From Aureimonas frigidaquae (lineage in GTDB: Bacteria; Pseudomonadota; Alphaproteobacteria; Rhizobiales; Rhizobiaceae), in the NCBI RefSeq assembly GCF_001463905.1, contig NZ_BBWR01000019.1, positions 1-64,000 of the forward strand: DNA of 64,000 nucleotides, given 5' to 3'. The notes under the pieces were generated by a model, which searched no databases, was not told the origin of the DNA, and saw only the letters and a list, made by a program, of their open reading frames with translations. The translations under genes were made by a program, and so were the position numbers. Positions 1 through 64,000 of the stretch are shown here, piece by piece. Within the stretch, counting starts at the first letter, position 1, and every line of letters begins with the position of its first letter.

Positions 1-63
1 TTGTCAGTCTCGCCCTTTCGAATGGTCGATGCGCGTCCCGTCAGGCGGGGCGCGCGGTGGAGC

Positions 64-84
64 GGGGCGGCCACGTGCCGCCCC
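64..84 (-). terminator. Possible hairpin terminator after tctA
   Basis: Perfect 8-bp arms (GGGGCGGC and GCCGCCCC) around a 5-base loop, 14 bases past the tctA stop on the minus strand. No U-run follows, so it may stabilise the 3' end rather than terminate. Very similar hairpins follow ilvE (32550) and potF (61954). Confidence 0.35.
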
Positions 85-97
85 GGAATGCGAAGGA

Positions 98-1603
98 TCA
101 ATCGTCTTCGACGAAGACTTCCTTGCGCTTGTTGCGGATGGAGGGCAGCACCGCGAAGATCACGCAGGCCAGCCCGATGGCCAGCAGCGTGGCCGAGATG
201 GGACGCTCCAGGAACACCATCGGATCCCCGCGTGAGATGATCATGGCGCGGCGCAGATGCTCCTCGAGCAGAGGGCCGAGCACGAAGCCGAGCAGCAGCG
301 GCGCAGGTTCGCAGCCGAGCCGGATCAGGACATAGCCGAGCAGCCCGAAAATGCCGATCGCATAGACATCGAACGGGTTGTTGTTGATGGAGTAGCAGCC
401 GATCGACGCAAAGAGGACGATGGCCGGGAAGAGCACCCGGTAGGGAATGGTCAGCATCTTCACCCAAAGGCCGATCAGCGGCAGGTTGAGGATGATGAGC
501 AGGACGTTGCCGATCCACATGGAGGCGATGATGCCCCAGAAGAGGGCGGGCTGGGAGTTGATCACATCCGGCCCGGGCGTGATGCCCTGCAGGATGAAGG
601 CCCCGACGATCAGCGCCATGACCGGATGGGCCGGGATGCCGAGCGTCAGGAGCGGGATGAAGGAGGTCTGCGCCGCGGCGTTGTTGGCGCTTTCCGGGCC
701 GGCCACGCCTTCGATTGCGCCCTGGCCGAACTCGTGCTTGTGGCGCGACAGGTTCTTTTCGACCGAATAGGAGGCGAAGGAAGACAGGACGTGGCCGCCA
801 CCCGGCAGGATGCCGAGGATCGAGCCGAGCGCCGTGCCGCGCAGGACCGGGCCGACGATGCGGCGGAAGTCGTCCTTGGTCAGCCAGAGATTGCTGACCT
901 TCTTGACCATCACCTCACGGTTCCGCTCGTTTTCGAGGTTGCGGAAAATCTCCGCCACGCCGAACACGCCGACGGCGACCGACACGAAGTTCAGCCCCTG
1001 ATAGAGTTCGAGCTGGCCGAAGGTGAAGCGCGGCGTGCCGGTGTAGATGTCCTGACCCACGGTCCCCAGAAGCAGGCCAAGCAGGATCATCCCCATGGCC
1101 TTGGTGACGGAGCCGTGCGCCAGCGAGATCGAGACGAGCAGGCCGAGCACGATCAGCGCGAAATATTCCGGCGCGCCGAAGTTCAGCGCGATGCGGGCGA
1201 GCGGGGGCGCGGCGATGGCCAGGAGCAGCGTGGCGACCGAGCCTGCGAAGAAGGAGCCGAGCGCCGCCGTGGCGAGCGCCGGCCCCGCTCGCCCTTTGCG
1301 TGCCATCTGATAGCCGTCGATGGCTGTCACCGCCGACGAGCTCTCCCCCGGCAGGTTGATCAGGATGGCCGTGGTCGAGCCGCCATATTGGGCGCCGTAA
1401 TAGATGCCCGACAGCATGATCAGCGCCGTCACCGGGGAAAAGGTGAAGGTGATCGGCAACAGCATGGCGATGGTGGCCGTGGGGCCGATGCCGGGCAACA
1501 CGCCCACCAGCGTTCCCAACAGAACGCCGATGAAGCACCAGAACACGTTGACGGGGGTGAGGGCGGTCTCGAAGCCGAGCGCCAGATGAGAAATCAGTTC
1601 CAC
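98..1603 (-). CDS. tctA: Tripartite tricarboxylate transporter large permease (TctA family)
   Basis: A 501-residue inner-membrane protein, the usual TctA length, with about a dozen hydrophobic segments. It carries the family's glycine-rich signatures near the N-terminus (GVLPGIGPTATIAML, then YYGAQYGGSTTAIL) and a second similar stretch in the middle (ILPGGGHVLSSFASY). It should form the main membrane channel that takes up a carboxylate using an ion gradient, fed by the periplasmic protein TctC. It is the last gene of tctC-tctB-tctA, 15 bp after tctB, with a GGAGGG ribosome site ahead of its ATG. The substrate cannot be read from the sequence; citrate and other di- or tricarboxylates are typical. 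The C-terminus ends in a short charged cytoplasmic tail. Confidence 0.93.
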   Translation of the reverse strand: MELISHLALGFETALTPVNVFWCFIGVLLGTLVGVLPGIGPTATIAMLLPITFTFSPVTALIMLSGIYYGAQYGGSTTAILINLPGESSSAVTAIDGYQMARKGRAGPALATAALGSFFAGSVATLLLAIAAPPLARIALNFGAPEYFALIVLGLLVSISLAHGSVTKAMGMILLGLLLGTVGQDIYTGTPRFTFGQLELYQGLNFVSVAVGVFGVAEIFRNLENERNREVMVKKVSNLWLTKDDFRRIVGPVLRGTALGSILGILPGGGHVLSSFASYSVEKNLSRHKHEFGQGAIEGVAGPESANNAAAQTSFIPLLTLGIPAHPVMALIVGAFILQGITPGPDVINSQPALFWGIIASMWIGNVLLIILNLPLIGLWVKMLTIPYRVLFPAIVLFASIGCYSINNNPFDVYAIGIFGLLGYVLIRLGCEPAPLLLGFVLGPLLEEHLRRAMIISRGDPMVFLERPISATLLAIGLACVIFAVLPSIRNKRKEVFVEDD

Positions 1604-1618
1604 GATCTGTCCCTCCGC

Positions 1619-2089
1619 CTACAACGCAAAGACCGGGCCGAAGGTCGGCAAAGTGATGCCGAGGCCGATCTTGAAGATGAGATAGCAAAGCGCCGACATG
1701 GCAGCGGCCATGATCAGGGCGCTGACGATGCTGTTGTTGCGCGATGCCAGCGCCGACAGAAAGGTGCAGAGCGCGACGATGGGCACCAGGCCGAGCGAGC
1801 GTGCGGCATAGCCGAAGACGGCGAGCGCCAGGCATATGAGCAGAATGCCGCGCCAGGCGACGGGTTCGGAAACCGTATCGTCATGCCGCCGGAACCCCTG
1901 GATGGCGATGAGCAGGCCAAAGCCCGCAAGGCCGCCGGCCAGCATCAGCGGCATGAAGCCCGGCCCCATCCGAAGGGCCGTTCCCAATTGGTAATTCATC
2001 GCCTCCACCGCGAAGCCCGCGGCGATGACGATGAAGATCAGCCCAGCGGTGATATCGCGCCGGGACCTGGATGTGACGGTGTTCGTCAT
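1619..2089 (-). CDS. tctB: Tripartite tricarboxylate transporter small permease (TctB family)
   Basis: A 156-residue protein with four predicted membrane helices. The first (about residues 14-30) is followed by a conserved-looking GPGFMP motif, the place where TctB proteins carry a short re-entrant loop. TctB pairs with TctA to form the membrane part of a TTT transporter. It lies between tctC and tctA on the same strand, with a GGGGGA ribosome site upstream of the ATG. Length and gene order fit the family well; sequence conservation in TctB is low, so the name rests mainly on context plus topology. Confidence 0.88.
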   Translation of the reverse strand: MTNTVTSRSRRDITAGLIFIVIAAGFAVEAMNYQLGTALRMGPGFMPLMLAGGLAGFGLLIAIQGFRRHDDTVSEPVAWRGILLICLALAVFGYAARSLGLVPIVALCTFLSALASRNNSIVSALIMAAAMSALCYLIFKIGLGITLPTFGPVFAL

Positions 2090-2150
2090 GACATATCCCC
2101 CCGAGTGCCCCGGCCATGCCGTTCCAGCATGGCCGGTGGCGCCGCCCTGA

Positions 2151-3131
2151 TCAGTCGGCGTAGACGCCGGCTTCCTCGATGATCGGCTTCCACAGCTCGA
2201 TCTGGCCCTTCAGCTCTTCGGTCAGGGCCTGCGGCGTGGCCTGGTCGAGCGGGACGGGCGCGGTGCCGAGTTCGGCGAAGCGCTGGATGACGGTCGGATC
2301 CTGGAGGGCTGTCTGCAGTGCCGCTTCCAGCTTGGCGACGATGGCCGGGTCCATGTCCTTGGGGCCGTACAGCCCGTGCCAGACGCCGATCTCCAGCCGC
2401 GGCAGGTTCGCCTCGGCGGTGGTGGGCAGGTCGGGCAGGGAGTCCACCCGCGCCGGCGACGTCACCGCATAGGCCTTCACTTCGCCGGCCTTGATCTGGT
2501 TGGTCGTGTTGGTCGTCTGGTCGCAGATCAGGTCCACCTGGCCGCCGACAATGTCGGTCATGGCCGGGCCGGCGCCCTGGTAGGGCACGGTGATCATCTG
2601 CACCTCGAGCGAATCCTGCAGGAGCATGCCGCATAGATGCGATGCCGAGCCAATCCCCGCATTGGCGTAGGTCACGTCCTGGCCATTCGCCTTCAGGTAG
2701 GTCGTCAGGCTCGCCATGTCGGTCGGCTCGAAGTCCTTGCGCGCCACGATCGTCATGGGCACCGAAGTGATCAGACCCACCGGCGTGAAGTCGGTCAGGG
2801 GATCGAAGGCGAGGTTGCGGTAGAGCGTCGGCGCGGTCGACATGCCGATATGGTGCAGGAGGAGGGTGTAGCCGTCATTGGTGGCGTTCGCCACCTGGCC
2901 GGCGCCGAGCGTGCCGCCGGCACCGCCGACATTCTGGATCAGCACCTGCTGCCCGAGCTCCTTGGACATGACCTGCGCCACCAGCCGCGCGACCGTGTCG
3001 GTCGGCCCGCCGGCCGAGAAGGGCACCACGACCGTGATCGGCTGCGTGGGGTAGTCCGATTGGGCGAGGGCACCCGAAGCGGCACCGAGCACCATGAGCG
3101 TCGAAAGCGCGAAAGATTTCAGCAAGACCAT
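2151..3131 (-). CDS. tctC: TctC/Bug-family periplasmic carboxylate-binding protein
   Basis: A 326-residue exported solute receptor. Residues 1-23 form a signal peptide ending ALA-Q. The mature protein starts with the Bug-family pattern YPTQPITVVVPFSAGGPTDT, followed by ARLVAQ and NVGGAGGTLGA, which line the carboxylate pocket in solved Bug proteins. The ATG at 3131 was chosen because it begins the signal peptide and is preceded by GGGAGGA; longer in-frame extension is possible but gives no signal peptide. It is the first gene of tctCBA and sits downstream of the two-component genes on the same strand, so that pair may sense the same or a related carboxylate. Confidence 0.93.
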   Translation of the reverse strand: MVLLKSFALSTLMVLGAASGALAQSDYPTQPITVVVPFSAGGPTDTVARLVAQVMSKELGQQVLIQNVGGAGGTLGAGQVANATNDGYTLLLHHIGMSTAPTLYRNLAFDPLTDFTPVGLITSVPMTIVARKDFEPTDMASLTTYLKANGQDVTYANAGIGSASHLCGMLLQDSLEVQMITVPYQGAGPAMTDIVGGQVDLICDQTTNTTNQIKAGEVKAYAVTSPARVDSLPDLPTTAEANLPRLEIGVWHGLYGPKDMDPAIVAKLEAALQTALQDPTVIQRFAELGTAPVPLDQATPQALTEELKGQIELWKPIIEEAGVYAD

Positions 3132-3365
3132 TCCTCCCGTTGCGTTGCCGGAGGTTCCGGCAATTGAGTCCGGTTCTGAAGCGTCTTGCGACGGCGCATG
3201 CGGCGCAGCGCGCCGTAGGCCAGGATCGTCACCGGCCCTCCCGAGGCCGCGGCAATCCCACATCAGACAATCCGGACATGTGCCCTTACGAGATAGTGTG
3301 CCCGCCTCATGCGCAAGTGCCTTTTGGCATGTCCCTGCACGGTTGCGGCCGAACCACCGACAGGC

Positions 3366-3420
3366 ATGGGTGGTTTACGACCCAAGGCCACGCTCAGGAT
3401 GGGTGGAAATCCACCCATCC
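3366..3420. promoter_or_regulatory. Perfect palindrome plus a third half-site between the response-regulator gene and tctC
   Basis: Positions 3397-3406 (GGATGGGTGG) and 3411-3420 (CCACCCATCC) are perfect 10-bp inverted arms around AAAT. The core half-site ATGGGTGG occurs a third time at 3366-3373. The palindrome lies 7 bp past the regulator's stop and about 270 bp upstream of the tctC start. It could be an upstream activator site for the adjacent regulator, or a hairpin ending the regulator transcript. The lack of a U-run and the extra half-site favour a protein-binding site. Confidence 0.5.
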
Positions 3421-3426
3421 GCATCT

Positions 3427-4785
3427 TCAGGCCGGATCGTCGGGATCCCGGAAGTCGCGCTTGTCGAGGCCGAACTTCTGCATCTTCTCATAGAGCGTCT
3501 TGCGCGACAGGCCGAGGATTTCATAGGCGGCCTTCAGGTTGCCGCCGCAGGTGGCCAGCGTGCCGATGATCAGCGAGCGCTCGTATTCCGCCACGCGATC
3601 GGCCAGCCGACGGCTGGTGGCGTTGTCCTGCGCCGCGGCGGGTGCAGGCCCGTGCCCGACGCCGAGCACGTAGCGCTCCGCCGCATTGGCGAGTTCGCGG
3701 ACATTGCCGGGCCAGGGCCGGTTGATGAGATCCTGCAGGATGCTCGGCGGCACGGGGTCCAGCTCCGTGCCCATGCGCGCGGCGGCGTCGTTTGCGAGTT
3801 TGAGGAACAGGAGGGAGATATCCTCCCGTCGCTCGTCGAGGCGCGGCAGATGGATGGTCGCGACGTTCAGCCTGTACAGAAGCTCGGGCGACAGGCGGCC
3901 GGCGGCGACTTCCGCGTCCGGGTCGACGCGCAGGGCCGCCATGTAGCGCACATCGACCGGGATGCTGCCATGGCCGCCGATGCGGGTCAGGGCGCCATCT
4001 TCCATCACGCGGGCGAGGCGGGCCTGCAGATCGAGCGGCATGCGGGACAGATTGTCGAACAGGATCGTGCCGCCATGCGCCTGCTCGATCTTGCCGAAGC
4101 GGGCGCGCCCGGAGCCCGCCGCCCCGGCTTCGACTCCGAAAAGTTCGGCTTCCGGCGCTGCGTGCGAGAGGGTGGCGCAGTCGACCAGGACGAAGGGCCG
4201 GGCGGCGCGCTTGCTGACATCGTGGATGAGCCGCGCGACGAGCCCCTTGCCGGTGCCCGTGGCGCCGACGAGGAGAATATCGGCATCGCTCGGCGCGATG
4301 GTGCGGATGAAACGCCGCAGGTCGGCGATGGCCGGCGTGCGCCCCATGAGCCGCGCCTCGATCGTGTCCTCCTGCCGGGTGGACCAGTCCCGCAGGCGGC
4401 GGTTCTCCAGGATCAGCTGGCGGTAATCGGCCGCGCGCGCCACGACATCGGCCAGCTTGCGTGGGCGACAGGGTTTTTCGATGAAGTCGTAGGCGCCTTC
4501 ACGCATGCCGGCCACGGCCAGGGCCGTATCGGCATGGCCGGTGATGAGAATGACCGGCAGCTCCCGGTCCATGCTGCGCACGCGCGACAGGAAAGACATG
4601 CCATCGAGCCCGGCCATCCTAATGTCCGACACGACGACGCCCGGAAACTCGGGGGATATGAGGTCGAGCGCATGTTCGGCGCTGGCAAAGGCGCGCACCG
4701 CAAATCCCGCCAGTTCGAGCGATTGCGAATAGGAGAGGCGGACCTCCTTTTCATCATCGACCAGAATGACCTGTGGCTGGCTCAT
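3427..4785 (-). CDS. DctD/NtrC-type response regulator with degenerate sigma-54 contact motif
   Basis: A 452-residue regulator built like DctD: receiver at residues 5-120 (phospho-acceptor D54, K104), AAA+ domain about 145-375, and a C-terminal Fis-type helix-turn-helix (NLKAAYEILGLSRKTLYEKM). Walker A is intact in outline (GATGTGK, 174-180). The GAFTGA loop needed to touch sigma-54 is replaced by GAAGSG (221-226), and the Walker B Asp-Glu pair reads D-N (244-245), so the catalytic Glu is lost. It therefore probably does not remodel sigma-54 polymerase and may act as a simple activator or repressor. The ATG at 4785 overlaps the kinase stop by ATGA. It sits just upstream of tctCBA, its likely target. 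Confidence 0.88.
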   Translation of the reverse strand: MSQPQVILVDDEKEVRLSYSQSLELAGFAVRAFASAEHALDLISPEFPGVVVSDIRMAGLDGMSFLSRVRSMDRELPVILITGHADTALAVAGMREGAYDFIEKPCRPRKLADVVARAADYRQLILENRRLRDWSTRQEDTIEARLMGRTPAIADLRRFIRTIAPSDADILLVGATGTGKGLVARLIHDVSKRAARPFVLVDCATLSHAAPEAELFGVEAGAAGSGRARFGKIEQAHGGTILFDNLSRMPLDLQARLARVMEDGALTRIGGHGSIPVDVRYMAALRVDPDAEVAAGRLSPELLYRLNVATIHLPRLDERREDISLLFLKLANDAAARMGTELDPVPPSILQDLINRPWPGNVRELANAAERYVLGVGHGPAPAAAQDNATSRRLADRVAEYERSLIIGTLATCGGNLKAAYEILGLSRKTLYEKMQKFGLDKRDFRDPDDPA

Positions 4786-6683
4786 GAACCGTCCGTCCCA
4801 AAGCCCGGCGTCTGCAGCGAGAGGGTAAAGCGTGCACCGCCGGCGGCACCGCGCTCGCAATGCAGGGTGCCGCCCATATCGCGCACGATGTTGTAGGAAA
4901 TCGACAGTCCGAGGCCCAGCCCCTTGCCCACACCCTTGGTGGTGAAGAACGGGTCGAAGATGCGGGGCAGGATCGCTTCGGGCACACCGGGCCCCGTATC
5001 CTCGACGCTGAGCTCCACCGTGCCGTCCGCCGAGGGCTGCGACGTCACGGTGATGCGGCGATCCGGCGTGTCCTCCACTGCGTCCGCCGCATTGGAGATC
5101 AGGTTGACGAGCACCTGTTGCAGACGCACCCCCACGGCCATGACGGCGTCGGCCGCCGGGTCGATGCGGATGTCCATGCTGGCATCGGCGGTCGTGACGC
5201 GCCGGCCGATGATGGTCATGGCATCCTCGACCACCTGCGTCAGCCGGACCTCTTGCAGCATGTCGTCCGGCCGCCGCGCAAAGGTGCGCAAGTGGCGGGA
5301 GATGGATGAGAGCCGGTCCATCAGATCGGCGATGCGTTCCACATTGGCCCGCCCTTCCGCGATCCGGCCGCGCTCGATCAGCACGAGCGCATTTTCAGCA
5401 TAGGCGCTGGCGGCCGCGAGCGGCTGGTTGAACTCGTGGCTCAGCGCAGCGGACATCTGGCCGAGCGCGGCCAGCTTGCCGGCTTCCACCAGGTCCGACT
5501 GCGTCTGGCGCAGGGTGTGCTCGGTGGCGCGCCGCTCGATCACCTCCCGCTCCAGGAGCGTGTTGGCAAGACCGAGCTCGGTGGTGCGCTCAGCCACGCG
5601 CCGCTCCAGCTGCTCCTGCGCTTCGCGCTGGAGCCGCAGGCGCTCCAGGCCACGCACCTTGCGCAGGTACAGAATGCCGCCAAGCGCGGCGATCAGCGCC
5701 AGAAGAAGAAGGGCGGCGACGCCCACCGCAAGCGCCTGGTCCTGCGCCACCGTCCGGTCCGCCAGGACCTTCACAGTCCATCCGGCATCGGGCATGTCCT
5801 GGCTCAGCACCACATAGCTGCGGGCATCGGCGCCCGAGCCGATCCGCGCCACCTCGTGCCCGTTCTCGTCGGTCTGGAAGCCGAAGCCGATCGCCTCGAG
5901 CGGCGCATCCGCATAGCGCCGTGTCTCGGCCGTTCGCGCCATGGCGTCCGGCCCCGGCGGGACGAAGCTGCGCACGCGCCATTCCGGCCGCCCGGCCATG
6001 AAGACGGCGCCCTCGGGGTCGACCACCATGATCTCCGAGATGCCGGACCCCCAGGAGGCTTCCAGCGCATCCATATCGATCTTCAGGGCGACGACGCCCA
6101 GTATGTTGCCGCCCACCCGCACCGGGGCGGAGAAGTAGTAGCCGCGCTTGTTGGACGTCGTGCCGATGCCGAAGAAGCGGCCCGGCGCGCCAGCCAGTGC
6201 ATCCTGGAAATACGGCCTGTAGCGGAAATTGCGGCCGACGAAGCTCATCTGCGTATCGTGGTTGCTGGCCGCGATGGTTTCCCCGTCAGGGCGGATGACA
6301 TAGGCATCCATGACGCCCAGAAGCGCGGCGGCGTCTTCCAGATACAGATTGGCGAGCGATTCCGTCATGGGGGATACGGGCTCGCTCAGGACCTGCTTGA
6401 CGATATCCTGGTCGGCAATCAGTTCCGGCAGGTTCTCGTAGCGGGCCAGGTGGCCCTCGAGCCCCGTCCGCACGAGGTTCAGCGTTTCCGCGCCATTGGC
6501 GATGGTCTGGTCCAGCGCGCGCGTATAGGCAAGGTTGGCGGCGTAGGCGGATGCTGCCAGGATCGCCATGACCACGATCCAGATCCAGCCGCGCGCGCGC
6601 CCGCCGGAGGCGGCCTCGCCGCGTCGGGCCTGCGGTGCCGCTTTCGGCAATCGGGCGGCGGAGATGCCCGGATCATGACGCAA
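4782..6683 (-). CDS. DctB-like membrane sensor histidine kinase
   Basis: A 633-residue sensor kinase. Two membrane segments (about residues 32-50 and 320-340) flank a periplasmic double-PDC/Cache-type sensor region typical of DctB. A coiled-coil linker follows, then the phospho-acceptor motif SHEFNQPLAAA with His near residue 416. The ATPase domain has N-box NLISNAADAV, the G1 box DTGPGVP, and an F/G2 region FDPFFTTKGVGKGLGLGLS. DctB proteins sense C4-dicarboxylates; the ligand here is unknown but the neighbouring tctCBA transporter suggests a carboxylate. Stop and start overlap with the response regulator downstream (ATGA), so the pair is co-translated. Confidence 0.92.
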   Translation of the reverse strand: MRHDPGISAARLPKAAPQARRGEAASGGRARGWIWIVVMAILAASAYAANLAYTRALDQTIANGAETLNLVRTGLEGHLARYENLPELIADQDIVKQVLSEPVSPMTESLANLYLEDAAALLGVMDAYVIRPDGETIAASNHDTQMSFVGRNFRYRPYFQDALAGAPGRFFGIGTTSNKRGYYFSAPVRVGGNILGVVALKIDMDALEASWGSGISEIMVVDPEGAVFMAGRPEWRVRSFVPPGPDAMARTAETRRYADAPLEAIGFGFQTDENGHEVARIGSGADARSYVVLSQDMPDAGWTVKVLADRTVAQDQALAVGVAALLLLALIAALGGILYLRKVRGLERLRLQREAQEQLERRVAERTTELGLANTLLEREVIERRATEHTLRQTQSDLVEAGKLAALGQMSAALSHEFNQPLAAASAYAENALVLIERGRIAEGRANVERIADLMDRLSSISRHLRTFARRPDDMLQEVRLTQVVEDAMTIIGRRVTTADASMDIRIDPAADAVMAVGVRLQQVLVNLISNAADAVEDTPDRRITVTSQPSADGTVELSVEDTGPGVPEAILPRIFDPFFTTKGVGKGLGLGLSISYNIVRDMGGTLHCERGAAGGARFTLSLQTPGFGTDGS

Positions 6684-6752
6684 TGGTGGCTTCCCGGTGC
6701 ATGGGCGCCATCACAGGCGCAGCCGCATTATCGCCGCCACGGATGCCGTCCT

Positions 6753-7904
6753 TCAAGCCCCGTTCCATGCGATGAGACGCTCCAGGAAGGCGTCGCAGCG
6801 ATCGAGCTGCGCGATCTCGACATATTCGTCGGGACGATGCGCGACATCGATGGAGCCGGGCCCGCACACGATGGTGGCGGTGCCCAGTCCGTTCGCGAAC
6901 AGCCCCGCCTCGGTGCCGTAGGCGACCTTCGATTGTCCGTTGGACTGCGACCAACCCTTGGCGAGCCGGACGATCTCCGCATCGTCCGGCGTATCGAGGC
7001 CGGGAAAGCCGGCATAGACGTCGAGCTCGATCCGGGCTTCCGGCGCGAGCCTGCGCATGGCGGCTTCTTCCGATGCGATCGCCTGGCGCAGCTCAGCCAC
7101 CAGCGCGTCGGGATCCTGGTCCGGCAGCACGCGGAACTCGCAGGTGAAGCTGCAGCGGTCCGGCACGATGTTCAGGACGGTTCCGCCCTCGATCGTGCCC
7201 GTATGCGCCGTCGTGACGGCGATGTCGTAAGCCGGATCGCCCGGCAATGTCGCCAGTTGCCGGCCCATGGCGCGCAGCGCCAGGATCAGTGAGGCAGCAT
7301 GGTCGATGGCGTTGACGCCCTTCGGCGCGAGCGAGGAGTGGCAACTGCGCCCATGCACCGTCACGCGCATGGAGCGCTTGGCCTTGTGGCCGGTGACGAC
7401 GCCCATCATGGTCGGCTCCCCCACCACGCAGAAGGCCGGGCGGACCGTCTCGGCGGCGAGCTTTTCCACCAGCTGCCGCGCCCCGATGCAGCCCACCTCC
7501 TCGTCATGGGTGAAGGCGATATGGAATGGCCGGCGCTGCGGCGCGGCCAGCATTTTCGGCACGGCCGAAAGGACACAGGCCAGGAAACCCTTCATATCGC
7601 AGGCGCCGCGCGCATAAAGCCGCCCACCGCGCTCCGACAGGGTGAACGGGTCGCTCGACCAGTCCTGCCCGTCGACGGGAACGGTGTCGGTGTGCCCGGA
7701 CAGGATAATGCCGCCATCCTGGCCGGAGGGTCCGATCGTACACCAGAGATTGGCCTTCAGGCCGGTTTCGTCCCGCTGCAGCGTGCATTCCAGCCCGTGG
7801 TCCGAAAGATATCCGACGACGAAGTCGATCAACGGCAGATTGGACCTGTGGCTGGTCGTGTCGAAGGCGACGAGGCGTTCCAGAAGGTCCCGGCTCGTTG
7901 GCAT
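6753..7904 (-). CDS. argE: Acetylornithine deacetylase (M20 family)
   Basis: A 383-residue M20 metallohydrolase that removes the acetyl group from N2-acetyl-L-ornithine in arginine synthesis. Metal-site motifs are visible: SGHTDTVP with the first zinc His, ARGACDMKG with the bridging Asp, HDEEVGCIGA with the catalytic Glu pair, and a C-terminal HRPDEYVE with the last His. The central dimerisation domain lies between, with KAKRSMRVTVHGRSCHSS. The ATG at 7904 is preferred because TGAGGA lies 7-8 bases upstream; a start at 7931 would add nine residues. Close relatives include other M20 deacylases, so the exact substrate is inferred. Upstream on the same strand is a DUF1127-like gene. Confidence 0.88.
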   Translation of the reverse strand: MPTSRDLLERLVAFDTTSHRSNLPLIDFVVGYLSDHGLECTLQRDETGLKANLWCTIGPSGQDGGIILSGHTDTVPVDGQDWSSDPFTLSERGGRLYARGACDMKGFLACVLSAVPKMLAAPQRRPFHIAFTHDEEVGCIGARQLVEKLAAETVRPAFCVVGEPTMMGVVTGHKAKRSMRVTVHGRSCHSSLAPKGVNAIDHAASLILALRAMGRQLATLPGDPAYDIAVTTAHTGTIEGGTVLNIVPDRCSFTCEFRVLPDQDPDALVAELRQAIASEEAAMRRLAPEARIELDVYAGFPGLDTPDDAEIVRLAKGWSQSNGQSKVAYGTEAGLFANGLGTATIVCGPGSIDVAHRPDEYVEIAQLDRCDAFLERLIAWNGA

Positions 7905-7979
7905 TCGCATATCCTCAGGCTCGCCGCGCATGAGATCAGGCGATAGCGTCGAACCGTCCGCGCCGCAAGCAGGCCCCCG

Positions 7980-8192
7980 TCAACGCCACCGCCCGTCCGG
8001 CCGATGGATCGGCCGCCCGTCCAGAAGGCCGATATCGCGCTTGAGAGACGTGGGCAATTCATCCTCCTGCAGCCTTTTGCGCCGCTTGCGCAGTGCATCG
8101 ATAAGGCGCATCAATGACGAAAGGCCATGCTGGCGCCAGGGCCACCGCCGTATGGCCTGGTATGGAACGGGGTCCATCGAACGTGAAACCAT
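7980..8192 (-). CDS. Small DUF1127-like (YjiS-like) protein
   Basis: A 70-residue basic protein. Residues 28-60 contain an Arg/Lys-rich helix (LIDALRKRRKRLQ) followed by LPTSLKRDIGLLDGRP, which resembles the DUF1127 pattern ending in L-x-DIGL. DUF1127 micro-proteins in alphaproteobacteria can bind RNA or act in stress and phosphate physiology; the function here is not assignable. AGGAG lies 8 bases before the ATG at 8192. It is divergent from a GcvA-like LysR gene, an arrangement often seen for DUF1127 genes. The match is by motif only and somewhat divergent. Confidence 0.6.
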   Translation of the reverse strand: MVSRSMDPVPYQAIRRWPWRQHGLSSLMRLIDALRKRRKRLQEDELPTSLKRDIGLLDGRPIHRPDGRWR

Positions 8193-8284
8193 GCGGAATC
8201 TCCTGCGATCGTGCCGATGCAGCTATTCCACGCGGCGCCGGTGCGATCCAATCGAAGCGCAGCGGGATATCATAAGGCATTTTG

Positions 8285-9166
8285 ATGGAAGTTCTTCCGC
8301 CACTCACGGCGATCCGCGCCTTCGACGCCGTTGCGCGGCACCTGAGCTTCACCAGGGCCGCGGCCGAACTCGGCATGACGCAGGCTGCGGTAAGCTACCA
8401 GATCCGGGTCCTGGAAGACCGGCTCGGACCGCTGTTCCGCAGGAGCCGCCCGCACATCGCACTGACGCCGCTGGGGCGCAGGCTGGCGCCGGATACGCGT
8501 GAGGCACTGGCTCTTTTGGCGCGCGCTTATGCGCAAGCCCGCGCAGCGACGGCCGAGGTCCTGTCCATTACGGTTCTGCCGACCTTCGCCGCCCAATGGC
8601 TGGCCTCCAATATCGGCGCGTTCCAGCTCGCCCATCCCGACATTGCGGTGCGCCTCGATTCGACACAGGCGCTGGAAGACTTGTCGGCCGGGTCCTTCGA
8701 CCTCGCCATCCGGTCGGGTCGCGGTGACTGGCCGGGCCTGGAGATGCATCGGCTGATGCCGGTGACCTTCACGCCGATGATGGCGCCTGCGCTGGCCCGG
8801 CAACTCCCGTCGGATTGTGGGGCGGAGGCGCTGCTGACGCTTCCCTTGATTGACGAGGACGACCCCTGGTGGCGGCTATGGTTCGCCGAGCTGGGTGTGC
8901 AGTACAGCCCGCGCAGGTCGGGAACGCGAATGGGCGCCCAGCACCTGGAGGCTCAGGCCGCCATGGCGGGTCGCGGAGCCGCCATGCTGACGCCCTTCTT
9001 CTACGGCGCGGAACTCACGCAGGGGCGGCTGGTCCGGCCCTTCGATCATGCGGCTGCGGACGGCCAGTCCTACTATCTGTGCCATGGACGCGGGCGCGTA
9101 CCACGCAAGGTCGCCCTGTTCCGGGACTGGCTCCTGCCCGCCTTTGCACAGGCGCAGGCCGGTTAG
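8285..9166 (+). CDS. GcvA-like LysR-family transcriptional regulator
   Basis: A 293-residue LysR protein. The N-terminal winged helix reads PPLTAIRAFDAVARHLSFTR with AAAELGMTQAAVSYQIRVLE, the version with a Tyr in the recognition helix that marks the GcvA subgroup. The effector domain follows from about residue 95 (VLPTFAAQWLASNIGAF and DLAIRSGRGDWPGL). The ATG at 8285 gives the standard length; an in-frame TTG directly precedes it. It is divergent from the DUF1127-like gene, which it may control, and its stop overlaps the convergent trmL stop by a few bases. GcvA itself regulates glycine cleavage, but many paralogues do other jobs. Confidence 0.88.
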   Translation: MEVLPPLTAIRAFDAVARHLSFTRAAAELGMTQAAVSYQIRVLEDRLGPLFRRSRPHIALTPLGRRLAPDTREALALLARAYAQARAATAEVLSITVLPTFAAQWLASNIGAFQLAHPDIAVRLDSTQALEDLSAGSFDLAIRSGRGDWPGLEMHRLMPVTFTPMMAPALARQLPSDCGAEALLTLPLIDEDDPWWRLWFAELGVQYSPRRSGTRMGAQHLEAQAAMAGRGAAMLTPFFYGAELTQGRLVRPFDHAAADGQSYYLCHGRGRVPRKVALFRDWLLPAFAQAQAG

Positions 9167-9624
9167 CCCGTGGCGCGCGTCTGGCGCAGCGCCTCGCCCA
9201 GCACCATCGCCACGCTGACGGCCAGGTTGAGCGACCGGGCGCCATCCTGCATCGGGATGGTCAGGCGTGCATCGGCCTGCGCATGGACGCTCTCGGGCAC
9301 GCCGGCGCTTTCGCGGCCGAACAGAAGAATATCGTCCGGGCGGAAGGTGAAATCCGTATAGGCGGCCTGCGCGCGCGTGGTCAGAAGGACGAGCCGCCGC
9401 CCGGTGCGCGCACGTTCCTCAGCGAACTGCGCATAGTCGAGGTGGCGGCGCAGGGTCGCCAGCGCCACATAGTCCATTCCGGCGCGGCGCAGGTTGCGGT
9501 CGGACAGGTCGAAACCGGCCGGTTCGATGATCTCCACCGGAACTCCCATGCAGGCGCCAAGGCGCAGGATGGTGCCGGCATTGCCGGCAATGTCCGGCTG
9601 GTACAGGGCGATGGAAAGCGTCAT
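9163..9624 (-). CDS. trmL: tRNA (cytidine/uridine(34)-2'-O)-methyltransferase
   Basis: A 153-residue SPOUT-class methyltransferase that methylates the ribose of the wobble base in certain leucine tRNAs. Motifs include IALYQPDIAGNAGTILRLGA at the N-terminus, the knotted SAM-site segments LFGRESAGVPE and LTIPM, and NLAVSVAMVLGEALRQ at the C-terminus. The length is that of TrmL alone with no extra RNA-binding domain. The ATG at 9624 begins the conserved MTLSIALYQ; an upstream ATG at 9642 is in frame but adds unconserved residues. It converges on the LysR gene and diverges from the ABC exporter. Confidence 0.93.
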   Translation of the reverse strand: MTLSIALYQPDIAGNAGTILRLGACMGVPVEIIEPAGFDLSDRNLRRAGMDYVALATLRRHLDYAQFAEERARTGRRLVLLTTRAQAAYTDFTFRPDDILLFGRESAGVPESVHAQADARLTIPMQDGARSLNLAVSVAMVLGEALRQTRATG

Positions 9625-9691
9625 GGCGCACTGATAGATCAAGCCGTACCCCGTTCAAAGCGGGGCGCGCGAACAGCAGGAAGCGTAACGC

Positions 9692-11560
9692 ATGTTTGGC
9701 AGGATCGAGCGGCTGGTGAACCCTTTCCCCGATGTCGGGGGCGTGCGTCCGCCGCAGACGCTGTCAGGGTTCGTGTGGCATTATGTCCGCCCGCTCTGGC
9801 CCATCTTCCTGATCGTCGCCATCCTGACCGCGGTGGTGGCCGTCCTGGAGGTGATGCTCTTCTCCTTCGTGGGCGACATCGTGGACTGGTTGTCCTCCAC
9901 CCCGCGTGAGGCGTTCCTGGCCGAGCAGGGCGGCACGCTCGTCATCATGGCGCTGGTGATCCTGGTCCTGTTGCCGGGTCTCGTCTTCATCGAGTCCCTG
10001 TTCACCTTCCAGGGCATCTTCGCCAACTTCCCCATGCGGTTCCGCTGGACGGTCCACAACTGGCTGCTCGACCAGTCGCTCGGCTTCTTCCACGACGAGT
10101 TCGCCGGCCGGGTGGCGACCAAACTGATGCAGACCGCGCTCGCCGTGCGCGAAACCGTCATGAAGAGCATCGAGGTGCTGCTTTACGTCGCGGTCTACTT
10201 CACGGGGATCGTGGTGCTGATCGCGGCCGCGGACTGGCGGCTGGCCTTGCCCTTCATCGGCTGGCTGATCCTTTACGTGCTCATGCTGCGCTACTTCATT
10301 CCCCGGCTCATGGTCGTGGCCGAGCGGCAGGCGGATGCGCGCGCCCTGATGACGGGGCGGATCGTCGACGCCTATTCCAACATCGGCACGGTCAAGCTCT
10401 TCGCCCATACCCGGCGTGAGGCCGGCCACGCGCGCGACAGCATGTCCGGCTTCCTGACGACCGTCTACGGGCAGGGGCGGCTGATCACCGCCTTCTATGT
10501 CTGCCTGTATCTTCTGAACTCGCTCCTGCTCTTTGCCGTGACCGCGGTCGGCATCGGGCTGTGGCTGGAGGAACTCCTCAGCGTCGGCGCCATCGCCGTG
10601 GCGACGGGGCTCGTCCTGCGCCTCAACGGCATGTCCCAATGGATCATGTGGGAAGTGTCCGCCCTGTTCGAGAATATCGGCACGATCCGCGACGGCATCT
10701 CGACCTTCACCCTGCCGGTGGCGCTGGAAGACAAGCCCGACGCGCGCGAACTGACCGTATCGAAGGGCGAGGTGCGCTTCGAGGACGTGTCCTTCTCCTA
10801 TGCGGCGCCGCGCAAGCACCGGCCGGCCGGCGCGGTGGTCGAGAATTTCACCTTGACGATCGCGCCCGGAGAAAAGATCGGCCTCGTGGGGCGGTCCGGC
10901 GCCGGCAAGACCACGCTCCTGAACCTTCTCCTGCGCTTCTACGACGTATCGTCCGGCCGGATTCTGATCGATGGCCAGGATATTTCGAAGGTCAGCCAAG
11001 CATCGCTGCGCCGGCAGATCGGCATGGTCACGCAGGATACGTCGCTCTTGCACCGGACCATCCGCGACAATGTCCTCTACGGCCGCCCGGACGCATCGCC
11101 GGAGGATCTGACACGCGCCATCGAGCGGGCCGAGGCCAGCGGCTTCATCGGCGCTTTGAGCGACCGGGAAGGCCGGGCCGGCCTCGACGCCGAGGTGGGC
11201 GAGCGCGGCGTGAAGCTTTCGGGGGGCCAGCGCCAGCGGATCGCCATCGCCCGGGTGATGCTGAAAGACGCGCCCATCCTGCTCCTGGACGAGGCCACAT
11301 CGGCGCTGGATTCGGAGGTGGAGGCCGCCATCGCGGAAAACCTATACCGCCTGATGGAGGGCAAGACCGTCATCGCCGTGGCGCACCGCCTGTCGACCAT
11401 CGCCGCGCTGGACCGGCTCGTCGTGATGGACAAGGGGCGCATCGTGGAGCAGGGTACGCATGCCGACCTCATCGCCGCCCAGGGCATCTATGCCCAACTG
11501 TGGGCACGGCAGGTCGGCGGCTTCCTCGAAAGCGGCGCGGAAGGCACGGTCGAAGGATAA
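9692..11560 (+). CDS. ABC exporter, fused permease/ATPase
   Basis: A 622-residue half-transporter that should act as a homodimer. Six membrane helices occupy residues about 35-330. The nucleotide-binding domain has Walker A GRSGAGKTTLLNLL, Q-loop MVTQDTSLL, signature LSGGQRQRIAIARVM, Walker B ILLLDEATSALDSE and the switch His in AVAHRLSTI. The family (MsbA/BmrA-like exporters) moves lipids, peptides or drugs outward; nothing here fixes the substrate. It lies alone on the plus strand between trmL and petABC. A second, related exporter lies at 45402, so the two are probably paralogues. Confidence 0.92.
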   Translation: MFGRIERLVNPFPDVGGVRPPQTLSGFVWHYVRPLWPIFLIVAILTAVVAVLEVMLFSFVGDIVDWLSSTPREAFLAEQGGTLVIMALVILVLLPGLVFIESLFTFQGIFANFPMRFRWTVHNWLLDQSLGFFHDEFAGRVATKLMQTALAVRETVMKSIEVLLYVAVYFTGIVVLIAAADWRLALPFIGWLILYVLMLRYFIPRLMVVAERQADARALMTGRIVDAYSNIGTVKLFAHTRREAGHARDSMSGFLTTVYGQGRLITAFYVCLYLLNSLLLFAVTAVGIGLWLEELLSVGAIAVATGLVLRLNGMSQWIMWEVSALFENIGTIRDGISTFTLPVALEDKPDARELTVSKGEVRFEDVSFSYAAPRKHRPAGAVVENFTLTIAPGEKIGLVGRSGAGKTTLLNLLLRFYDVSSGRILIDGQDISKVSQASLRRQIGMVTQDTSLLHRTIRDNVLYGRPDASPEDLTRAIERAEASGFIGALSDREGRAGLDAEVGERGVKLSGGQRQRIAIARVMLKDAPILLLDEATSALDSEVEAAIAENLYRLMEGKTVIAVAHRLSTIAALDRLVVMDKGRIVEQGTHADLIAAQGIYAQLWARQVGGFLESGAEGTVEG

Positions 11561-11722
11561 TGCCGCCGTCATGCAGCCATAGTCTGGACAAGTTCCAAGT
11601 GGCCGCTTAAGAAAACCGGCCGGTCGTAGGACCCTCGGCCGTGCCGTGCTTTTCGCGCGGCCGAGTCGCGGTGCCGCCGGCCTGATGCGCCGGTCGTCAC
11701 CGGCAAGCCTGAAGGAGCGTGA

Positions 11723-12289
11723 TTGGCCGTGAGCGTCCACGACACATCGGAAACCACCCGCCGGGACTTCCTCTTCATTGCGACGGGGGCGGCTGCGGCC
11801 GTCGGCGCGGTCGCCGTGGCGTGGCCCTTCATCGACCAGATGAACCCGGATGCCGCCACGCTCGCCCTGGCGCAGATCGACGTCGATGTCAGCCAGATCG
11901 CCGAAGGCCAGTCCATCACCGCCAAGTGGCGCGGGCGCCCGGTCTTCGTGCGCCAGCGCACCCCGGCCGAGATCGAGGAAGCCAAGCAGGTGCCGCTCGC
12001 ATCGCTCAAGGATCCCATCGCCCGGAACGAGAACCTGGCCGCCGACGCGCCGGCCACGGACGAAAACCGCGCCGTGCCCGGCCGCGAGCAGTGGCTGGTC
12101 ATGATCGGCGTCTGCACGCATCTGGGCTGTATTCCGCTCGGCCAGGCCGGGGATTACGACGGCTGGTACTGCCCGTGCCACGGCTCGCATTACGATACGG
12201 CCGGCCGTATCCGGCAGGGCCCCGCGCCCGAGAACATGCATATTCCGGTGTATGAGTTCACCAATGACACCACAATTCGTATCGGCTGA
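11723..12289 (+). CDS. petA: Ubiquinol-cytochrome c reductase Rieske iron-sulfur subunit
   Basis: A 188-residue Rieske protein of the bc1 complex, passing electrons from ubiquinol to cytochrome c1. A twin-arginine motif (TRRDFLF) precedes the single N-terminal membrane anchor (about residues 18-38), as expected for Tat insertion. The 2Fe-2S ligands are in CTHLGC (131-136) and CPCHG (150-154), followed by the GPAP-ENM hinge. The start is read as TTG at 11723, with GAAGGAG six bases upstream; a GTG two codons later is possible. It is the first gene of petA-petB-petC. Confidence 0.96.
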
Positions 12290-12308
12290 CGGGGGGAAGC
12301 GCTGAATC

Positions 12309-13592
12309 ATGAGTGGTCACTCGTCTTACGTTCCGTCCACAGGCATCGAGCGGTGGATCGATTCGCGGCTTCCGCTTCCGCGGCTCGTCTATGACTCCTT
12401 CGTCGCCTATCCGGTCCCGCGCAATCTGAACTACGCCTATACGTTCGGTGGCGTGCTCGCCCTGTTCCTGGGCCTACAGATCATCACCGGCGTCGTTTTG
12501 GCGATGCATTATGCCGCGTCGACGGAACTGGCCTTCACCTCGGTCGAGCGCATCATGCGCGATGTGAACTGGGGCTGGATGCTGCGCTACATGCACGCCA
12601 ACGGCGCCTCCTTCTTCTTCGTGGCCGTCTACCTGCATATTTTCCGCGGCCTCTATTACGGCTCCTACAAGGCCCCGCGTGAGATCCTCTGGATTCTCGG
12701 CGTGATCATCTTCCTTCTGATGATGGCGACGGCCTTCATGGGCTACGTCCTGCCCTGGGGCCAGATGTCCTTCTGGGGCGCCACGGTCATCACCGGCTTC
12801 TTCACCGCCTTCCCGGGCATCGGCGACCCGATCCAGACCCTCCTGCTCGGCGGCTTCGCGGTCGATAACCCGACCCTGAACCGCTTCTTCTCGCTGCACT
12901 ATCTCCTGCCTTTCATGATTGCGGGCGTGGTCGTGCTGCATGTGTGGGCCCTGCATGTGACGGGGCAGACCAACCCCACGGGCGTCGAGGTCAAGACGCC
13001 GCAGGATACGGTGGCCTTCACGCCCTACGCGACCATCAAGGATGCGTTCGCGATGATCGTCTTCCTGGCCGTCTTCGCCTATTTCGTCTTCTACATGCCG
13101 AACTATCTCGGCCATCCGGACAATTACATCCCGGCCAATCCGCTGCAGACGCCGGCGCACATCGTTCCGGAATGGTACTTCCTGCCCTTCTACGCCATGC
13201 TGCGCGCCATCACCTTCAACATCGGCCCGATCGATTCCAAGCTCGGCGGCGTCCTGGTGATGTTCGGCTCGATCATCGTCCTGTTCTTCCTGCCCTGGCT
13301 CGACACGTCGAAGGTCAAGTCCACCGCCTACCGGCCGGTGTACAAGATCTTCTTCTGGATCTTCGCCTTCAACGCCGTGTTCCTGGGCTGGCTCGGCTCG
13401 CGCCCGGCCGAAGGCATCTACCCGGCGCTGTCGCTGATGGGCACGATCTACTACTTCGCCCACTTCCTCATCGTCCTGCCGGTTCTCGGCCTGGTCGAAA
13501 CGCCGAGGAAGCTGCCGGCCTCCATCACGGATGCGGTGCTCGCCAAGAATGGTGCTCGCCATGCCGAAGCGTCGGCGGCGGCCAAAGGCTGA
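12309..13592 (+). CDS. petB: Cytochrome b of the bc1 complex
   Basis: A 427-residue integral membrane protein with eight predicted helices carrying both b hemes and the quinol oxidation and reduction sites. The heme-binding helices show [20 protein letters not shown] and the later [21 protein letters not shown]. The Qo-site PEWY motif is present ([17 protein letters not shown]). The length matches full bacterial cytochrome b rather than the split b6/subunit IV form. It starts 19 bp after petA and ends 23 bp before petC. Part of the aerobic or microaerobic respiratory chain. Confidence 0.97.
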
Positions 13593-13615
13593 TGAAGCGC
13601 ACGAAGGAACTTGCA

Positions 13616-14590
13616 ATGAAACGGCTTCTATCAGCACTTCTGACGGCGGGTGTCCTCTTTGCTCCGCTCTCCGCCTCGGCCCAGGACGCCGAACCCGTTC
13701 CGGCGGCAACGCCCGCGCCGGTCGAAGGACCGGCCCCGGGCGAGGCGCCGACCTCCGGCTCCGGCGTCGATACGGTGTCCAGCGGCCAGGGCGAAGTCGC
13801 CCATGCCGAGGGCGAAAGCCATGCCACGCCGCATTACCCGCTGAAGAAGCCGGAACACCTGTCGTGGAGCTTCGCGGGGCCCTTCGGCAAGTGGGACCTC
13901 GGTCAGTTGCAGCGCGGCCTCAAGATCTATCGTGAGGTCTGCTCGTCCTGCCACTCGCTGAACCTCGTCGCCTTCCGCAACCTGCAGGCGCTCGGCTACA
14001 GCGATGCGCAGGTCCGCACCCTGGCCGCCGAGTATCAGGTCCAGGACGGGCCGGATGCGAGCGGCGACATGTTCGAGCGCCCCGGCCTCCCGACCGATCA
14101 TTTCCCCGCGCCCTTCCCGAACCCGGAAGCGGCCGCAGCATCGAACGGCGGCGCCCATCCGCCAGATCTGTCGCTCATCGCCAAGGCACGTGCGGTCGAG
14201 CGCGGCTTCCCGGCTTTCGTCTTCGATATCTTCACCCAGTATGCGGAAGGCGGGCCGGACTATATCCACGCGCTGCTGACCGGCTATGGCGAGGAGCCAC
14301 CAGCCAATCTGCAGCTCCAGCCCGGCACGCATTACAACCCGTACTTCATCGCATCCTCGGCCCTGGCCATGGCGCAGCCCATCAGCGACGGCCAGGTGAC
14401 CTATGATGACGGTGCGCCCGAGACGGTGGAGCAATATTCCCGCGACATCGCCTCCTTCCTGATGTGGGCCGCAGAGCCGCATCTGGTGGAGCGCAAGTCC
14501 ACCGGCTTCGTGGTGATGATCTTCTTCGTCATCTTCGCGGGCATGCTCTATGCCGTGAAGCGCCGGGTCTGGGCGAAGATCCCGCACTGA
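13616..14590 (+). CDS. petC: Cytochrome c1 of the bc1 complex
   Basis: A 324-residue cytochrome c1. A Sec signal peptide ends near residue 22 (SASA-Q), followed by a Pro/Ala-rich linker and the covalent heme site CSSCH (109-113). A Met axial ligand region lies further on, and a single C-terminal membrane helix (VVMIFFVIFAGMLYAV) anchors the periplasmic heme domain, ending in the basic KRRVWAKIPH. AAGGAA precedes the ATG at 13616; a longer start at 13592 overlaps the petB stop but gives a poorer signal peptide. It accepts electrons from the Rieske cluster and passes them to soluble or membrane cytochrome c. Confidence 0.96.
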   Translation: MKRLLSALLTAGVLFAPLSASAQDAEPVPAATPAPVEGPAPGEAPTSGSGVDTVSSGQGEVAHAEGESHATPHYPLKKPEHLSWSFAGPFGKWDLGQLQRGLKIYREVCSSCHSLNLVAFRNLQALGYSDAQVRTLAAEYQVQDGPDASGDMFERPGLPTDHFPAPFPNPEAAAASNGGAHPPDLSLIAKARAVERGFPAFVFDIFTQYAEGGPDYIHALLTGYGEEPPANLQLQPGTHYNPYFIASSALAMAQPISDGQVTYDDGAPETVEQYSRDIASFLMWAAEPHLVERKSTGFVVMIFFVIFAGMLYAVKRRVWAKIPH

Positions 14591-14616
14591 CGGGACGCGT
14601 CATTTCACGTCGATCG

Positions 14617-14647
14617 ACAGGGGCCCGTGTGGCCCCTGTTTCATTTT
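14617..14647 (+). terminator. Rho-independent terminator of petABC
   Basis: Arms ACAGGGGCC and GGCCCCTGT (9 bp, perfect) around a 5-base loop, followed by TTCATTTT, 26 bp after the petC stop. Good match to an intrinsic terminator for the bc1 operon. Confidence 0.8.
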
Positions 14648-14771
14648 AGGACCCAATCGAATGATCGGCTGAGTTCGTCGCCGCGTGACTTGCCGGCCGG
14701 CCATCGGGCCGGGCGGAGCCTGCGGATGACGAGCCGACCATTCGCGCGCCTCGGTGTTCGGCACTGCCGCT

Positions 14772-15863
14772 TCAGTGTAGAAGGGGCGCTGCCGGATCTG
14801 CGATCAGCGTCGCCTCGTTGCCGCCGGCTCCGTGCGCGCGACGCCAGGCGCTCGGGGTGGTCCCGAGAACGCGCTGGAACTCGCGGTTGAAGTTGGATTT
14901 GGTCGAGAAGCCGGAGTCCAGCATGATCGCCGTGATGCTGTCGCTCGTCGTCGCCAGACGCTCGGCGGCATGCTGCACCCGCAGCGCATTCACGTAATGC
15001 GACACACTCATGCCAAGGCTTCGGTTGATCGCAGCCGATACGTCGCGGGCCGGCAGGCCGAGCCTGCGTGCGATGCGGGAAAGGTTGAGATCGAGGTCCG
15101 TATAGATCCGCGTCTCGCGCATCAGCGCTTCGATCCGCAACGCCGTCTGCGTCTCGGTTTGCGAAGCGGCCTTTGAGGGGGCAGGCGTGCGCTCCTGCTG
15201 CCCCTGAGCCTCCATAGGTCCGGAGCGGCTGCCGCGTGCAAGCGATGCGGCACCGGCAAGGGCGATGATGATGACGAGATTCCCGAAGGCGACGATGGTC
15301 GCGCCGTGCCGGCCGCCGTGCCATGCAAGGTCCAGCCCGATGCCGATATCCGACGCGGCCGAGGCGAGCAGCGCGACGCCCGTTGCGCACATGGCGCGGT
15401 GGGAGCGGATGACCCCATCCAGCCGCGAGGCCGTCAGCCCGTCCGGTCCGTGCCGCGCGTCCCAGAGAATGGCGCAGCCATAGGCGACGAAGATGAGAAC
15501 GATGGCGGTTCCCACCGCCTGCGGCGCTAGAAGAACCAGGGCACCGACGAGCAGCGCCGGCAGAAGATGCGCAAATGCCTGGGGCAGGCCCGGATCGGTC
15601 CGCCCGCCGACGAGGGAGCGGAAGCTCAGCCAGGCGAGCGGCGCGATGACGCAGGCGGTGACCGCCATGAGTGGAAGCACAGCCGTGATGCCATAGCCCC
15701 AGCGCAGGCCCACCAGGATCGATTGCAGCGCGTAGGTGGCCATGAGCGCGGAGAAGAAGCCTTCCTCGGTGCGCGGGCCGGCGGCGTTACGGTCCAGATA
15801 CTCCCGCGCCAGAAGGGTCAGTAACAGGAAGGCCACGAAAAAGGGCAGGGGAACGAGCAGCAT
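14772..15863 (-). CDS. Membrane-anchored AraC-family transcriptional regulator
   Basis: A 363-residue protein with two parts. Residues 1 to about 225 contain six or seven hydrophobic helices, the layout of a multi-pass membrane sensor. After a polar linker (about 225-260), the C-terminus (265-352) is an AraC DNA-binding domain with two helix-turn-helix units: LSRIARRLGLPARDVSAAI and SITAIMLDSGFSTKSNFNREF, ending RVLGTTPSAWRR. The ATG at 15863 starts the first membrane helix and has AAGGACG upstream. Such proteins regulate genes while held in the membrane. It is divergent from a secreted protein gene, separated by about 150 bp holding a phased inverted repeat, its likely operator. Confidence 0.88.
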   Translation of the reverse strand: MLLVPLPFFVAFLLLTLLAREYLDRNAAGPRTEEGFFSALMATYALQSILVGLRWGYGITAVLPLMAVTACVIAPLAWLSFRSLVGGRTDPGLPQAFAHLLPALLVGALVLLAPQAVGTAIVLIFVAYGCAILWDARHGPDGLTASRLDGVIRSHRAMCATGVALLASAASDIGIGLDLAWHGGRHGATIVAFGNLVIIIALAGAASLARGSRSGPMEAQGQQERTPAPSKAASQTETQTALRIEALMRETRIYTDLDLNLSRIARRLGLPARDVSAAINRSLGMSVSHYVNALRVQHAAERLATTSDSITAIMLDSGFSTKSNFNREFQRVLGTTPSAWRRAHGAGGNEATLIADPAAPLLH

Positions 15864-15912
15864 AGGCGGTGGAACGTCCTTGTGCGGGCAAAGTGAAGCG
15901 GGACCGTCATGG

Positions 15913-15952
15913 CCCGGATCGGGATCACGGTCGTCCTGTATCGCGATCCGGG
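15913..15952. promoter_or_regulatory. Inverted repeat, candidate AraC-type operator
   Basis: CCCGGATCG at 15913-15921 and its exact complement CGATCCGGG at 15944-15952, separated by 22 bp. The centres are 31 bp apart, almost three helical turns, so both face the same side of DNA. It lies in the 149-bp gap between the divergent AraC gene and the secreted-protein gene. Confidence 0.5.
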
Positions 15953-16012
15953 ACGCATCGGGCGATGATCCCATGCCCTCCCTCGGCGAGGCAATCGCAC
16001 AAGGGCGCCCTG

Positions 16013-16726
16013 ATGCAACATAGAAGCTTCGCCGCGGCCGTGGCCGCAACCCTGATCCTCCTGGCCGGGTGGGCCATGCCGGCCCCTGCCCAGACGCAGG
16101 CCACCATCGACACGTCCGGCGTCAGCGCGGTGCGCCTGTCCGGTGCTGCAAGCATCCTGCGCCTGCAGGCCGCCGCCGGTGGGGCCTACCGGGCCAGCGC
16201 CTCCGCCCGCGCCGATGGGTGGCTGTCCGGGTGGATACCCTCCAGCTGGTACTACGGAGACTGCGCCTCTGCCGCAGGCATGCGGCTGGAGGGCGAAACG
16301 CTGATCCTGGAGACGCAGGACGGCTCGGACGATTGCGCCGTGACCTTCACCATCGACGTGCCGCCGCAGGTCGACCTTTCCATCGATCAAACAGCGTCCG
16401 ACATCAGCCTGTCCGGCGCCTTCGGCGCGGTCAGGCTGAACGGGGAGGCGGCGCGCCTGTCCTTCGACGGCCGGGCGGCGACGATCGACATGACCGTCCG
16501 CGCCATGCGCGCGGAGCTCGCCTTTGATGATAACGGATCGGCTCCCGCAGCGACCCGGATCGCCGCGGACGATCTGGACCTGACCGCGCGCTACCCGCGC
16601 GGTGCCGATCTTCATTACGATATCCGGGCCATTGCCGCGCTGGTCGACAGCGACATTGCCGACACGCCCGGCGCCGCGGCGACGCTCACCGTCGAGGCAC
16701 GGCGCGTTCATGCCAGGCTGCGTTAG
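16013..16726 (+). CDS. Secreted protein, possibly DUF4097-like beta-helix fold
   Basis: A 237-residue protein with a signal peptide (residues 1-27, ending APA-Q). The mature part alternates short hydrophobic and polar runs such as VDLSIDQTASDISLSGAFGA and VRLNGEAARLSF, consistent with a repetitive beta-solenoid as in DUF4097/DUF2807 putative adhesins. No catalytic motif is visible. Two Cys in GDCAS and DDCAV could form a disulfide. It is divergent from the membrane-bound AraC regulator and is probably its target. Its stop overlaps the convergent MaoC stop by 4 bp. Family assignment is tentative. Confidence 0.7.
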   Translation: MQHRSFAAAVAATLILLAGWAMPAPAQTQATIDTSGVSAVRLSGAASILRLQAAAGGAYRASASARADGWLSGWIPSSWYYGDCASAAGMRLEGETLILETQDGSDDCAVTFTIDVPPQVDLSIDQTASDISLSGAFGAVRLNGEAARLSFDGRAATIDMTVRAMRAELAFDDNGSAPAATRIAADDLDLTARYPRGADLHYDIRAIAALVDSDIADTPGAAATLTVEARRVHARLR

Positions 16727-17190
16727 CTGCGCAGGAAAAGACTGGCTTCGAAGGTCAGGGCCGGCCGGCCCTCCTGATCCTGCGCGTCGATGCGCGATTG
16801 CAGGATGCCCCAGCCCGGCCGGCTGGCCGAATGCCGTGTGGCCAGGACGGTCGAGCGGTAGGCGAGCCTGTCCCCGGCATAGACGGGGCGCAGCCAGCGG
16901 AGCTTTTCGATACCGGGGGACGGACCCAGTTGCGGTTCGTCCAACCCCGCCAGGCGACGGTCCTCTGCCAGGCGGTTCATGGTGGCGACGTTGAGCTTCA
17001 TGAAGACGGCCGTCACATGCCAGCCGGAGGCGCAAAGCCCGCCGAACAGGCTGTGCCGCGCCTTCTCTGCGTCGAGATGGAAGGGCTGGGGGTCGAACGC
17101 CGTGGCGAAGGTGATGATCTCTTCTGCGGTGAAGACATGTTCGCCGAGCTCCATCACCGCCCCGGGCACGAGTTCGTCGAACCAGCTCAT
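16723..17190 (-). CDS. MaoC-family dehydratase (hot-dog fold), second copy
   Basis: A 155-residue single hot-dog protein. It carries the R-hydratase 2-type region FTAEEIITFATAFDPQPFHL with the catalytic Asp and His, then LFGGLCASGWHV. MaoC proteins hydrate enoyl-CoA thioesters, but the physiological role of this pair in rhizobia-like genomes is not settled. Its ATG overlaps the stop of the preceding maoC-like gene (ATGA), so the two are translationally coupled and may form a heterodimer. They lie just downstream of ychF on the same strand. Confidence 0.88.
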   Translation of the reverse strand: MSWFDELVPGAVMELGEHVFTAEEIITFATAFDPQPFHLDAEKARHSLFGGLCASGWHVTAVFMKLNVATMNRLAEDRRLAGLDEPQLGPSPGIEKLRWLRPVYAGDRLAYRSTVLATRHSASRPGWGILQSRIDAQDQEGRPALTFEASLFLRS

Positions 17191-17642
17191 GACGTTGCCT
17201 CCGCGCGCCGGCGCAGCATGACGGAATATTCCGCCTCGACCACCACCACATCGTCCTGATTGACGAGTCGCGTCCGCAGCTTGAGAAAGCCGATCGCGGG
17301 GCGGGAGGCGGAGGGGCGTGCCTCCAGCACTTCCGTTCCGCCGCTCAGGACGTCACCCGGCCGGACCGGGTGGCGCCAGGCGAGGCGATCGACGCCGGGC
17401 GATCCCTCCGATGCGGAGGCGTTGACGAAGGAATCGCACATCATCCGCATCATGATCCCGCAGACGTGCCAGCCCGAGGCGCAGAAGCCCCGGGTCGGCC
17501 CGTCGACAGGATAGCGCGGATCCAGATGCATGGGCTGGGGATCGTATTGTGCCGCAAAAGCGATGATCGCCTCCTGGCTGACCGCATGCGGACCCATCGG
17601 CAGGATCGTGCCGACGGAGTAATCCTCGAACATGCGCATCAT
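17187..17642 (-). CDS. MaoC-family dehydratase (hot-dog fold), first copy
   Basis: A 151-residue hot-dog protein paralogous to its downstream neighbour. The motif VSQEAIIAFAAQYDPQPMHL holds the catalytic Asp and His, followed by GFCASGWHVCGIMMR. GGGAGGG lies just ahead of the ATG at 17642; further in-frame ATGs follow within four codons. It begins 47 bp after the ychF stop, so rplY-pth-ychF-maoC-maoC is likely one transcript. Substrate unknown; an enoyl-CoA or related thioester is likely from the family. Confidence 0.88.
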   Translation of the reverse strand: MMRMFEDYSVGTILPMGPHAVSQEAIIAFAAQYDPQPMHLDPRYPVDGPTRGFCASGWHVCGIMMRMMCDSFVNASASEGSPGVDRLAWRHPVRPGDVLSGGTEVLEARPSASRPAIGFLKLRTRLVNQDDVVVVEAEYSVMLRRRAEATS

Positions 17643-17689
17643 GGCCCTCCCTCCCGATGCGGCCGGGCGCGAGCGCGCCGCGGACTGGA

Positions 17690-18793
17690 TCAGACGTTGA
17701 ACTTGAACAGGAGGATGTCGCCGTCCTGGACGACATATTCCTTGCCTTCGTCGCGTGCCTTGCCGGCTTCCTTGGCGCCGGCCTCGCCCTTCAGCCGGAC
17801 GAAGTCGTCATAGGCGATGGTCTGGGCGCGGATGAAGCCCTTCTCGAAATCGGTGTGGATGACGCCGGCCGCCTGGGGCGCCTTGAAGCCACGGCGGATC
17901 GTCCAGGCCCGCGTTTCCTTCGGCCCCACGGTGAAGTAGGTGATGAGGTCCAGAAGTTCGTAGCCCGCGCGGATCAGCCGGTCGAGGCCCGGCTCCTCCA
18001 GGCCCATGGCTTCCAGATATTCGCCGACCTCCTCATCGGGGAGCTGGGCGATCTCCGCCTCGATGGCGGCCGAGATCACCACGCTGCGCGCCCCCTGGCG
18101 TGCGGCCATCTCGGCCACGGCCTGCGAATGCGCATTGCCGGATGCGGCGTCGGCCTCCGCCACATTGCACACGTAGAGGACCGGCTTGGAGGTCAGAAGG
18201 TTGAGCGCGCGCAGCTGGGCGCGCTCGTCCGCATCCAGATCCGGCACCAACACCCGGGCCGGCTCGCCGGCCTGCAGCTTGGCCAGAACAGCTTCCATGA
18301 CCGGAAGCTGCGCCAGGGATTCCTTGTCCTTGGCGCCGGCGCGCTTGCGCACGTTCACGATGCGCCGCTCGATGCTTTCGAGGTCCGAGAGCATGAGCTC
18401 CGTCTCGACCGTCTCGGCATCGGCAACCGGGTCGATCCGGCCTTCCACATGGGTGATGTCGTCATTCTCGAAGCAGCGCAGCACGTGGGCGATGGCGTCC
18501 ACTTCGCGGATATTGGCCAGGAACTGGTTGCCGAGGCCCTCGCCCTTGGACGCGCCGCGCACCAGCCCGGCAATGTCCACGAAGGTGATGCGCGTCGGTA
18601 TGATCTGCGCGGACTTGCCGATGGTGGAAATGTCCTTCAGGCGCGGATCGGGCACGCCGACATCGCCCGTATTGGGCTCGATCGTGCAGAAGGGATAGTT
18701 CGCCGCCTGGGCCGCTGCCGTCTTGGTCAGGGCATTGAACAGAGTGGATTTGCCGACATTCGGCAGACCGACGATACCGCAACGAAAACCCAT
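17690..18793 (-). CDS. ychF: Redox-regulated ATPase/GTPase YchF (OLA1 family)
   Basis: A 367-residue P-loop protein of the Obg-related YchF family. G1 is [14 protein letters not shown] at the N-terminus. The switch region [22 protein letters not shown] is the classic YchF signature. A coiled-coil insertion and a C-terminal TGS domain follow ([21 protein letters not shown] and [13 protein letters not shown]). YchF hydrolyses ATP better than GTP, associates with ribosomes and modulates stress responses. It sits downstream of pth, the usual order in many bacteria. Confidence 0.97.
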
Positions 18794-18845
18794 GAAACTC
18801 TTCCATTCCTGTTGCCCGCCGGCACGGCCCGGCCGGGCGTCACGT

Positions 18846-19556
18846 TCAATCCTTGCCGAACAGGCGCTTCAGCATGTCGGCCATCGGCCCGCTCGTCGGC
18901 AGCCGGGCGGGGGCGCCCGACCGCGCCTGGCGGATATGGCTCTGCCCGGTGCGCGTGGCCGCCTTCGGCTGTGCCGCCGCTGGCTCGGCCTTGGACTGGC
19001 CGGGCGCCAGCTTGTTCATGAAGCCGGCATCGTCACCCTTGGCGAGCAATGCCGCGTGGCGCGCAACATCGTCGAGCAGCGGCTGCAGCCATTCCCCGTC
19101 GACCTTGGCGAAATCGCTGAGCACATAGGGCGACACAAGCTCCTTGGCGCCGGGATGCCCGATGCCCAGGCGCACGCGGCGGTAATCGCGCCCCAGATGC
19201 GCGTCGATGCTCTTCAGCCCGTTATGACCGCCATGCCCGCCACCGGTCTTGACGCGGACCTTGCCGGGCGGCAGGTCCAGCTCGTCATGCAGGACGATGA
19301 TGTCCTTGGGCTCGATGCGGTAGAAGGCGGCCGCCGCGGCGACGCTGTCGCCCGACAGGTTCATGAAGGTCTGCGGCTTGAGCAGCAGGACCTTTTCCGA
19401 GCCGATCCGGCCTTCGGAGATCTCGCCCTTGAACTTCTTCGACCAGGGGGAGAAGGCCGGGTCGCGCTGGATCGCGTCCACGGCCATGAAACCGATATTG
19501 TGTCGGTTCGCACTGTAGCGGGGGCCGGGATTGCCCAGTCCTGCAATGAGCAGCAT
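18846..19556 (-). CDS. pth: Peptidyl-tRNA hydrolase
   Basis: A 236-residue enzyme that frees tRNA from prematurely released peptidyl-tRNA. The active-site region [20 protein letters not shown] carries the conserved Asn and catalytic His; [10 protein letters not shown] and [28 protein letters not shown] are both intact. It is about 40 residues longer than E. coli Pth because of a low-complexity basic tail (about 185-236), common in alphaproteobacteria. It lies between rplY and ychF on the same strand. Confidence 0.96.
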
Positions 19557-19612
19557 GGTACGCCCGGCCTCCGCTTTGCGACATGGATCCGTCCGCCCGA
19601 AAGGGCGAGGGA

Positions 19613-20242
19613 TCAGTCTTCCTTGGCTTCGTCGTCCGCGGCCTCGACCTCGGCGCCGTCTTCGTCCTCGACGTCGGAGACCGGCGGCGTGATGGAGGCG
19701 ATGGCCTGGTCGGCATCGTCGGCCAGCGTCACGCCCTTGGGCAGGGTGAGCTGCGAGGCGTGGACGGAATCACCGATGTCGAGACCCGTCAGGTCGATGG
19801 TGATCGCGTCCGGGATGCTGGTGGCCGGCGCATTCACGCCGACATCGTGCTGAACGACGTTCAGGACGCCGTCCTTGCCCTTCAGGCCGGGAGCCTCGTC
19901 CTCGTTGACGAAGTGCACCGGCACGCGGACCGTCACGATGGACCGCGCGGAAACGCGCAGGAAGTCCACATGCGTCAGCGTGTCCTTGACGACGTCGAGC
20001 TGATAATCCTTCGGCAGGACCTGGATCGACTGGCCGCCGACCTCGACCGTCGCGACGGTCGTCAGGAAGCCGCCGCTATGCAGGCGCAGGAAGGTTTCCT
20101 TGTAGGGAATCGCGATCGGCAGGGGAGGCTGCTTGTCACCATAGATGACGGCGGGCACCAGTCCGTTGCGGCGAAGTTCACGGGCGGCCCCCTTGCCGAC
20201 CTTCTCGCGCGCCTCGGCCTTGAACGTATAGCTCTCGCTCAT
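19613..20242 (-). CDS. rplY: 50S ribosomal protein L25/general stress protein Ctc
   Basis: A 209-residue long-form L25 (CTC type). The N-terminal domain binds 5S rRNA ([20 protein letters not shown] and VPAVIYGD), and the C-terminal beta domain ends in a very acidic tail. The start was set at the ATG at 20242, which begins the conserved [14 protein letters not shown]; the frame stays open upstream but that part is unconserved. It is the first gene of the rplY-pth-ychF-maoC block. A GST-like gene on the other strand separates it from prs, usually its direct neighbour. Confidence 0.95.
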
Positions 20243-20508
20243 GGCAAAGTCCTTTGCTTCGTACAGGAGAAGCCGTTCAGCGCCCCGATGGCGCACAAAC
20301 GACGAAAAGCGCCGACGCGCCGGCCTGAGGAAAACCATCGGCCGCTGCGGGGAGCGCTTCACTCCGCGCTGCCTCCAAGGGTGTCTGCGCGGATGGCGTG
20401 CCTATAGCCGAGGCGACCCGCTTTTTCAAGCTTGGGCCGGCCCGCGCTTCTGGCCGTCACGCCGGCGTGGTAGAACACGCGCCATGCGGCAAGCGCGAGG
20501 ATGAGAGC

Positions 20509-21135
20509 ATGGCCGATCTGACCTTCTACACCAATCCCATGTCCCGCGGGCGCATCGTGCGGTGGATGCTGGAGGAGGCGGGCGTCCCCTACGACACCGA
20601 GCTCGTCGATTATGGCGCCTCCGGCATGAAGTCGACGGCCTATCGCGTCATCAATCCCATGGGGAAGGTGCCGGCCATCCGGCATGGCGAGACGATCGTT
20701 ACCGAATGCGCCGCCATCTGCGCCTATCTTGCCGATGCCTTCCCTGAGGCCGGGCTTGCGCCCGATGTCACCAGCCCGGCGCGCGGTTCCTATTACCGCT
20801 GGCTGTTCTTTGCGGCCGGCCCGCTGGAACAGGCCGTCACCAACCGCGCCCTCGGCTTTGTCGCCGCGCCCGAGCACAGCCGGATGCTCGGCTACGGCAG
20901 CTACGAGGATGTCCTGTCCACGATCGAAGGCGCGGTATCGGGGCGGCAATATCTGGCCGGCGACAGGTTCAGTGTGGCCGATCTCTATGTCGGCGCCCAG
21001 TTGAGCTGGGGCATGATGTCCGGCCGGATCGAAAAACGGCCCGCCTTCGAGGCCTATGCCGACCCGCTCATGGCGCGTCCCGCCGCCGTCCGCGCGCGGG
21101 AGATCGACGGTGCGCTGGCGCCACCGCGCGACTGA
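20509..21135 (+). CDS. Glutathione S-transferase family protein
   Basis: A 208-residue two-domain GST. The N-terminal thioredoxin-like domain starts LTFYTNPMSRGRIVRWMLEE, with Ser/Arg near the usual catalytic position, and has NPMGKVPAI and the glutathione gamma-Glu contact VTECAAICAYLAD. The helical C-terminal domain holds YLAGDRFSVADLYVGAQL, the N-capping motif. The start is the ATG at 20509. The substrate is unknown. It converges on prs with a 19-bp gap and is divergent from rplY. Confidence 0.9.
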   Translation: MADLTFYTNPMSRGRIVRWMLEEAGVPYDTELVDYGASGMKSTAYRVINPMGKVPAIRHGETIVTECAAICAYLADAFPEAGLAPDVTSPARGSYYRWLFFAAGPLEQAVTNRALGFVAAPEHSRMLGYGSYEDVLSTIEGAVSGRQYLAGDRFSVADLYVGAQLSWGMMSGRIEKRPAFEAYADPLMARPAAVRAREIDGALAPPRD

Positions 21136-21154
21136 GACGCAAGCGCCCGGTCGC

Positions 21155-22087
21155 TCAGTCGAACAGGCTGGAGACGGACTGTTCCGTCGCGGTGCGCGCG
21201 ATGGCTTCGGCCAGAAGGTTGGCCGCCGTCACCACGCGGATGTTGCGCGCTTCGCGGATGGCGGTGGTCGGCTGGATCGAGTCGGAGATGACGAGCTCTT
21301 CCAGGTTGGAATTGACGATGCGCGGCACGGCCCCGCCCGACAGGACGCCGTGCGTGATGTAGGCGCGCACGCTCTTGGCGCCATGGGCCATGAGCGCGTC
21401 GGCGGCGTTGCACAGCGTGCCGCCGGAATCGATGATGTCGTCGATCAGGATGCAATGGCGGCCATCGACATCGCCGATGATGTTCATGACCTCGGATTCG
21501 CCCGGCTTCTCGCGCCGCTTGTCGACGATGGCCAGGAGCGCATCCAGCCGCTTGGCGAGCGAGCGTGCCCGGACCACGCCGCCGACATCGGGCGACACGA
21601 CCATGACGTTGTCGAGGTCCAGATGCTCCTTGATGTCCCGCGCGATGAGCGGCACGGCAAAGAGATTGTCGGTCGGGATATCGAAGAAGCCCTGGATCTG
21701 CCCGGCATGCAGATCCATCGTCATGACCCTGTCGGCCCCGGCCTCTGTGATGAGGTTGGCCACCAGCTTGGCCGAAATGGGGGTGCGTCCGCCGGCTTTG
21801 CGATCCTGACGGGCATAGCCAAAATAGGGCAGCACGGCCGTGATGCGCCGCGCCGAGGCGCGCCGCATGGCGTCGATCATGATGAGCAGTTCCATCAGGT
21901 GATCGTTGGCCGGGTAGGAGGTCGACTGGATGATGAAGACATCCTCGCCGCGCACATTCTCCTGGATTTCGACGAAGATTTCCTGATCCGCGAAGCGACG
22001 CACGGTGGCCCGTCCGAGCGGCAGGTCGAGGTAACGGGCGATGGATTGCGCCAGAACGGGATTGGAGTTGCCGACGAAGAGTTTCAT
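21155..22087 (-). CDS. prs: Ribose-phosphate pyrophosphokinase
   Basis: A 310-residue class I PRPP synthetase, making phosphoribosyl pyrophosphate from ribose 5-phosphate and ATP for nucleotide, His and Trp synthesis. It has the start [20 protein letters not shown], the subunit contact [20 protein letters not shown], the catalytic flexible-loop region after [13 protein letters not shown], and the PRPP-binding loop [15 protein letters not shown]. Full length with no extension. Confidence 0.97.
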
Positions 22088-22224
22088 ACCGTTCCTGCTC
22101 GCAACCGATGAAATGGGACGAAACGGGCCCTCCCGTCCGATGCGCAGCCTCTAAGCAGAATCGCGACACGTTTCAAGGATTTCCGAGTCCCGGGGGGATG
22201 GGCGGCTTTGCGCCGCCCGCCGCC

Positions 22225-23376
22225 TCATCCCGCAACGGCGAGCTCCAGCGGCAGGCGGGAGAGCGGTTCGGGGGCGCCGTCGCCGGTGAGGTAGGTTCGG
22301 CCGAGGCACATGGCGGTTCCGGAATCGGAATCCATGATGATCATGTGCGCAAAGAGCGTCATGTTCGGCAGGATCGGCTCGGCATTGCCGGAATAGAACA
22401 TTTGCGGGTCCATCCAGGAAGGCGCGAAGCGGGCGCCGAGGGAGTAGCCGCAGGCGGTCAGCCGGTGGCGGACGAGGTCGTGCTCCTCCATCACCCGGGC
22501 ATGGGCGTCGAACACGTCGCCGAACGTATGGCCGGGGCGCATGGCCTCTTCCACGGCCATCAACGCCTCGTAGGCTGCCTTGTGCAGCTCCTCGTGGCGC
22601 ATCAGGGGGCTGCCGACGATGAGGGTTCGCATCAGCGCCGCATGGTACTGCGCATGGACGCCGGCCCATTCGATGGTCAGTTGATCCTGCGCGGCGAGCT
22701 TGCGGCGGCCGGACTTGTAGCGGCACAGAAGCGCGTCCGCGCCAGACCCGATGATGAAGGGGTTGGCCGGGTAGTCGCCGCCCTGGCGCAGGATCTCGCC
22801 CTGCAGCACGGCCAGGAGCTCGCCCTCGTCGGCGCCCTCGCGCACCAGGGGCAGCATGGCCTCATACGCATCGTCCGCCAGGCGCGCGGCCTCCCGCACA
22901 TGCAGGATCTCCGCCGGGCTCTTGATGAGGCGCAGCGCCGGGACGAGATCGGATGCGTCCTTCAGCGTGGCGAAGGAGCCGAGCTTTTCCTGGACCAGCC
23001 GGCCATTGGCCGCCGTCAGGCCATGCGTGGCATATTCGACGCCGATCCGGGTGCCCAGAAGCCCCATATCGTCGCACAGATCGCGCAGGTCGATCGCCGG
23101 ATCGGCGCCGGCGCGGTCCCGCCACAGGACGATGTTGCCGATGTTGGACGTTGCCTGCGCCTGGCGCAGATCGGCCGAGCGCGTGAGCAGGCGCATCTCG
23201 CCATCCGACTTCACGATCAGGCATTGGAAGAAGCAGAAGCCGAACGTGTCGTAGCCCGTCAGCCAGTACATGGAGTCCTGCGCGAAGAGCAGCATGGCGT
23301 CGAGCTTCTGCTCGGCCATCTCCGCCGTCAGGCGGTTCAGGCGCGCAGCATACTCGTCCGGTGCGAAATGGGGCAT
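22225..23376 (-). CDS. M24-family (creatinase/prolidase-like) protein with a non-canonical active site
   Basis: A 383-residue protein of the pita-bread family: N-terminal domain about 1-150, then the C-terminal catalytic fold from KSPAEILHVREAARLADDAY. Compared with E. coli PepP, all five metal ligands appear altered: Asp to Glu in TIEWAG, Asp to Ala in YHAALMRT, His to Tyr in CGYSLGARF, and the two Glu lost in MTLFAHMI and MCLGRTYL. It is therefore unlikely to be a Mn-dependent aminopeptidase. Metal-free relatives include creatinase and other C-N hydrolases. It is the last gene of lgt-midA-pgeF-M24; the reaction is unknown. Confidence 0.85.
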   Translation of the reverse strand: MPHFAPDEYAARLNRLTAEMAEQKLDAMLLFAQDSMYWLTGYDTFGFCFFQCLIVKSDGEMRLLTRSADLRQAQATSNIGNIVLWRDRAGADPAIDLRDLCDDMGLLGTRIGVEYATHGLTAANGRLVQEKLGSFATLKDASDLVPALRLIKSPAEILHVREAARLADDAYEAMLPLVREGADEGELLAVLQGEILRQGGDYPANPFIIGSGADALLCRYKSGRRKLAAQDQLTIEWAGVHAQYHAALMRTLIVGSPLMRHEELHKAAYEALMAVEEAMRPGHTFGDVFDAHARVMEEHDLVRHRLTACGYSLGARFAPSWMDPQMFYSGNAEPILPNMTLFAHMIIMDSDSGTAMCLGRTYLTGDGAPEPLSRLPLELAVAG

Positions 23377-23388
23377 CGGGTGGATCCT

Positions 23389-24192
23389 TTAATTCAGGGG
23401 GTCCAGCATGATCGCGGAAAGCTGCCGCCCGTAATCGGGCTCGCTGCGATGCGTGGTGCGCCGGAAGGAAAAGAAGGTGTCGGGTTCACCATAGGTGCAG
23501 CGCCCGACAAAGGAGGCTGCAACGCCGGCACGGCCCAGCCGGTCGACGATGTAGCCGGGCAGGTCGAACTGCCATTTGCCGGGCCGGCCCGTCGCAAAGA
23601 AGCGCTCGGCCCGGGCGTCGAGCGCCACGATTTCGTCGCGCCGGTCGGTGCCGACCTCGTAATGGGCCTGGGTGATGCAGGGGCCGAGTGCAGCCACCAT
23701 GTCGGCCCGTTCCGCCCCGAGGCCCTCCATGGCCTCGATGGTCGCCTCCAGCACGCCGGTCAGCGCGCCCTTCCAGCCGGCATGGGCGGCGCCCACGGCG
23801 CGCCCCCGCCGATCGGCAAAGAGAATGGGGCCGCAATCCGCCGTGACGACGCCGATCGGCAGTCCGCGCCGGCCCGTCACCACGGCATCGGCCTTCGGGC
23901 GTTCGCCCGAAAAGGGCTGATCGATCACGGCGACGTCGGGCGAGTGGACCTGCCAGGGCGTCTGCGGCCCTTCGGCGTCGATGCCAAGATAGCGCACCGC
24001 CGCGCGCCGGTTGGCGCGCACGCGTCCGGGGTCGTCCTGCGAGCCGATGCCGGCGTTCAGCCCCGCATAGAGACCCTCCGATATGCCGCCCCGCCGGGTG
24101 AAGAAACCGTGGCGCAGGCCCTCTATGGCACTGAGCGACGCGGCGTTCACCACATCGGCTTCGGCAAGCTCTGGTATGGATTCGGAATGCAT
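23389..24192 (-). CDS. pgeF: Laccase-domain purine nucleosidase/peptidoglycan editing factor (PgeF/YfiH)
   Basis: About 267 residues of the DUF152 family. Conserved features are GLRHGFFTRRGGISEG, the metal-site TADCGPILF, and GAAHAGWKGALTGVLEATI. YfiH proteins have been linked to removal of misplaced residues in peptidoglycan precursors and, in relatives, to purine nucleoside cleavage. The start is uncertain: ATG at 24192 gives a typical N-terminus, ATG at 24201 is close by, and a TTG at 24237 overlaps the midA stop (TTGA) and could allow coupled translation. It lies between midA and the M24 gene on one strand. Confidence 0.92.
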   Translation of the reverse strand: MHSESIPELAEADVVNAASLSAIEGLRHGFFTRRGGISEGLYAGLNAGIGSQDDPGRVRANRRAAVRYLGIDAEGPQTPWQVHSPDVAVIDQPFSGERPKADAVVTGRRGLPIGVVTADCGPILFADRRGRAVGAAHAGWKGALTGVLEATIEAMEGLGAERADMVAALGPCITQAHYEVGTDRRDEIVALDARAERFFATGRPGKWQFDLPGYIVDRLGRAGVAASFVGRCTYGEPDTFFSFRRTTHRSEPDYGRQLSAIMLDPLN

Positions 24193-24233
24193 GTCCCACA
24201 TGGCGCGAATGGTGGTGGAGCGGGCTGCCGAAG

Positions 24234-25325
24234 TCAATCGAAGGGCGGCAGGGCAATGGGCCGCGATGAGGCGGCCAGAACCTTGAAGAGCTGCCCCATT
24301 TCGCCCGGCCGATCGCCCGCCAGGCGATGGGCGGCCGCGGTGATCGAAGCCCGCCCGGCCGCGTCGCGCTGCGCTCCGAGCGCGCCGGCTCGCTCGGCAA
24401 GGCCGAGGGCCAGGAGAAACGGACCCTGCGCCATGACGGGCGAGGCAATTGCGCCGCCCGCGCCCAATGCCTCTGCAAGCCGCGCAAAATCCACATGCGA
24501 GGTGAGGTCCTGCCGGCCGACGGCCTGCAGCGGATCGGCATAGGCATGGTTGCGCAGGGCCTGGAGCGTATCGCCGAAGGCGCTCCGCGCGTGGCCGTAA
24601 TCGAGGAACAGGGCCGCGCCTCCATGCGCAGCGATGCGCCGGCCGAGCGCAAGCGCCAGGGCCTCACGCGCCGGGGACCATTCGAAGATGTCCCCTTCGG
24701 CCGGCTCCACCCCCGGCGGCAGCGGCAGCATCGTGCCGTCCACCGGCGGACCGTCCAGCCAGAGAAGCGTTCCGTCCGGCGCCGTTCCGATCCGGCGTTC
24801 CCGCCAGAGCGCGCCGGCCAGGCGGAACTGGCGGATGGCGATGGCATCGAACAATTCGTTCGCCACCGAAATGAGCGGCATGGCGGGCACCCGGTCGAGC
24901 CTCGGCACATGATGAAGGGGCAGATCGTGCGGCGCCAGGCGCGTGGCCTGGATCCGGCGCAGCCTGTCGCTCACCTCCACCAGATGGATCCGGGCGGCGC
25001 GCAGGAAGGCCGGATCCAGGCGGCGCAGGGTGCGCAGCATATCGTCCATGAGCGTGCCGCGGCCCGGCCCGATCTCCACCAGCGCAACGGGGTCGGGCGC
25101 GCCGAGCGCCCGCCAGGCCGCCAGCGTCCAGGCGGCGAGAAGCTCGCCGAACATCTGGCTGATCTCCGGCGCGGTGGTGAAATCGCCCGCCGCGCCGATC
25201 GGATCCTGCCGCGTCGTGTAGTAGCCGCCATCCGGATCGAACAGGGCCATGTTCCAGAAGGCGTCGAGCGGGAGCGGGCCTTCGGCGGCGATACGCTCCC
25301 GGATGCGCCGCTCCAGCGTGCTCAC
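24234..25325 (-). CDS. SAM-dependent methyltransferase, MidA/NDUFAF7 family
   Basis: A 363-residue class I methyltransferase. The N-terminal DFTTAPEISQMFGELLAAW and the SAM site VALVEIGPGRGTLMDDMLR are hallmark motifs of the NDUFAF7/MidA family, whose mitochondrial member methylates an arginine in complex I subunit NDUFS2 during assembly. Further on are SVANELFDAIAIRQF and LFLDYGH. The start is GTG at 25325, overlapping the lgt stop as GTGA, which explains why no ATG fits. It sits between lgt and pgeF, the standard order in this group. Confidence 0.93.
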   Translation of the reverse strand: MSTLERRIRERIAAEGPLPLDAFWNMALFDPDGGYYTTRQDPIGAAGDFTTAPEISQMFGELLAAWTLAAWRALGAPDPVALVEIGPGRGTLMDDMLRTLRRLDPAFLRAARIHLVEVSDRLRRIQATRLAPHDLPLHHVPRLDRVPAMPLISVANELFDAIAIRQFRLAGALWRERRIGTAPDGTLLWLDGPPVDGTMLPLPPGVEPAEGDIFEWSPAREALALALGRRIAAHGGAALFLDYGHARSAFGDTLQALRNHAYADPLQAVGRQDLTSHVDFARLAEALGAGGAIASPVMAQGPFLLALGLAERAGALGAQRDAAGRASITAAAHRLAGDRPGEMGQLFKVLAASSRPIALPPFD

Positions 25326-26167
25326 GCCTGCGCCTGCCGCATGGGGCGCGCGGTCAGAATGGCCCAGATGCCGATGACGACCATCGGCAGGGACAGGATC
25401 ATGCCCATGGTCAGCCAGCTCGTGCCCAGGAGGTAGCCGAGCTGCGGATCGGGCATGCGGAAGAACTCCACGAAGATGCGCGCCAGCCCGTAGAGCAGGA
25501 TGAAGGTGCCGCTGGTCAGGCGCGGCCGCCCGAGGGCCCCGAACCGGTGGGTGAGAAGGCGTAGCACCAGGAAGATCACGACACCCTCCAGCAGCGCTTC
25601 GTAGAGCTGGCTCGGGTGGCGCGGCTCGGGCCCGGCATAGGGAAAGACCATGGCCCAGGCGACGCTCGTCGGGGCGCCCCACAACTCACCATTGATGAAA
25701 TTGGCGATGCGCCCGAAGAACAGGCCGAAGGGCACGGACGCGGCGACGACGTCGATCAGGCTGAACATGGCGACCTTACGGCTGCGCGCGAAGAGCACCA
25801 TGGCCAGGGTGACGCCGATCAGCCCGCCATGGAAGGACATTCCGCCTTCCCAGACGCGCAGCGCCGACAGGGGATCGTCCGCGATGCGCGCGAAATCGTA
25901 GAAGAGGATATGGCCGATGCGCCCGCCGGCCACGATGCCGATGGTGATCCAGACGATGAAATCGTCGATATCCTCCCGCGTCAGCGGCGCCTTTCCTCCG
26001 GGCCACAGACGCCCGTTGGACACCAGCGAGCGGCCGTAGAGCCAGCCGCAGAGAATGCCGGCCACATAGGCCAGCCCGTACCAGCGAAGGGCGATGGGCC
26101 CAACTTGCAGGAAGACGGGGTCGATCTGCGGATAGGTCAGGACGCTGAGATAGGGCAGGGTCGGCAT
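25322..26167 (-). CDS. lgt: Prolipoprotein diacylglyceryl transferase
   Basis: A 281-residue inner-membrane enzyme with seven helices that transfers diacylglycerol onto the lipobox Cys of prolipoproteins. Diagnostic pieces are IALRWYGLAYVAGI, the Lgt signature GRIANFINGELWGAPT, and GGMSFHGGLIGV with the key His. The ATG at 26167 starts the conserved N-terminus; the frame is open much further upstream but that part lacks similarity. The stop overlaps the GTG of the methyltransferase gene. Divergent from ubiK. Confidence 0.97.
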   Translation of the reverse strand: MPTLPYLSVLTYPQIDPVFLQVGPIALRWYGLAYVAGILCGWLYGRSLVSNGRLWPGGKAPLTREDIDDFIVWITIGIVAGGRIGHILFYDFARIADDPLSALRVWEGGMSFHGGLIGVTLAMVLFARSRKVAMFSLIDVVAASVPFGLFFGRIANFINGELWGAPTSVAWAMVFPYAGPEPRHPSQLYEALLEGVVIFLVLRLLTHRFGALGRPRLTSGTFILLYGLARIFVEFFRMPDPQLGYLLGTSWLTMGMILSLPMVVIGIWAILTARPMRQAQA

Positions 26168-26317
26168 GGCATGTCCTGTTGATCGCTCTGAAGGGGCAGG
26201 TGTGTCCCGATGCCGGCGCAGGGTCAAGCGGCCCGGCATCGGCGGCCCTCCGGCGCCATTGCCAAGGCGGCTGCCATCACCTACCTCAAAGGTCCTTGAA
26301 GACAGGAGACGCGGACG

Positions 26318-26629
26318 ATGACGACCAGAGGCCCCAACCGCATTCTCGACGAGTTCTCGAAAGTGTTCACCGATACGGCCGGCGCGGCCCAGGGCGTGCG
26401 CCGCGAGGTCGAGACCGTCGTGCGCTCGCAGGTCGAGCGGCTGATCAACCAGCTCGAACTCGTGCAGCGCGAGGAGTTCGAAGCCGTCCGCGACATGGCG
26501 GTGCGGGCCCGCACCGAGAACGAGGAGCTGAAGCGCCGCATCGCCGCGCTCGAGGTGCAACTGGGGCGGACAGATCCCGCCGCGCCGGGCGATGCCGACA
26601 CACCGAGCCCGGCCGCGCCGACGCTCTGA
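26318..26629 (+). CDS. ubiK: Ubiquinone biosynthesis accessory factor UbiK (YqiC/BMFP family)
   Basis: A 103-residue protein of the BMFP (DUF526) family. An amphipathic N-terminal helix (ILDEFSKVFTDTAGAAQGV) binds membranes, and residues about 45-85 form a trimeric coiled coil (LELVQREEFEAVRDMAVRAR then NEELKRRIAALE). UbiK aids ubiquinone assembly in the Ubi complex in enterobacteria. The C-terminus is Pro/Ala-rich and unconserved. It is divergent from lgt, a conserved arrangement in Hyphomicrobiales. Confidence 0.92.
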   Translation: MTTRGPNRILDEFSKVFTDTAGAAQGVRREVETVVRSQVERLINQLELVQREEFEAVRDMAVRARTENEELKRRIAALEVQLGRTDPAAPGDADTPSPAAPTL

Positions 26630-26644
26630 CCGGTTGTCCAGACG

Positions 26645-26697
26645 TTTTCCACAGGGTGCCGAGGACTTATCCACGACCTTCGCACCGCGGTGGAAAA
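26645..26697. promoter_or_regulatory. Cluster of DnaA-box-like sites
   Basis: TTTTCCACA (26645-26653) and TTATCCACG (26667-26675) on the plus strand each differ by one base from TTATCCACA. A third, TTTTCCACC, lies on the minus strand at 26689-26697 (two differences). A short A-run follows at 26702-26707. They sit between ubiK and the YbjN gene. Most likely a DnaA-responsive promoter rather than an origin. Confidence 0.4.
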
Positions 26698-26886
26698 GCT
26701 GAAAAAACCTTATCGTGGAGTCGCTTGACTCCGTCCCCGGTTGCGCGGCGTTGCCGCGCGCCAGCATGGAAACGTTAAAATCCGGTTTCCCCTCTGGTGT
26801 CCGGACTCCCGCCCTATACACTGATTCTAAAGGCTGATTCGGTTTGGCATTGCCGTTCGGCACCGGGGTTGGGGCAGATCATCGTC

Positions 26887-27387
26887 ATGCGGTTTGGTGA
26901 GTTGGAATTCGTGCGGCAGTCGCACCCGGTGGATGTGATCGAACTGGTCGCCGCCGATCGGGACTGGTCGTTCGAACGGCTGTGCGATGACGAAATCTCC
27001 ATGAGCGTCGCCGGGCAATGGGCGGACTACTCGGTGTCCTTCTCCTGGGTAGAGGATTGCGAGGCCCTGCATCTGGGCTGCGCCTTCGAGCTCAAGGTGC
27101 CCGAGCGGCGCCTGGCTGAGGTGCATCGGCTGCTTTGCGCCGTGAACGAGAAGATGCTGGTCGGCCATTTCGACCTGTGGGCCAGCGAGAACGCCATCAT
27201 GTTCCGGCACGCGCAGCTCCTGTGCGGTGGCGCGGAGCCCACCGGCGCGCAGGTCGAGCGCATGCTGGTGATCGCGCTCGAATGTTGCGACCGCTATTTT
27301 CAGGCCTTCCAGTTCGTCGTCTGGGCGAACAAGCCGGCGGAGGAGGCGCTGTCCGACACGCTGTTCGAAACGGTCGGCAACGCCTGA
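26887..27387 (+). CDS. YbjN domain-containing protein
   Basis: A 166-residue YbjN-family protein. The conserved opening is SHPVDVIELVAADRDWSFER followed by DEISMSVAGQWADYSVSFSW; the C-terminal half contains LWASENAIMFRHAQLL and a long helix. The fold resembles the type III secretion chaperone fold and may mediate protein contacts; the role in alphaproteobacteria is unknown. The ATG at 26887 fits the conserved N-terminus; an upstream GTG at 26797 would add 30 unlikely residues. It is followed 47 bp later by proC, its usual neighbour. Confidence 0.88.
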   Translation: MRFGELEFVRQSHPVDVIELVAADRDWSFERLCDDEISMSVAGQWADYSVSFSWVEDCEALHLGCAFELKVPERRLAEVHRLLCAVNEKMLVGHFDLWASENAIMFRHAQLLCGGAEPTGAQVERMLVIALECCDRYFQAFQFVVWANKPAEEALSDTLFETVGNA

Positions 27388-27434
27388 ACGCGCATTCTCC
27401 TGAACGCCACAGCCACAATCGCAAAGGCATCGAC

Positions 27435-28253
27435 ATGGCCGCTTTCTCCGATATCGACACGATCCTCCTGATCGGCGGTGGCAATATGGGGGCGGCCATG
27501 GCGCGCGGCTGGCTGGCCGGAGGACTGGATGCCGCGCGGCTGACGGTCTGCGACCCCAAGCCCGGCGCAGCCCTGCAGCCGCTGCTGGACGCCGGCGTGC
27601 GGCATGTCGCCGGCGCGCCCGCCGGCCGCGTCGACGCCCTTGTCATTGCCGTGAAGCCGCAGGTGATGGAGGCCGTCCTGCCCGGCCTTGCCCCGGTGCT
27701 CGATTCAAGCAGCGTCGTGATCTCCGTGGCCGCAGGCAAGCCGGTCGCCTTCATGGAGCGGTTGCTCGGCCCTCACGCCATCGTCCGCGCCATGCCGAAC
27801 ACGCCGGCCATGATCGGCCGCGGCGTGACCGGCGCCTTTGCCAACCCCCGGGTGGGAGCCCGGCAGCGCGCCGTCGCAGACACGCTGCTGGCGGCGACGG
27901 GCGGCGTCGAATGGGTACCCGAGGAGCGGCAGATCGATTGGGTAACCGGCCTGTCCGGCTCCGGCCCGGCCTATGTCTTCCTGATGGCGGAAGCGCTGGC
28001 ACAGGCAGGGGAGAAGCTCGGCCTCGACCCGCAGCTTGCCATGCGGCTGGCGCGCCAGACCGTGGCGGGTGCCGGCGAATTGATGATCCGCTCGCAAGAT
28101 TCGCCCGACACGCTGCGCCGGAACGTGACCTCGCCCAACGGCACCACGGCTGCGGCGCTGGAAGTCCTCATGGCCGATGACGGACTGTCCGCCCTGATGG
28201 CGAAGGCAGTTGCCGCGGCGGCCGATCGCGCGACCGAGCTTTCAAAGGATTGA
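27435..28253 (+). CDS. proC: Pyrroline-5-carboxylate reductase
   Basis: A 272-residue NAD(P)H-dependent enzyme that makes proline from pyrroline-5-carboxylate. The dinucleotide-binding loop is LIGGGNMGAAMARGWL; the C-terminal catalytic helix bundle carries ITGL-type WVTGLSGSGPAYVF and the signature LRRNVTSPNGTTAAALEVL. The ATG at 27435 yields the standard length. It is in a short plus-strand run ybjN-proC-csaA with csaA 6 bp downstream. Confidence 0.96.
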   Translation: MAAFSDIDTILLIGGGNMGAAMARGWLAGGLDAARLTVCDPKPGAALQPLLDAGVRHVAGAPAGRVDALVIAVKPQVMEAVLPGLAPVLDSSSVVISVAAGKPVAFMERLLGPHAIVRAMPNTPAMIGRGVTGAFANPRVGARQRAVADTLLAATGGVEWVPEERQIDWVTGLSGSGPAYVFLMAEALAQAGEKLGLDPQLAMRLARQTVAGAGELMIRSQDSPDTLRRNVTSPNGTTAAALEVLMADDGLSALMAKAVAAAADRATELSKD

Positions 28254-28259
28254 TCCACC

Positions 28260-28625
28260 ATGGCGAGCCAGGACCATACCGATATCGCCCCTCAGATCGG
28301 CTATGACGACTTCATGAAAGTCGACATCCGGGTCGGGACGATCGTGTCCGCCGAGCCCTTCCCGGAGGCACGCAAGCCGGCCTTCCGCCTGGTCATCGAT
28401 TTTGGGCCGCAGATCGGCACGCGCAAATCCTCCGCGCAGATCACGGTGCGCCACAGCCTGGATGAACTGGTCGGCCGGCAGGTCATGGCCGTGGTGAACT
28501 TCCCGCCCCGCCAGATCGGGCCGATGCGCTCCGAGGTCCTGACGCTCGGCTTCCCGGATGCGGAAGGGAACGTCGTCCTGGCCTCCGTCACCCAGGATGT
28601 GCCGAATGGCGGCCGCCTGTTCTGA
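28260..28625 (+). CDS. csaA: tRNA-binding protein CsaA-like
   Basis: A 121-residue single OB-fold protein. KVDIRVGTIVSAEPFPEARK and LVIDFGP-IGTRKSSAQIT form the tRNA-binding barrel and dimer interface as in CsaA and the C-terminal domain of MetRS. FPPRQIGPMRSEVLTLGF is the conserved C-terminal loop. CsaA has chaperone- and export-related phenotypes and binds tRNA-like RNA. It lies 6 bp after proC and converges on the histidine-kinase gene. Confidence 0.92.
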   Translation: MASQDHTDIAPQIGYDDFMKVDIRVGTIVSAEPFPEARKPAFRLVIDFGPQIGTRKSSAQITVRHSLDELVGRQVMAVVNFPPRQIGPMRSEVLTLGFPDAEGNVVLASVTQDVPNGGRLF

Positions 28626-28649
28626 CGGCGGATGGCTGCGGCCGGCGCG

Positions 28650-30113
28650 TCAGGCCGGAATACGGATCACGGCGCGCAGGCCCCCCAGGGTCGATTCGGT
28701 GAGCAGGATGTCGCCGCCGTGGCTGCGGGCGATATCCCGGGCGATGGAGAGGCCGAGGCCCGTGCCGCCATCATCCATGTTGCGGGCGCTGTCCAGCCGC
28801 ACGAAGGGCTTGAAAGCCTCTTCGCGCGCATCGGGCGGAATGCCGGGCCCGTCATCCTCCACCGTCACGGTCAGCCAGCGGCCCTCGTGACGGGCCGTCA
28901 GTTCCACGGTCTGCGCATGGCGCAGCGCATTGGAGACGAGGTTCGAGATGGCGCGGGTGAAGCCGTCCGGCCGCACGAGGATGGTCGGGTCGCCCAGCAC
29001 AGCCGCGGTCAGGTTCTTGCCCTTCATCTGCGCCTCGGATCGGAAGCGGTCGAAAACCGTCTCCAGGTCGAGAACGCCGACATCCTCGCCCGCCTCGCCC
29101 CGCGCGAAGGCCAGATAGCCTTCCAGCATGCGCTGCATTTCCGAAATGTCGGATTCCAGCTCGCGCCGGTCCTCGCTGTCCGAGAAGAAGGTGAGCTGCA
29201 GCCGGAAGCGCGTCAGGACGGTGCGCAGATCGTGGCTGACGCCGTTCAGCATCTGCGTGCGCTGCTCGATCTGCCGCTCGATCCGGTCCCGCATCTGGAT
29301 GAAGGCGAGGGCGGCCTTGCGCACCTCCGATGCGCCGCGCAGGCGGAAGTCCGGTGGCAGGGACTGCCCGCGCCCGAAGCCCTCGGCGGCCGCCGCCAGT
29401 TGCTGGATCGGCCGGATCTGGTTGCGCAGGAACAGGACCGCGATGAGGATCAGGACGAGCGAGGTGCCGACCATCCAGGCAATGAAGATATGCGTGTTGG
29501 ACGCATAGGCGGAGTTGCGGCGCGCGAAGACGCGCAGCATGTGGTTTTCGAGCTGGATGCGAATTTCGACCAGGCGCGAATCGCCCACCGTATCGATCCA
29601 GAAGGGACGGCCGATCTTGGCCGTGATCTCTTCCGACAGGACGCCGTCCAGAATGTTGAAGAAGGGGCGCGGTGCGGCCGGTGGCAGGGGCTCGGGCGGC
29701 AGGACCAGGATGTTGAGGTCGAGCGTGTCGCGGGCGATCCGGGTGATTTCGGTGAAATCGCCGTTCCCCGGAAAGGTCTCGATGACCTCGATCACCGCGG
29801 CGATGTCCTGGACGACCGCCGCCGACAGGCGCTGCGTTACCGTCGCCCAGTGCCGCTCCATGAAGACCGAGGCGACGACGGCCTGCAGCAGCACCATGGG
29901 GGCGATGATGATGATGAGCGAGCGCGCATAAAGGCCCTTGGGCGTGCGCCGTGAGAGCCAGCGCATGCCGGGCAGGCTGCGCAGCCGTGGTACTTTCGAA
30001 AGCCGCCCAGGACGCTGCCCGAGCCGATCCCCCAGCCGCTCCCCCAGCCGCGCGCGTAAGCCGCCGAGCACCGGCCCGAGCCGCCTGAGTGCGGTGAGGC
30101 CGGGCGTCTTCAA
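28650..30113 (-). CDS. EnvZ-like sensor histidine kinase
   Basis: A membrane kinase with a transmembrane helix after SRRTPKGLYARS, a periplasmic loop, a second helix (FIAWMVGTSLVLILIAVLFL) and HAMP. The H-box is GVSHDLRTVLTRFRLQL, with Val where Pro is usual; N-box NLVSNALRHAQ; G-boxes DDGPGIPPDAREEAFKPF and GGTGLGLSIARDI. The start is uncertain. TTG at 30113 overlaps the response-regulator stop (TTGA) and adds an Arg-rich 49-residue cytoplasmic tail with RLGDRLGQ-type repeats; ATG at 29966 gives a usual-length N-terminus but leaves a 144-bp gap. It is the partner of the OmpR-type regulator upstream. The signal is unknown. Confidence 0.88.
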   Translation of the reverse strand: MKTPGLTALRRLGPVLGGLRARLGERLGDRLGQRPGRLSKVPRLRSLPGMRWLSRRTPKGLYARSLIIIIAPMVLLQAVVASVFMERHWATVTQRLSAAVVQDIAAVIEVIETFPGNGDFTEITRIARDTLDLNILVLPPEPLPPAAPRPFFNILDGVLSEEITAKIGRPFWIDTVGDSRLVEIRIQLENHMLRVFARRNSAYASNTHIFIAWMVGTSLVLILIAVLFLRNQIRPIQQLAAAAEGFGRGQSLPPDFRLRGASEVRKAALAFIQMRDRIERQIEQRTQMLNGVSHDLRTVLTRFRLQLTFFSDSEDRRELESDISEMQRMLEGYLAFARGEAGEDVGVLDLETVFDRFRSEAQMKGKNLTAAVLGDPTILVRPDGFTRAISNLVSNALRHAQTVELTARHEGRWLTVTVEDDGPGIPPDAREEAFKPFVRLDSARNMDDGGTGLGLSIARDIARSHGGDILLTESTLGGLRAVIRIPA

Positions 30114-30835
30114 TCGACGTTCAGCCGGTAGCCGATGCCGCGCACCGTCTGCAGCCAAAGCGGATTGGCCGGGTCGCTTTCGATCTTGCGGCGCAGCCGG
30201 TTGATCTGCACGTCCACCGTGCGCTCCCCGACTTCGCCCTCGCCGCCCAGGAGCTCGTGCCGCTGGACCGTATCGCCGGCATTGCTGGCGAACTGCGCCA
30301 TGATCTCCTGCTCGCGATCCGTCAGACGGATCACTTCCGGTCCGCGCTTCAGCTCCCGCCGCGAGAGGGAGAAGGTGAAGGGGCCGAAGCGGACATTCTC
30401 CACTTTCTGGATCTGGGGCGGGGCGCCGCGGCGCAGGATATTGTTGACGCGCAGGAGAAGCTCGCGCGGGTCGAAGGGCTTGGGCAGGTAATCGTCCGCT
30501 CCGGCCTCCAGTCCGGAGATGCGCTGCTCCGTCTCCGACAGGGCAGTCAGCATCAGGATGGGCGTGTCGCGCTGCCCGGAGACGGCCCGTACAAGATCGA
30601 GCCCGCTTTCGCCCGGCATCATCACGTCCACGACGAGGAGATCGAAATCGAGCCCGCCGAGGATCCGGCGTGCTTCGGCGGCGTCCGCCGCGGTGGAGAC
30701 GCGAAAGGCGTTCTCGGTCAGGAACCGCGACAGAAGGCTGCGGATGCGCCGGTCGTCGTCGATGACGAGGATGTGCGGCGCATCGTCGCCGGGGGGCGTA
30801 CGGCCGGGGGCAGGGGTGTCCGACGGGTCGCTCAC
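30110..30835 (-). CDS. OmpR/PhoB-type response regulator
   Basis: A 241-residue regulator. The receiver (HILVIDDDRRIRSLL) has the phospho-Asp in LVVDVMMPGESGLD, the Thr in MLTALSE and the Lys in LPKPFDP. The C-terminal winged helix carries LTDREQEIMAQFASN and RTVDVQINRLRRKIE. The start is GTG at 30835, which overlaps the MarR gene's stop (GTGA); no ATG lies in a suitable place. The order marR, response regulator, kinase, divergent from ilvE, recurs across Hyphomicrobiales. Targets are unknown, possibly envelope functions. Confidence 0.93.
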   Translation of the reverse strand: MSDPSDTPAPGRTPPGDDAPHILVIDDDRRIRSLLSRFLTENAFRVSTAADAAEARRILGGLDFDLLVVDVMMPGESGLDLVRAVSGQRDTPILMLTALSETEQRISGLEAGADDYLPKPFDPRELLLRVNNILRRGAPPQIQKVENVRFGPFTFSLSRRELKRGPEVIRLTDREQEIMAQFASNAGDTVQRHELLGGEGEVGERTVDVQINRLRRKIESDPANPLWLQTVRGIGYRLNVD

Positions 30836-31359
30836 TGATCGTCCTCCTTGGCAATGCCCTGGCGGTCGAACCACTCGCGCGTGACGGCGCGGTCCTGGCC
30901 CATCAGCTGCAGGAAACGGTGAATCGGCCCGGAATGCCGCGGCCCGGTGCCCGCCATGGCGGAATCGATGCGGCGTGCCTGGGCGCGCGACAGGGCCAGC
31001 GTCAGGGCGCGGCCCCGCCGCGTGGGAAACAGGAGGCGCTGGCGCCGGTCCCCGTCGCCCGGCAGGATGGCGATGAAGCCATCCTCCACAAGCTGCCGCA
31101 ACACGCGGGACAACGATTGCTTGGTGATCTGCAACAGGTCCAGGAGATCGGCGATGGTCATGCCGGGGGCCCGGTTCACGAAATGCAGAATGCGATGATG
31201 CGCGCGGCCGAACCCGTATTCGGCCAGGAGCTCGTCGGCATCGGCCGTGAACTCGCGATAGGCGAAGAAGAACAGCTCGATCAGCCGGTAATCCACGTCG
31301 CCCGTAGTGGGCAGGGCTTCGCGCTCGATCGCATCGGGATCGGCGGTGGTTTCCGTCAT
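30832..31359 (-). CDS. MarR-family transcriptional regulator
   Basis: A 175-residue winged-helix dimeric regulator. The DNA-binding part runs from AHHRILHFVNRAPGMTIADL through LLQITKQSLSRVLRQLVEDG and the wing GDGDRRQRLLFPTRRGRA. It has a longer C-terminal helix than MarR. The ATG at 31359 is preferred; 31380 would add seven residues. It is first in a coupled operon with the OmpR-type regulator and kinase, and has a tight inverted repeat 30 bp upstream of its start, suggesting autoregulation and perhaps control of divergent ilvE. Confidence 0.9.
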   Translation of the reverse strand: MTETTADPDAIEREALPTTGDVDYRLIELFFFAYREFTADADELLAEYGFGRAHHRILHFVNRAPGMTIADLLDLLQITKQSLSRVLRQLVEDGFIAILPGDGDRRQRLLFPTRRGRALTLALSRAQARRIDSAMAGTGPRHSGPIHRFLQLMGQDRAVTREWFDRQGIAKEDDQ

Positions 31360-31388
31360 TTCAAGCAAGATAGCATCCACGAAAATAG

Positions 31389-31403
31389 GTCAGCATTGTT
31401 GAC
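31389..31403. promoter_or_regulatory. Candidate MarR operator
   Basis: GTCAGCATTGTTGAC is a near-perfect 15-bp inverted repeat (arms GTCAGCA and TGTTGAC, one mismatched pair) in the gap between the MarR gene and ilvE, about 30 bp upstream of the MarR start. Size and symmetry fit MarR-type operators. Confidence 0.5.
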
Positions 31404-31624
31404 ATATCCGGACGTTATTGTTACACACTCCGCTGCAACGTTGGAACACTCGTCATGCCAGCCCGATGCGGCTAGGATCCGATGGGATCATGATCCCCAA
31501 GAGGATCGGCACGCCGGTTGGCCGCGTTATCATCAGGCGCATTGCCGCGCGGCAAACCGGATATCCTCTTTGCCAGACAATGCAATGGACAAGAAAGGTC
31601 GCCCGCACGGGCGAGGGGAGAAAA

Positions 31625-32512
31625 ATGAGCGTCCCATTCGATCAAATGGACGGGCAGATCTGGTACAATGGCGAATTCGTCGATTGGAAGGATGCCAAAG
31701 TCCACGTCCTGACCCATGGTCTGCATTATGCCAGCGCCGTATTCGAGGGTGAGCGCGCCTATGGCGGCGCCATCTTCAAGTTGCGCGAACACACCGAACG
31801 GCTGATCGAGTCGGGTCGTATCCTGGGCTTCACCATTCCCTACAGCGCCGACGAGATCGATGCCGCCTGCAACGGCCTTCTGGAGCGCCAGGGCTTCCAG
31901 GACGCCTATGTCCGTCCGATCGCCTGGCGCGGCTCGGAATCCATGGGTGTCGCGGCGCAGAAGAACCGCATCAACCTCGCCATCGCGATTTGGCAGTGGC
32001 CAAGCTACTTCGATCCCGAGCAGCGCATGAAGGGCATCCGGCTCGACATTGCGGAGTATCGGCGCCCCGATCCGCGCACGGCGCCGTCGCGCTCCAAGGC
32101 CGCCGGCCTGTACATGATCTGCACCATCTCCAAGCATGCGGCCGAGGCGAAGGGCTATGCCGACGCCCTGATGCTGGACTGGCGCGGCCAGGTCGCGGAA
32201 GCGACGGGGGCCAACGTCTTCTTCGTCAAGGATGGCGCGATCCACACGCCGACGCCGGACTGCTTCCTGGACGGCATCACGCGGCGGACCGTCATCGAGC
32301 TGGCCAAGCGGCGGGGCCTCGAGGTGAATGTGCGCGCTATCCAGCCGGAAGAGCTGAGCGGCTTCACCGAAGCCTTCCTCTGCGGCACGGCGGCCGAGGT
32401 CACGCCCATTGCCGAGATCGGGCCCTATCGCTTCACGCCGGGCGAGATCACCCGCATGCTGGTCGATGACTACATGGCCGAGGTGCAGCCGAAGCGGATG
32501 GCGGCCGAGTAG
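31625..32512 (+). CDS. ilvE: Branched-chain amino acid aminotransferase
   Basis: A 295-residue class IV PLP aminotransferase for the last step of Leu, Ile and Val synthesis. The N-terminal HVLTHGLHYASAVFEGERAYGG, the PLP-lysine region PSRSKAAGLYM, and DALMLDWRGQVAEATGANVF with the cofactor-contact Glu are all present. The ATG at 31625 follows GAGGGGAG. The 5' region of about 240 bp is shared with the divergent MarR gene. A clean terminator follows, so it is probably a single-gene transcript. Confidence 0.95.
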   Translation: MSVPFDQMDGQIWYNGEFVDWKDAKVHVLTHGLHYASAVFEGERAYGGAIFKLREHTERLIESGRILGFTIPYSADEIDAACNGLLERQGFQDAYVRPIAWRGSESMGVAAQKNRINLAIAIWQWPSYFDPEQRMKGIRLDIAEYRRPDPRTAPSRSKAAGLYMICTISKHAAEAKGYADALMLDWRGQVAEATGANVFFVKDGAIHTPTPDCFLDGITRRTVIELAKRRGLEVNVRAIQPEELSGFTEAFLCGTAAEVTPIAEIGPYRFTPGEITRMLVDDYMAEVQPKRMAAE

Positions 32513-32549
32513 TCCGGCACCCGGCCGGACGGAAAGTTCAAGGACTGGC

Positions 32550-32577
32550 GGGGCGGCGCATGCCGCCCCATCTTTTT
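32550..32577 (+). terminator. Rho-independent terminator after ilvE
   Basis: Arms GGGGCGGC and GCCGCCCC around the tetraloop GCAT, followed by ATCTTTTT, starting 38 bp past the ilvE stop. Strong intrinsic terminator; the hairpin sequence resembles those after tctA and potF. Confidence 0.82.
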
Positions 32578-32616
32578 GCGGCCGGTGCCTGCGCGCCGGT
32601 CGAAATGGAGGTGCCC

Positions 32617-33267
32617 ATGGCCCGTCTTGCGGCCGAGATCGTTCCCGTCACGCCCTTCCAGCAGAATTGCTGCCTTCTCTACGATGCGGACAGCCTGCGC
32701 GGCGTCGTGATCGATCCGGGGGGCGATGTTCCGGACATCCGGCAGGCCATTGACCGGCTGGGCCTGACGATCGAAGCGATCTGGCTGACCCATGGCCATC
32801 TCGACCATGCCGGCGGCGCTATGGCGCTGAAGGCGGCACTGGGCGTGGAACTGATCGGCCCGCACGCCGCCGATGCCCCGCTTCTGTCGCGGATCGAGGA
32901 TCAGGCCAAGATGTTCGGCGTACCCGGCGCCTTTGCTAATGCCACGCCCGATCGCTGGCTGGACGACGGGGACAGCCTGGCCATCGGCACGCATGTCTTC
33001 GAGGTGATCCACGCGCCCGGCCATGCGCCCGGCCATGTCGTCTTCTATAACCGCGAAGCCGGTTTCCTGCATGCGGGGGACGTGCTCTTCGCCGGCTCTG
33101 TCGGCCGCACGGACCTGCCCGGCGGCGACCATGCGACCCTGATGGCGACGATCCGCGACAAGATCCTGCCGCTGGGGGATGAGGTCGGCTTCCTGTGCGG
33201 CCACGGGCCCGGAAGCCGCATCGGCGCGGAGCGCCGGACCAACCCCTTCCTGCAAGGGCCGGCGTAA
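32617..33267 (+). CDS. Metallo-beta-lactamase-fold hydrolase (glyoxalase II-like)
   Basis: A 216-residue single-domain enzyme with the zinc motif THGHLDHAGG, later HAPGHAPGHVVFY, the bridging Asp in LHAGDVLFAGSVGRTDLP, and the last His in FLCGHGPGS. This is the YcbL/type II-like glyoxalase group, which hydrolyses thioesters such as S-lactoylglutathione or has unknown thioester substrates. The ATG at 32617 has GGAGG six bases upstream. It stands alone after ilvE. Confidence 0.9.
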   Translation: MARLAAEIVPVTPFQQNCCLLYDADSLRGVVIDPGGDVPDIRQAIDRLGLTIEAIWLTHGHLDHAGGAMALKAALGVELIGPHAADAPLLSRIEDQAKMFGVPGAFANATPDRWLDDGDSLAIGTHVFEVIHAPGHAPGHVVFYNREAGFLHAGDVLFAGSVGRTDLPGGDHATLMATIRDKILPLGDEVGFLCGHGPGSRIGAERRTNPFLQGPA

Positions 33268-33362
33268 GGCGCGCAGGACGCCCTCATCGCATATGCCGAT
33301 GGATCGATGCGGACCGGCCGGGTGGCCGGCCGATCCGGTCATGCGTCGCCCGAAGGCGTCGT

Positions 33363-33578
33363 TCAGTCCTGCGCCTCGAGATTGACGGCCTTCGGACCCT
33401 TGCCGCGCTTGTCGGGCTCGGTGTCGTAGGACACTTTCTGGTTCTCGACGAGGCCGGAGAGGCCGGAGGCCTGCACCGCGGAAATGTGAACGAAAATATC
33501 GGCACCGCCATTGTCGGGCTTGATGAAGCCAAAACCCTTGTCGGTGTTGAAGAACTTGACCGTACCGGTCTGCGCCAT
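33363..33578 (-). CDS. Cold-shock protein (CspA family)
   Basis: A 71-residue OB-fold protein that melts RNA structure. RNP1 (KGFGFIKPDN) and RNP2 (DIFVHISAV) are intact, with the basic C-terminal loop PDKRGKGPKAVNL. The ATG at 33578 starts MAQTGTVKFFN. As with other csp genes, a long leader is likely: the upstream 260 bases on this strand are AT-richer than the surroundings and hold no gene. Confidence 0.94.
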   Translation of the reverse strand: MAQTGTVKFFNTDKGFGFIKPDNGGADIFVHISAVQASGLSGLVENQKVSYDTEPDKRGKGPKAVNLEAQD

Positions 33579-33842
33579 GCTGGAACCCTTTTCCCTGAGA
33601 TGCTGTCGTGGGCGCCCTTTCGGGCATGCAGGCAAGTCTTGATGCGAGGAAAAGGAACCAGTACATCGCAGTTTGCCAGCAAACTGCCCGGGGAATGCGC
33701 CCCCGATACGCAGTACGTCCATTGCCCTGTTCGCGAGTTTGCCCGAACGTTACTTTTCTGACGGCGACAGCAGGCGTTTGCAAGCAAAAGTTTTGTGCAA
33801 AAGGTGACTAATTCGAAGCAGAACGCGGTGATTTTATATGCG

Positions 33843-33870
33843 TTGCACAATGATCTGCGCCGCTTATTAT
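33843..33870 (+). promoter_or_regulatory. Candidate promoter upstream of the small secreted protein
   Basis: TTGCAC (33843-33848), 16-bp spacer, TATTAT (33865-33870, 5 of 6 to consensus). It would give a leader of about 250 bases before the gene at 34129. The rest of 33579-34128 carries no coding signal; the left half is the likely cold-shock leader on the opposite strand. Confidence 0.35.
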
Positions 33871-34128
33871 CACTGTAGGATGTACCGCTCGCCGGGGCTG
33901 CGCCGACCCGGGAGCCTGCGCGGATAACCGTCTCAGCGACGTCCAAAACGAGGTGAGGGTGCATTGCGGCAAACACCCTGTCCTTTTGGTGGAGGGGGTG
34001 CCTGATAACGCCCGATTGTATCGCGGCCCCTTCACGCAGCGCTCGCGAACCCCAAATGGATGCCATCCAACGGGATATCCGGCGGTCATGTGCCGGCTCC
34101 CGTCCACGCATGCAAGAAGGATGAACCG

Positions 34129-34509
34129 ATGAAAGCCGATCGTCTTGTAGCTCTTGCCTTTGGGGCAAGCCTTGTCGCGAGCGTCAGTTCGGCTGCGCTG
34201 GCGCAGGATCAGCCGGCCGGAACGATGGCGCCCGATGCAATGGCACCCTCCACCATGGGTGGCGGCGCAGAGGTCGACAACGTGCTTGGCACGGGCGCAC
34301 TTCCCGGCGTCGGCCTCGGCACCTCGACAGCGCCGGATGTGTCGGGCATCGGCGGCCCCGGCGGCCTGCAGAACGGCGTCGGCGCGCAGGGCATGTCGGC
34401 GCCGAGCATGTCGGGTTCGGCCGTGACGAACGATGGTTCGATCCCAGGCACCTCCGACACGGGTGGCTTCGGCATTCCGCTGGGGGCCCCGGCGGCGTCC
34501 AACAACTAG
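34129..34509 (+). CDS. Small secreted Gly/Met/Pro-rich hypothetical protein
   Basis: A 126-residue protein with a clear signal peptide (residues 1-24, ending ALA-Q). The mature part is low complexity, rich in Gly, Ser, Pro, Ala and Met (for example MAPDAMAPSTMGGGA), with no Cys and no domain I recognise. It is probably disordered in the periplasm. AAGGATG lies before the ATG at 34129. It converges on uvrB. Confidence 0.72.
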   Translation: MKADRLVALAFGASLVASVSSAALAQDQPAGTMAPDAMAPSTMGGGAEVDNVLGTGALPGVGLGTSTAPDVSGIGGPGGLQNGVGAQGMSAPSMSGSAVTNDGSIPGTSDTGGFGIPLGAPAASNN

Positions 34510-34531
34510 AGGCAGGCGTAGCCAGCCCGGG

Positions 34532-37402
<2,871 letters not shown>

Positions 37403-37530
37403 GAGCCCAATATGGTCCTTGCCAGGGGCGGAGGAAAGACCTCGGCCCATCTTCACCATTCGCTTACCAACCCTGTTCTAGGCTCCCTTTCGTCCGCTCG
37501 AGTTCGCGGGAGATGAGAAGGCCATCCCCC

Positions 37531-38529
37531 ATGGTACTGCGTAACAGGAGATGGCAACCGACTGTGCTCGCCGCTGCGTGTATTGCGACGGCGAGCACAG
37601 TCTTTCCCGCCGCCGCCACGGGACTGGCGCCGATGGACGGGAACATGCCGACCCTCTCATCCGGCGCCGCCCCGGCAGGCCCGCCAGCCGGCCGCCCGCG
37701 CGGTGATCTCGTCTGGGGTGTCCGCGTCCCAGCCATGCCTCAGCCCGGCCAGTCCACGGTCTATGTGCCGAGCTTCGAAACGCCTGCGCCCGTGCAGCCT
37801 GCGCCGCCGGCCCCTCGGACTCCTGGTCTGCGTGCGTCGCCCCCACGCAATGCTGAGCTCCTGCCGCCCATCGGCGCGGAAGATGAATCCGTCGCCGCGC
37901 TGGAAAGCGAGCCCTATGTGCCGGACCGTGGCCTGCCGGTGCAACAGGCGCCGCCGGTCGCAGGGGCGCCGTCCGGCTACCGGAGCCTGCCGGAAGGGGA
38001 GGCGATGTGCCGCAAGGCCCTGGCGCGGCTCGGCGCGCAATTTTCCGAAGCGGGTTCCGTGCGCAGCAGCAATGCCTGCGGCGTTCCCTATGCGCTCAAG
38101 GTGCACACGGCTGCGCGCGGAATCGCCATGCAGCCACCCGCCACGCTGAATTGTCGCACGGCGCTGGCCGTTGCCCGCTGGCTGGACGAGGATGTCCGTT
38201 CGGCCGCGCGGTGGCGGCTCCTCAAGAACCCGACCGGGCTCATCAATGCCTCGTCCTACCGCTGCTCGCGCATTGCCGGCTCACGGACCGTGTCGGAACA
38301 TGCAGGCGGCAATGCGCTGGATGTGGCCGGTTTCCGCTTTTCCGATGGCTCGACGGTCCGCGTCGAGCCCAAGGGCTTCTTCCGGTTCCGCGAGCGCGGC
38401 TTCCAGAACAGCGTGCGCCAGGCGAGCTGCCGGCATTTCGGCACGGTCCTCGGACCGGGCTACAACCGCGCCCATGACGACCATTTCCACCTGGACCTGA
38501 AGGCCCGGATGCGTCCCGTCTGCAAGTGA
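37531..38529 (+). CDS. Extensin-like C-terminal domain protein, exported
   Basis: A 332-residue protein with an N-terminal export signal (about residues 1-29), a Pro/Ala-rich linker (40-130), and an extensin-like (DUF882-related) C-terminal domain from about residue 150. That domain has CRKALARLGAQF, SYRCSRIAG, SEHAGGNALDVAGFRF and HDDHFHLDLKAR, the His/Asp pattern of a zinc peptidase-like fold. It probably acts on the cell wall, though enzymatic function is unproved. ATG at 37513 and 37531 are both possible; 37531 has AGAAGG at a good distance. Confidence 0.85.
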   Translation: MVLRNRRWQPTVLAAACIATASTVFPAAATGLAPMDGNMPTLSSGAAPAGPPAGRPRGDLVWGVRVPAMPQPGQSTVYVPSFETPAPVQPAPPAPRTPGLRASPPRNAELLPPIGAEDESVAALESEPYVPDRGLPVQQAPPVAGAPSGYRSLPEGEAMCRKALARLGAQFSEAGSVRSSNACGVPYALKVHTAARGIAMQPPATLNCRTALAVARWLDEDVRSAARWRLLKNPTGLINASSYRCSRIAGSRTVSEHAGGNALDVAGFRFSDGSTVRVEPKGFFRFRERGFQNSVRQASCRHFGTVLGPGYNRAHDDHFHLDLKARMRPVCK

Positions 38530-38532
38530 AGG

Positions 38533-38925
38533 TCAGGCTTCGGCCGGTACGGGGGTCGGCGTACCGGAATGATCCAGCGCGACCATGGTGAAGACGCCCT
38601 CCGTCACCATGGTACGCTCCCGCGTCAGGTAACGCAGCGCCCAGGCTTCCACCCGGATGCGGATGGAGGTGCGCCCCACATGATCGATCGCCGTGTAGAC
38701 GCAGAGCGTGTCCCCGATCTTGACGGGCTTGCGGAAGGTGAGCTTGTCGACGGCGACCGTCGCCACCCGCCCCTGCGCGCGCTCCGCACCGCGAATGCCG
38801 GCGGCCAGGTCCATCTGCGACATGACCCAGCCCCCGAAAATATCGCCTGCCGCGTTGGCATCCGCCGGCATGGCCGGGACCCGCACCGTCAACTGCCCGG
38901 CCGGCTCTTCGACATTCTCGCCCAT
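38533..38925 (-). CDS. Acyl-CoA thioesterase, YciA-like hot-dog protein
   Basis: A 130-residue hot-dog thioesterase. It has the YciA/BACH pattern MPADANAAGDIFGGWVMSQM with the catalytic Asp, then VDKLTFRKPVKIGDTLCVYT and TRERTMVTEGVFTMVALD. It hydrolyses medium- to long-chain acyl-CoAs in the family. Convergent with the extensin-like gene, only 3 bp between stops. Confidence 0.9.
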   Translation of the reverse strand: MGENVEEPAGQLTVRVPAMPADANAAGDIFGGWVMSQMDLAAGIRGAERAQGRVATVAVDKLTFRKPVKIGDTLCVYTAIDHVGRTSIRIRVEAWALRYLTRERTMVTEGVFTMVALDHSGTPTPVPAEA

Positions 38926-39078
38926 GCGCTGTCCTTTCGCGATTCTGCAACATCGTCACCGCTTGCCTTTCGCGTAGCGCATGACGGGGGCCGGTTCAAT
39001 TTGGCGACGCATCCGCGGCGCGAGGGGACGGCGGCATCCGGCGTATCGCGCACGATGCGTGCTAGCACGGCCCTTCCA

Positions 39079-39972
39079 TCATGCATCCGGATGCCGACGA
39101 GGCGACATGAGTGGGGGGCCAAGTTCGACCAGCAGCATGGACGCGAAGATCAGGCCGCACCCCGCCAGGGCGACCGGCCCCAGCCTTTCGCCGAGGATGA
39201 GTGCCCCGAACAGGCCGGCGAAGAGGGTTTCGGACGACAGCATGACGGCGGCCTGTGGGCCGCTCGTATATTGCTGGGCGAAGCTCTGGATGGTGAAGCC
39301 GATGGCGGCGGAGACGAGGCCCGCGAAGAGAATCTCCGGCGCGGCGGCCAGGATGGCGGGCGGGTCAAAGGGCTCCAGCAGGAGCGCGCCGATCAGCGAC
39401 AGGCCACCCGCTACGGCGAACTGCACGCAGGACAGGCCGAAGGGGCGGCCCGTATCGGCCGCGAAGCGGCTGATGAAGAGGATCTGTAGCGACCAGAAAA
39501 TGGCGCCGACGATGACCAGGAGATCACCCGGCGACAGGGGGCCGAGATGCGCGCCGCCCATCATGGCGATGCCGGCAAAGGCCATGGGCGCGGCCACCAG
39601 CACCACGGCGTGCGGACGCACGCGAAACAGCGTCAGGGCCATCAGTGGCGTCAGCACCACGTAGAGCCCGGTCAGGAAGCCGGCATTGGTGACGCTCGTG
39701 GTGACCATGCCGATCTGTTGCAGGATCGAGCCGGCGAAGAGGAAACAGCCAATGGCGGCAAGGCCCGTCCGTTGCCGGCGCGTCAGCGGCTGCGCGTCCC
39801 GGCGGGCTTCGCGCTGCGCCAGCGGCAGAAGTGCCGCGGCCGCGATCAGGAAGCGCACGCCGGTGTAGGTCCAGGGTCCGAGCTTGTCCATGGCGGTGGA
39901 CTGGGCCACGAAGCCGAGGCCCCAGATCATCCCCGCCAGCAGCAGGAGCAGGTTCGCCTGAAGGCGGGTCAT
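39079..39972 (-). CDS. DMT-superfamily (EamA) transporter
   Basis: A 297-residue protein with ten predicted membrane helices formed by two EamA repeats (LLLLAGMIWGLGFVAQSTAM near the N-terminus; VIVGAIFWSLQILFISRFAA in the middle). Members export amino acids, metabolites or drugs; no substrate can be assigned. It is preceded on the opposite strand by the PRC-barrel gene. Confidence 0.9.
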   Translation of the reverse strand: MTRLQANLLLLLAGMIWGLGFVAQSTAMDKLGPWTYTGVRFLIAAAALLPLAQREARRDAQPLTRRQRTGLAAIGCFLFAGSILQQIGMVTTSVTNAGFLTGLYVVLTPLMALTLFRVRPHAVVLVAAPMAFAGIAMMGGAHLGPLSPGDLLVIVGAIFWSLQILFISRFAADTGRPFGLSCVQFAVAGGLSLIGALLLEPFDPPAILAAAPEILFAGLVSAAIGFTIQSFAQQYTSGPQAAVMLSSETLFAGLFGALILGERLGPVALAGCGLIFASMLLVELGPPLMSPRRHPDA

Positions 39973-40100
39973 GCGGCTGGCCTCAACCGGATGTGATGGG
40001 TGTGGGCAGCCGAGCCGACCGGTGATGGAACCGTTTTGGCCATCAGCGCCTTCTTGTGAGGCGCGAGCGCTACGCTCCGCTCAATTTCTACGAGGATTTC

Positions 40101-40565
40101 ATGAAGACGCTTCTGATCGCCGCAGGCCTTGCCACACTGATGGGCGGTACCGCCCTCGCACAGACCGCGACCCCCGCCGAGACCCCGGCCGCTGCGACGG
40201 CGGCGACGACCCCGGCCGGCAGCAACCCGGTCATCGTGGTGCTGCCTCCGGCCACGCAGGGCGCAGCCCCGGCGCATTTCCTGATCGACGATCTGGACGA
40301 TGAGAATGTTTACGGCGCGGATGGCGAGAAGGTCGGCGAGATCGAGGACTTCGTCGTCGGCACGGACGGCAGCATCGCGGCCGTGGTGATCGAGGTTGGT
40401 GGCTTCCTGGGCATCGGCGAGAAGGACGTGCTCGTCGACTGGAATGCGCTCGATATCAAGGTGCAGGACAACGACCTGCGGATCGACGCGCCGCTCCTGA
40501 CGCGCGCCGAGCTGGAAAACGCGCAGGACGTCGATGTCGACTCCATGGTGCTCGGCCGCGACTGA
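40101..40565 (+). CDS. Exported PRC-barrel domain protein
   Basis: A 154-residue protein with a signal peptide (residues 1-20, ALA-Q), an Ala/Thr/Pro linker, and a PRC-barrel at about 55-135: DDENVYGADGEKVGEIEDFV and VVIEVGGFLGIGEKDVLVDW. Cytoplasmic PRC barrels bind RNA or reaction centres; this exported type is common in Hyphomicrobiales and has no known role. It may be a stress or envelope protein. Divergent from the EamA transporter gene. Confidence 0.85.
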   Translation: MKTLLIAAGLATLMGGTALAQTATPAETPAAATAATTPAGSNPVIVVLPPATQGAAPAHFLIDDLDDENVYGADGEKVGEIEDFVVGTDGSIAAVVIEVGGFLGIGEKDVLVDWNALDIKVQDNDLRIDAPLLTRAELENAQDVDVDSMVLGRD

Positions 40566-40591
40566 GCCCAGCCGGCGGATCGGGGCGCCCG

Positions 40592-41206
40592 TCATGCGGC
40601 GGGCGTCCAGTCCTTCGGGCGGTAGCCGGGCAGGGACTCGATCCTGCCGAGCCATTGCATGACATGGTGGAACGCCCCGAGGTCGAAGCCGCCCTCCGGG
40701 GCGTCTTTCGTATAGGGATAGAGGGCAATGTCGGCGATGGTCGGCACAGGGCCGGCGATAAAGTCCTGCTGTGCCAGGACCCTCTCCATCACGGCCAGCA
40801 CCGCAAGGCCGCGCTCCATCAACTGGCCCATCCGTTCCGGCGTGGCGACGGCCTGCCGTTCCGGGTAGACGCTGATCGCACGCCGCACGGCGATGGCGGG
40901 CTCGTGCTGGTTCTGTTCGAAGAACATCCATTGCAGCATGGCCGCATGGGCGTAGCGCTCGGTCGGCAGGTAGGCCGTTCCGGCTGCCAGATAATGCAGG
41001 ATGGCCCCGGATTCGGCCAGGAAGCGCCCATCGTCGAGTTCGAGGAGCGGGCACTGGCCGATCGGGTTGCGGGCGAGAAAACCGGGCGCGCGTGTCGAGC
41101 CATCCCGCGTGGACTGTTCCACATGGACGAAGTCCTGGCCGGTCAGGGCCAGCAGTAGGCGCGGCTTGTAGCAATTGCCGCTGTCCAGCATTCCGAAGAT
41201 CCGCAT
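40592..41206 (-). CDS. Glutathione S-transferase family protein
   Basis: A 204-residue GST. The thioredoxin-like domain has MLDSGNCYKPRLLLAL (Ser/Cys near the glutathione site), NPIGQCPLLEL and the gamma-Glu contact LAESGAILHYLA. The helical domain has VPTIADIALYPYTK. The substrate is unknown. The ATG at 41206 is preceded by GGGAG. Convergent with the PRC-barrel gene. Confidence 0.9.
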   Translation of the reverse strand: MRIFGMLDSGNCYKPRLLLALTGQDFVHVEQSTRDGSTRAPGFLARNPIGQCPLLELDDGRFLAESGAILHYLAAGTAYLPTERYAHAAMLQWMFFEQNQHEPAIAVRRAISVYPERQAVATPERMGQLMERGLAVLAVMERVLAQQDFIAGPVPTIADIALYPYTKDAPEGGFDLGAFHHVMQWLGRIESLPGYRPKDWTPAA

Positions 41207-41310
41207 ATCGCCGCTCCCGTGTAGGCCACCATGGTGGTTCACCCTGTTCTAGGCGGGCGCGCCGGCCGGCTCCAATTCATAATCTGCGACCCCGGCATCA
41301 CCGCCGCTGA

Positions 41311-42672
<1,362 letters not shown>

Positions 42673-42695
42673 TCAACGGTGCGATGACGGTTCGG

Positions 42696-42723
42696 AAAGC
42701 GGGCTTCGGCCCGCTTTTCTTTT
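42696..42723 (+). terminator. Rho-independent terminator after aspartate aminotransferase
   Basis: Perfect 9-bp stem AAAGCGGGC/GCCCGCTTT with a UUCG tetraloop, followed by TCTTTT. Textbook terminator for the plus-strand gene. Confidence 0.9.
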
Positions 42724-42829
42724 GCCTGGTGCTCGGCCGTGTGTGTTCCCCGGCGCGATGTGGCATGGCTGCGGGCGAGCGGTCCGCAGCTACGGGAACC
42801 GTCGTCCGAAAGAACCGTAAAATCGATTG

Positions 42830-42942
42830 AAAAAAAAGCCGGGTTCGAAGAACCCGGCCAATCGAAGGGCCTACATAGGCAAACCCTTGGGAGGAAACGG
42901 TCGGGCGGAGGAATGGGAGGAGGTATTCCCCGGCCCCGACTG
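42830..42942 (-). ncRNA. Predicted anti-Shine-Dalgarno small RNA (resembles alpha-r14/NfeR1 'cuckoo' type)
   Basis: On the minus strand, from a promoter at 42949-42977, a transcript of about 113 nt can form three elements. First, a GUCGGG/CCCGAC stem with an inner GGAAU/AUUCC hairpin that displays CCUCCUCCC (complement of 42915-42923) in its loop. Second, a hairpin AAGGG...CCCUU with GCCU/AGGC inside, preceded by unpaired UUUCCUCCC (complement of 42889-42897). Third, a terminator with 9-bp stem GCCGGGUUC/GAACCCGGC and eight U. Repeated CCUCC loops facing ribosome-binding sites are the hallmark of rhizobial alpha-r14 and Rhodobacter CcsR-type RNAs. It lies 130 bp past lsrB on the same strand. 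Confidence 0.65.
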
Positions 42943-42948
42943 ATGGCA

Positions 42949-42977
42949 AGAATAACACGCCCCGATTGGTCCACCAG
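42949..42977 (-). promoter_or_regulatory. Promoter of the small RNA
   Basis: Minus-strand -10 TATTCT (42954-42949) with a weak -35-like CTGGTG (42977-42972) at 17-bp spacing, placing the start near 42942. A weak -35 fits an activator-dependent promoter. Confidence 0.5.
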
Positions 42978-42987
42978 AGCGGTCTGC

Positions 42988-43016
42988 GCATGCCAGTCAT
43001 GCGTTTTAAGCATGAC
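42988..43016. promoter_or_regulatory. LysR-type dyad upstream of the small RNA
   Basis: GTCATGC (42996-43002) and GCATGAC (43010-43016) are perfect 7-bp inverted arms with a 7-bp spacer, and contain T-N11-A. The centre (43006) is about 64 bp upstream of the predicted start, where LysR activators normally have their recognition site. A further GCATG (42988-42992), paired with CATGC (42998-43002), could be the activation site. Confidence 0.6.
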
Positions 43017-43073
43017 ACCCCCGGCCGGAGTGATCCGGCCACCGTCATAACATGCGGCAGGGCATCGGGTTCC

Positions 43074-43970
43074 CTAGAAGGCCCAGGTCCGCGCCTTGGC
43101 GATGAGGAAGTCCCGGAAGACCTTCAGCTTGGCGGAGTCGCGCAACTGCTCCGGGTAGCAGAGATAGGTATCGAAAGCCGGCATCTCCATTTCCGGCAGG
43201 ACCTGCACGAGCTTGGAGTCCTTGTCGACCATGTAGTCGGGCAAGAGGGCCACCCCGATGCCGCGCTCGATCGCCGACTTGACCGCCATGAGATTGTTGA
43301 TCTGCAGGATCGCACTGCGCGACATGCCGTCGGGCAAGCCGACCGTTTCCAGCGTGTTCAGGTTGCGCAGATAGGGCGGGGCCGGCTCGCCGAAGGTGAT
43401 GAGCCGATGCCGGTCCAGATCGGCGATGGTCTCGGGCCGTCCGTAGCGTTGCAGGTAGCTCGGCGCGGCATAGACATGCAGATGCACGGTGAAGAGCCGG
43501 CGCTGGATCAGGTCGGGCTGCTGGGGCTGGCGCAGGCGGATGGCGCAATCGGCCTTCCGCATGGTCAGGTCGATCTCCTCGTTGTCGAAGACCAGTTGCA
43601 GCTCCAACTCCGGGTAGAGTTCGAGAAATTCCTGGGCACGGTGGGTGAGCCAGCCGGAACCGAGGCCCACCGTCGTCGTGACGCGCAGCTTGCCGCTCGG
43701 CTTTTCCTTCGTCTCGGTGAGCTGCATGCGCACGGTTTCGAGCTGCTTGAGCACGTCCGTGGCGGTGCGAAACAGGATTTCGCCCTGTTCGGACAGGACC
43801 AGGCCACGGGCGTGGCGATGGAAGAGCGGGGCTCCGATTTCCTGCTCGAGTGCGGCGACCTGGCGGCTGATGGCCGACTGGCTGAGATTGAGCGCGTTGG
43901 CGGCATGGGTGAACGAGCCGGCCTCCGCCGCCGCGTGGAAGATGCGCAGCTTGTCCCAGTCCAGCGCCAT
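43074..43970 (-). CDS. lsrB: LysR-family regulator LsrB/VtlR
   Basis: A 298-residue LysR regulator with WDKLRIFHAAAEAGSFTHAA and NLSQSAISRQVAALEQEIG as the winged helix, and an effector domain with LRVTTTVGLGSGWLTHRAQ, ADCAIRLRQPQQPDLIQRRL and FDTYLCYPEQ. These stretches match what I know of LsrB of Sinorhizobium and VtlR of Brucella, regulators of redox and lipopolysaccharide genes, small RNAs and DUF1127 proteins. The neighbouring trxB, 45 bp upstream on the same strand, is the conserved context. The predicted anti-SD small RNA downstream carries a LysR-type operator, so it is the prime target. Confidence 0.9.
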   Translation of the reverse strand: MALDWDKLRIFHAAAEAGSFTHAANALNLSQSAISRQVAALEQEIGAPLFHRHARGLVLSEQGEILFRTATDVLKQLETVRMQLTETKEKPSGKLRVTTTVGLGSGWLTHRAQEFLELYPELELQLVFDNEEIDLTMRKADCAIRLRQPQQPDLIQRRLFTVHLHVYAAPSYLQRYGRPETIADLDRHRLITFGEPAPPYLRNLNTLETVGLPDGMSRSAILQINNLMAVKSAIERGIGVALLPDYMVDKDSKLVQVLPEMEMPAFDTYLCYPEQLRDSAKLKVFRDFLIAKARTWAF

Positions 43971-44015
43971 TGTGTCGTCCGCCTCCCGTTGCGTCCCGCC
44001 TGTCCGACGTGTCGT

Positions 44016-44993
44016 TTATTCCGCGGCCTGCCGTTCGCCTGTCGCCGGCGCGCGTGCGGCCAGCCAGCGCTCCGCTTCCAGCGCGGCCATGCAGCCGAGC
44101 CCTGCGGCCGTGACGGCCTGGCGGTAGACATCGTCCGCCACGTCGCCCGCCGCGAAGACGCCCTCGATCGAGGTTTGCGTCGTGCCGGGCTCGACCCAGA
44201 GATATCCTCCCTGTTTCATGCGCAGCTGGCCGGCGAAGAGCTCCGTGGCCGGCGCATGGCCGATGGCCACGAAGACACCGTCCGTCGGGTGCTCCGTCAC
44301 GGCGCCGCTCGTGCGGTCGCGCAGCCGGACCCCGGTGACCTGGCGCATGGGATGCGTCATGCCGACGACATCGGCGATCTCCGCATTCCAGATGACGGAG
44401 ACGTTTTCCCGCGCGAGAAGACGGTCCTGCATGATGCGCTCCGCCCGGAAGGCATCGCGCCGATGGACGACCGTAACGCTGCGGGCGATGTGCGACAGAT
44501 AGAGGGCCTCCTCCACGGCCGTGTTGCCGCCGCCCACCACCACGACATCCTTGCCACGATAGAAGAAGCCGTCGCAGGTCGCGCAGGCCGAAACGCCGAA
44601 GCCCTGGAACTCTGCTTCGCTGTCGAGGCCGAGCCAGCGGGCCTGTGCCCCGGTGGCGATGACCAGCGCATCGGCGGTGTAGACGGCCCCGCCATCGCCG
44701 CGCAGGCGGAAGGGGCGCACCGAAAGATCGGCCTCCACGATCAGGTCGGCCACCATCTCGGTGCCCATCGCCAGGGCCTGGGCCTTCATCTGTTCCATGA
44801 GCCAGGGGCCCTGGATCGGATCGGCGAAGCCGGGATAGTTCTCGACATCGGAGGTGATGGTCAGCTGGCCACCCTCCTGCAGCCCGGCGACCATGAGCGG
44901 CTTCATCATGGCGCGCGCGGCGTAGATCGCCGCCGTGTAGCCGGCCGGGCCGGACCCGATGATCAGAATCTCCGCGTGACGCTCGGCAGTCAT
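44016..44993 (-). CDS. trxB: Thioredoxin-disulfide reductase
   Basis: A 325-residue flavoenzyme that reduces thioredoxin with NADPH. FAD site LIIGSGPAGYTAAIYAARA, redox centre CATC (Cys137 and Cys140), NADPH loop VVVVGGGNTAVEEALYLS, and the C-terminal FAD motif GVFAAGDVADDVYRQAVTAA are all intact. Start ATG at 44993; the frame remains open upstream without similarity. trxB-lsrB form a probable operon. Confidence 0.97.
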   Translation of the reverse strand: MTAERHAEILIIGSGPAGYTAAIYAARAMMKPLMVAGLQEGGQLTITSDVENYPGFADPIQGPWLMEQMKAQALAMGTEMVADLIVEADLSVRPFRLRGDGGAVYTADALVIATGAQARWLGLDSEAEFQGFGVSACATCDGFFYRGKDVVVVGGGNTAVEEALYLSHIARSVTVVHRRDAFRAERIMQDRLLARENVSVIWNAEIADVVGMTHPMRQVTGVRLRDRTSGAVTEHPTDGVFVAIGHAPATELFAGQLRMKQGGYLWVEPGTTQTSIEGVFAAGDVADDVYRQAVTAAGLGCMAALEAERWLAARAPATGERQAAE

Positions 44994-45141
44994 GGCTTGA
45001 TACTTTCGATGGTCGGTGCTGCGTCGCAGGTGGCCCCTGCATCGTGCTCCTTCAATAGAGGACGCCTGCGGTGGAGACAACAAGGGTTGCACGTTGGCCA
45101 CAGTCCTGTCCGCGTCCCGCCTCCGGCGGCCGGGCCGGCGG

Positions 45142-45171
45142 TTGACCATCCGCGCGGGGCGCTGCTAATTT
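45142..45171 (+). promoter_or_regulatory. Candidate promoter upstream of the ABC exporter
   Basis: TTGACC (45142-45147), 18-bp spacer, TAATTT (45166-45171), in the 408-bp gap between divergent trxB and the ABC exporter. It leads into a 14-codon open frame (45213-45257) with AGGAAAGGGGG ahead of its ATG, possibly a leader peptide. Confidence 0.35.
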
Positions 45172-45212
45172 GGGAGACCTTGCAACGACGCACCAGGAAA
45201 GGGGGCGGCTTG

Positions 45213-45257
45213 ATGAGATATCCGATGTTCGCGCGCCCCTCGACGATCCAGGCCTGA
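45213..45257 (+). other. 14-codon open frame, possible leader peptide
   Basis: ATG to TGA encoding a 14-residue peptide beginning MRYPMFARP, with a purine-rich ribosome site 8 bases upstream and a candidate promoter further up. No run of a single amino acid suggests classical attenuation. Translation is uncertain. Confidence 0.25.
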
Positions 45258-45401
45258 CACGGCCTGCCTTTCGTTTCCCGCTCGATAGGCCCCTCTGCCC
45301 ATCCGGCTTCGCTGCTTGCCCACCCCTGCAAGGCAATCCCCATCGCTGACGGGCGTCCGATTCGCCCGCATTGAGGAGCGGCTTTCCCGCCGCAGACGAT
45401 C

Positions 45402-47189
45402 ATGACCCAGTCCAAGACACGTGCGCGCAGCGCCATGAGCCGCGTGCTCGCCTTCACCATCGGCAACTGGCGCCAGGAGTGGCGGCTGGTCTGCCTGATC
45501 CTGTGTACCATTACGCTGGCGACGCTGGCCGATATCGCCATGCCCGTCTTTGCCGGCCGGCTGGTCGATGCGGTCGCCTCCGTCGACCGGGAGGCGGGCC
45601 TTTCCTCGGCGCTGAACGCGCTGGCCGCCATGGCCGGGCTCGGCCTTGCCTATGTCGGGTTGCGGCATCTGGCCTGGGCGGCGGTCGTGCCCATGACACT
45701 GCGCATCATGGGGCGGGTGTCCCAGGCGGGGTTCGCGCAGGTCCAGCGCTTTTCCGCCGACTGGCACGCCAACAGCTTCTCCGGCTCCACCGTGCGGCAG
45801 ATCACGCGCGGCATGTGGGCGCTGGACATCCTCCATGACGTGCTTCTGCTGGCCTTGTGGCCTTCGGTCGTGGTGCTGGTCGGCGCGGTGGCGATTCTGG
45901 GCTGGCAGTGGCCGATCATGGGCCTGGCCATGGGGGCAGGGGCGCTCGCCTATATCTTCCTCACCGTGTTCCTGACGCTGCGCTGGATCGCCCCCGTGGC
46001 GCGCCAGTCCAACAAGATGGACACGCGCGTCGGCGGCGTGCTCGCCGATGCGCTCGCCTGCAACGCCGTGGTCAAGACCTTCGCCGCCGAGGCGCGGGAA
46101 GAGACGCGCCTGTCCGATGCGGTGGCGGAGTGGCAGCGCCGCACCGACGTGACATGGATGCGCTTCACCTGGGCCGCGACCCTGCAGACGGCGCTGCTCT
46201 GGGCCGTCCGGATCGGGCTGGCCGGCCTGTCCGTGTATCTTTGGGCCATCGGGCAGGCGACACCCGGTGACGTGACCTATGTGCTGACGACCTATTTCGT
46301 GGTGCAGGGCTATCTGCGGGACATCGGCATGCATGTGAACAACCTGCAGCGCTCGGTGAACGAGATGGAGGAACTGGTCGATCTGCACGACGAGGTGCCC
46401 GCGGTGGCCGACCGGCCTGGCGCCGAGCCGATCGCGGTGACGCACGGGGAGATCGTCTTCGATCGGGTGCACTTCCGCTATGGGGGCCACGCCACCCCGC
46501 TCTATGACGGGCTGACGGTCACCATCCCGGCCGGCCAGAGGGTCGGGCTAGTCGGTCATTCGGGATCGGGCAAGACGACCTTCGTCAAGCTGATCCAGCG
46601 CCTGCACGACGTGACCGGCGGCGAAATCCGGATCGACGGCCAGGCGATCGACCAGGTCACGCAGGCCTCGTTGCGCCGCAACGTGGCGGTGGTGCCGCAG
46701 GAATCCATCCTGTTCCACCGCAGCCTGACCGAGAACATCGCCTATGGCCGCCCCGACGCGTCGCAGGTAGAGATCGAGGAGGCGGCGCGGCTCGCCTCCG
46801 CCCACGACTTCATTCTGCGCCTGCCGCAAGCCTATGGCACGCTGGTGGGGGAGCGGGGCGTGAAACTGTCGGGCGGCGAGCGGCAGCGCGTGGCCCTGGC
46901 GCGCGCCTTCCTGGCGGATGCGCCGATCCTGATCCTGGACGAGGCGACCTCGGCCCTCGATTCGGAATCGGAGCGTCTCATCCAGGCGGCGATGGAGCGG
47001 TTGATGGCCGGGCGCACCTCGCTCGTCATCGCCCACCGTCTGTCGACCGTGCGCACGCTCGACCGGATCCTGGTCTTCGATCGGGGCCGGATCGTCGAGG
47101 ACGGGACGCATGATACGCTGATGACCCTCAATGGCGGCATCTATCGCAGCCTGACGGAGCATCAGAGCGGGTCGGGCCTGGCGGCCTGA
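45402..47189 (+). CDS. ABC exporter, fused permease/ATPase
   Basis: A 595-residue half-transporter. Six membrane helices occupy residues about 25-310, including IMGRVSQAGFAQVQRF with coupling-helix features. The ATPase domain has Walker A GHSGSGKTTFVKLI, Q-loop VVPQESILF, signature LSGGERQRVALARAF, Walker B ILILDEATSALDSE and switch His in IAHRLSTV. Substrate unknown. It is a probable paralogue of the exporter at 9692. The next gene, trkH, starts about 110 bp later. Confidence 0.92.
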   Translation: MTQSKTRARSAMSRVLAFTIGNWRQEWRLVCLILCTITLATLADIAMPVFAGRLVDAVASVDREAGLSSALNALAAMAGLGLAYVGLRHLAWAAVVPMTLRIMGRVSQAGFAQVQRFSADWHANSFSGSTVRQITRGMWALDILHDVLLLALWPSVVVLVGAVAILGWQWPIMGLAMGAGALAYIFLTVFLTLRWIAPVARQSNKMDTRVGGVLADALACNAVVKTFAAEAREETRLSDAVAEWQRRTDVTWMRFTWAATLQTALLWAVRIGLAGLSVYLWAIGQATPGDVTYVLTTYFVVQGYLRDIGMHVNNLQRSVNEMEELVDLHDEVPAVADRPGAEPIAVTHGEIVFDRVHFRYGGHATPLYDGLTVTIPAGQRVGLVGHSGSGKTTFVKLIQRLHDVTGGEIRIDGQAIDQVTQASLRRNVAVVPQESILFHRSLTENIAYGRPDASQVEIEEAARLASAHDFILRLPQAYGTLVGERGVKLSGGERQRVALARAFLADAPILILDEATSALDSESERLIQAAMERLMAGRTSLVIAHRLSTVRTLDRILVFDRGRIVEDGTHDTLMTLNGGIYRSLTEHQSGSGLAA

Positions 47190-47298
47190 GGTCCATCTCG
47201 TCGCGGCGGCCGGTAGGCAGGCCAGCCGCGACGGGTTACAAGCAGACGATCGGTCTGCCGGCAGGGGAAACAACGCAATTTTCAGAACCGTTTCCCAC

Positions 47299-48723
47299 GT
47301 GTCGTCCATTTTCGGGCTGGCGCTGGCCGGCGCCATGCTCCTGCCCGCTCTCCTGGACTTTGCCGACGGCAATGACGACTACCGCGTCTTCCTGGGCTCC
47401 GCGGCGCTGATCGGCTCGGTCTGCAGCCTGGTGGCCGTGGCGACGCGCGGCCAGCGCATCCAGCCGACGCCCGAGCTCGGCTTCGTCCTCGTCACGGGCG
47501 TCTGGCTCGTCTCCTGCGTGGTGGCGGCCGTGCCGCTCTATCTCGCCTCGATCGGCCTCAGCGTTGCGGATGCCATGTTCGAATCCGTCTCCGGCCTGAC
47601 CACCACCGGCGCCACGGTGATCGTCGGGCTGGATGCGCTGCCGCGCGGCATTCTCCTGTGGCGCGCGCTGCTGAACTGGCTCGGCGGCATCGGCATCATC
47701 GGCATGGTGCTTTTGATCCTGCCGTCCCTGCGCGTGGGTGGCCTGTCCCTGTTCCATCTGGAAAGTTCCGACCGGTCGGACAAGATGCTGCCGCGTGTGC
47801 AGCAGCTCGCCAGCGGCATCATCTCGATCTATCTGGTGCTGACGGTCGCCTGTGCCGTGGCCTACGGCGCCTTCGGCATGGATGATTTCGACGCCGTCGC
47901 GCATGCCATGGCCACGGTGGCCACCGGCGGTTTCTCCACCCACGATGCGAGCCTCGGCTATTTCGACAGCGACGGAATCCTGCTCGTCGCCACCGTCTTC
48001 ATGCTGCTCGGGGCCTTGCCCTTCGTGCTCTATATCCGCTTCTTCCTGCCGCGCCAGTTCCAGCGCTGGCAGGATCCGCAGGTTGCGCTCTTTCTCTGGA
48101 TCACCGTCATCTGCACGGTCATCCTCATCACCATGCGCCTGTGGCACAACGACGTCGGGCCCTGGGATGCCTTCGTATCCTCGGCCTTTAACTTCGTGTC
48201 GATCATCACCACGACGGGCTTTGCCTCCGAGGACTTCACCGGCTGGTCGCATGCGGCGGTGGGCATCTTCTTCATCGCCATGTTCATCGGCGGCTGCGCG
48301 GGATCGACATCGGGCGGCATCAAGGTCAACCGCATCCTCATTCTGTGGAGCGTTGTCCAGGCAGGCTTCGGCAAGCTGCTGCGGCCCCGCTCCATCCAGC
48401 CGCTGCGCTACGGGCACCGCGACATTTCGGCCGATGGGGTGCAGAGCGTCACCATCTTCATCTCGCTCTTCTTCGCGCTCCTGATGATCGGCACCGGCGC
48501 CCTCGCTACGCTGGGCCTCGACTTCGTCACCGCTTTCTCCGGCGCTCTGACGGCACTGGCCAACACCGGTCCGGGCTTCGGCGACATTATCGGGCCGGCC
48601 GGCAATTTCGCCGCTATCGACGATCATGCTCTCTGGGTTCTGGTCTTCCTGATGCTGGTCGGCCGGCTGGAGATCGTCACCGTGCTCATTCTCCTGTCGC
48701 CGGCATTCTGGAGGGGGCGCTGA
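47299..48723 (+). CDS. trkH: TrkH-family potassium uptake protein
   Basis: A 474-residue K+ channel-like subunit with four membrane-pore-membrane repeats. Selectivity loops are visible as ESVSGLTTTGATVIV, ATVATGGFSTHDASL, NFVSIITTTGFASEDF and ALTALANTGPGFGDIIG. It needs a TrkA-type regulator, not in this window. The GTG at 47299 is the first ordinary start, but similarity to rhizobial TrkH seems to extend a few codons upstream (NAIFRTVSH), with AGGGGA before an ATT at 47278, so a rare ATT start is possible. The next gene overlaps its stop. Confidence 0.94.
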   Translation: MSSIFGLALAGAMLLPALLDFADGNDDYRVFLGSAALIGSVCSLVAVATRGQRIQPTPELGFVLVTGVWLVSCVVAAVPLYLASIGLSVADAMFESVSGLTTTGATVIVGLDALPRGILLWRALLNWLGGIGIIGMVLLILPSLRVGGLSLFHLESSDRSDKMLPRVQQLASGIISIYLVLTVACAVAYGAFGMDDFDAVAHAMATVATGGFSTHDASLGYFDSDGILLVATVFMLLGALPFVLYIRFFLPRQFQRWQDPQVALFLWITVICTVILITMRLWHNDVGPWDAFVSSAFNFVSIITTTGFASEDFTGWSHAAVGIFFIAMFIGGCAGSTSGGIKVNRILILWSVVQAGFGKLLRPRSIQPLRYGHRDISADGVQSVTIFISLFFALLMIGTGALATLGLDFVTAFSGALTALANTGPGFGDIIGPAGNFAAIDDHALWVLVFLMLVGRLEIVTVLILLSPAFWRGR

Positions 48724-49517
48724 TGCGCTGTCTGCTCATCAATCTCGACCATGCGCCGGAACGCAGGGCCCGCATGCAGGACCGCGCCGCGGCCCTCGGC
48801 CTGTCCCTGGAGCGCCTGCCAGCGGTTGCGGCCGCCGATATTTCCGCCGAAGAGATGGAGGGGCTCGGCCGCAGTTGGGAGCGGCCGCTCAGCGCGCCGG
48901 AGCTCGGCTGCTTCCTGTCCCATTACCGCGCCTGGGACATGGTCGCCCGCGGCGAGGCGCCGATGCTCATCCTGGAGGATGACGTCATCCTGTCGCCGCG
49001 CGTGACGGCGGTGCTGGACCGGGCGGCCGGGCTCGACGGGGTCGACCTTCTCAACCTCGAGGATTTCGGCAAGCGCCGTTTCCTGCGGCGCGGCGGCCGG
49101 ATCAGTCTTGGCGACGGGATCGACGCGGTTCCGCTGGTGCGCGACAAGGCCGGCTCGGCGGCCTACATCCTGTGGCCGCATGGGGCCCGCAAGCTCCTGG
49201 CGCGTGCGCAGCGGGGGGGCGCGCCGGCCGATGCCTTCCTGCATGCCGAAACGGGGCTTGCCAGCATGATCTGCGAGCCGGCCATGGCGATTCAGGAACA
49301 TGTGATGGCCGCGCGGAACGGGCAGGCCGGCACCGTCGCATCCTCGGTGCAGGCGGCGCGCACGCGCCTGCCGCTGCGTCTGGCGACGATCCCCTTCCAC
49401 CTGCGGCGCGCGCGCACGCAGCTCCGCCTTGCCCCCAAGCATATCGGCCGGCTCGGACCCTATGTCTATCGGAAGGTCGCCTTCGACACGACCTCACTCT
49501 CGGAGTCGCAGCGATAG
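48723..49517 (+). CDS. Glycosyltransferase family 25 (LPS-type)
   Basis: A 264-residue cytoplasmic glycosyltransferase. The family start LINLDHAPERRARM, then LSAPELGCFLSHYRAWDMV and the acidic LILEDDVILS, and GSAAYILWPHGARKLL are typical of GT25 enzymes that add sugars to lipooligosaccharide. The ATG overlaps the trkH stop (TGATG). A role in surface polysaccharide is likely; donor and acceptor are unknown. Confidence 0.88.
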   Translation: MRCLLINLDHAPERRARMQDRAAALGLSLERLPAVAAADISAEEMEGLGRSWERPLSAPELGCFLSHYRAWDMVARGEAPMLILEDDVILSPRVTAVLDRAAGLDGVDLLNLEDFGKRRFLRRGGRISLGDGIDAVPLVRDKAGSAAYILWPHGARKLLARAQRGGAPADAFLHAETGLASMICEPAMAIQEHVMAARNGQAGTVASSVQAARTRLPLRLATIPFHLRRARTQLRLAPKHIGRLGPYVYRKVAFDTTSLSESQR

Positions 49518-49599
49518 ACAAAGTGACCGCGCCCACCCTCTGCCGACATGGCCGGAAGGCGTATGTTGCACCCGAACGTAAACGAGGGGAGTTCAGCGC

Positions 49600-50076
49600 G
49601 TGGGCAAGCGTGGGTCGACGATCGGCAGGGGAATGGCGGTGGCGCTCGTCGCCTTCATCCCGGCGGGCTGTACCCAATCGGCCATGCCGCAGCCCTTCGA
49701 TGCGGCCAGCGCGCTGCAGACTTACGACTATTCCCGGCTGACGCCGTTCCCGCGCAAGGACAAGAAGCCGCAGCTCGGCACGCCCTACCAGCCGGGCGAA
49801 GGCGATGTCGCGGCCATCCTGGCAAAAGTCGGATCGAACTGGTCCGATCCGCAATCGGCGCGGATCGTCCGGCTTCAGGCGCGCAGCCGACCCTCCGGCG
49901 CCGTGGAACTCTGCGGCCTGGCCCAGTCCAAGAACCAGACGGGCACCGATGCGCGGATGGTGCTGTTTGGCGGATATCTGACCCACGCGCCGGATGGCAG
50001 TGCCTATTACTCCGAGCTGCAGGCCGACAACATGTTCGACCGGGCGCAGTTCTGCCGCTCGCGCGGGCTGACCTGA
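49600..50076 (+). CDS. Hypothetical envelope protein, possible lipoprotein
   Basis: A 158-residue protein starting GTG, with a short N-terminal hydrophobic stretch (GMAVALVAFIPAGC). The Cys could be lipid-modified, but Pro at -3 is unusual for a lipobox. The rest holds YDYSRLTPFPRKDKKPQ and SARIVRLQARS, and two further Cys. No known domain recognised. It stands between the glycosyltransferase and the convergent bacteriophytochrome gene. Confidence 0.7.
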   Translation: MGKRGSTIGRGMAVALVAFIPAGCTQSAMPQPFDAASALQTYDYSRLTPFPRKDKKPQLGTPYQPGEGDVAAILAKVGSNWSDPQSARIVRLQARSRPSGAVELCGLAQSKNQTGTDARMVLFGGYLTHAPDGSAYYSELQADNMFDRAQFCRSRGLT

Positions 50077-50110
50077 TCCTTTAGGCAAGCCCGTCGTCAC
50101 GCCGGCGGCG

Positions 50111-52699
50111 TCAGGAACGGTCCTTCAACACGTTGCGCAGCGCGGCGATCAGCTCGTCGGAGGCGAAGGGCTTCTTGATCGCCGTTGTCCCGGCGGCTTC
50201 CGCCGGCAATTCCACCTTTTCGCCGTAGCCCGTCACGAAGACATAGGGCACGCCGCGTGCATTGAGCGGCTTGACCAGCGGGAAGGACGTCTCCGGCCCG
50301 AGATTGACGTCGAGCAGGGCCACGTCGATCGTCTCTTCCTCGATGATGCGCTCGGCATCGGCAACGCTCGCCGCCGTGAAGACGGTGCGCATGCCGTTGT
50401 CCAGCATGAGCTGTTCGGCATCGAGCGAGATGATCATATTGTCTTCCACGATCAGGCCGGACAGCCCGTCCAGGCTGAGTGCGGGTGCGTCGGTCATGGT
50501 ATTGGCAGCCTCCCCGGCGCGGCCGGTCTGTTGGATGGTAGCGCCATCCGGTTCGTGACGGAACGTGTTGGGCGGGAGTATGAATTCGGCGACGAGCCCG
50601 CCCAGCCGGTAATCGAGCTTCGCCTCGCCGCCCAGATCGTGCGGGATGGACCGTTCGATAATGGTCGAGCCAAAGCCGCGCCGTGTCGGCGCCTGAACCG
50701 CCGGGCCGCCGCTTTCGCGCCAGACGATGTGGCAGCTCCCATGATCGTCCACCATGGTGGAAACTGCCACGCTCCCGCGGGAATCCGACAGGGCGCCGTA
50801 TTTGGCCGAGTTGGTGACGAGCTCGTGGAACACCAGCGCCAGCGTGGAGAAGGCGGAGGCCTCCACCACCAGCCGCGGCCCGGACACGTCCACGCGCGAG
50901 GCCTTGTTGCCGATATAGGCCGACACTTCGGTGTGCACGATGCTGCCGAGCGAAACCGGCTGGAAACTGTCGGTCGTGATCTGGTCATGCGCGCGCGCCA
51001 GGGCCTGCACTCGGCCGGAGATGATCCGGGCGAAATCCTCTACCGACTTGGCGCCGGGCTTGGACTGCGCCACGATGGCGCGGATCAGGCTCAATATGTT
51101 GCGAACGCGGTGGTTCAGCTCGGCGATGAGCAGTTCCTGGCGCTGCGTCGCAAGACCTTGCTGGCGCTCGGTTTCCTCGTTGAAGCGCAGGAGGATTTCG
51201 AGGATCGAGACGCGCAGCGCCTCGGCGGCCTTCAGATCGCGTTCCGACCAGGGCTCGGACCGGCCATAGACCGTCTGCTTCCAGGCGTCGAAACTCTTGC
51301 GCGGCGTCAGCCGCGCACCATGCGGGCCGATCTGCTTTTCCTTGGTCGCGGGATCGCCGGCCCAGGTGACCGTCTGGACGATCTCCTGGCGGAAGAAGAG
51401 CATGTAGTCGCGCGGGGCGCGTGAGATGGGGATGGCAAGGACCCCCGCGGCTTCGTCCACATAGGCTTCGGCCGGCGGATGCACAGCGCTCAAGTTGTCC
51501 GCGGCGTAGATGCGGCTGGCACCGGCGCGGTTGAGGAACCGGGCCAGCTGGCGGATCTCATCCGTGCCGGGGCAGCGCCCGGATGCTTTGGCCTCGCCCT
51601 TGGCCCAGACCACGAACCCGTCGCAGGCGATGATGCCGCGCAGCTCTTCGCCGAAATCGGCCATGGCATCGGCGGAGGGCATGGACGCCACGATCTTGGA
51701 GATGAAACGGTCGTGGAGTTCCCGCGCGGCTTCCTCGGCCAGGCGCCGCTCCTTGTTGAGCCGCCCCTCGATCGTCAGGGACACCATCTGCGCAAAGAGC
51801 TCGACGGCGGCGCGCAGTTCCATGCCGAGTACGCGGGGCTGGTAGTGATGGAGCGCGAAAAGACCCCACAGCTTGCCATCGATGATGACGGACACCGACA
51901 TGGAGGCGCCGACGCCCATATTGCGTAAGTATTCCAGATGAATGGGCGACACCGAACGCAGGCCAGCAAGCGACAGGTCCAGCGGCTTGCCCGAAGGATC
52001 GAGCAGCGGCAGGACGGGAACGCCAGGGGCATCGATGTCGGCGATCACCCGGATCGGGTTGCGCAGGTACAGGGTGCGCGCCTGCGCCGGAATATCGGAT
52101 GCCGGATAATGAAGATCCAGGAAGGAGCCGATGCCCGTCCGGGCCGCTTCGGCCACGACATGTCCCGAATTGTCGGCCGAGAAACGGTAGAGCATGACCC
52201 GGTCGAAGCCGGTGACGGCCCTCAGCTGCCGCACGCATTCCCGGTGCAGATTGGCCAGCGTCTCCGCCTTCTGGACCCGGGTGATCATGGTCTTGATCAA
52301 GGCACCGGGATTTCCCGTCTCCGCCGCGCGCGGCTCGACCTCGATGACGATGGACTGGCCGGAAATGTGAAGGCTCACGTCGAAGCGGCGATCATCCTCG
52401 AAGATGTCGACGTTGAAGATGCGCTCGGGTGTATCCGGGGATGCCAGCAGCTGCAGGCGCCCGCGCAGCATGTGAATGGTGCCCTGCGGCAGCAGGGCCT
52501 CCACCGGTTCACCCAGAAGCGCGTCCACGCTCTGTCCGGCATAGTCGGCAATGTTGGCCGAGACCCTCTGGATCAGCCAGTCCGTCGAAACGCACAGGAG
52601 GAAGCCGATAGGCTGGATGGACCCGAGAAACTGGATCGGCTCCCGGTCGCAATTGGTCAGGTCCACCACGAAGTCGACCGCGCTGGTGTCAGGGCTCAA
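50111..52699 (-). CDS. Bacteriophytochrome HWE-family histidine kinase with C-terminal receiver
   Basis: An 862-residue red/far-red light sensor. PAS domain with the biliverdin Cys at about residue 17 (TNCDREPIQFLGSIQPIG); GAF domain with the signature YPASDIPAQAR and HLEYLRNMGVGASMSVS; PHY domain with its tongue motif PRKSFDAW. The kinase is of the HWE type: ELNHRVRNILSLIRAIVAQS with His near residue 529, HELVTNSAKYGAL and GFGSTIIERSI. A receiver domain is fused at the C-terminus (Asp near 797, KKPF Lys). The start is TTG at 52699, overlapping the heme-oxygenase stop as TTGA. The downstream targets are unknown. Confidence 0.92.
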   Translation of the reverse strand: MSPDTSAVDFVVDLTNCDREPIQFLGSIQPIGFLLCVSTDWLIQRVSANIADYAGQSVDALLGEPVEALLPQGTIHMLRGRLQLLASPDTPERIFNVDIFEDDRRFDVSLHISGQSIVIEVEPRAAETGNPGALIKTMITRVQKAETLANLHRECVRQLRAVTGFDRVMLYRFSADNSGHVVAEAARTGIGSFLDLHYPASDIPAQARTLYLRNPIRVIADIDAPGVPVLPLLDPSGKPLDLSLAGLRSVSPIHLEYLRNMGVGASMSVSVIIDGKLWGLFALHHYQPRVLGMELRAAVELFAQMVSLTIEGRLNKERRLAEEAARELHDRFISKIVASMPSADAMADFGEELRGIIACDGFVVWAKGEAKASGRCPGTDEIRQLARFLNRAGASRIYAADNLSAVHPPAEAYVDEAAGVLAIPISRAPRDYMLFFRQEIVQTVTWAGDPATKEKQIGPHGARLTPRKSFDAWKQTVYGRSEPWSERDLKAAEALRVSILEILLRFNEETERQQGLATQRQELLIAELNHRVRNILSLIRAIVAQSKPGAKSVEDFARIISGRVQALARAHDQITTDSFQPVSLGSIVHTEVSAYIGNKASRVDVSGPRLVVEASAFSTLALVFHELVTNSAKYGALSDSRGSVAVSTMVDDHGSCHIVWRESGGPAVQAPTRRGFGSTIIERSIPHDLGGEAKLDYRLGGLVAEFILPPNTFRHEPDGATIQQTGRAGEAANTMTDAPALSLDGLSGLIVEDNMIISLDAEQLMLDNGMRTVFTAASVADAERIIEEETIDVALLDVNLGPETSFPLVKPLNARGVPYVFVTGYGEKVELPAEAAGTTAIKKPFASDELIAALRNVLKDRS

Positions 52700-53310
52700 G
52701 CTGTCTCCGTCACCTTGTCCGCGGGCTGGCCGGTCAGCTGGCGCAGCGTTTCGAAATAGCCGAAGGTCGCACGCGCCGCTTCGATGCACAGCGCCTGATC
52801 GTCCGGCGAAAAGTCCAGATCCACCATGCGCGTCGCCAGGGTCGTGAAATGGCGACCCTCTCCTGACTTGGCAAGGTAGGCGAAGCTGTCCTGCGGCCAA
52901 TGGTCCATGATGGCGTGCCGGATCATTTCGCGGTGAATGTAGACGGCGCCGAGGCGCGAGCCTTCCAGAACATAGGCCACGCCCACGCTTTGGGGCAGTG
53001 CGGATGCGCCCGGTAAAAAGCGTGGCCGGCAAACGATCTCCAGTCCCATATGCTCCATGTCGCTGCGCAGATCGTCGAGCCGGCTCCAGCTCGGCCATTC
53101 CGGCAGCCAGGCAATGAGCGGCCCATCGGCAAGCCAGGTTTCGACGGCTTCGTGCGCCGCGTGGTTCATGCGGATGAAGTGATGGTAGACGGCACGGTCG
53201 CGCGGGGGGAGCAGCGCGGCAAAGGAGCGGTCGAGCCCATCATGTTCCTCCCGTGTCCCCTCTCTCAGAAGAAAGCGGAGCGAGGATCTGTCGGGTGCGG
53301 GTTTCGACAT
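52696..53310 (-). CDS. bphO: Heme oxygenase (biliverdin-producing)
   Basis: A 204-residue helical heme oxygenase that opens heme to biliverdin, the chromophore of the adjacent phytochrome. The N-terminal REGTREEHDGLDRSFAALL holds the proximal His, and VGVAYVLEGSRLGAVYI is the distal-helix glycine motif. AAGGTGG lies before the ATG at 53310. Its stop overlaps the TTG start of the phytochrome gene, so chromophore enzyme and photoreceptor are translationally coupled. Confidence 0.93.
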   Translation of the reverse strand: MSKPAPDRSSLRFLLREGTREEHDGLDRSFAALLPPRDRAVYHHFIRMNHAAHEAVETWLADGPLIAWLPEWPSWSRLDDLRSDMEHMGLEIVCRPRFLPGASALPQSVGVAYVLEGSRLGAVYIHREMIRHAIMDHWPQDSFAYLAKSGEGRHFTTLATRMVDLDFSPDDQALCIEAARATFGYFETLRQLTGQPADKVTETA

Positions 53311-53345
53311 GGGCCACCTTTGCGTCAAGCCATAGGCGCCGCCTA

Positions 53346-54638
53346 TCACAAACGATCGCGAAGGGAAAACCAGCTCATGGCAAGAAATAACAACGGGTTG
53401 CGGAATCGACGCCCGCCCGGGAACGCTGGAACGCGCAAGTCGCGGTAGGCAAGCAGGCGATCCTCGCCGCCGCAAACCGCTTGTGCATAGAGCCGCCCGA
53501 AATAGTTGGACAGCATTACCCCGTGGCCCGAGAAGCCGCCGAGCACGGTCAGGCCCGGTTGGGGCACGGCCACATAGGGCATGCGCGTCATGGTGATCCC
53601 CACCGAACCGCCCCAGGCATGGGTTACTCCGGTGGCGGCCAGGTGCGGATAGATCTCCGCGATCTGGCGCAGGATCGGGCCGGCTATGTCGCCGTCGCCG
53701 CTCATATAGGCTTCGCGCCCGCCGAAGAGCAGCCTGCCATCCGCGCTCTTGCGGAAATAGCGCACCACGAAGCGGGAGTCGTCGACCGCCTCGCCGCCGG
53801 GCAGGACCGATTGCGGATCGTCGAGGGGCTGGGTCGCGACCATGTAGGAACGGATCGGCATGATATGCGCGGCTGCCGCCGCGTCGAGCGTGCCGCCATG
53901 GGCATTGGTGGCCATCAGCACGCGGGAAGCGGTGACGATGCCGTGGGGCGTATCCAGCGCAAAGCCCGATCCGGTCCGGCGGATGCGGTCGACGTGCGTA
54001 TCCTCGTGGAGCCGTGCGCCGGCAGCCTGCGCGGCGCGGGCGGTGCCGATGAGCAGCTTCAGCGGGTTCAGATGGTAGGTTCCGGCATCGCGCAGCCCGC
54101 CATGATAGGCGGTGGAGCCAAGCAGCGGCGCAAGGCCTGACGGCGCATGCCAGGAAAGGTGCGGATAGTCGTAAGCCTCGGCCATCCGGTCGGCATGCCG
54201 CCGGTAGTCATCGGCGAAGCGACGGCGATGAATGACGGAAAGTTGTCCTGCGGCGATGTCCGCTTCGATTGCGTGCTCGGCCGCAAAATCCAGGACGTGC
54301 TGCTTGGCCTCCTGCGCCAGCGCAAAGAGGAGGCGGCTGCGCTCAAGGCCGATCTGCGGCTCGATCTCTTCGGGCCAGAGCCGGTTGCCGGTCCCGAACT
54401 GTCCGCCATTGCGGCCGGAGGCGCCATCGCCCAGGCGGTGCGCCTCCAGAAGAATGGTGGAGACGCCGGCGCGCGCCAGGTGGACGGCGGCCGACAGGCC
54501 CGTGAAGCCGCCACCGATAATGGCCACATCCGCCGATGCGTCGCCCTGAAGGGGCGGGTGGCGCGGGCGGGCCGCGACCGAGTCCTCGTAATAGGAACGT
54601 CCGGGCGAAATGGGGGACTGGTAGGGGCGCTCAGACAT
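53346..54638 (-). CDS. puuB: Gamma-glutamylputrescine oxidase-like FAD-dependent oxidoreductase
   Basis: A 430-residue DAO-family flavoprotein. The FAD-binding motif DVAIIGGGFTGLSAAVHLA, the substrate-side LGDGASGRNGGQFGTG and the C-terminal GGFSGHGVMLSNYFGRLYAQ match the PuuB family, which oxidises gamma-glutamylputrescine. Its start overlaps the puuA stop by 8 bp, supporting the pathway assignment. The potFGH putrescine importer lies 6 kb away. Confidence 0.9.
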   Translation of the reverse strand: MSERPYQSPISPGRSYYEDSVAARPRHPPLQGDASADVAIIGGGFTGLSAAVHLARAGVSTILLEAHRLGDGASGRNGGQFGTGNRLWPEEIEPQIGLERSRLLFALAQEAKQHVLDFAAEHAIEADIAAGQLSVIHRRRFADDYRRHADRMAEAYDYPHLSWHAPSGLAPLLGSTAYHGGLRDAGTYHLNPLKLLIGTARAAQAAGARLHEDTHVDRIRRTGSGFALDTPHGIVTASRVLMATNAHGGTLDAAAAAHIMPIRSYMVATQPLDDPQSVLPGGEAVDDSRFVVRYFRKSADGRLLFGGREAYMSGDGDIAGPILRQIAEIYPHLAATGVTHAWGGSVGITMTRMPYVAVPQPGLTVLGGFSGHGVMLSNYFGRLYAQAVCGGEDRLLAYRDLRVPAFPGGRRFRNPLLFLAMSWFSLRDRL

Positions 54639-56154
54639 TGAGGAGGAGGAATTCCCGCTCCCAGGGGCTGATCACCTGCATGAAGGTTTCGAACTCGCCC
54701 CGCTTGATGCCGGCATAGGTTCCGAGGAACTCCCGGCCGAGCACCTCCTGGAACGAGTCCTCCGCCTCGAAGGCGGCGACGGCTTCCAGGAGCCCACGCG
54801 GCAGGGAGATGATCCCGTCTTCATTGACGGTCCGGTCGGTCGGCTGGTCCGGCTCGATCTCCTGCGTCAGGCCGAGATAGCCGCAGGCCAGCGAAGCGGC
54901 GAGCGCCAGATAGGGGTTGGCGTCGGAGGAGGGGAGCCTGTTTTCGACCCGGCGCGCCGCGGGCTCGGAGGTCGGCACCCGGAAGGCCGTGGTGCGGTTA
55001 TCGTAGCCCCAGGCATTGTTGGTCGGCGCGCTCATGCCGTGGGTCAGGCGCCGGTAGGAGTTCACATAGGGCGCCATCATGACCAGCGCCGCTGGCACGT
55101 AGCGCTGCATGCCGCCGATGAAATTGAAGAAGTGGCGCGAGGGGGCGCCATCGGCGTCGGAAAAAATGTTGCGTCCCGAACCGCGATCCACCACCGACTG
55201 GTGGATATGCATGGCCGAGCCGGGTTGCCCCTGGATCGGCTTGGCCATGAAGGTCGCGTAGATATCGTGCTTCATGGCCGCTTCGCGGATCGTGCGCTTG
55301 AACATGAAGACCTGATCGGCCAGTTCCACCGGATGGCCGTGCCGCAGGTTGATCTCGAGCTGCGCGGCGCCGTCCTCGTGGATGAGCGTGTCGATCTCCA
55401 GCCCCTGCCGGTCGGAGAAATGGTAGATATCGTCGATCAGCTCGTCGAACTCGTTGATCCCGCTGATCGAGTAGGCCTGCCCGCTCTGGATCTGCCGGCC
55501 GGACTTGCCGATGGGCGGGGTCAGCGGATAGTCCGGATCGACATTGCGCGACACGAGGTAGAACTCGATCTCCGGCGCCACGATGGGCTGCCAGCCACGC
55601 TCCTCATACAGGGCGACGACCCGCTTCAGGACGTTGCGGGGCGAGTAGCCGACATCCTTGCCGTTGACGTCCACCAGATCGCAGATGATGGCGGCCGTCG
55701 GATCGCTCTCCCAGGGGACTTCGGCGATGGTGGTGAAGTCGGGAACGAGCTTCAGGTCCCCGTCGATGGGGGAATAGCGGAACTGGCCCGTCTCCTCCGG
55801 ATACTCCCCGGAAATCGTATGCATGAAGAGGGCGGAGGGCAGCGCGAGCGAGGTGTTGCCGGTGAATTTGTTGGCCGGCATCATCTTGCCGCGGGCAACG
55901 CCGGCAAGGTCCGGCGTAATGCATTCGACATCCTCGATCTGCCGTTCGGCCAGCCAGGCCCGGGCCTCGTCCATGTTGGCGACGCCGCGGCGGGAGTCGA
56001 GGAAGGTGGGGCGCCGGCGCGTCGGGGTTGCAAAGCCCGAAACGCTGCGCCCGCTTTCTCCGCGCTGCAGCCCGGCCGTGCTTCGCACGCCGCTGGACCG
56101 GATCCGGGAAGGCGTTCCCGCCTCCGACTTGGGTGGTTTGGGACGTTTGGCCAT
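54631..56154 (-). CDS. puuA: Glutamine synthetase-family gamma-glutamylputrescine synthetase
   Basis: A 507-residue glutamine synthetase-like ligase that joins glutamate to putrescine. Conserved stretches: ITPDLAGVARGKMMP, LVPDFTTIAEVPWE, APEIEFYLVSRNVDPD, EDGAAQLEINLRHG and SSDANPYLALAASLACGY. The ATG at 56154 has GAAGGG upstream and includes an unusual basic N-terminal segment of about 65 residues; an internal ATG at 55974 lacks a ribosome site. Paired with puuB. Confidence 0.9.
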   Translation of the reverse strand: MAKRPKPPKSEAGTPSRIRSSGVRSTAGLQRGESGRSVSGFATPTRRRPTFLDSRRGVANMDEARAWLAERQIEDVECITPDLAGVARGKMMPANKFTGNTSLALPSALFMHTISGEYPEETGQFRYSPIDGDLKLVPDFTTIAEVPWESDPTAAIICDLVDVNGKDVGYSPRNVLKRVVALYEERGWQPIVAPEIEFYLVSRNVDPDYPLTPPIGKSGRQIQSGQAYSISGINEFDELIDDIYHFSDRQGLEIDTLIHEDGAAQLEINLRHGHPVELADQVFMFKRTIREAAMKHDIYATFMAKPIQGQPGSAMHIHQSVVDRGSGRNIFSDADGAPSRHFFNFIGGMQRYVPAALVMMAPYVNSYRRLTHGMSAPTNNAWGYDNRTTAFRVPTSEPAARRVENRLPSSDANPYLALAASLACGYLGLTQEIEPDQPTDRTVNEDGIISLPRGLLEAVAAFEAEDSFQEVLGREFLGTYAGIKRGEFETFMQVISPWEREFLLLNV

Positions 56155-56256
56155 GCAGCCCTTCGCTGGAGAATTCTCTCGTGGCGCGGATGATAGCCAT
56201 GGCCGCATGCAACCGGCAACAGGCGGGGAACGCCATGCTGCCGGTTGGGGCGGGTT

Positions 56257-56514
56257 TTAGCGCTCCGTGCGCAGGATCACCGGCACGAGAAGGTCACCCC
56301 AGCAGCCATTGCCGGAATGGTGGCGGGACGAGCGGACGAGCTCGACCGAGAGCCCTTCCTCGACCGCCTTCATGACGGCCTGGTTCAGGCGGTGCAGATC
56401 GTTGGCAAGGCTGCGGATCGCCGCCTGCTGCTGCGCGCCCAAATCGGCACTCTGTTCCTCCGCCCGTTCGCGGACGCGGGTGCGGGGGCGCTTGTCTTCC
56501 ATGACGAGGCTCAT
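56257..56514 (-). CDS. Small hypothetical protein downstream of aceA
   Basis: An 85-residue charged protein: an acidic/basic N-terminus (MEDKRPRTRVRERAEEQSAD), a helical middle (QQAAIRSLANDLHRLNQAV) and a C-terminal GNGCWGDLLVPVILRT. AGGAG precedes its ATG. It lies 40 bp after aceA on the same strand; a small gene in this place is common in rhizobia. Function unknown, perhaps linked to isocitrate lyase control. Confidence 0.72.
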   Translation of the reverse strand: MSLVMEDKRPRTRVRERAEEQSADLGAQQQAAIRSLANDLHRLNQAVMKAVEEGLSVELVRSSRHHSGNGCWGDLLVPVILRTER

Positions 56515-56554
56515 TGTCGCTTTCTCCTGTGGATGGGCTCGTGTGCCTGCCGCA

Positions 56555-57841
56555 TCATTCCGCCGCGGGGCGGAACTGCGCGCTTTCGGTGGATTCGCTC
56601 ATGGCGGTGGTGGAGGACTGGCCACCCGTGATGGCCAGGCTGACGGCATCGAAGTAGCCGGTGCCCACCTCGCGCTGGTGCTTGGTCGCGGTATAGCCGC
56701 GCCCTTCCGCCGCGAACTCGGCTTCCTGCAGCTCGCAATAGGCTTCCATCTGCCGGTCGCGATAGCCGCGTGCCAGTTCGAACATGCCGAAATTGAGCTG
56801 GTGGAAACCCGCCAGCGTGATGAACTGGAAGCGGTAGCCCATGGCGCCGAGTTCCCGCTGGAAGCGTGCGATGGTCGCATCGTCGAGGTTCTTGCGCCAG
56901 TTGAAGGAGGGCGAGCAATTATAGGCCAGCATCTGGTCCGGATGCTCGCGCCGCACCGCTTCGGCAAAGCGCCGCGCCTGTTCCAGATCGGGCTTGGACG
57001 TTTCGCACCAGATCAGATCGGCGTGCGGCGCGTAGGCGATGGCCCGCGCGATGCAGGGCTCCAGCCCGTTGCGCACCCGGTAGAAGCCTTCCGCCGTCCG
57101 CCCGGCATTGTAATCGACGAAGGGCTTGTCACGCTCGTCGATGTCGGACGTGATCAGCTTGGCCGCCTCGGCATCCGTGCGGGCGATGACGAGCGTCGGC
57201 ACGCCCATCACGTCGGCCGCCAGCCGCGCGGCCGTCAGGTTGCGAATATGTGCAGAGGTGGGAATCAGCACCTTGCCGCCCAGATGGCCGCACTTCTTTT
57301 CGGAGGCCAGCTGATCCTCGAAATGAACGCCGGCCGCGCCGGCCTCGATGAAGGCTTTCATGATCTCGAAGGCGTTGAGCGGACCGCCGAAGCCGGCCTC
57401 GGCATCCGCGACGATGGGCGCGAACCAGGTTTCGACGCTCTCGCTGCCTTCCGCATGCTCGATCTGATCGGCCCGCTGCAGCGTCCGGTTGATCCGCCGG
57501 CACAATTCCGGGGCGGCGTTGGCGGGATAGAGCGACTGGTCCGGATACATGGCCGAGGCCGTGTTCGCATCGGCCGCCACCTGCCAGCCGGACAGATAGA
57601 TCGCCTTCAGCCCCGCCCGCACCATCTGCATGGCCTGGTTGCCGGTCATCGCTCCGAGCGCGTTGACGAAAGCCTCCCGGTGCAGAAGCTCCCAAAGGCG
57701 GTTCGCCCCGTTCTCGGCCAGCGTGTAGCGGATCTGGAGCGATCCCCTCAACCGCTGCACGTCATCGGCGCCGTAGCTGCGGTGGGTCCGGTCGAACCGC
57801 CCCTTGGGTGCGCCTGGGACGAGCTTGTAAAAATCGGTCAT
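56555..57841 (-). CDS. aceA: Isocitrate lyase
   Basis: A 428-residue enzyme of the glyoxylate shunt, splitting isocitrate to succinate and glyoxylate for growth on acetate or fatty acids. The catalytic Cys loop is [14 protein letters not shown]; other motifs are [21 protein letters not shown] and [16 protein letters not shown]. Start ATG at 57841 ([16 protein letters not shown]). Divergent from a RamB-like regulator. Confidence 0.97.
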
Positions 57842-57974
57842 GACTGCGTTTCTCCCGTTCCGGCCCGGACGTCGCGATGCCGTGCCGTCGAGGGCAGTTG
57901 TGACAAGTTGTGCGCCCGGACCCAAGGGAGCGGGCGCGGTTTGAGGCCTGGAAACGTGTCGCGATGTGCGCCTT

Positions 57975-58012
57975 TTGACAGGGCCGGACTGTCGTGCTGT
58001 AAATCCTGTAAA
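57975..58012 (+). promoter_or_regulatory. Promoter of the RamB-like gene, with direct repeat
   Basis: TTGACA (57975-57980), 17-bp spacer, TGTAAA (57998-58003). The heptamer CTGTAAA occurs at 57997-58003 and 58006-58012, a direct repeat with 9-bp period covering the -10. Another repeat, AGTTGTG, is at 57896-57902 and 57906-57912, nearer aceA. Either may be a RamB-type site. Confidence 0.55.
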
Positions 58013-58038
58013 GGCGTCGGGTCGGGAGGGGCGGCGAC

Positions 58039-59457
58039 ATGGGGCAGAACAAACTGTTTGCCGGGCCGCGCCTGCGCCGGCTGCGCGCCGGCCTGAAGCT
58101 GACCCAATCGGCCATGGCGGCGGCGCTCGGCATATCCCCGTCCTATCTCAACCTTCTGGAACGCAACCAGCGCCCGCTGACGGTCCAGATCCTTTTGCGC
58201 CTTGCCGAGGTCTACGATGTGGACCTCTCGGTCCTGCGGGCTCAGTCGGGTGATGGCTTGCAGGCCGGGCTGAAGCAGGCTTTCGCCGATCCGCTGCTGG
58301 CCAGTGAACTGCCGGGTCCGCAGGAACTGGTCGACCTTGCGGAGACCACGCCCAACGCGGCCGCCGGGATCATCAAGCTCTATCGCGCCTACAAGGAGAC
58401 CGAGGCCCGGCTGTCCGACCTGTCGGTCCTCCTGGCCGGCCAGGGCAAGGTGCTCGATGCCGCCGGCTCGCGCCTGCCCCTCGACGAAGTGCGCGAACTC
58501 TTCGAGGATCGCGCGCATTACTTCCCCCGCGTGGATGCCGAGGCCGAGGCGCTTGCCGGGCGCATCGCCCTGGGGGACGACGCTTATGGCGTGCTGCGCG
58601 GCCATCTGCGCCAGGCGCACGACATTTCGGTGCGGCTGCTTCCGCCAGATGCCATGCCGCTCTGGCGCCGCCGCTTCGACCGGCATTCGCGGCGCCTGTT
58701 CCTGTCGGAGCGCCTGTCGGCCGCCGACCGGCTGCGCGAGGTCGCCGTGGAGGTGGCCGGCCTTGCCCTGTCGGATGCGATCCATGCGGAGGTGGCGAGC
58801 CTGCCGCTGGCCAGCGACGAGGCACGGCGCCTCGCGATGCTGGAGGTGACGCGCTATGCCGGCCGGGCGCTGACCATGCCCTATGGGGCCTTTCAGGCGG
58901 CGGCCGAGCGCGTCGGCTACGATGTCGACCTTCTGGCAGCGCGCTTCCAGACGGGTTTTGCCGACGTTGCCGGCCGGCTGACCAGCCTGGTGCGGCAGGC
59001 TGCGCCCGGCGTGCCCTTCTTCATGATGGAGGTGGACGCGGCGGGCAACCGGCTGCAACGGGCCGGGGCGCAGGGTTTTCCGCTTCGCCGGTTCGGGGGC
59101 GGCTGCGTCAAGCTGGCCGTCCACGCAGCCTTTGCCGAGCCCGGCCGGCTCATCGTGGAGGATGTCGTCCTCCCGGACGGGACGGCCTATGTGACGATCG
59201 CACGAACGCTGGACGGCCTGCAGACCGGCGCGCGCGAGCGGGTCCGGCGCACGGCGATCCTCCTTGCCTGCGACGTCGCATTCCGCCACAAACTCAACTA
59301 TGCCGGTCCGGGCCCGGCGAGCGATCCGGTGGCGATCGGGCCGGCTTGCCGCCTGTGCGAGCGTCCCGCCTGCCTGTCCCGGGCCGAACCGCCCTTGACC
59401 CGGCCGCTCGGCCTCGATGCCTGGGTCGGCGGCCTGTCCGCCTTCGACTTCCAGTAA
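58039..59457 (+). CDS. RamB/ScfR-like short-chain fatty-acyl-responsive regulator
   Basis: A 472-residue regulator with an N-terminal XRE helix-turn-helix ([20 protein letters not shown] and [20 protein letters not shown]), a degenerate IrrE/ImmA-like middle region lacking the HEXXH zinc motif ([17 protein letters not shown] stands there), and a DUF2083-type C-terminus with four Cys ([13 protein letters not shown]). This is the RamB/ScfR group, which controls glyoxylate and propionyl metabolism, fitting its position divergent from aceA. ATG at 58039 with GGGAGGGG upstream. Confidence 0.9.
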
Positions 59458-59467
59458 GGAGCATGAT

Positions 59468-60265
59468 GTGAGTACGACGCAGGATAAGGGCCAGAAGGCC
59501 AAGACCGCCGGCCTGGAAGATACGATGAGCCGCAACGGCGTCATGGCGCGGGCCGTGCAGCGCATGGTGGACGGCGCGGAGGCCTGGAACCTCAACTATT
59601 CGGCCGTCGGCAACCCGCCGGTTTACGACAATTCGGTCTTCCCCTGGGCCGCCGATGTCGAGGCGGAATGGAAGACCATCCGCACGGAGCTTGACCGGAT
59701 CCTGGTGCGCAAGGGCGAGCTGCCCGCCTTTCACGAAATATCGTCGGAGGTGCGCTCCATTTCCTCCGACAGCAACTGGAAGACCTTCTTCCTGTGCGGC
59801 TACGGCATCCGCTCGGAAGAGGCGATCCGCCAGTGCCCGGAAACCTGGCGCATCCTGCAGAAGATCCCCGGCCTGAAGTCGGCCATGTTCTCCATCTTCG
59901 AACCCGGCAAGCACCTGCCGCCGCATCGCGGGCCCTATAATGGCGTCCTGCGCTTCCATCTCGGCCTGATCGTGCCGGACCAGCCGGACAAGGTCGGCAT
60001 CCGGGTCGCCGACCGGCTGTGCCATTGGGAAGAGGGCAAGGCGCTGATCTTCGACGACGCCTTCGAGCACGAAGCCTGGAATCACTCGGACGCGGTGCGT
60101 GTGGTGCTCTTCGTGGATTTCGAGAAGCCCTTGAAGTTTCCGGCCAGGCTGACCAACAAGGCCGTCCTGAACATGGCGGTCTTCACCCCGTTCATCCGCG
60201 AGGGCTACAAGGCGCACAAGGCCTGGGAGAAGATCTTCTACGGCTCCGGGCAGAAGCATCGATGA
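59468..60265 (+). CDS. Aspartyl/asparaginyl beta-hydroxylase family (LpxO-like)
   Basis: A 265-residue Fe(II)/2-oxoglutarate dioxygenase. The metal and cosubstrate regions are PGKHLPPHRGPYNGVLRFHL and ALIFDDAFEHEAWNHSDAVR. LpxO members hydroxylate the acyl chain of lipid A; this assignment is plausible but not certain. Start GTG at 59468, with AAGGAG six bases before. Downstream GNAT gene overlaps its stop. Confidence 0.87.
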   Translation: MSTTQDKGQKAKTAGLEDTMSRNGVMARAVQRMVDGAEAWNLNYSAVGNPPVYDNSVFPWAADVEAEWKTIRTELDRILVRKGELPAFHEISSEVRSISSDSNWKTFFLCGYGIRSEEAIRQCPETWRILQKIPGLKSAMFSIFEPGKHLPPHRGPYNGVLRFHLGLIVPDQPDKVGIRVADRLCHWEEGKALIFDDAFEHEAWNHSDAVRVVLFVDFEKPLKFPARLTNKAVLNMAVFTPFIREGYKAHKAWEKIFYGSGQKHR

Positions 60266-60759
60266 GCGGCCGCTGGCGCGCCATGGTGGCGGCCGACCTG
60301 CCGGCCGTCCACGCTTTGTCGGAGCGAATCCATCCCGAGCTGCCCGAAGGACCGGAAATCTTCGCCAACCGGCTGGCCGTCTATCCGGCGGGCTGCCTGG
60401 TCCTGGACGCGGAGGGCACCATCGCGGGCTATGCCGTCTCGCATCCGATCCGGCGGGATGCGCCGCCGCCGCTCGCCACGCTCCTGCCGGCGATCGCGCC
60501 GGATGCCGATACCTTCTACATCCACGACCTTGTCGTGGCGCCGGAGCGGCGTGGCCGGGGCGAGGCAGCGCTGGGCGTGCGCCAACTGCTCCTTCTGGCA
60601 GAGGCGTATCCGCAGGCCACGCTCATCTCCGTCTACGGGACCGGCGGCTTCTGGGGGCGGTTCGGCTTCGATGTCGTGGCCCAGGACCGCATGCGGGACA
60701 AGCTCGCCCCCTATGGGCCGGATGCCGTCTACATGATACGCAATACGAAGGTCCGATGA
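60262..60759 (+). CDS. GNAT-family N-acetyltransferase
   Basis: A 165-residue GNAT enzyme. The acetyl-CoA-binding motif A reads LVVAPERRGRGEAALGVRQLL, with GGFWGRFGFDVVA as motif B. Start ATG overlaps the preceding hydroxylase stop (ATGA). Substrate unknown. Confidence 0.9.
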   Translation: MSGRWRAMVAADLPAVHALSERIHPELPEGPEIFANRLAVYPAGCLVLDAEGTIAGYAVSHPIRRDAPPPLATLLPAIAPDADTFYIHDLVVAPERRGRGEAALGVRQLLLLAEAYPQATLISVYGTGGFWGRFGFDVVAQDRMRDKLAPYGPDAVYMIRNTKVR

Positions 60760-60836
60760 AATTTTGCGCAGGGGCTACCATTCCCTAGCGCTCTCGGAAA
60801 TAGTTTGCCTAAAGGCCATTCCCACCGTGGAGAACC

Positions 60837-61931
60837 GTGATCTTGTCCAAACGCCGCCTCCTCGCCCTGACCGCCCTCCTGGCTCTGACCACGCAGGCCG
60901 CAGCCCAGGAACAGCGCCTCAACATCTATAACTGGTCGGATTATATCGACCCGTCCATCATCGAGGACTTCACGCGCGAGACCGGTATCCGCGTCACCTA
61001 CGACACCTATGATTCGAACGAGATCCTGGAAACCCGCATGCTGGCGGGCGGCAGCGGATACGATATCGTGGTGCCGTCCGCCGAGTATCTGGCGCGCCAG
61101 ATCCAGGCCGGCGTCTTCCAGAAGCTGGACCGGTCCAAGCTGCCCAACATCACCAACATGTGGCCGCTGATCCAGGAACGCGTCGCGGCCTTCGATCCCG
61201 ACAATGCCTACAGCGTCAACTACATGTGGGGAACGACGGGCATCGGCTACAACACGGCCAAGGTGGCCGAACTCCTGCCCGATGCCCCGACCGACAGCTG
61301 GGCCCTGGTCTTCGATCCGCAATATGCGCAGAAGCTGGCCGGCTGCGGCATCGACATGCTGGACTCGCCCGGGGAGATCATTCCGGCGGCGTTGAACTAT
61401 CTGGGCGTCGATCCCGACGCCGCGACGCAGGAGGATATCCAGAAGGCGACCGACCTGTTGCTCAAGGTCCGGCCCTATATCCGCAAGTTCCACTCGTCGG
61501 AATACATCAACGCCCTCGCCAATGGCGATATCTGCGTGGCCGTCGGCTTTTCGGGCGATATCTTCCAGGCGCGCGACCGCGCCGAGGAAGCGGGCGCCGG
61601 CGTCGAGATCGCCTATTCCATCCCGAAGGAAGGCGCCATGATGTGGTTCGACCAGATGGCGATTCCCGCCGATGCACCGCATGTGGACGCCGCCCACACC
61701 TTCATCAACTACATGATGCGGCCGGAGGTCATCGCCAAGGCGACCGACTATGTCGTCTATGCCAATGGCAACCTCGCATCGCAGGATCTGATCGATCCGG
61801 AGATCCACAACGATCCCGGCGTCTATCCCGATGCCGCCACGCTCGAGAAGCTGTACATCAAGCTCCCCTACGACGCGCGCGCCCAGCGCATGGTGACCCG
61901 CGCCTTCACCACCGTGCGCACCGGGCAGTAA
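60837..61931 (+). CDS. potF: Putrescine/spermidine ABC transporter substrate-binding protein
   Basis: A 364-residue periplasmic receptor of the PotD/PotF type, with a signal peptide (about residues 1-22, AAA-Q) and LNIYNWSDYIDPSIIEDFTR, VPSAEYLARQIQAGVFQKLD, NYMWGTTGIGYNTAKV and FDQMAIPADAPH. The start is GTG at 60837. It is the first gene of potFGH, with a hairpin before potG. Putrescine is the best guess given the nearby puuAB. Confidence 0.94.
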   Translation: MILSKRRLLALTALLALTTQAAAQEQRLNIYNWSDYIDPSIIEDFTRETGIRVTYDTYDSNEILETRMLAGGSGYDIVVPSAEYLARQIQAGVFQKLDRSKLPNITNMWPLIQERVAAFDPDNAYSVNYMWGTTGIGYNTAKVAELLPDAPTDSWALVFDPQYAQKLAGCGIDMLDSPGEIIPAALNYLGVDPDAATQEDIQKATDLLLKVRPYIRKFHSSEYINALANGDICVAVGFSGDIFQARDRAEEAGAGVEIAYSIPKEGAMMWFDQMAIPADAPHVDAAHTFINYMMRPEVIAKATDYVVYANGNLASQDLIDPEIHNDPGVYPDAATLEKLYIKLPYDARAQRMVTRAFTTVRTGQ

Positions 61932-61953
61932 GCGCCCGCAACTCTCTGGACTG

Positions 61954-61975
61954 CCGGGGCGGCGCACCGCCCCGG
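61954..61975 (+). terminator. Hairpin between potF and potG
   Basis: Perfect CCGGGGCGG/CCGCCCCGG arms around CGCA, 22 bp past potF. It lacks a U-run, so it may protect the potF message or partly attenuate potG, giving more binding protein than transporter. Confidence 0.5.
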
Positions 61976-61994
61976 TCATGCATTCGCATAGGGG

Positions 61995-63152
61995 ATGGGT
62001 ATGGCGACCACGCTGAAATCACTCGGCAACATCCGGCGCAACTTCGATCCATGGAACGATCCGAGCGCCCGGCCGCTCATCGAGTTCGACCATGTCGTCA
62101 AGACCTTCGGCGATTTCAACGCCGTCGACGATCTGTCGCTCGATATCTACACGCGGGAGTTCTTCGCGCTTCTCGGCCCCTCGGGATGCGGCAAGTCCAC
62201 GCTGCTGCGCATGCTGGCCGGCTTCGAGGCGCCGACATCGGGCGATATCCGGCTCGGCGGGCAGAGCCTGACGGGCGTCCCGCCCTATCGGCGTCCGCTC
62301 AACATGATGTTCCAGTCCTATGCGCTGTTCCCGCATATGAGCGTGGAAAGCAACATCGCCTTCGGCCTGAAGCAGGACGGCATGGCGCGCTCCGAAATAA
62401 GCGACCGCGTTGCGGAGATGCTCAAGCTCGTCAAGCTGACCCCTTACGCCAAGCGCAAGCCGCAGCAGCTTTCCGGGGGCCAGCAGCAGCGCGTGGCGCT
62501 GGCGCGCTCGCTGGCCAAGAAGCCGAAGGTGCTCCTGCTCGACGAGCCGCTCGGCGCGCTCGACAAGAAGCTGCGCGAGGAAACCCAGTTCGAGCTGATG
62601 GACCTGCAGCAGGAGCTCGGCCTGACCTTCGTGATCGTGACGCATGATCAGGAGGAGGCCATGACCATGTCGGATCGGATCGCCGTCATGCGCGCCGGGC
62701 GGATCGAACAGGTCGCCACGCCGGCGATTCTGTACGAGGCCCCGACATCGCGCTACGTGGCCGACTTCATCGGCAATGTGTCGATCCTGGAGGGCACGGT
62801 GGAGGACAGTTCCAGCGACAGGCTGCGCCTGGCCGCCGAGGGCACGACCATCACCGTCGACAACGCGCCGACGCTGGCCAAAGGCGATGCGGCGGCCTTC
62901 GCGATCCGCCCGGAAAAGATCCAGCTCAGCCGCCGGCCATCGGACCTGCCGGGTATGAATGTCGTCAAAGGCACGGTGTGGGACATCGCCTATCTCGGCG
63001 ACGTCACGCTCTTCAACGTCAAGCTCGACAGCGGGACGATCGTGCGGGCGACGGTCATCAACGCGCAGCGCGTCGCGCCCGAACAGATCGGCTGGGACGA
63101 GGAGGTTCACTTGAGCTTCCCGCCCGATGCCGGCCTGATCCTGGCGCGCTAG
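61995..63152 (+). CDS. potG: Putrescine ABC transporter ATP-binding protein
   Basis: A 385-residue ABC ATPase. Walker A LLGPSGCGKSTLLRMLAG, signature LSGGQQQRVALARSL, Walker B VLLLDEPLGALDKK, and a C-terminal TOBE regulatory domain (AFAIRPEKIQLS and GTVWDIAYLGDVTLFNV). PotG/PotA type. ATG at 61995, or 62001 in frame. Confidence 0.94.
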   Translation: MGMATTLKSLGNIRRNFDPWNDPSARPLIEFDHVVKTFGDFNAVDDLSLDIYTREFFALLGPSGCGKSTLLRMLAGFEAPTSGDIRLGGQSLTGVPPYRRPLNMMFQSYALFPHMSVESNIAFGLKQDGMARSEISDRVAEMLKLVKLTPYAKRKPQQLSGGQQQRVALARSLAKKPKVLLLDEPLGALDKKLREETQFELMDLQQELGLTFVIVTHDQEEAMTMSDRIAVMRAGRIEQVATPAILYEAPTSRYVADFIGNVSILEGTVEDSSSDRLRLAAEGTTITVDNAPTLAKGDAAAFAIRPEKIQLSRRPSDLPGMNVVKGTVWDIAYLGDVTLFNVKLDSGTIVRATVINAQRVAPEQIGWDEEVHLSFPPDAGLILAR

Positions 63153-63164
63153 GGGGGCGGCGAC

Positions 63165-64000
63165 GATGAGCGACAAGCCCGTGGACCGCCCCGCTCCGCC
63201 AGCCTCACGTGGTGCCGGGCGCCTGTTCCGCGCCGGGGTCATCGGCATTCCCTATGTCTGGCTCCTGGCGCTGTTCCTCGTCCCCTTCCTGATCGTCTTC
63301 AAGATTTCCCTGTCGGAAACGGCAATCGCGCAGCCGCCCTATCTGCCGGTTCTCGATCTGTCCGGCATTGCGGCGCTATGGGATGGCCTCCGCCAGCTAT
63401 CCTTCGACAATTACGCCTGGCTGGCGGGCGATCCGCTCTACATCAACGCCTATCTGTCCAGCCTGCGCATCGCCCTGGTTTCCACGCTCCTGACGCTCGC
63501 GGTCGGCTATCCATTGGCCTACGGCATGGCGCGTGCGCCGGCAGGCATCCGGCCCGCCCTCCTGATGCTGATCATCCTGCCCTTCTGGACGAGCTTCCTG
63601 ATCCGCGTCTATGCCTGGATCGGCATCCTGCGGGGGGAGGGGTACCTCAACCAGTTCCTGCTCTGGATGGGGCTGATCGACCAGCCGCTGGCCATCCTGA
63701 ACACCGAGACCGCCGTCTATATCGGCATCGTCTATTCCTACCTTCCCTTCATGGTGCTGCCGATCTATGCGGGCCTGGAGCGCATGGACCACAGGCTTGT
63801 CGAGGCGGCCAACGATCTCGGCTGCACGCCGCTCGGCGCCTTCTGGAAGATCACCTTCCCCCTGTCCCTGCCGGGCGTGATCGCCGGCTGTTTCCTGGTC
63901 TTCATTCCGGCCGTGGGCGAGTTCGTCATCCCCGACCTTCTCGGCGGCTCGCAGACGCTGATGATCGGCAAGGTCCTGTGGGACGAATTCTTCATCAACC
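63165..64000 (+). CDS. potH: Putrescine ABC transporter permease (partial, runs off the window)
   Basis: The first 278 residues of a PotH/PotB-type permease. N-terminal helix VIGIPYVWLLALFLVPFLIV, five further helices, and the cytoplasmic EAA loop VEAANDLGCTPLGAFWKITFPLSLPGV that docks on PotG. Starts 12 bp after potG. The end of the gene lies beyond 64000; potI is expected next. Confidence 0.93.

Follow-up and report, generated by a model that had tools for sequence, protein, structure and literature searches.

Genomic context and architecture of the sRNA locus

The window (i.e. the whole 64,000-nt stretch of Aureimonas frigidaquae DNA analysed here, part of a 4.1 Mb genome in 30 contigs, designated G000) carries on its minus strand a thioredoxin reductase gene (trxB, 44019-45098, start codon unsettled; TIGR01292 385.1 bits, cut-off 343.45), a LysR-type regulator gene (lsrB, 43074-43970, presumed activator) and, 132 nt after lsrB, a predicted AbcR-like sRNA gene of ~112 nt (42830-42941; assigned from covariance model R2, covariation and fold z). 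On its other side the sRNA faces a convergent aspartate-transaminase-like gene (41401-42672, plus strand, likely start ~41470; NF004769 556 bits, below the cut-off of 617). A separate terminator-like site at 42694-42719 (plus strand) would serve the transaminase gene, so that each of the convergent genes may have a terminator of its own. The name lsrB was given because of the trxB-lsrB-sRNA gene order and of the orthologues, as the NCBIfam matches of its product were of LysR type, with all listed ones under cut-off and none named LsrB. The protein (two cysteines, at positions 142 and 271) is 95-96% identical to those of Aureimonas altamirensis and A. fodinaquatilis, and in a tree of 69 LsrB proteins it joins two A. 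altamirensis rows (support 100/90).

The minus-strand RNA (42830-42942) folds at -50.1 kcal/mol, as compared to -36.0 +/- 3.15 kcal/mol for 200 dinucleotide shuffles (z -4.47), none of which folded as well (0/200). Its first hairpin (SL1, 42900-42940; from fold, stems and the covariation of helices 1 and 2) exposes a 10-nt loop, ACCUCCUCCC (42924-42915), inside which lies a first anti-Shine-Dalgarno seed (aSD1, CUCCUCCC, 42922-42915). SL1 is followed by a single-stranded linker with a variant second seed (aSD2, UUUCCUCCC, 42889-42897; from fold, model R2 and comparison with AbcR), the CCUCCC of which has a mean unpaired probability of 0.88, by a second hairpin predicted from the fold (SL2, AAGGGUUUGCC...GGCCCUU, 42865-42888), and by an intrinsic terminator (42830-42859; from terminator scan, fold and helix 4 of the covariation set) with a 10-bp stem at 42859-42837 and U8. 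An earlier note on this DNA had described a minus-strand RNA with CCUCC in a hairpin loop, a second unpaired anti-SD copy and a terminator with eight U, and on all three counts the fold, the loop and the terminator stem agree with it; as a prediction, an RNA that offers two accessible CCUCCC copies for anti-Shine-Dalgarno pairing is confirmed at the locus. For the 5' end, 42941 is a better prediction than 42942, because independent AbcR-type models begin there and the LsrB site (discussed below) then falls at -61. A -10-like TTATTCT was read from the sequence at 42949-42955 (minus strand), with a -35 region of no clear consensus, and a consensus scan upstream of the sRNA gave no sigma-70 promoter.

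Conservation and covariation within Aurantimonadaceae

The same RNA was found shortly after lsrB in 24 Aurantimonadaceae sequences (the window and 23 others). When each was folded whole and singly, SL1, SL2 and the terminator appeared in order in 22 of them (including L034, which partly pairs aSD2 and leaves CCUCCC unpaired at 0.55); the remaining two differed by another fold of the 5' part (L046) or by an SL2 merged with the terminator (L041), and CCUCC fell in the SL1 loop in 24/24 when the 5' segment was folded alone. A covariance model built from these 24 lsrB-linked sequences (R1) recovered, at 60 bits or more, exactly one copy in 20 of the 21 genus genomes and none in G011, and other listed matches in these 21 genomes stayed under 27 bits.

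Among 46 named Aurantimonadaceae loci (L031-L076; L036 and L060 stop a short way past lsrB) 26 had no copy near lsrB, R1 search included. Genomes were searched for 18 of those 26, and 17 of them hold one copy elsewhere (R1, 55.5-99.5 bits); in the genome of Aureimonas pseudogalii (L047, G077) R1 found no copy, possibly owing to loss or to an assembly gap. In 11 of the 17 the sRNA still has the transaminase gene as a neighbour (1.5-kb flank), and therefore it is lsrB that moved in these. Such a parting of lsrB from the sRNA was seen in Aurantimonas, Jiella, Fulvimarina and others (L144-L160).

Covariation was assessed in 41 family sequences (window included, 39 distinct). Changes on both sides occur at 11 of 21 pairs (including all 9 pairs of helices 1 and 2, in SL1), 0/500 shuffles reached any of the five measures used, and standard pairs fill 95.1% of the cells, with 33-56% paired in slid controls; since the 41-row alignment was fitted to the model, its counts are biased in that direction, for which the shuffles and slides serve as guard. 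By computation the structure is thus conserved, and the check proposed in the earlier note, i.e. whether CCUCC loops and stems are kept in related genomes, came out in its favour, with strong covariation. Helix 3 of the R1 RNAalifold structure (aSD2 with AGGG, columns 55-58/64-67) showed no both-sided change in the 39 distinct rows and was dropped; AAGGG pairs with the 3' arm of SL2 in most single-sequence folds. In a further genome (L284, G041:C13:73782-75440) two tandem CCUCC RNAs, both with an LsrB-like site of their own upstream, follow lsrB.

Probably a diverged AbcR rather than an alpha-r14 RNA

At gathering score Rfam returned nothing for the window: the RNA obtained 24.9 bits (E 0.0039) with alpha-r15 (RF02345, cut-off 40) and 24.1 bits (E 0.012) with alpha-r14 (RF02344, cut-off 58.8), and a stricter Rfam search of the own genome listed no alpha-r15 match. 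A second covariance model, R2, was built from 22 lsrB-linked AbcR-type RNAs of other genera and includes no Aurantimonad sequence. Its single significant match in the 64 kb is 42830-42941 (minus strand, 56.4 bits, E 1.8e-11; the E-values of R1 and R2 are rough). On 33 of the 41 Aurantimonad loci R2 gave 21-57 bits, and some alpha-r14 loci reached 31.6, so that the score alone separates the window RNA, but not its weakest relatives. In the reciprocal direction, R1 scored AbcR-type loci at up to 52.8 bits (E down to 6.7e-11), and its E-values on alpha-r14 loci were 0.004 or worse. Because the locus gives the only significant R2 match in the 64 kb and a canonical alpha-r14/NfeR1 RNA lies elsewhere in the same genome (G000:C18:195574-195694, 91.2 bits, the strongest of its kind there), we consider that the sRNA is, with high probability, a diverged AbcR orthologue, namely an Aurantimonadaceae version with an altered second seed.

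The earlier note had instead assigned the RNA to the alpha-r14 (NfeR1) type and had proposed the Rfam model as a check. Membership of that family at the lsrB locus would be in keeping with the shared CCUCCUCCC loop, with the 24.1 bits noted above, with the overlap of R2 scores and with the LsrB activation of NfeR1 itself (PMC10746234; here and below, citations refer to part of the text of the papers named). Against it, the score falls far short of 58.8, the genome possesses its 91.2-bit alpha-r14 RNA elsewhere, and the two reciprocal models already point away from this family. Furthermore, NfeR1 repeats one anti-SD motif three times (PMC8844928), and in the fetched alpha-r14 loci (including the one on C18) CCUCC occurs in three places, the terminator loop among them (read from sequence), in contrast to the single CCUCCUCCC loop and single UUUCCUCCC linker of the window RNA, where only one hairpin loop displays the motif. 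We thus hold the alpha-r14 assignment to be very improbable. What the window RNA has in common with NfeR1 is the CCUCCUCCC anti-SD seed and a promoter, LsrB-dependent by prediction, with a motif at ~-72, and the genome contains both NfeR1 and AbcR-like kinds. Other Rfam models with matches below cut-off (MicF, SorX and SorY over the RNA; ylbH, on the opposite strand; anti-hemB; beta-proteobacterial toxic sRNA) were set aside as chance or shared-shape matches, and a look-up by name found no entry called CcsR in the Rfam list at E <= 10 over the window.

The AbcR reading accords with the arrangement seen outside the family: in 31 of 34 named non-Aurantimonadaceae loci lsrB is followed within ~740 nt by an RNA with a CTCCTCCC-type SL1 and GTTCCCCTCTGGAG, and no such AbcR-type RNA was found in the stretch examined after lsrB in L103, L104 and L107. 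Four AbcR-type loci gave 38.7 bits (L023) or passed the alpha-r15 cut-off of 40 (L080, L090, L097), and L128, from a different genus, attained 100.9 and 93.9 bits with alpha-r15. In S. meliloti the stretch from SMc01226 to lsrB contains AbcR1 and AbcR2 (PMC8844928, PMC3712013), which makes linkage to lsrB ancestral and not surprising in itself; of the earlier view that the linkage is notable, the likely connection to LsrB stands and the surprise does not. The alpha-r15 RNAs are described as always multicopy in Rhizobiaceae and Brucellaceae (PMC3712013). As the window RNA departs from them in Rfam score, aSD2 sequence and copy number, it is filed as an AbcR variant and not as canonical alpha-r15. 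Compared with AbcR1/AbcR2 (alpha-r15; Sinorhizobium, Agrobacterium, Brucella), it shares the lsrB-adjacent locus, an LsrB site at ~-61, an SL1 with CUCCUCCC loop, a single-stranded anti-SD linker, SL2, the terminator and (by prediction in the window genome) solute-binding-protein targets, but differs in the sequences of aSD2 (UUUCCUCCC versus UUCCCCUC) and SL2, in the one strong copy per genome and in scoring below the Rfam cut-off.

A single change of the second seed

The published AbcR seeds are aSD1 CUCCUCCC and aSD2 UUCCCCUC, the latter within an ultraconserved stretch (PMC8844928). In the window RNA aSD1 is unchanged, and UUUCCUCCC stands where AbcR has UUCCCCUC, between SL1 and SL2; this form is present in 40 of the 41 aligned sequences, with AUUCCUCCC in L074. 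Among 20 further lsrB-downstream stretches from the order and family (aSD2 assignable in only nine), TTCCCCTC is exact in six (L279, L280, L281, L285, L287 and L288), because of which the classic UUCCCCUC form is likely the ancestor, and other forms occur in L282, L297 and L298. On the LsrB tree (computed without 12 named rows, where the RNA was not found or the genome not searched) a single aSD2 change accounts for the 38 derived and 31 classic rows (support 100/100).

A hybrid origin, in which the 5' half and terminator of AbcR were combined with a second seed converted from another CCUCCC RNA, would draw on the fact that aSD2 now has the CCUCCC of aSD1 and of alpha-r14, and on a third form, GTTCCCTCCGAAGG, after lsrB in another genome of the same family (L298, G032:C33:44102-44800). 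The flanks of UUUCCUCCC (GUUU...AAGGG) are, by eye, unlike alpha-r14 loops, and a few point changes are enough to yield it, so such a conversion seems very improbable to us, as does its corollary, that AbcR and NfeR1 targeting were merged in one RNA.

A conserved LsrB site upstream of the sRNA

Upstream of the sRNA, published motifs delimit a putative LsrB/VtlR site (42990-43013, minus strand), in which ATGC-N7-GCAT (-72) overlaps GCAT-N3-TG-N3-T (-61 to -49; exact, as GCATGACTGGCAT, at 43002-42990). The LsrB motif of AbcR1 is GCAT-N3-TG-N3-T at -61 to -49 (PMC8844928) and that of NfeR1 TGCA-N6-GCAT at -72 to -57 (PMC10746234). Scanning the 41 sequences (starts -66 to -55) found an exact -61 element in 22, and 38 had it with at most one mismatch, all of these at -59 to -63; it is missing in L039, L041 and L050. 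A tighter form, GCATNNCWGNCAT, is exact in 29/41 (0.000 expected from mononucleotide shuffles), although derived from the same sequences. The site is hence conserved, and all 17 copies away from lsrB retain it within one mismatch of the published motif, which argues that the connection is carried by the site and not by linkage, and the tie between LsrB and AbcR seems to persist once the genes have parted. On the plus strand (42988-43001) the LsrB-type site also reads GCATGCCAGTCATG, as a palindrome would.

The RNA might alternatively be the 3' UTR and terminator of lsrB, perhaps processed from its mRNA, and no independent RNA. It is on the same strand, 132 nt after lsrB, and its terminator is the only strong one found on that strand in this region (a weaker candidate lies at 42981-42958), so that lsrB transcripts may end there. 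Yet a conserved site at a fixed upstream distance and the presence of the RNA away from lsrB in 17 relatives render this explanation very improbable. For activation by LsrB there are precedents: AbcR1 of S. meliloti is activated by LsrB, which responds to oxidation through cysteines (PMC8844928), and LsrB/VtlR-AbcR pairs are described in S. meliloti, Agrobacterium and Brucella (PMC8844928, PMC7486931, PMC12595884). By analogy, we infer that LsrB activates the window sRNA.

A scan of the own genome for GCATNNCWGNCATG gave 13 matches at 10 distinct sites (reversed pattern, 0). Three of the 10 precede CCUCC RNAs: the window sRNA and two short alpha-r14-like RNAs, L131 (1501-1640, approximately G000:C2:106247-106386) and L134 (1501-1640, approximately G000:C5:169518-169657), with Rfam scores of 41.5 and 38.8 bits (below cut-off) and with sites ~61-62 nt before an RNA start judged by eye. 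Next to the window sRNA, these two are candidate members of a group of RNAs driven by LsrB; in Agrobacterium, too, an additional sRNA preceded by an LsrB/VtlR site is known, the VtlR-activated VrsA (PMC7486931), to which they are likened by their sites. One of the other sites, a palindromic LsrB-type one (L138/L139 centre, G000:C17:35536-35550), has a TetR-like gene (by eye) on one side and a 48-aa ORF on the other, and could act in either direction; the ORF was considered as DUF1127-like, a label dropped since Pfam gave only DUF3563 at 19.3 bits (cut-off 26.9). The remaining six are coding-looking or at a gene start (by eye).

Predicted targets

The complement of UCCUCCCA, common to both seeds, is TGGGAGGA, and TGGGAGGA-N(1-12)-ATG has 47 matches in the own genome versus 2 for the reversed pattern. 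ORFs of 100 aa or more begin at 39 of the 47. The rest, eight in number, are short, are duplicates or lie antisense to CCUCC RNAs (one of them, C18:195590, was not fetched). According to Pfam, 23 of the 39 ORFs encode periplasmic solute-binding proteins (10 Peripla_BP_4, 8 TctC and five others; the 10 and 8 assigned to genes via BLAST groups, and the fragment L185 not counted). Complementary ribosome-binding sites are thus numerous before solute-binding-protein genes, the target class of AbcR, and this class emerged without functional input. The longer leader pairing was with aSD2 in 16 of the 23 (up to 13 nt), with aSD1 in 3 and tied in 4, a comparison weakened by A-rich leaders, which favour aSD2 by composition. 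The site enrichment is not specific to the window RNA, because aSD1 and NfeR1-type seeds can pair with GGGAGGA sites as well. Judging from these sequences, the window RNA would probably silence genes of nutrient uptake by masking their ribosome-binding sites.

The controls for this target test are weak. They comprised AAAGGAGG (15 matches, five opening ORFs of at least 100 aa, no Pfam scan), CAGGAGGA (82 matches, 7 such ORFs at the 30 loci read) and AAGGAGAA (24 matches, 7 such ORFs, L261 unscored); of the 14 ORFs from the last two patterns only L229 and L270 were scanned with Pfam, and both are solute-binding proteins. BLASTP with the 23 against 153 background ORFs (a greedy choice by length, wrong frames included) retrieved one solute-binding protein and missed L229, and the resulting enrichment (p 2.6e-18) is only indicative on account of this miss and of the flaws of the background.

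Co-evolution of seed and sites was addressed in 61 genomes with the composition-matched patterns GGGAGGAAN{1,12}ATG and GAGGGGAAN{1,12}ATG. No genome-wide change of target sites to match the new seed was seen: the GGGAGGAA/GAGGGGAA ratio before ATG did not differ between 21 Aureimonas genomes and 16 from other genera of the same family (medians 2.38 and 2.65, p 0.43; the presence of classic AbcR was not checked in all 16, and 24 order-level genomes of unsettled RNA type were excluded). Per Mb, GGGAGGAA sites number 11.0 in the genus and 10.4 in other genera of the family, and GAGGGGAA sites 4.8 and 4.3, respectively.

Proposed mechanism and implications

In Hyphomicrobiales, both plant symbionts and pathogens, AbcR acts as a major post-transcriptional brake on the uptake of nutrients. 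A full-text literature search (with most subscription papers outside its scope) found no AbcR report for Aurantimonas or Aureimonas, and for Aureimonas and small RNA its only match concerned Paracoccus. The present assignment would extend AbcR to Aurantimonadaceae, the Rfam model missing AbcR in the window genome. Moreover, a family that rewrote the second AbcR seed but left the first one and the promoter logic intact would constitute a natural experiment on the retargeting of a hub sRNA.

In the mechanism that we propose, LsrB (encoded next door and probably redox-responsive) would bind ATGC-N7-GCAT-N3-TG-N3-T at -72 to -49 and activate an RNA of ~112 nt that ends at its own terminator. The two CCUCCC seeds (in the SL1 loop and in the linker) would then pair with GGGAGGA-type ribosome-binding sites and block the translation of many mRNAs, chiefly those for periplasmic solute-binding proteins; in Aurantimonadaceae, the second seed would have gone from the ancestral UUCCCCUC to UUUCCUCCC. 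Transcription of the RNA, binding of LsrB to the upstream DNA and the repression of translation are what we infer from these features, as would be any role for Hfq and any control by redox state or nutrients. It is conceivable, at somewhat less than an even chance, that the LsrB output of Aurantimonadaceae has converged on a single ribosome-binding-site code. If true, AbcR would have lost its distinct second seed, both seeds now reading GGGAGGA; LsrB would drive L131 and L134 too, and so command several RNAs of one specificity; and the transporter mRNAs that UUCCCCUC used to recognise would either have escaped or have come under control again.
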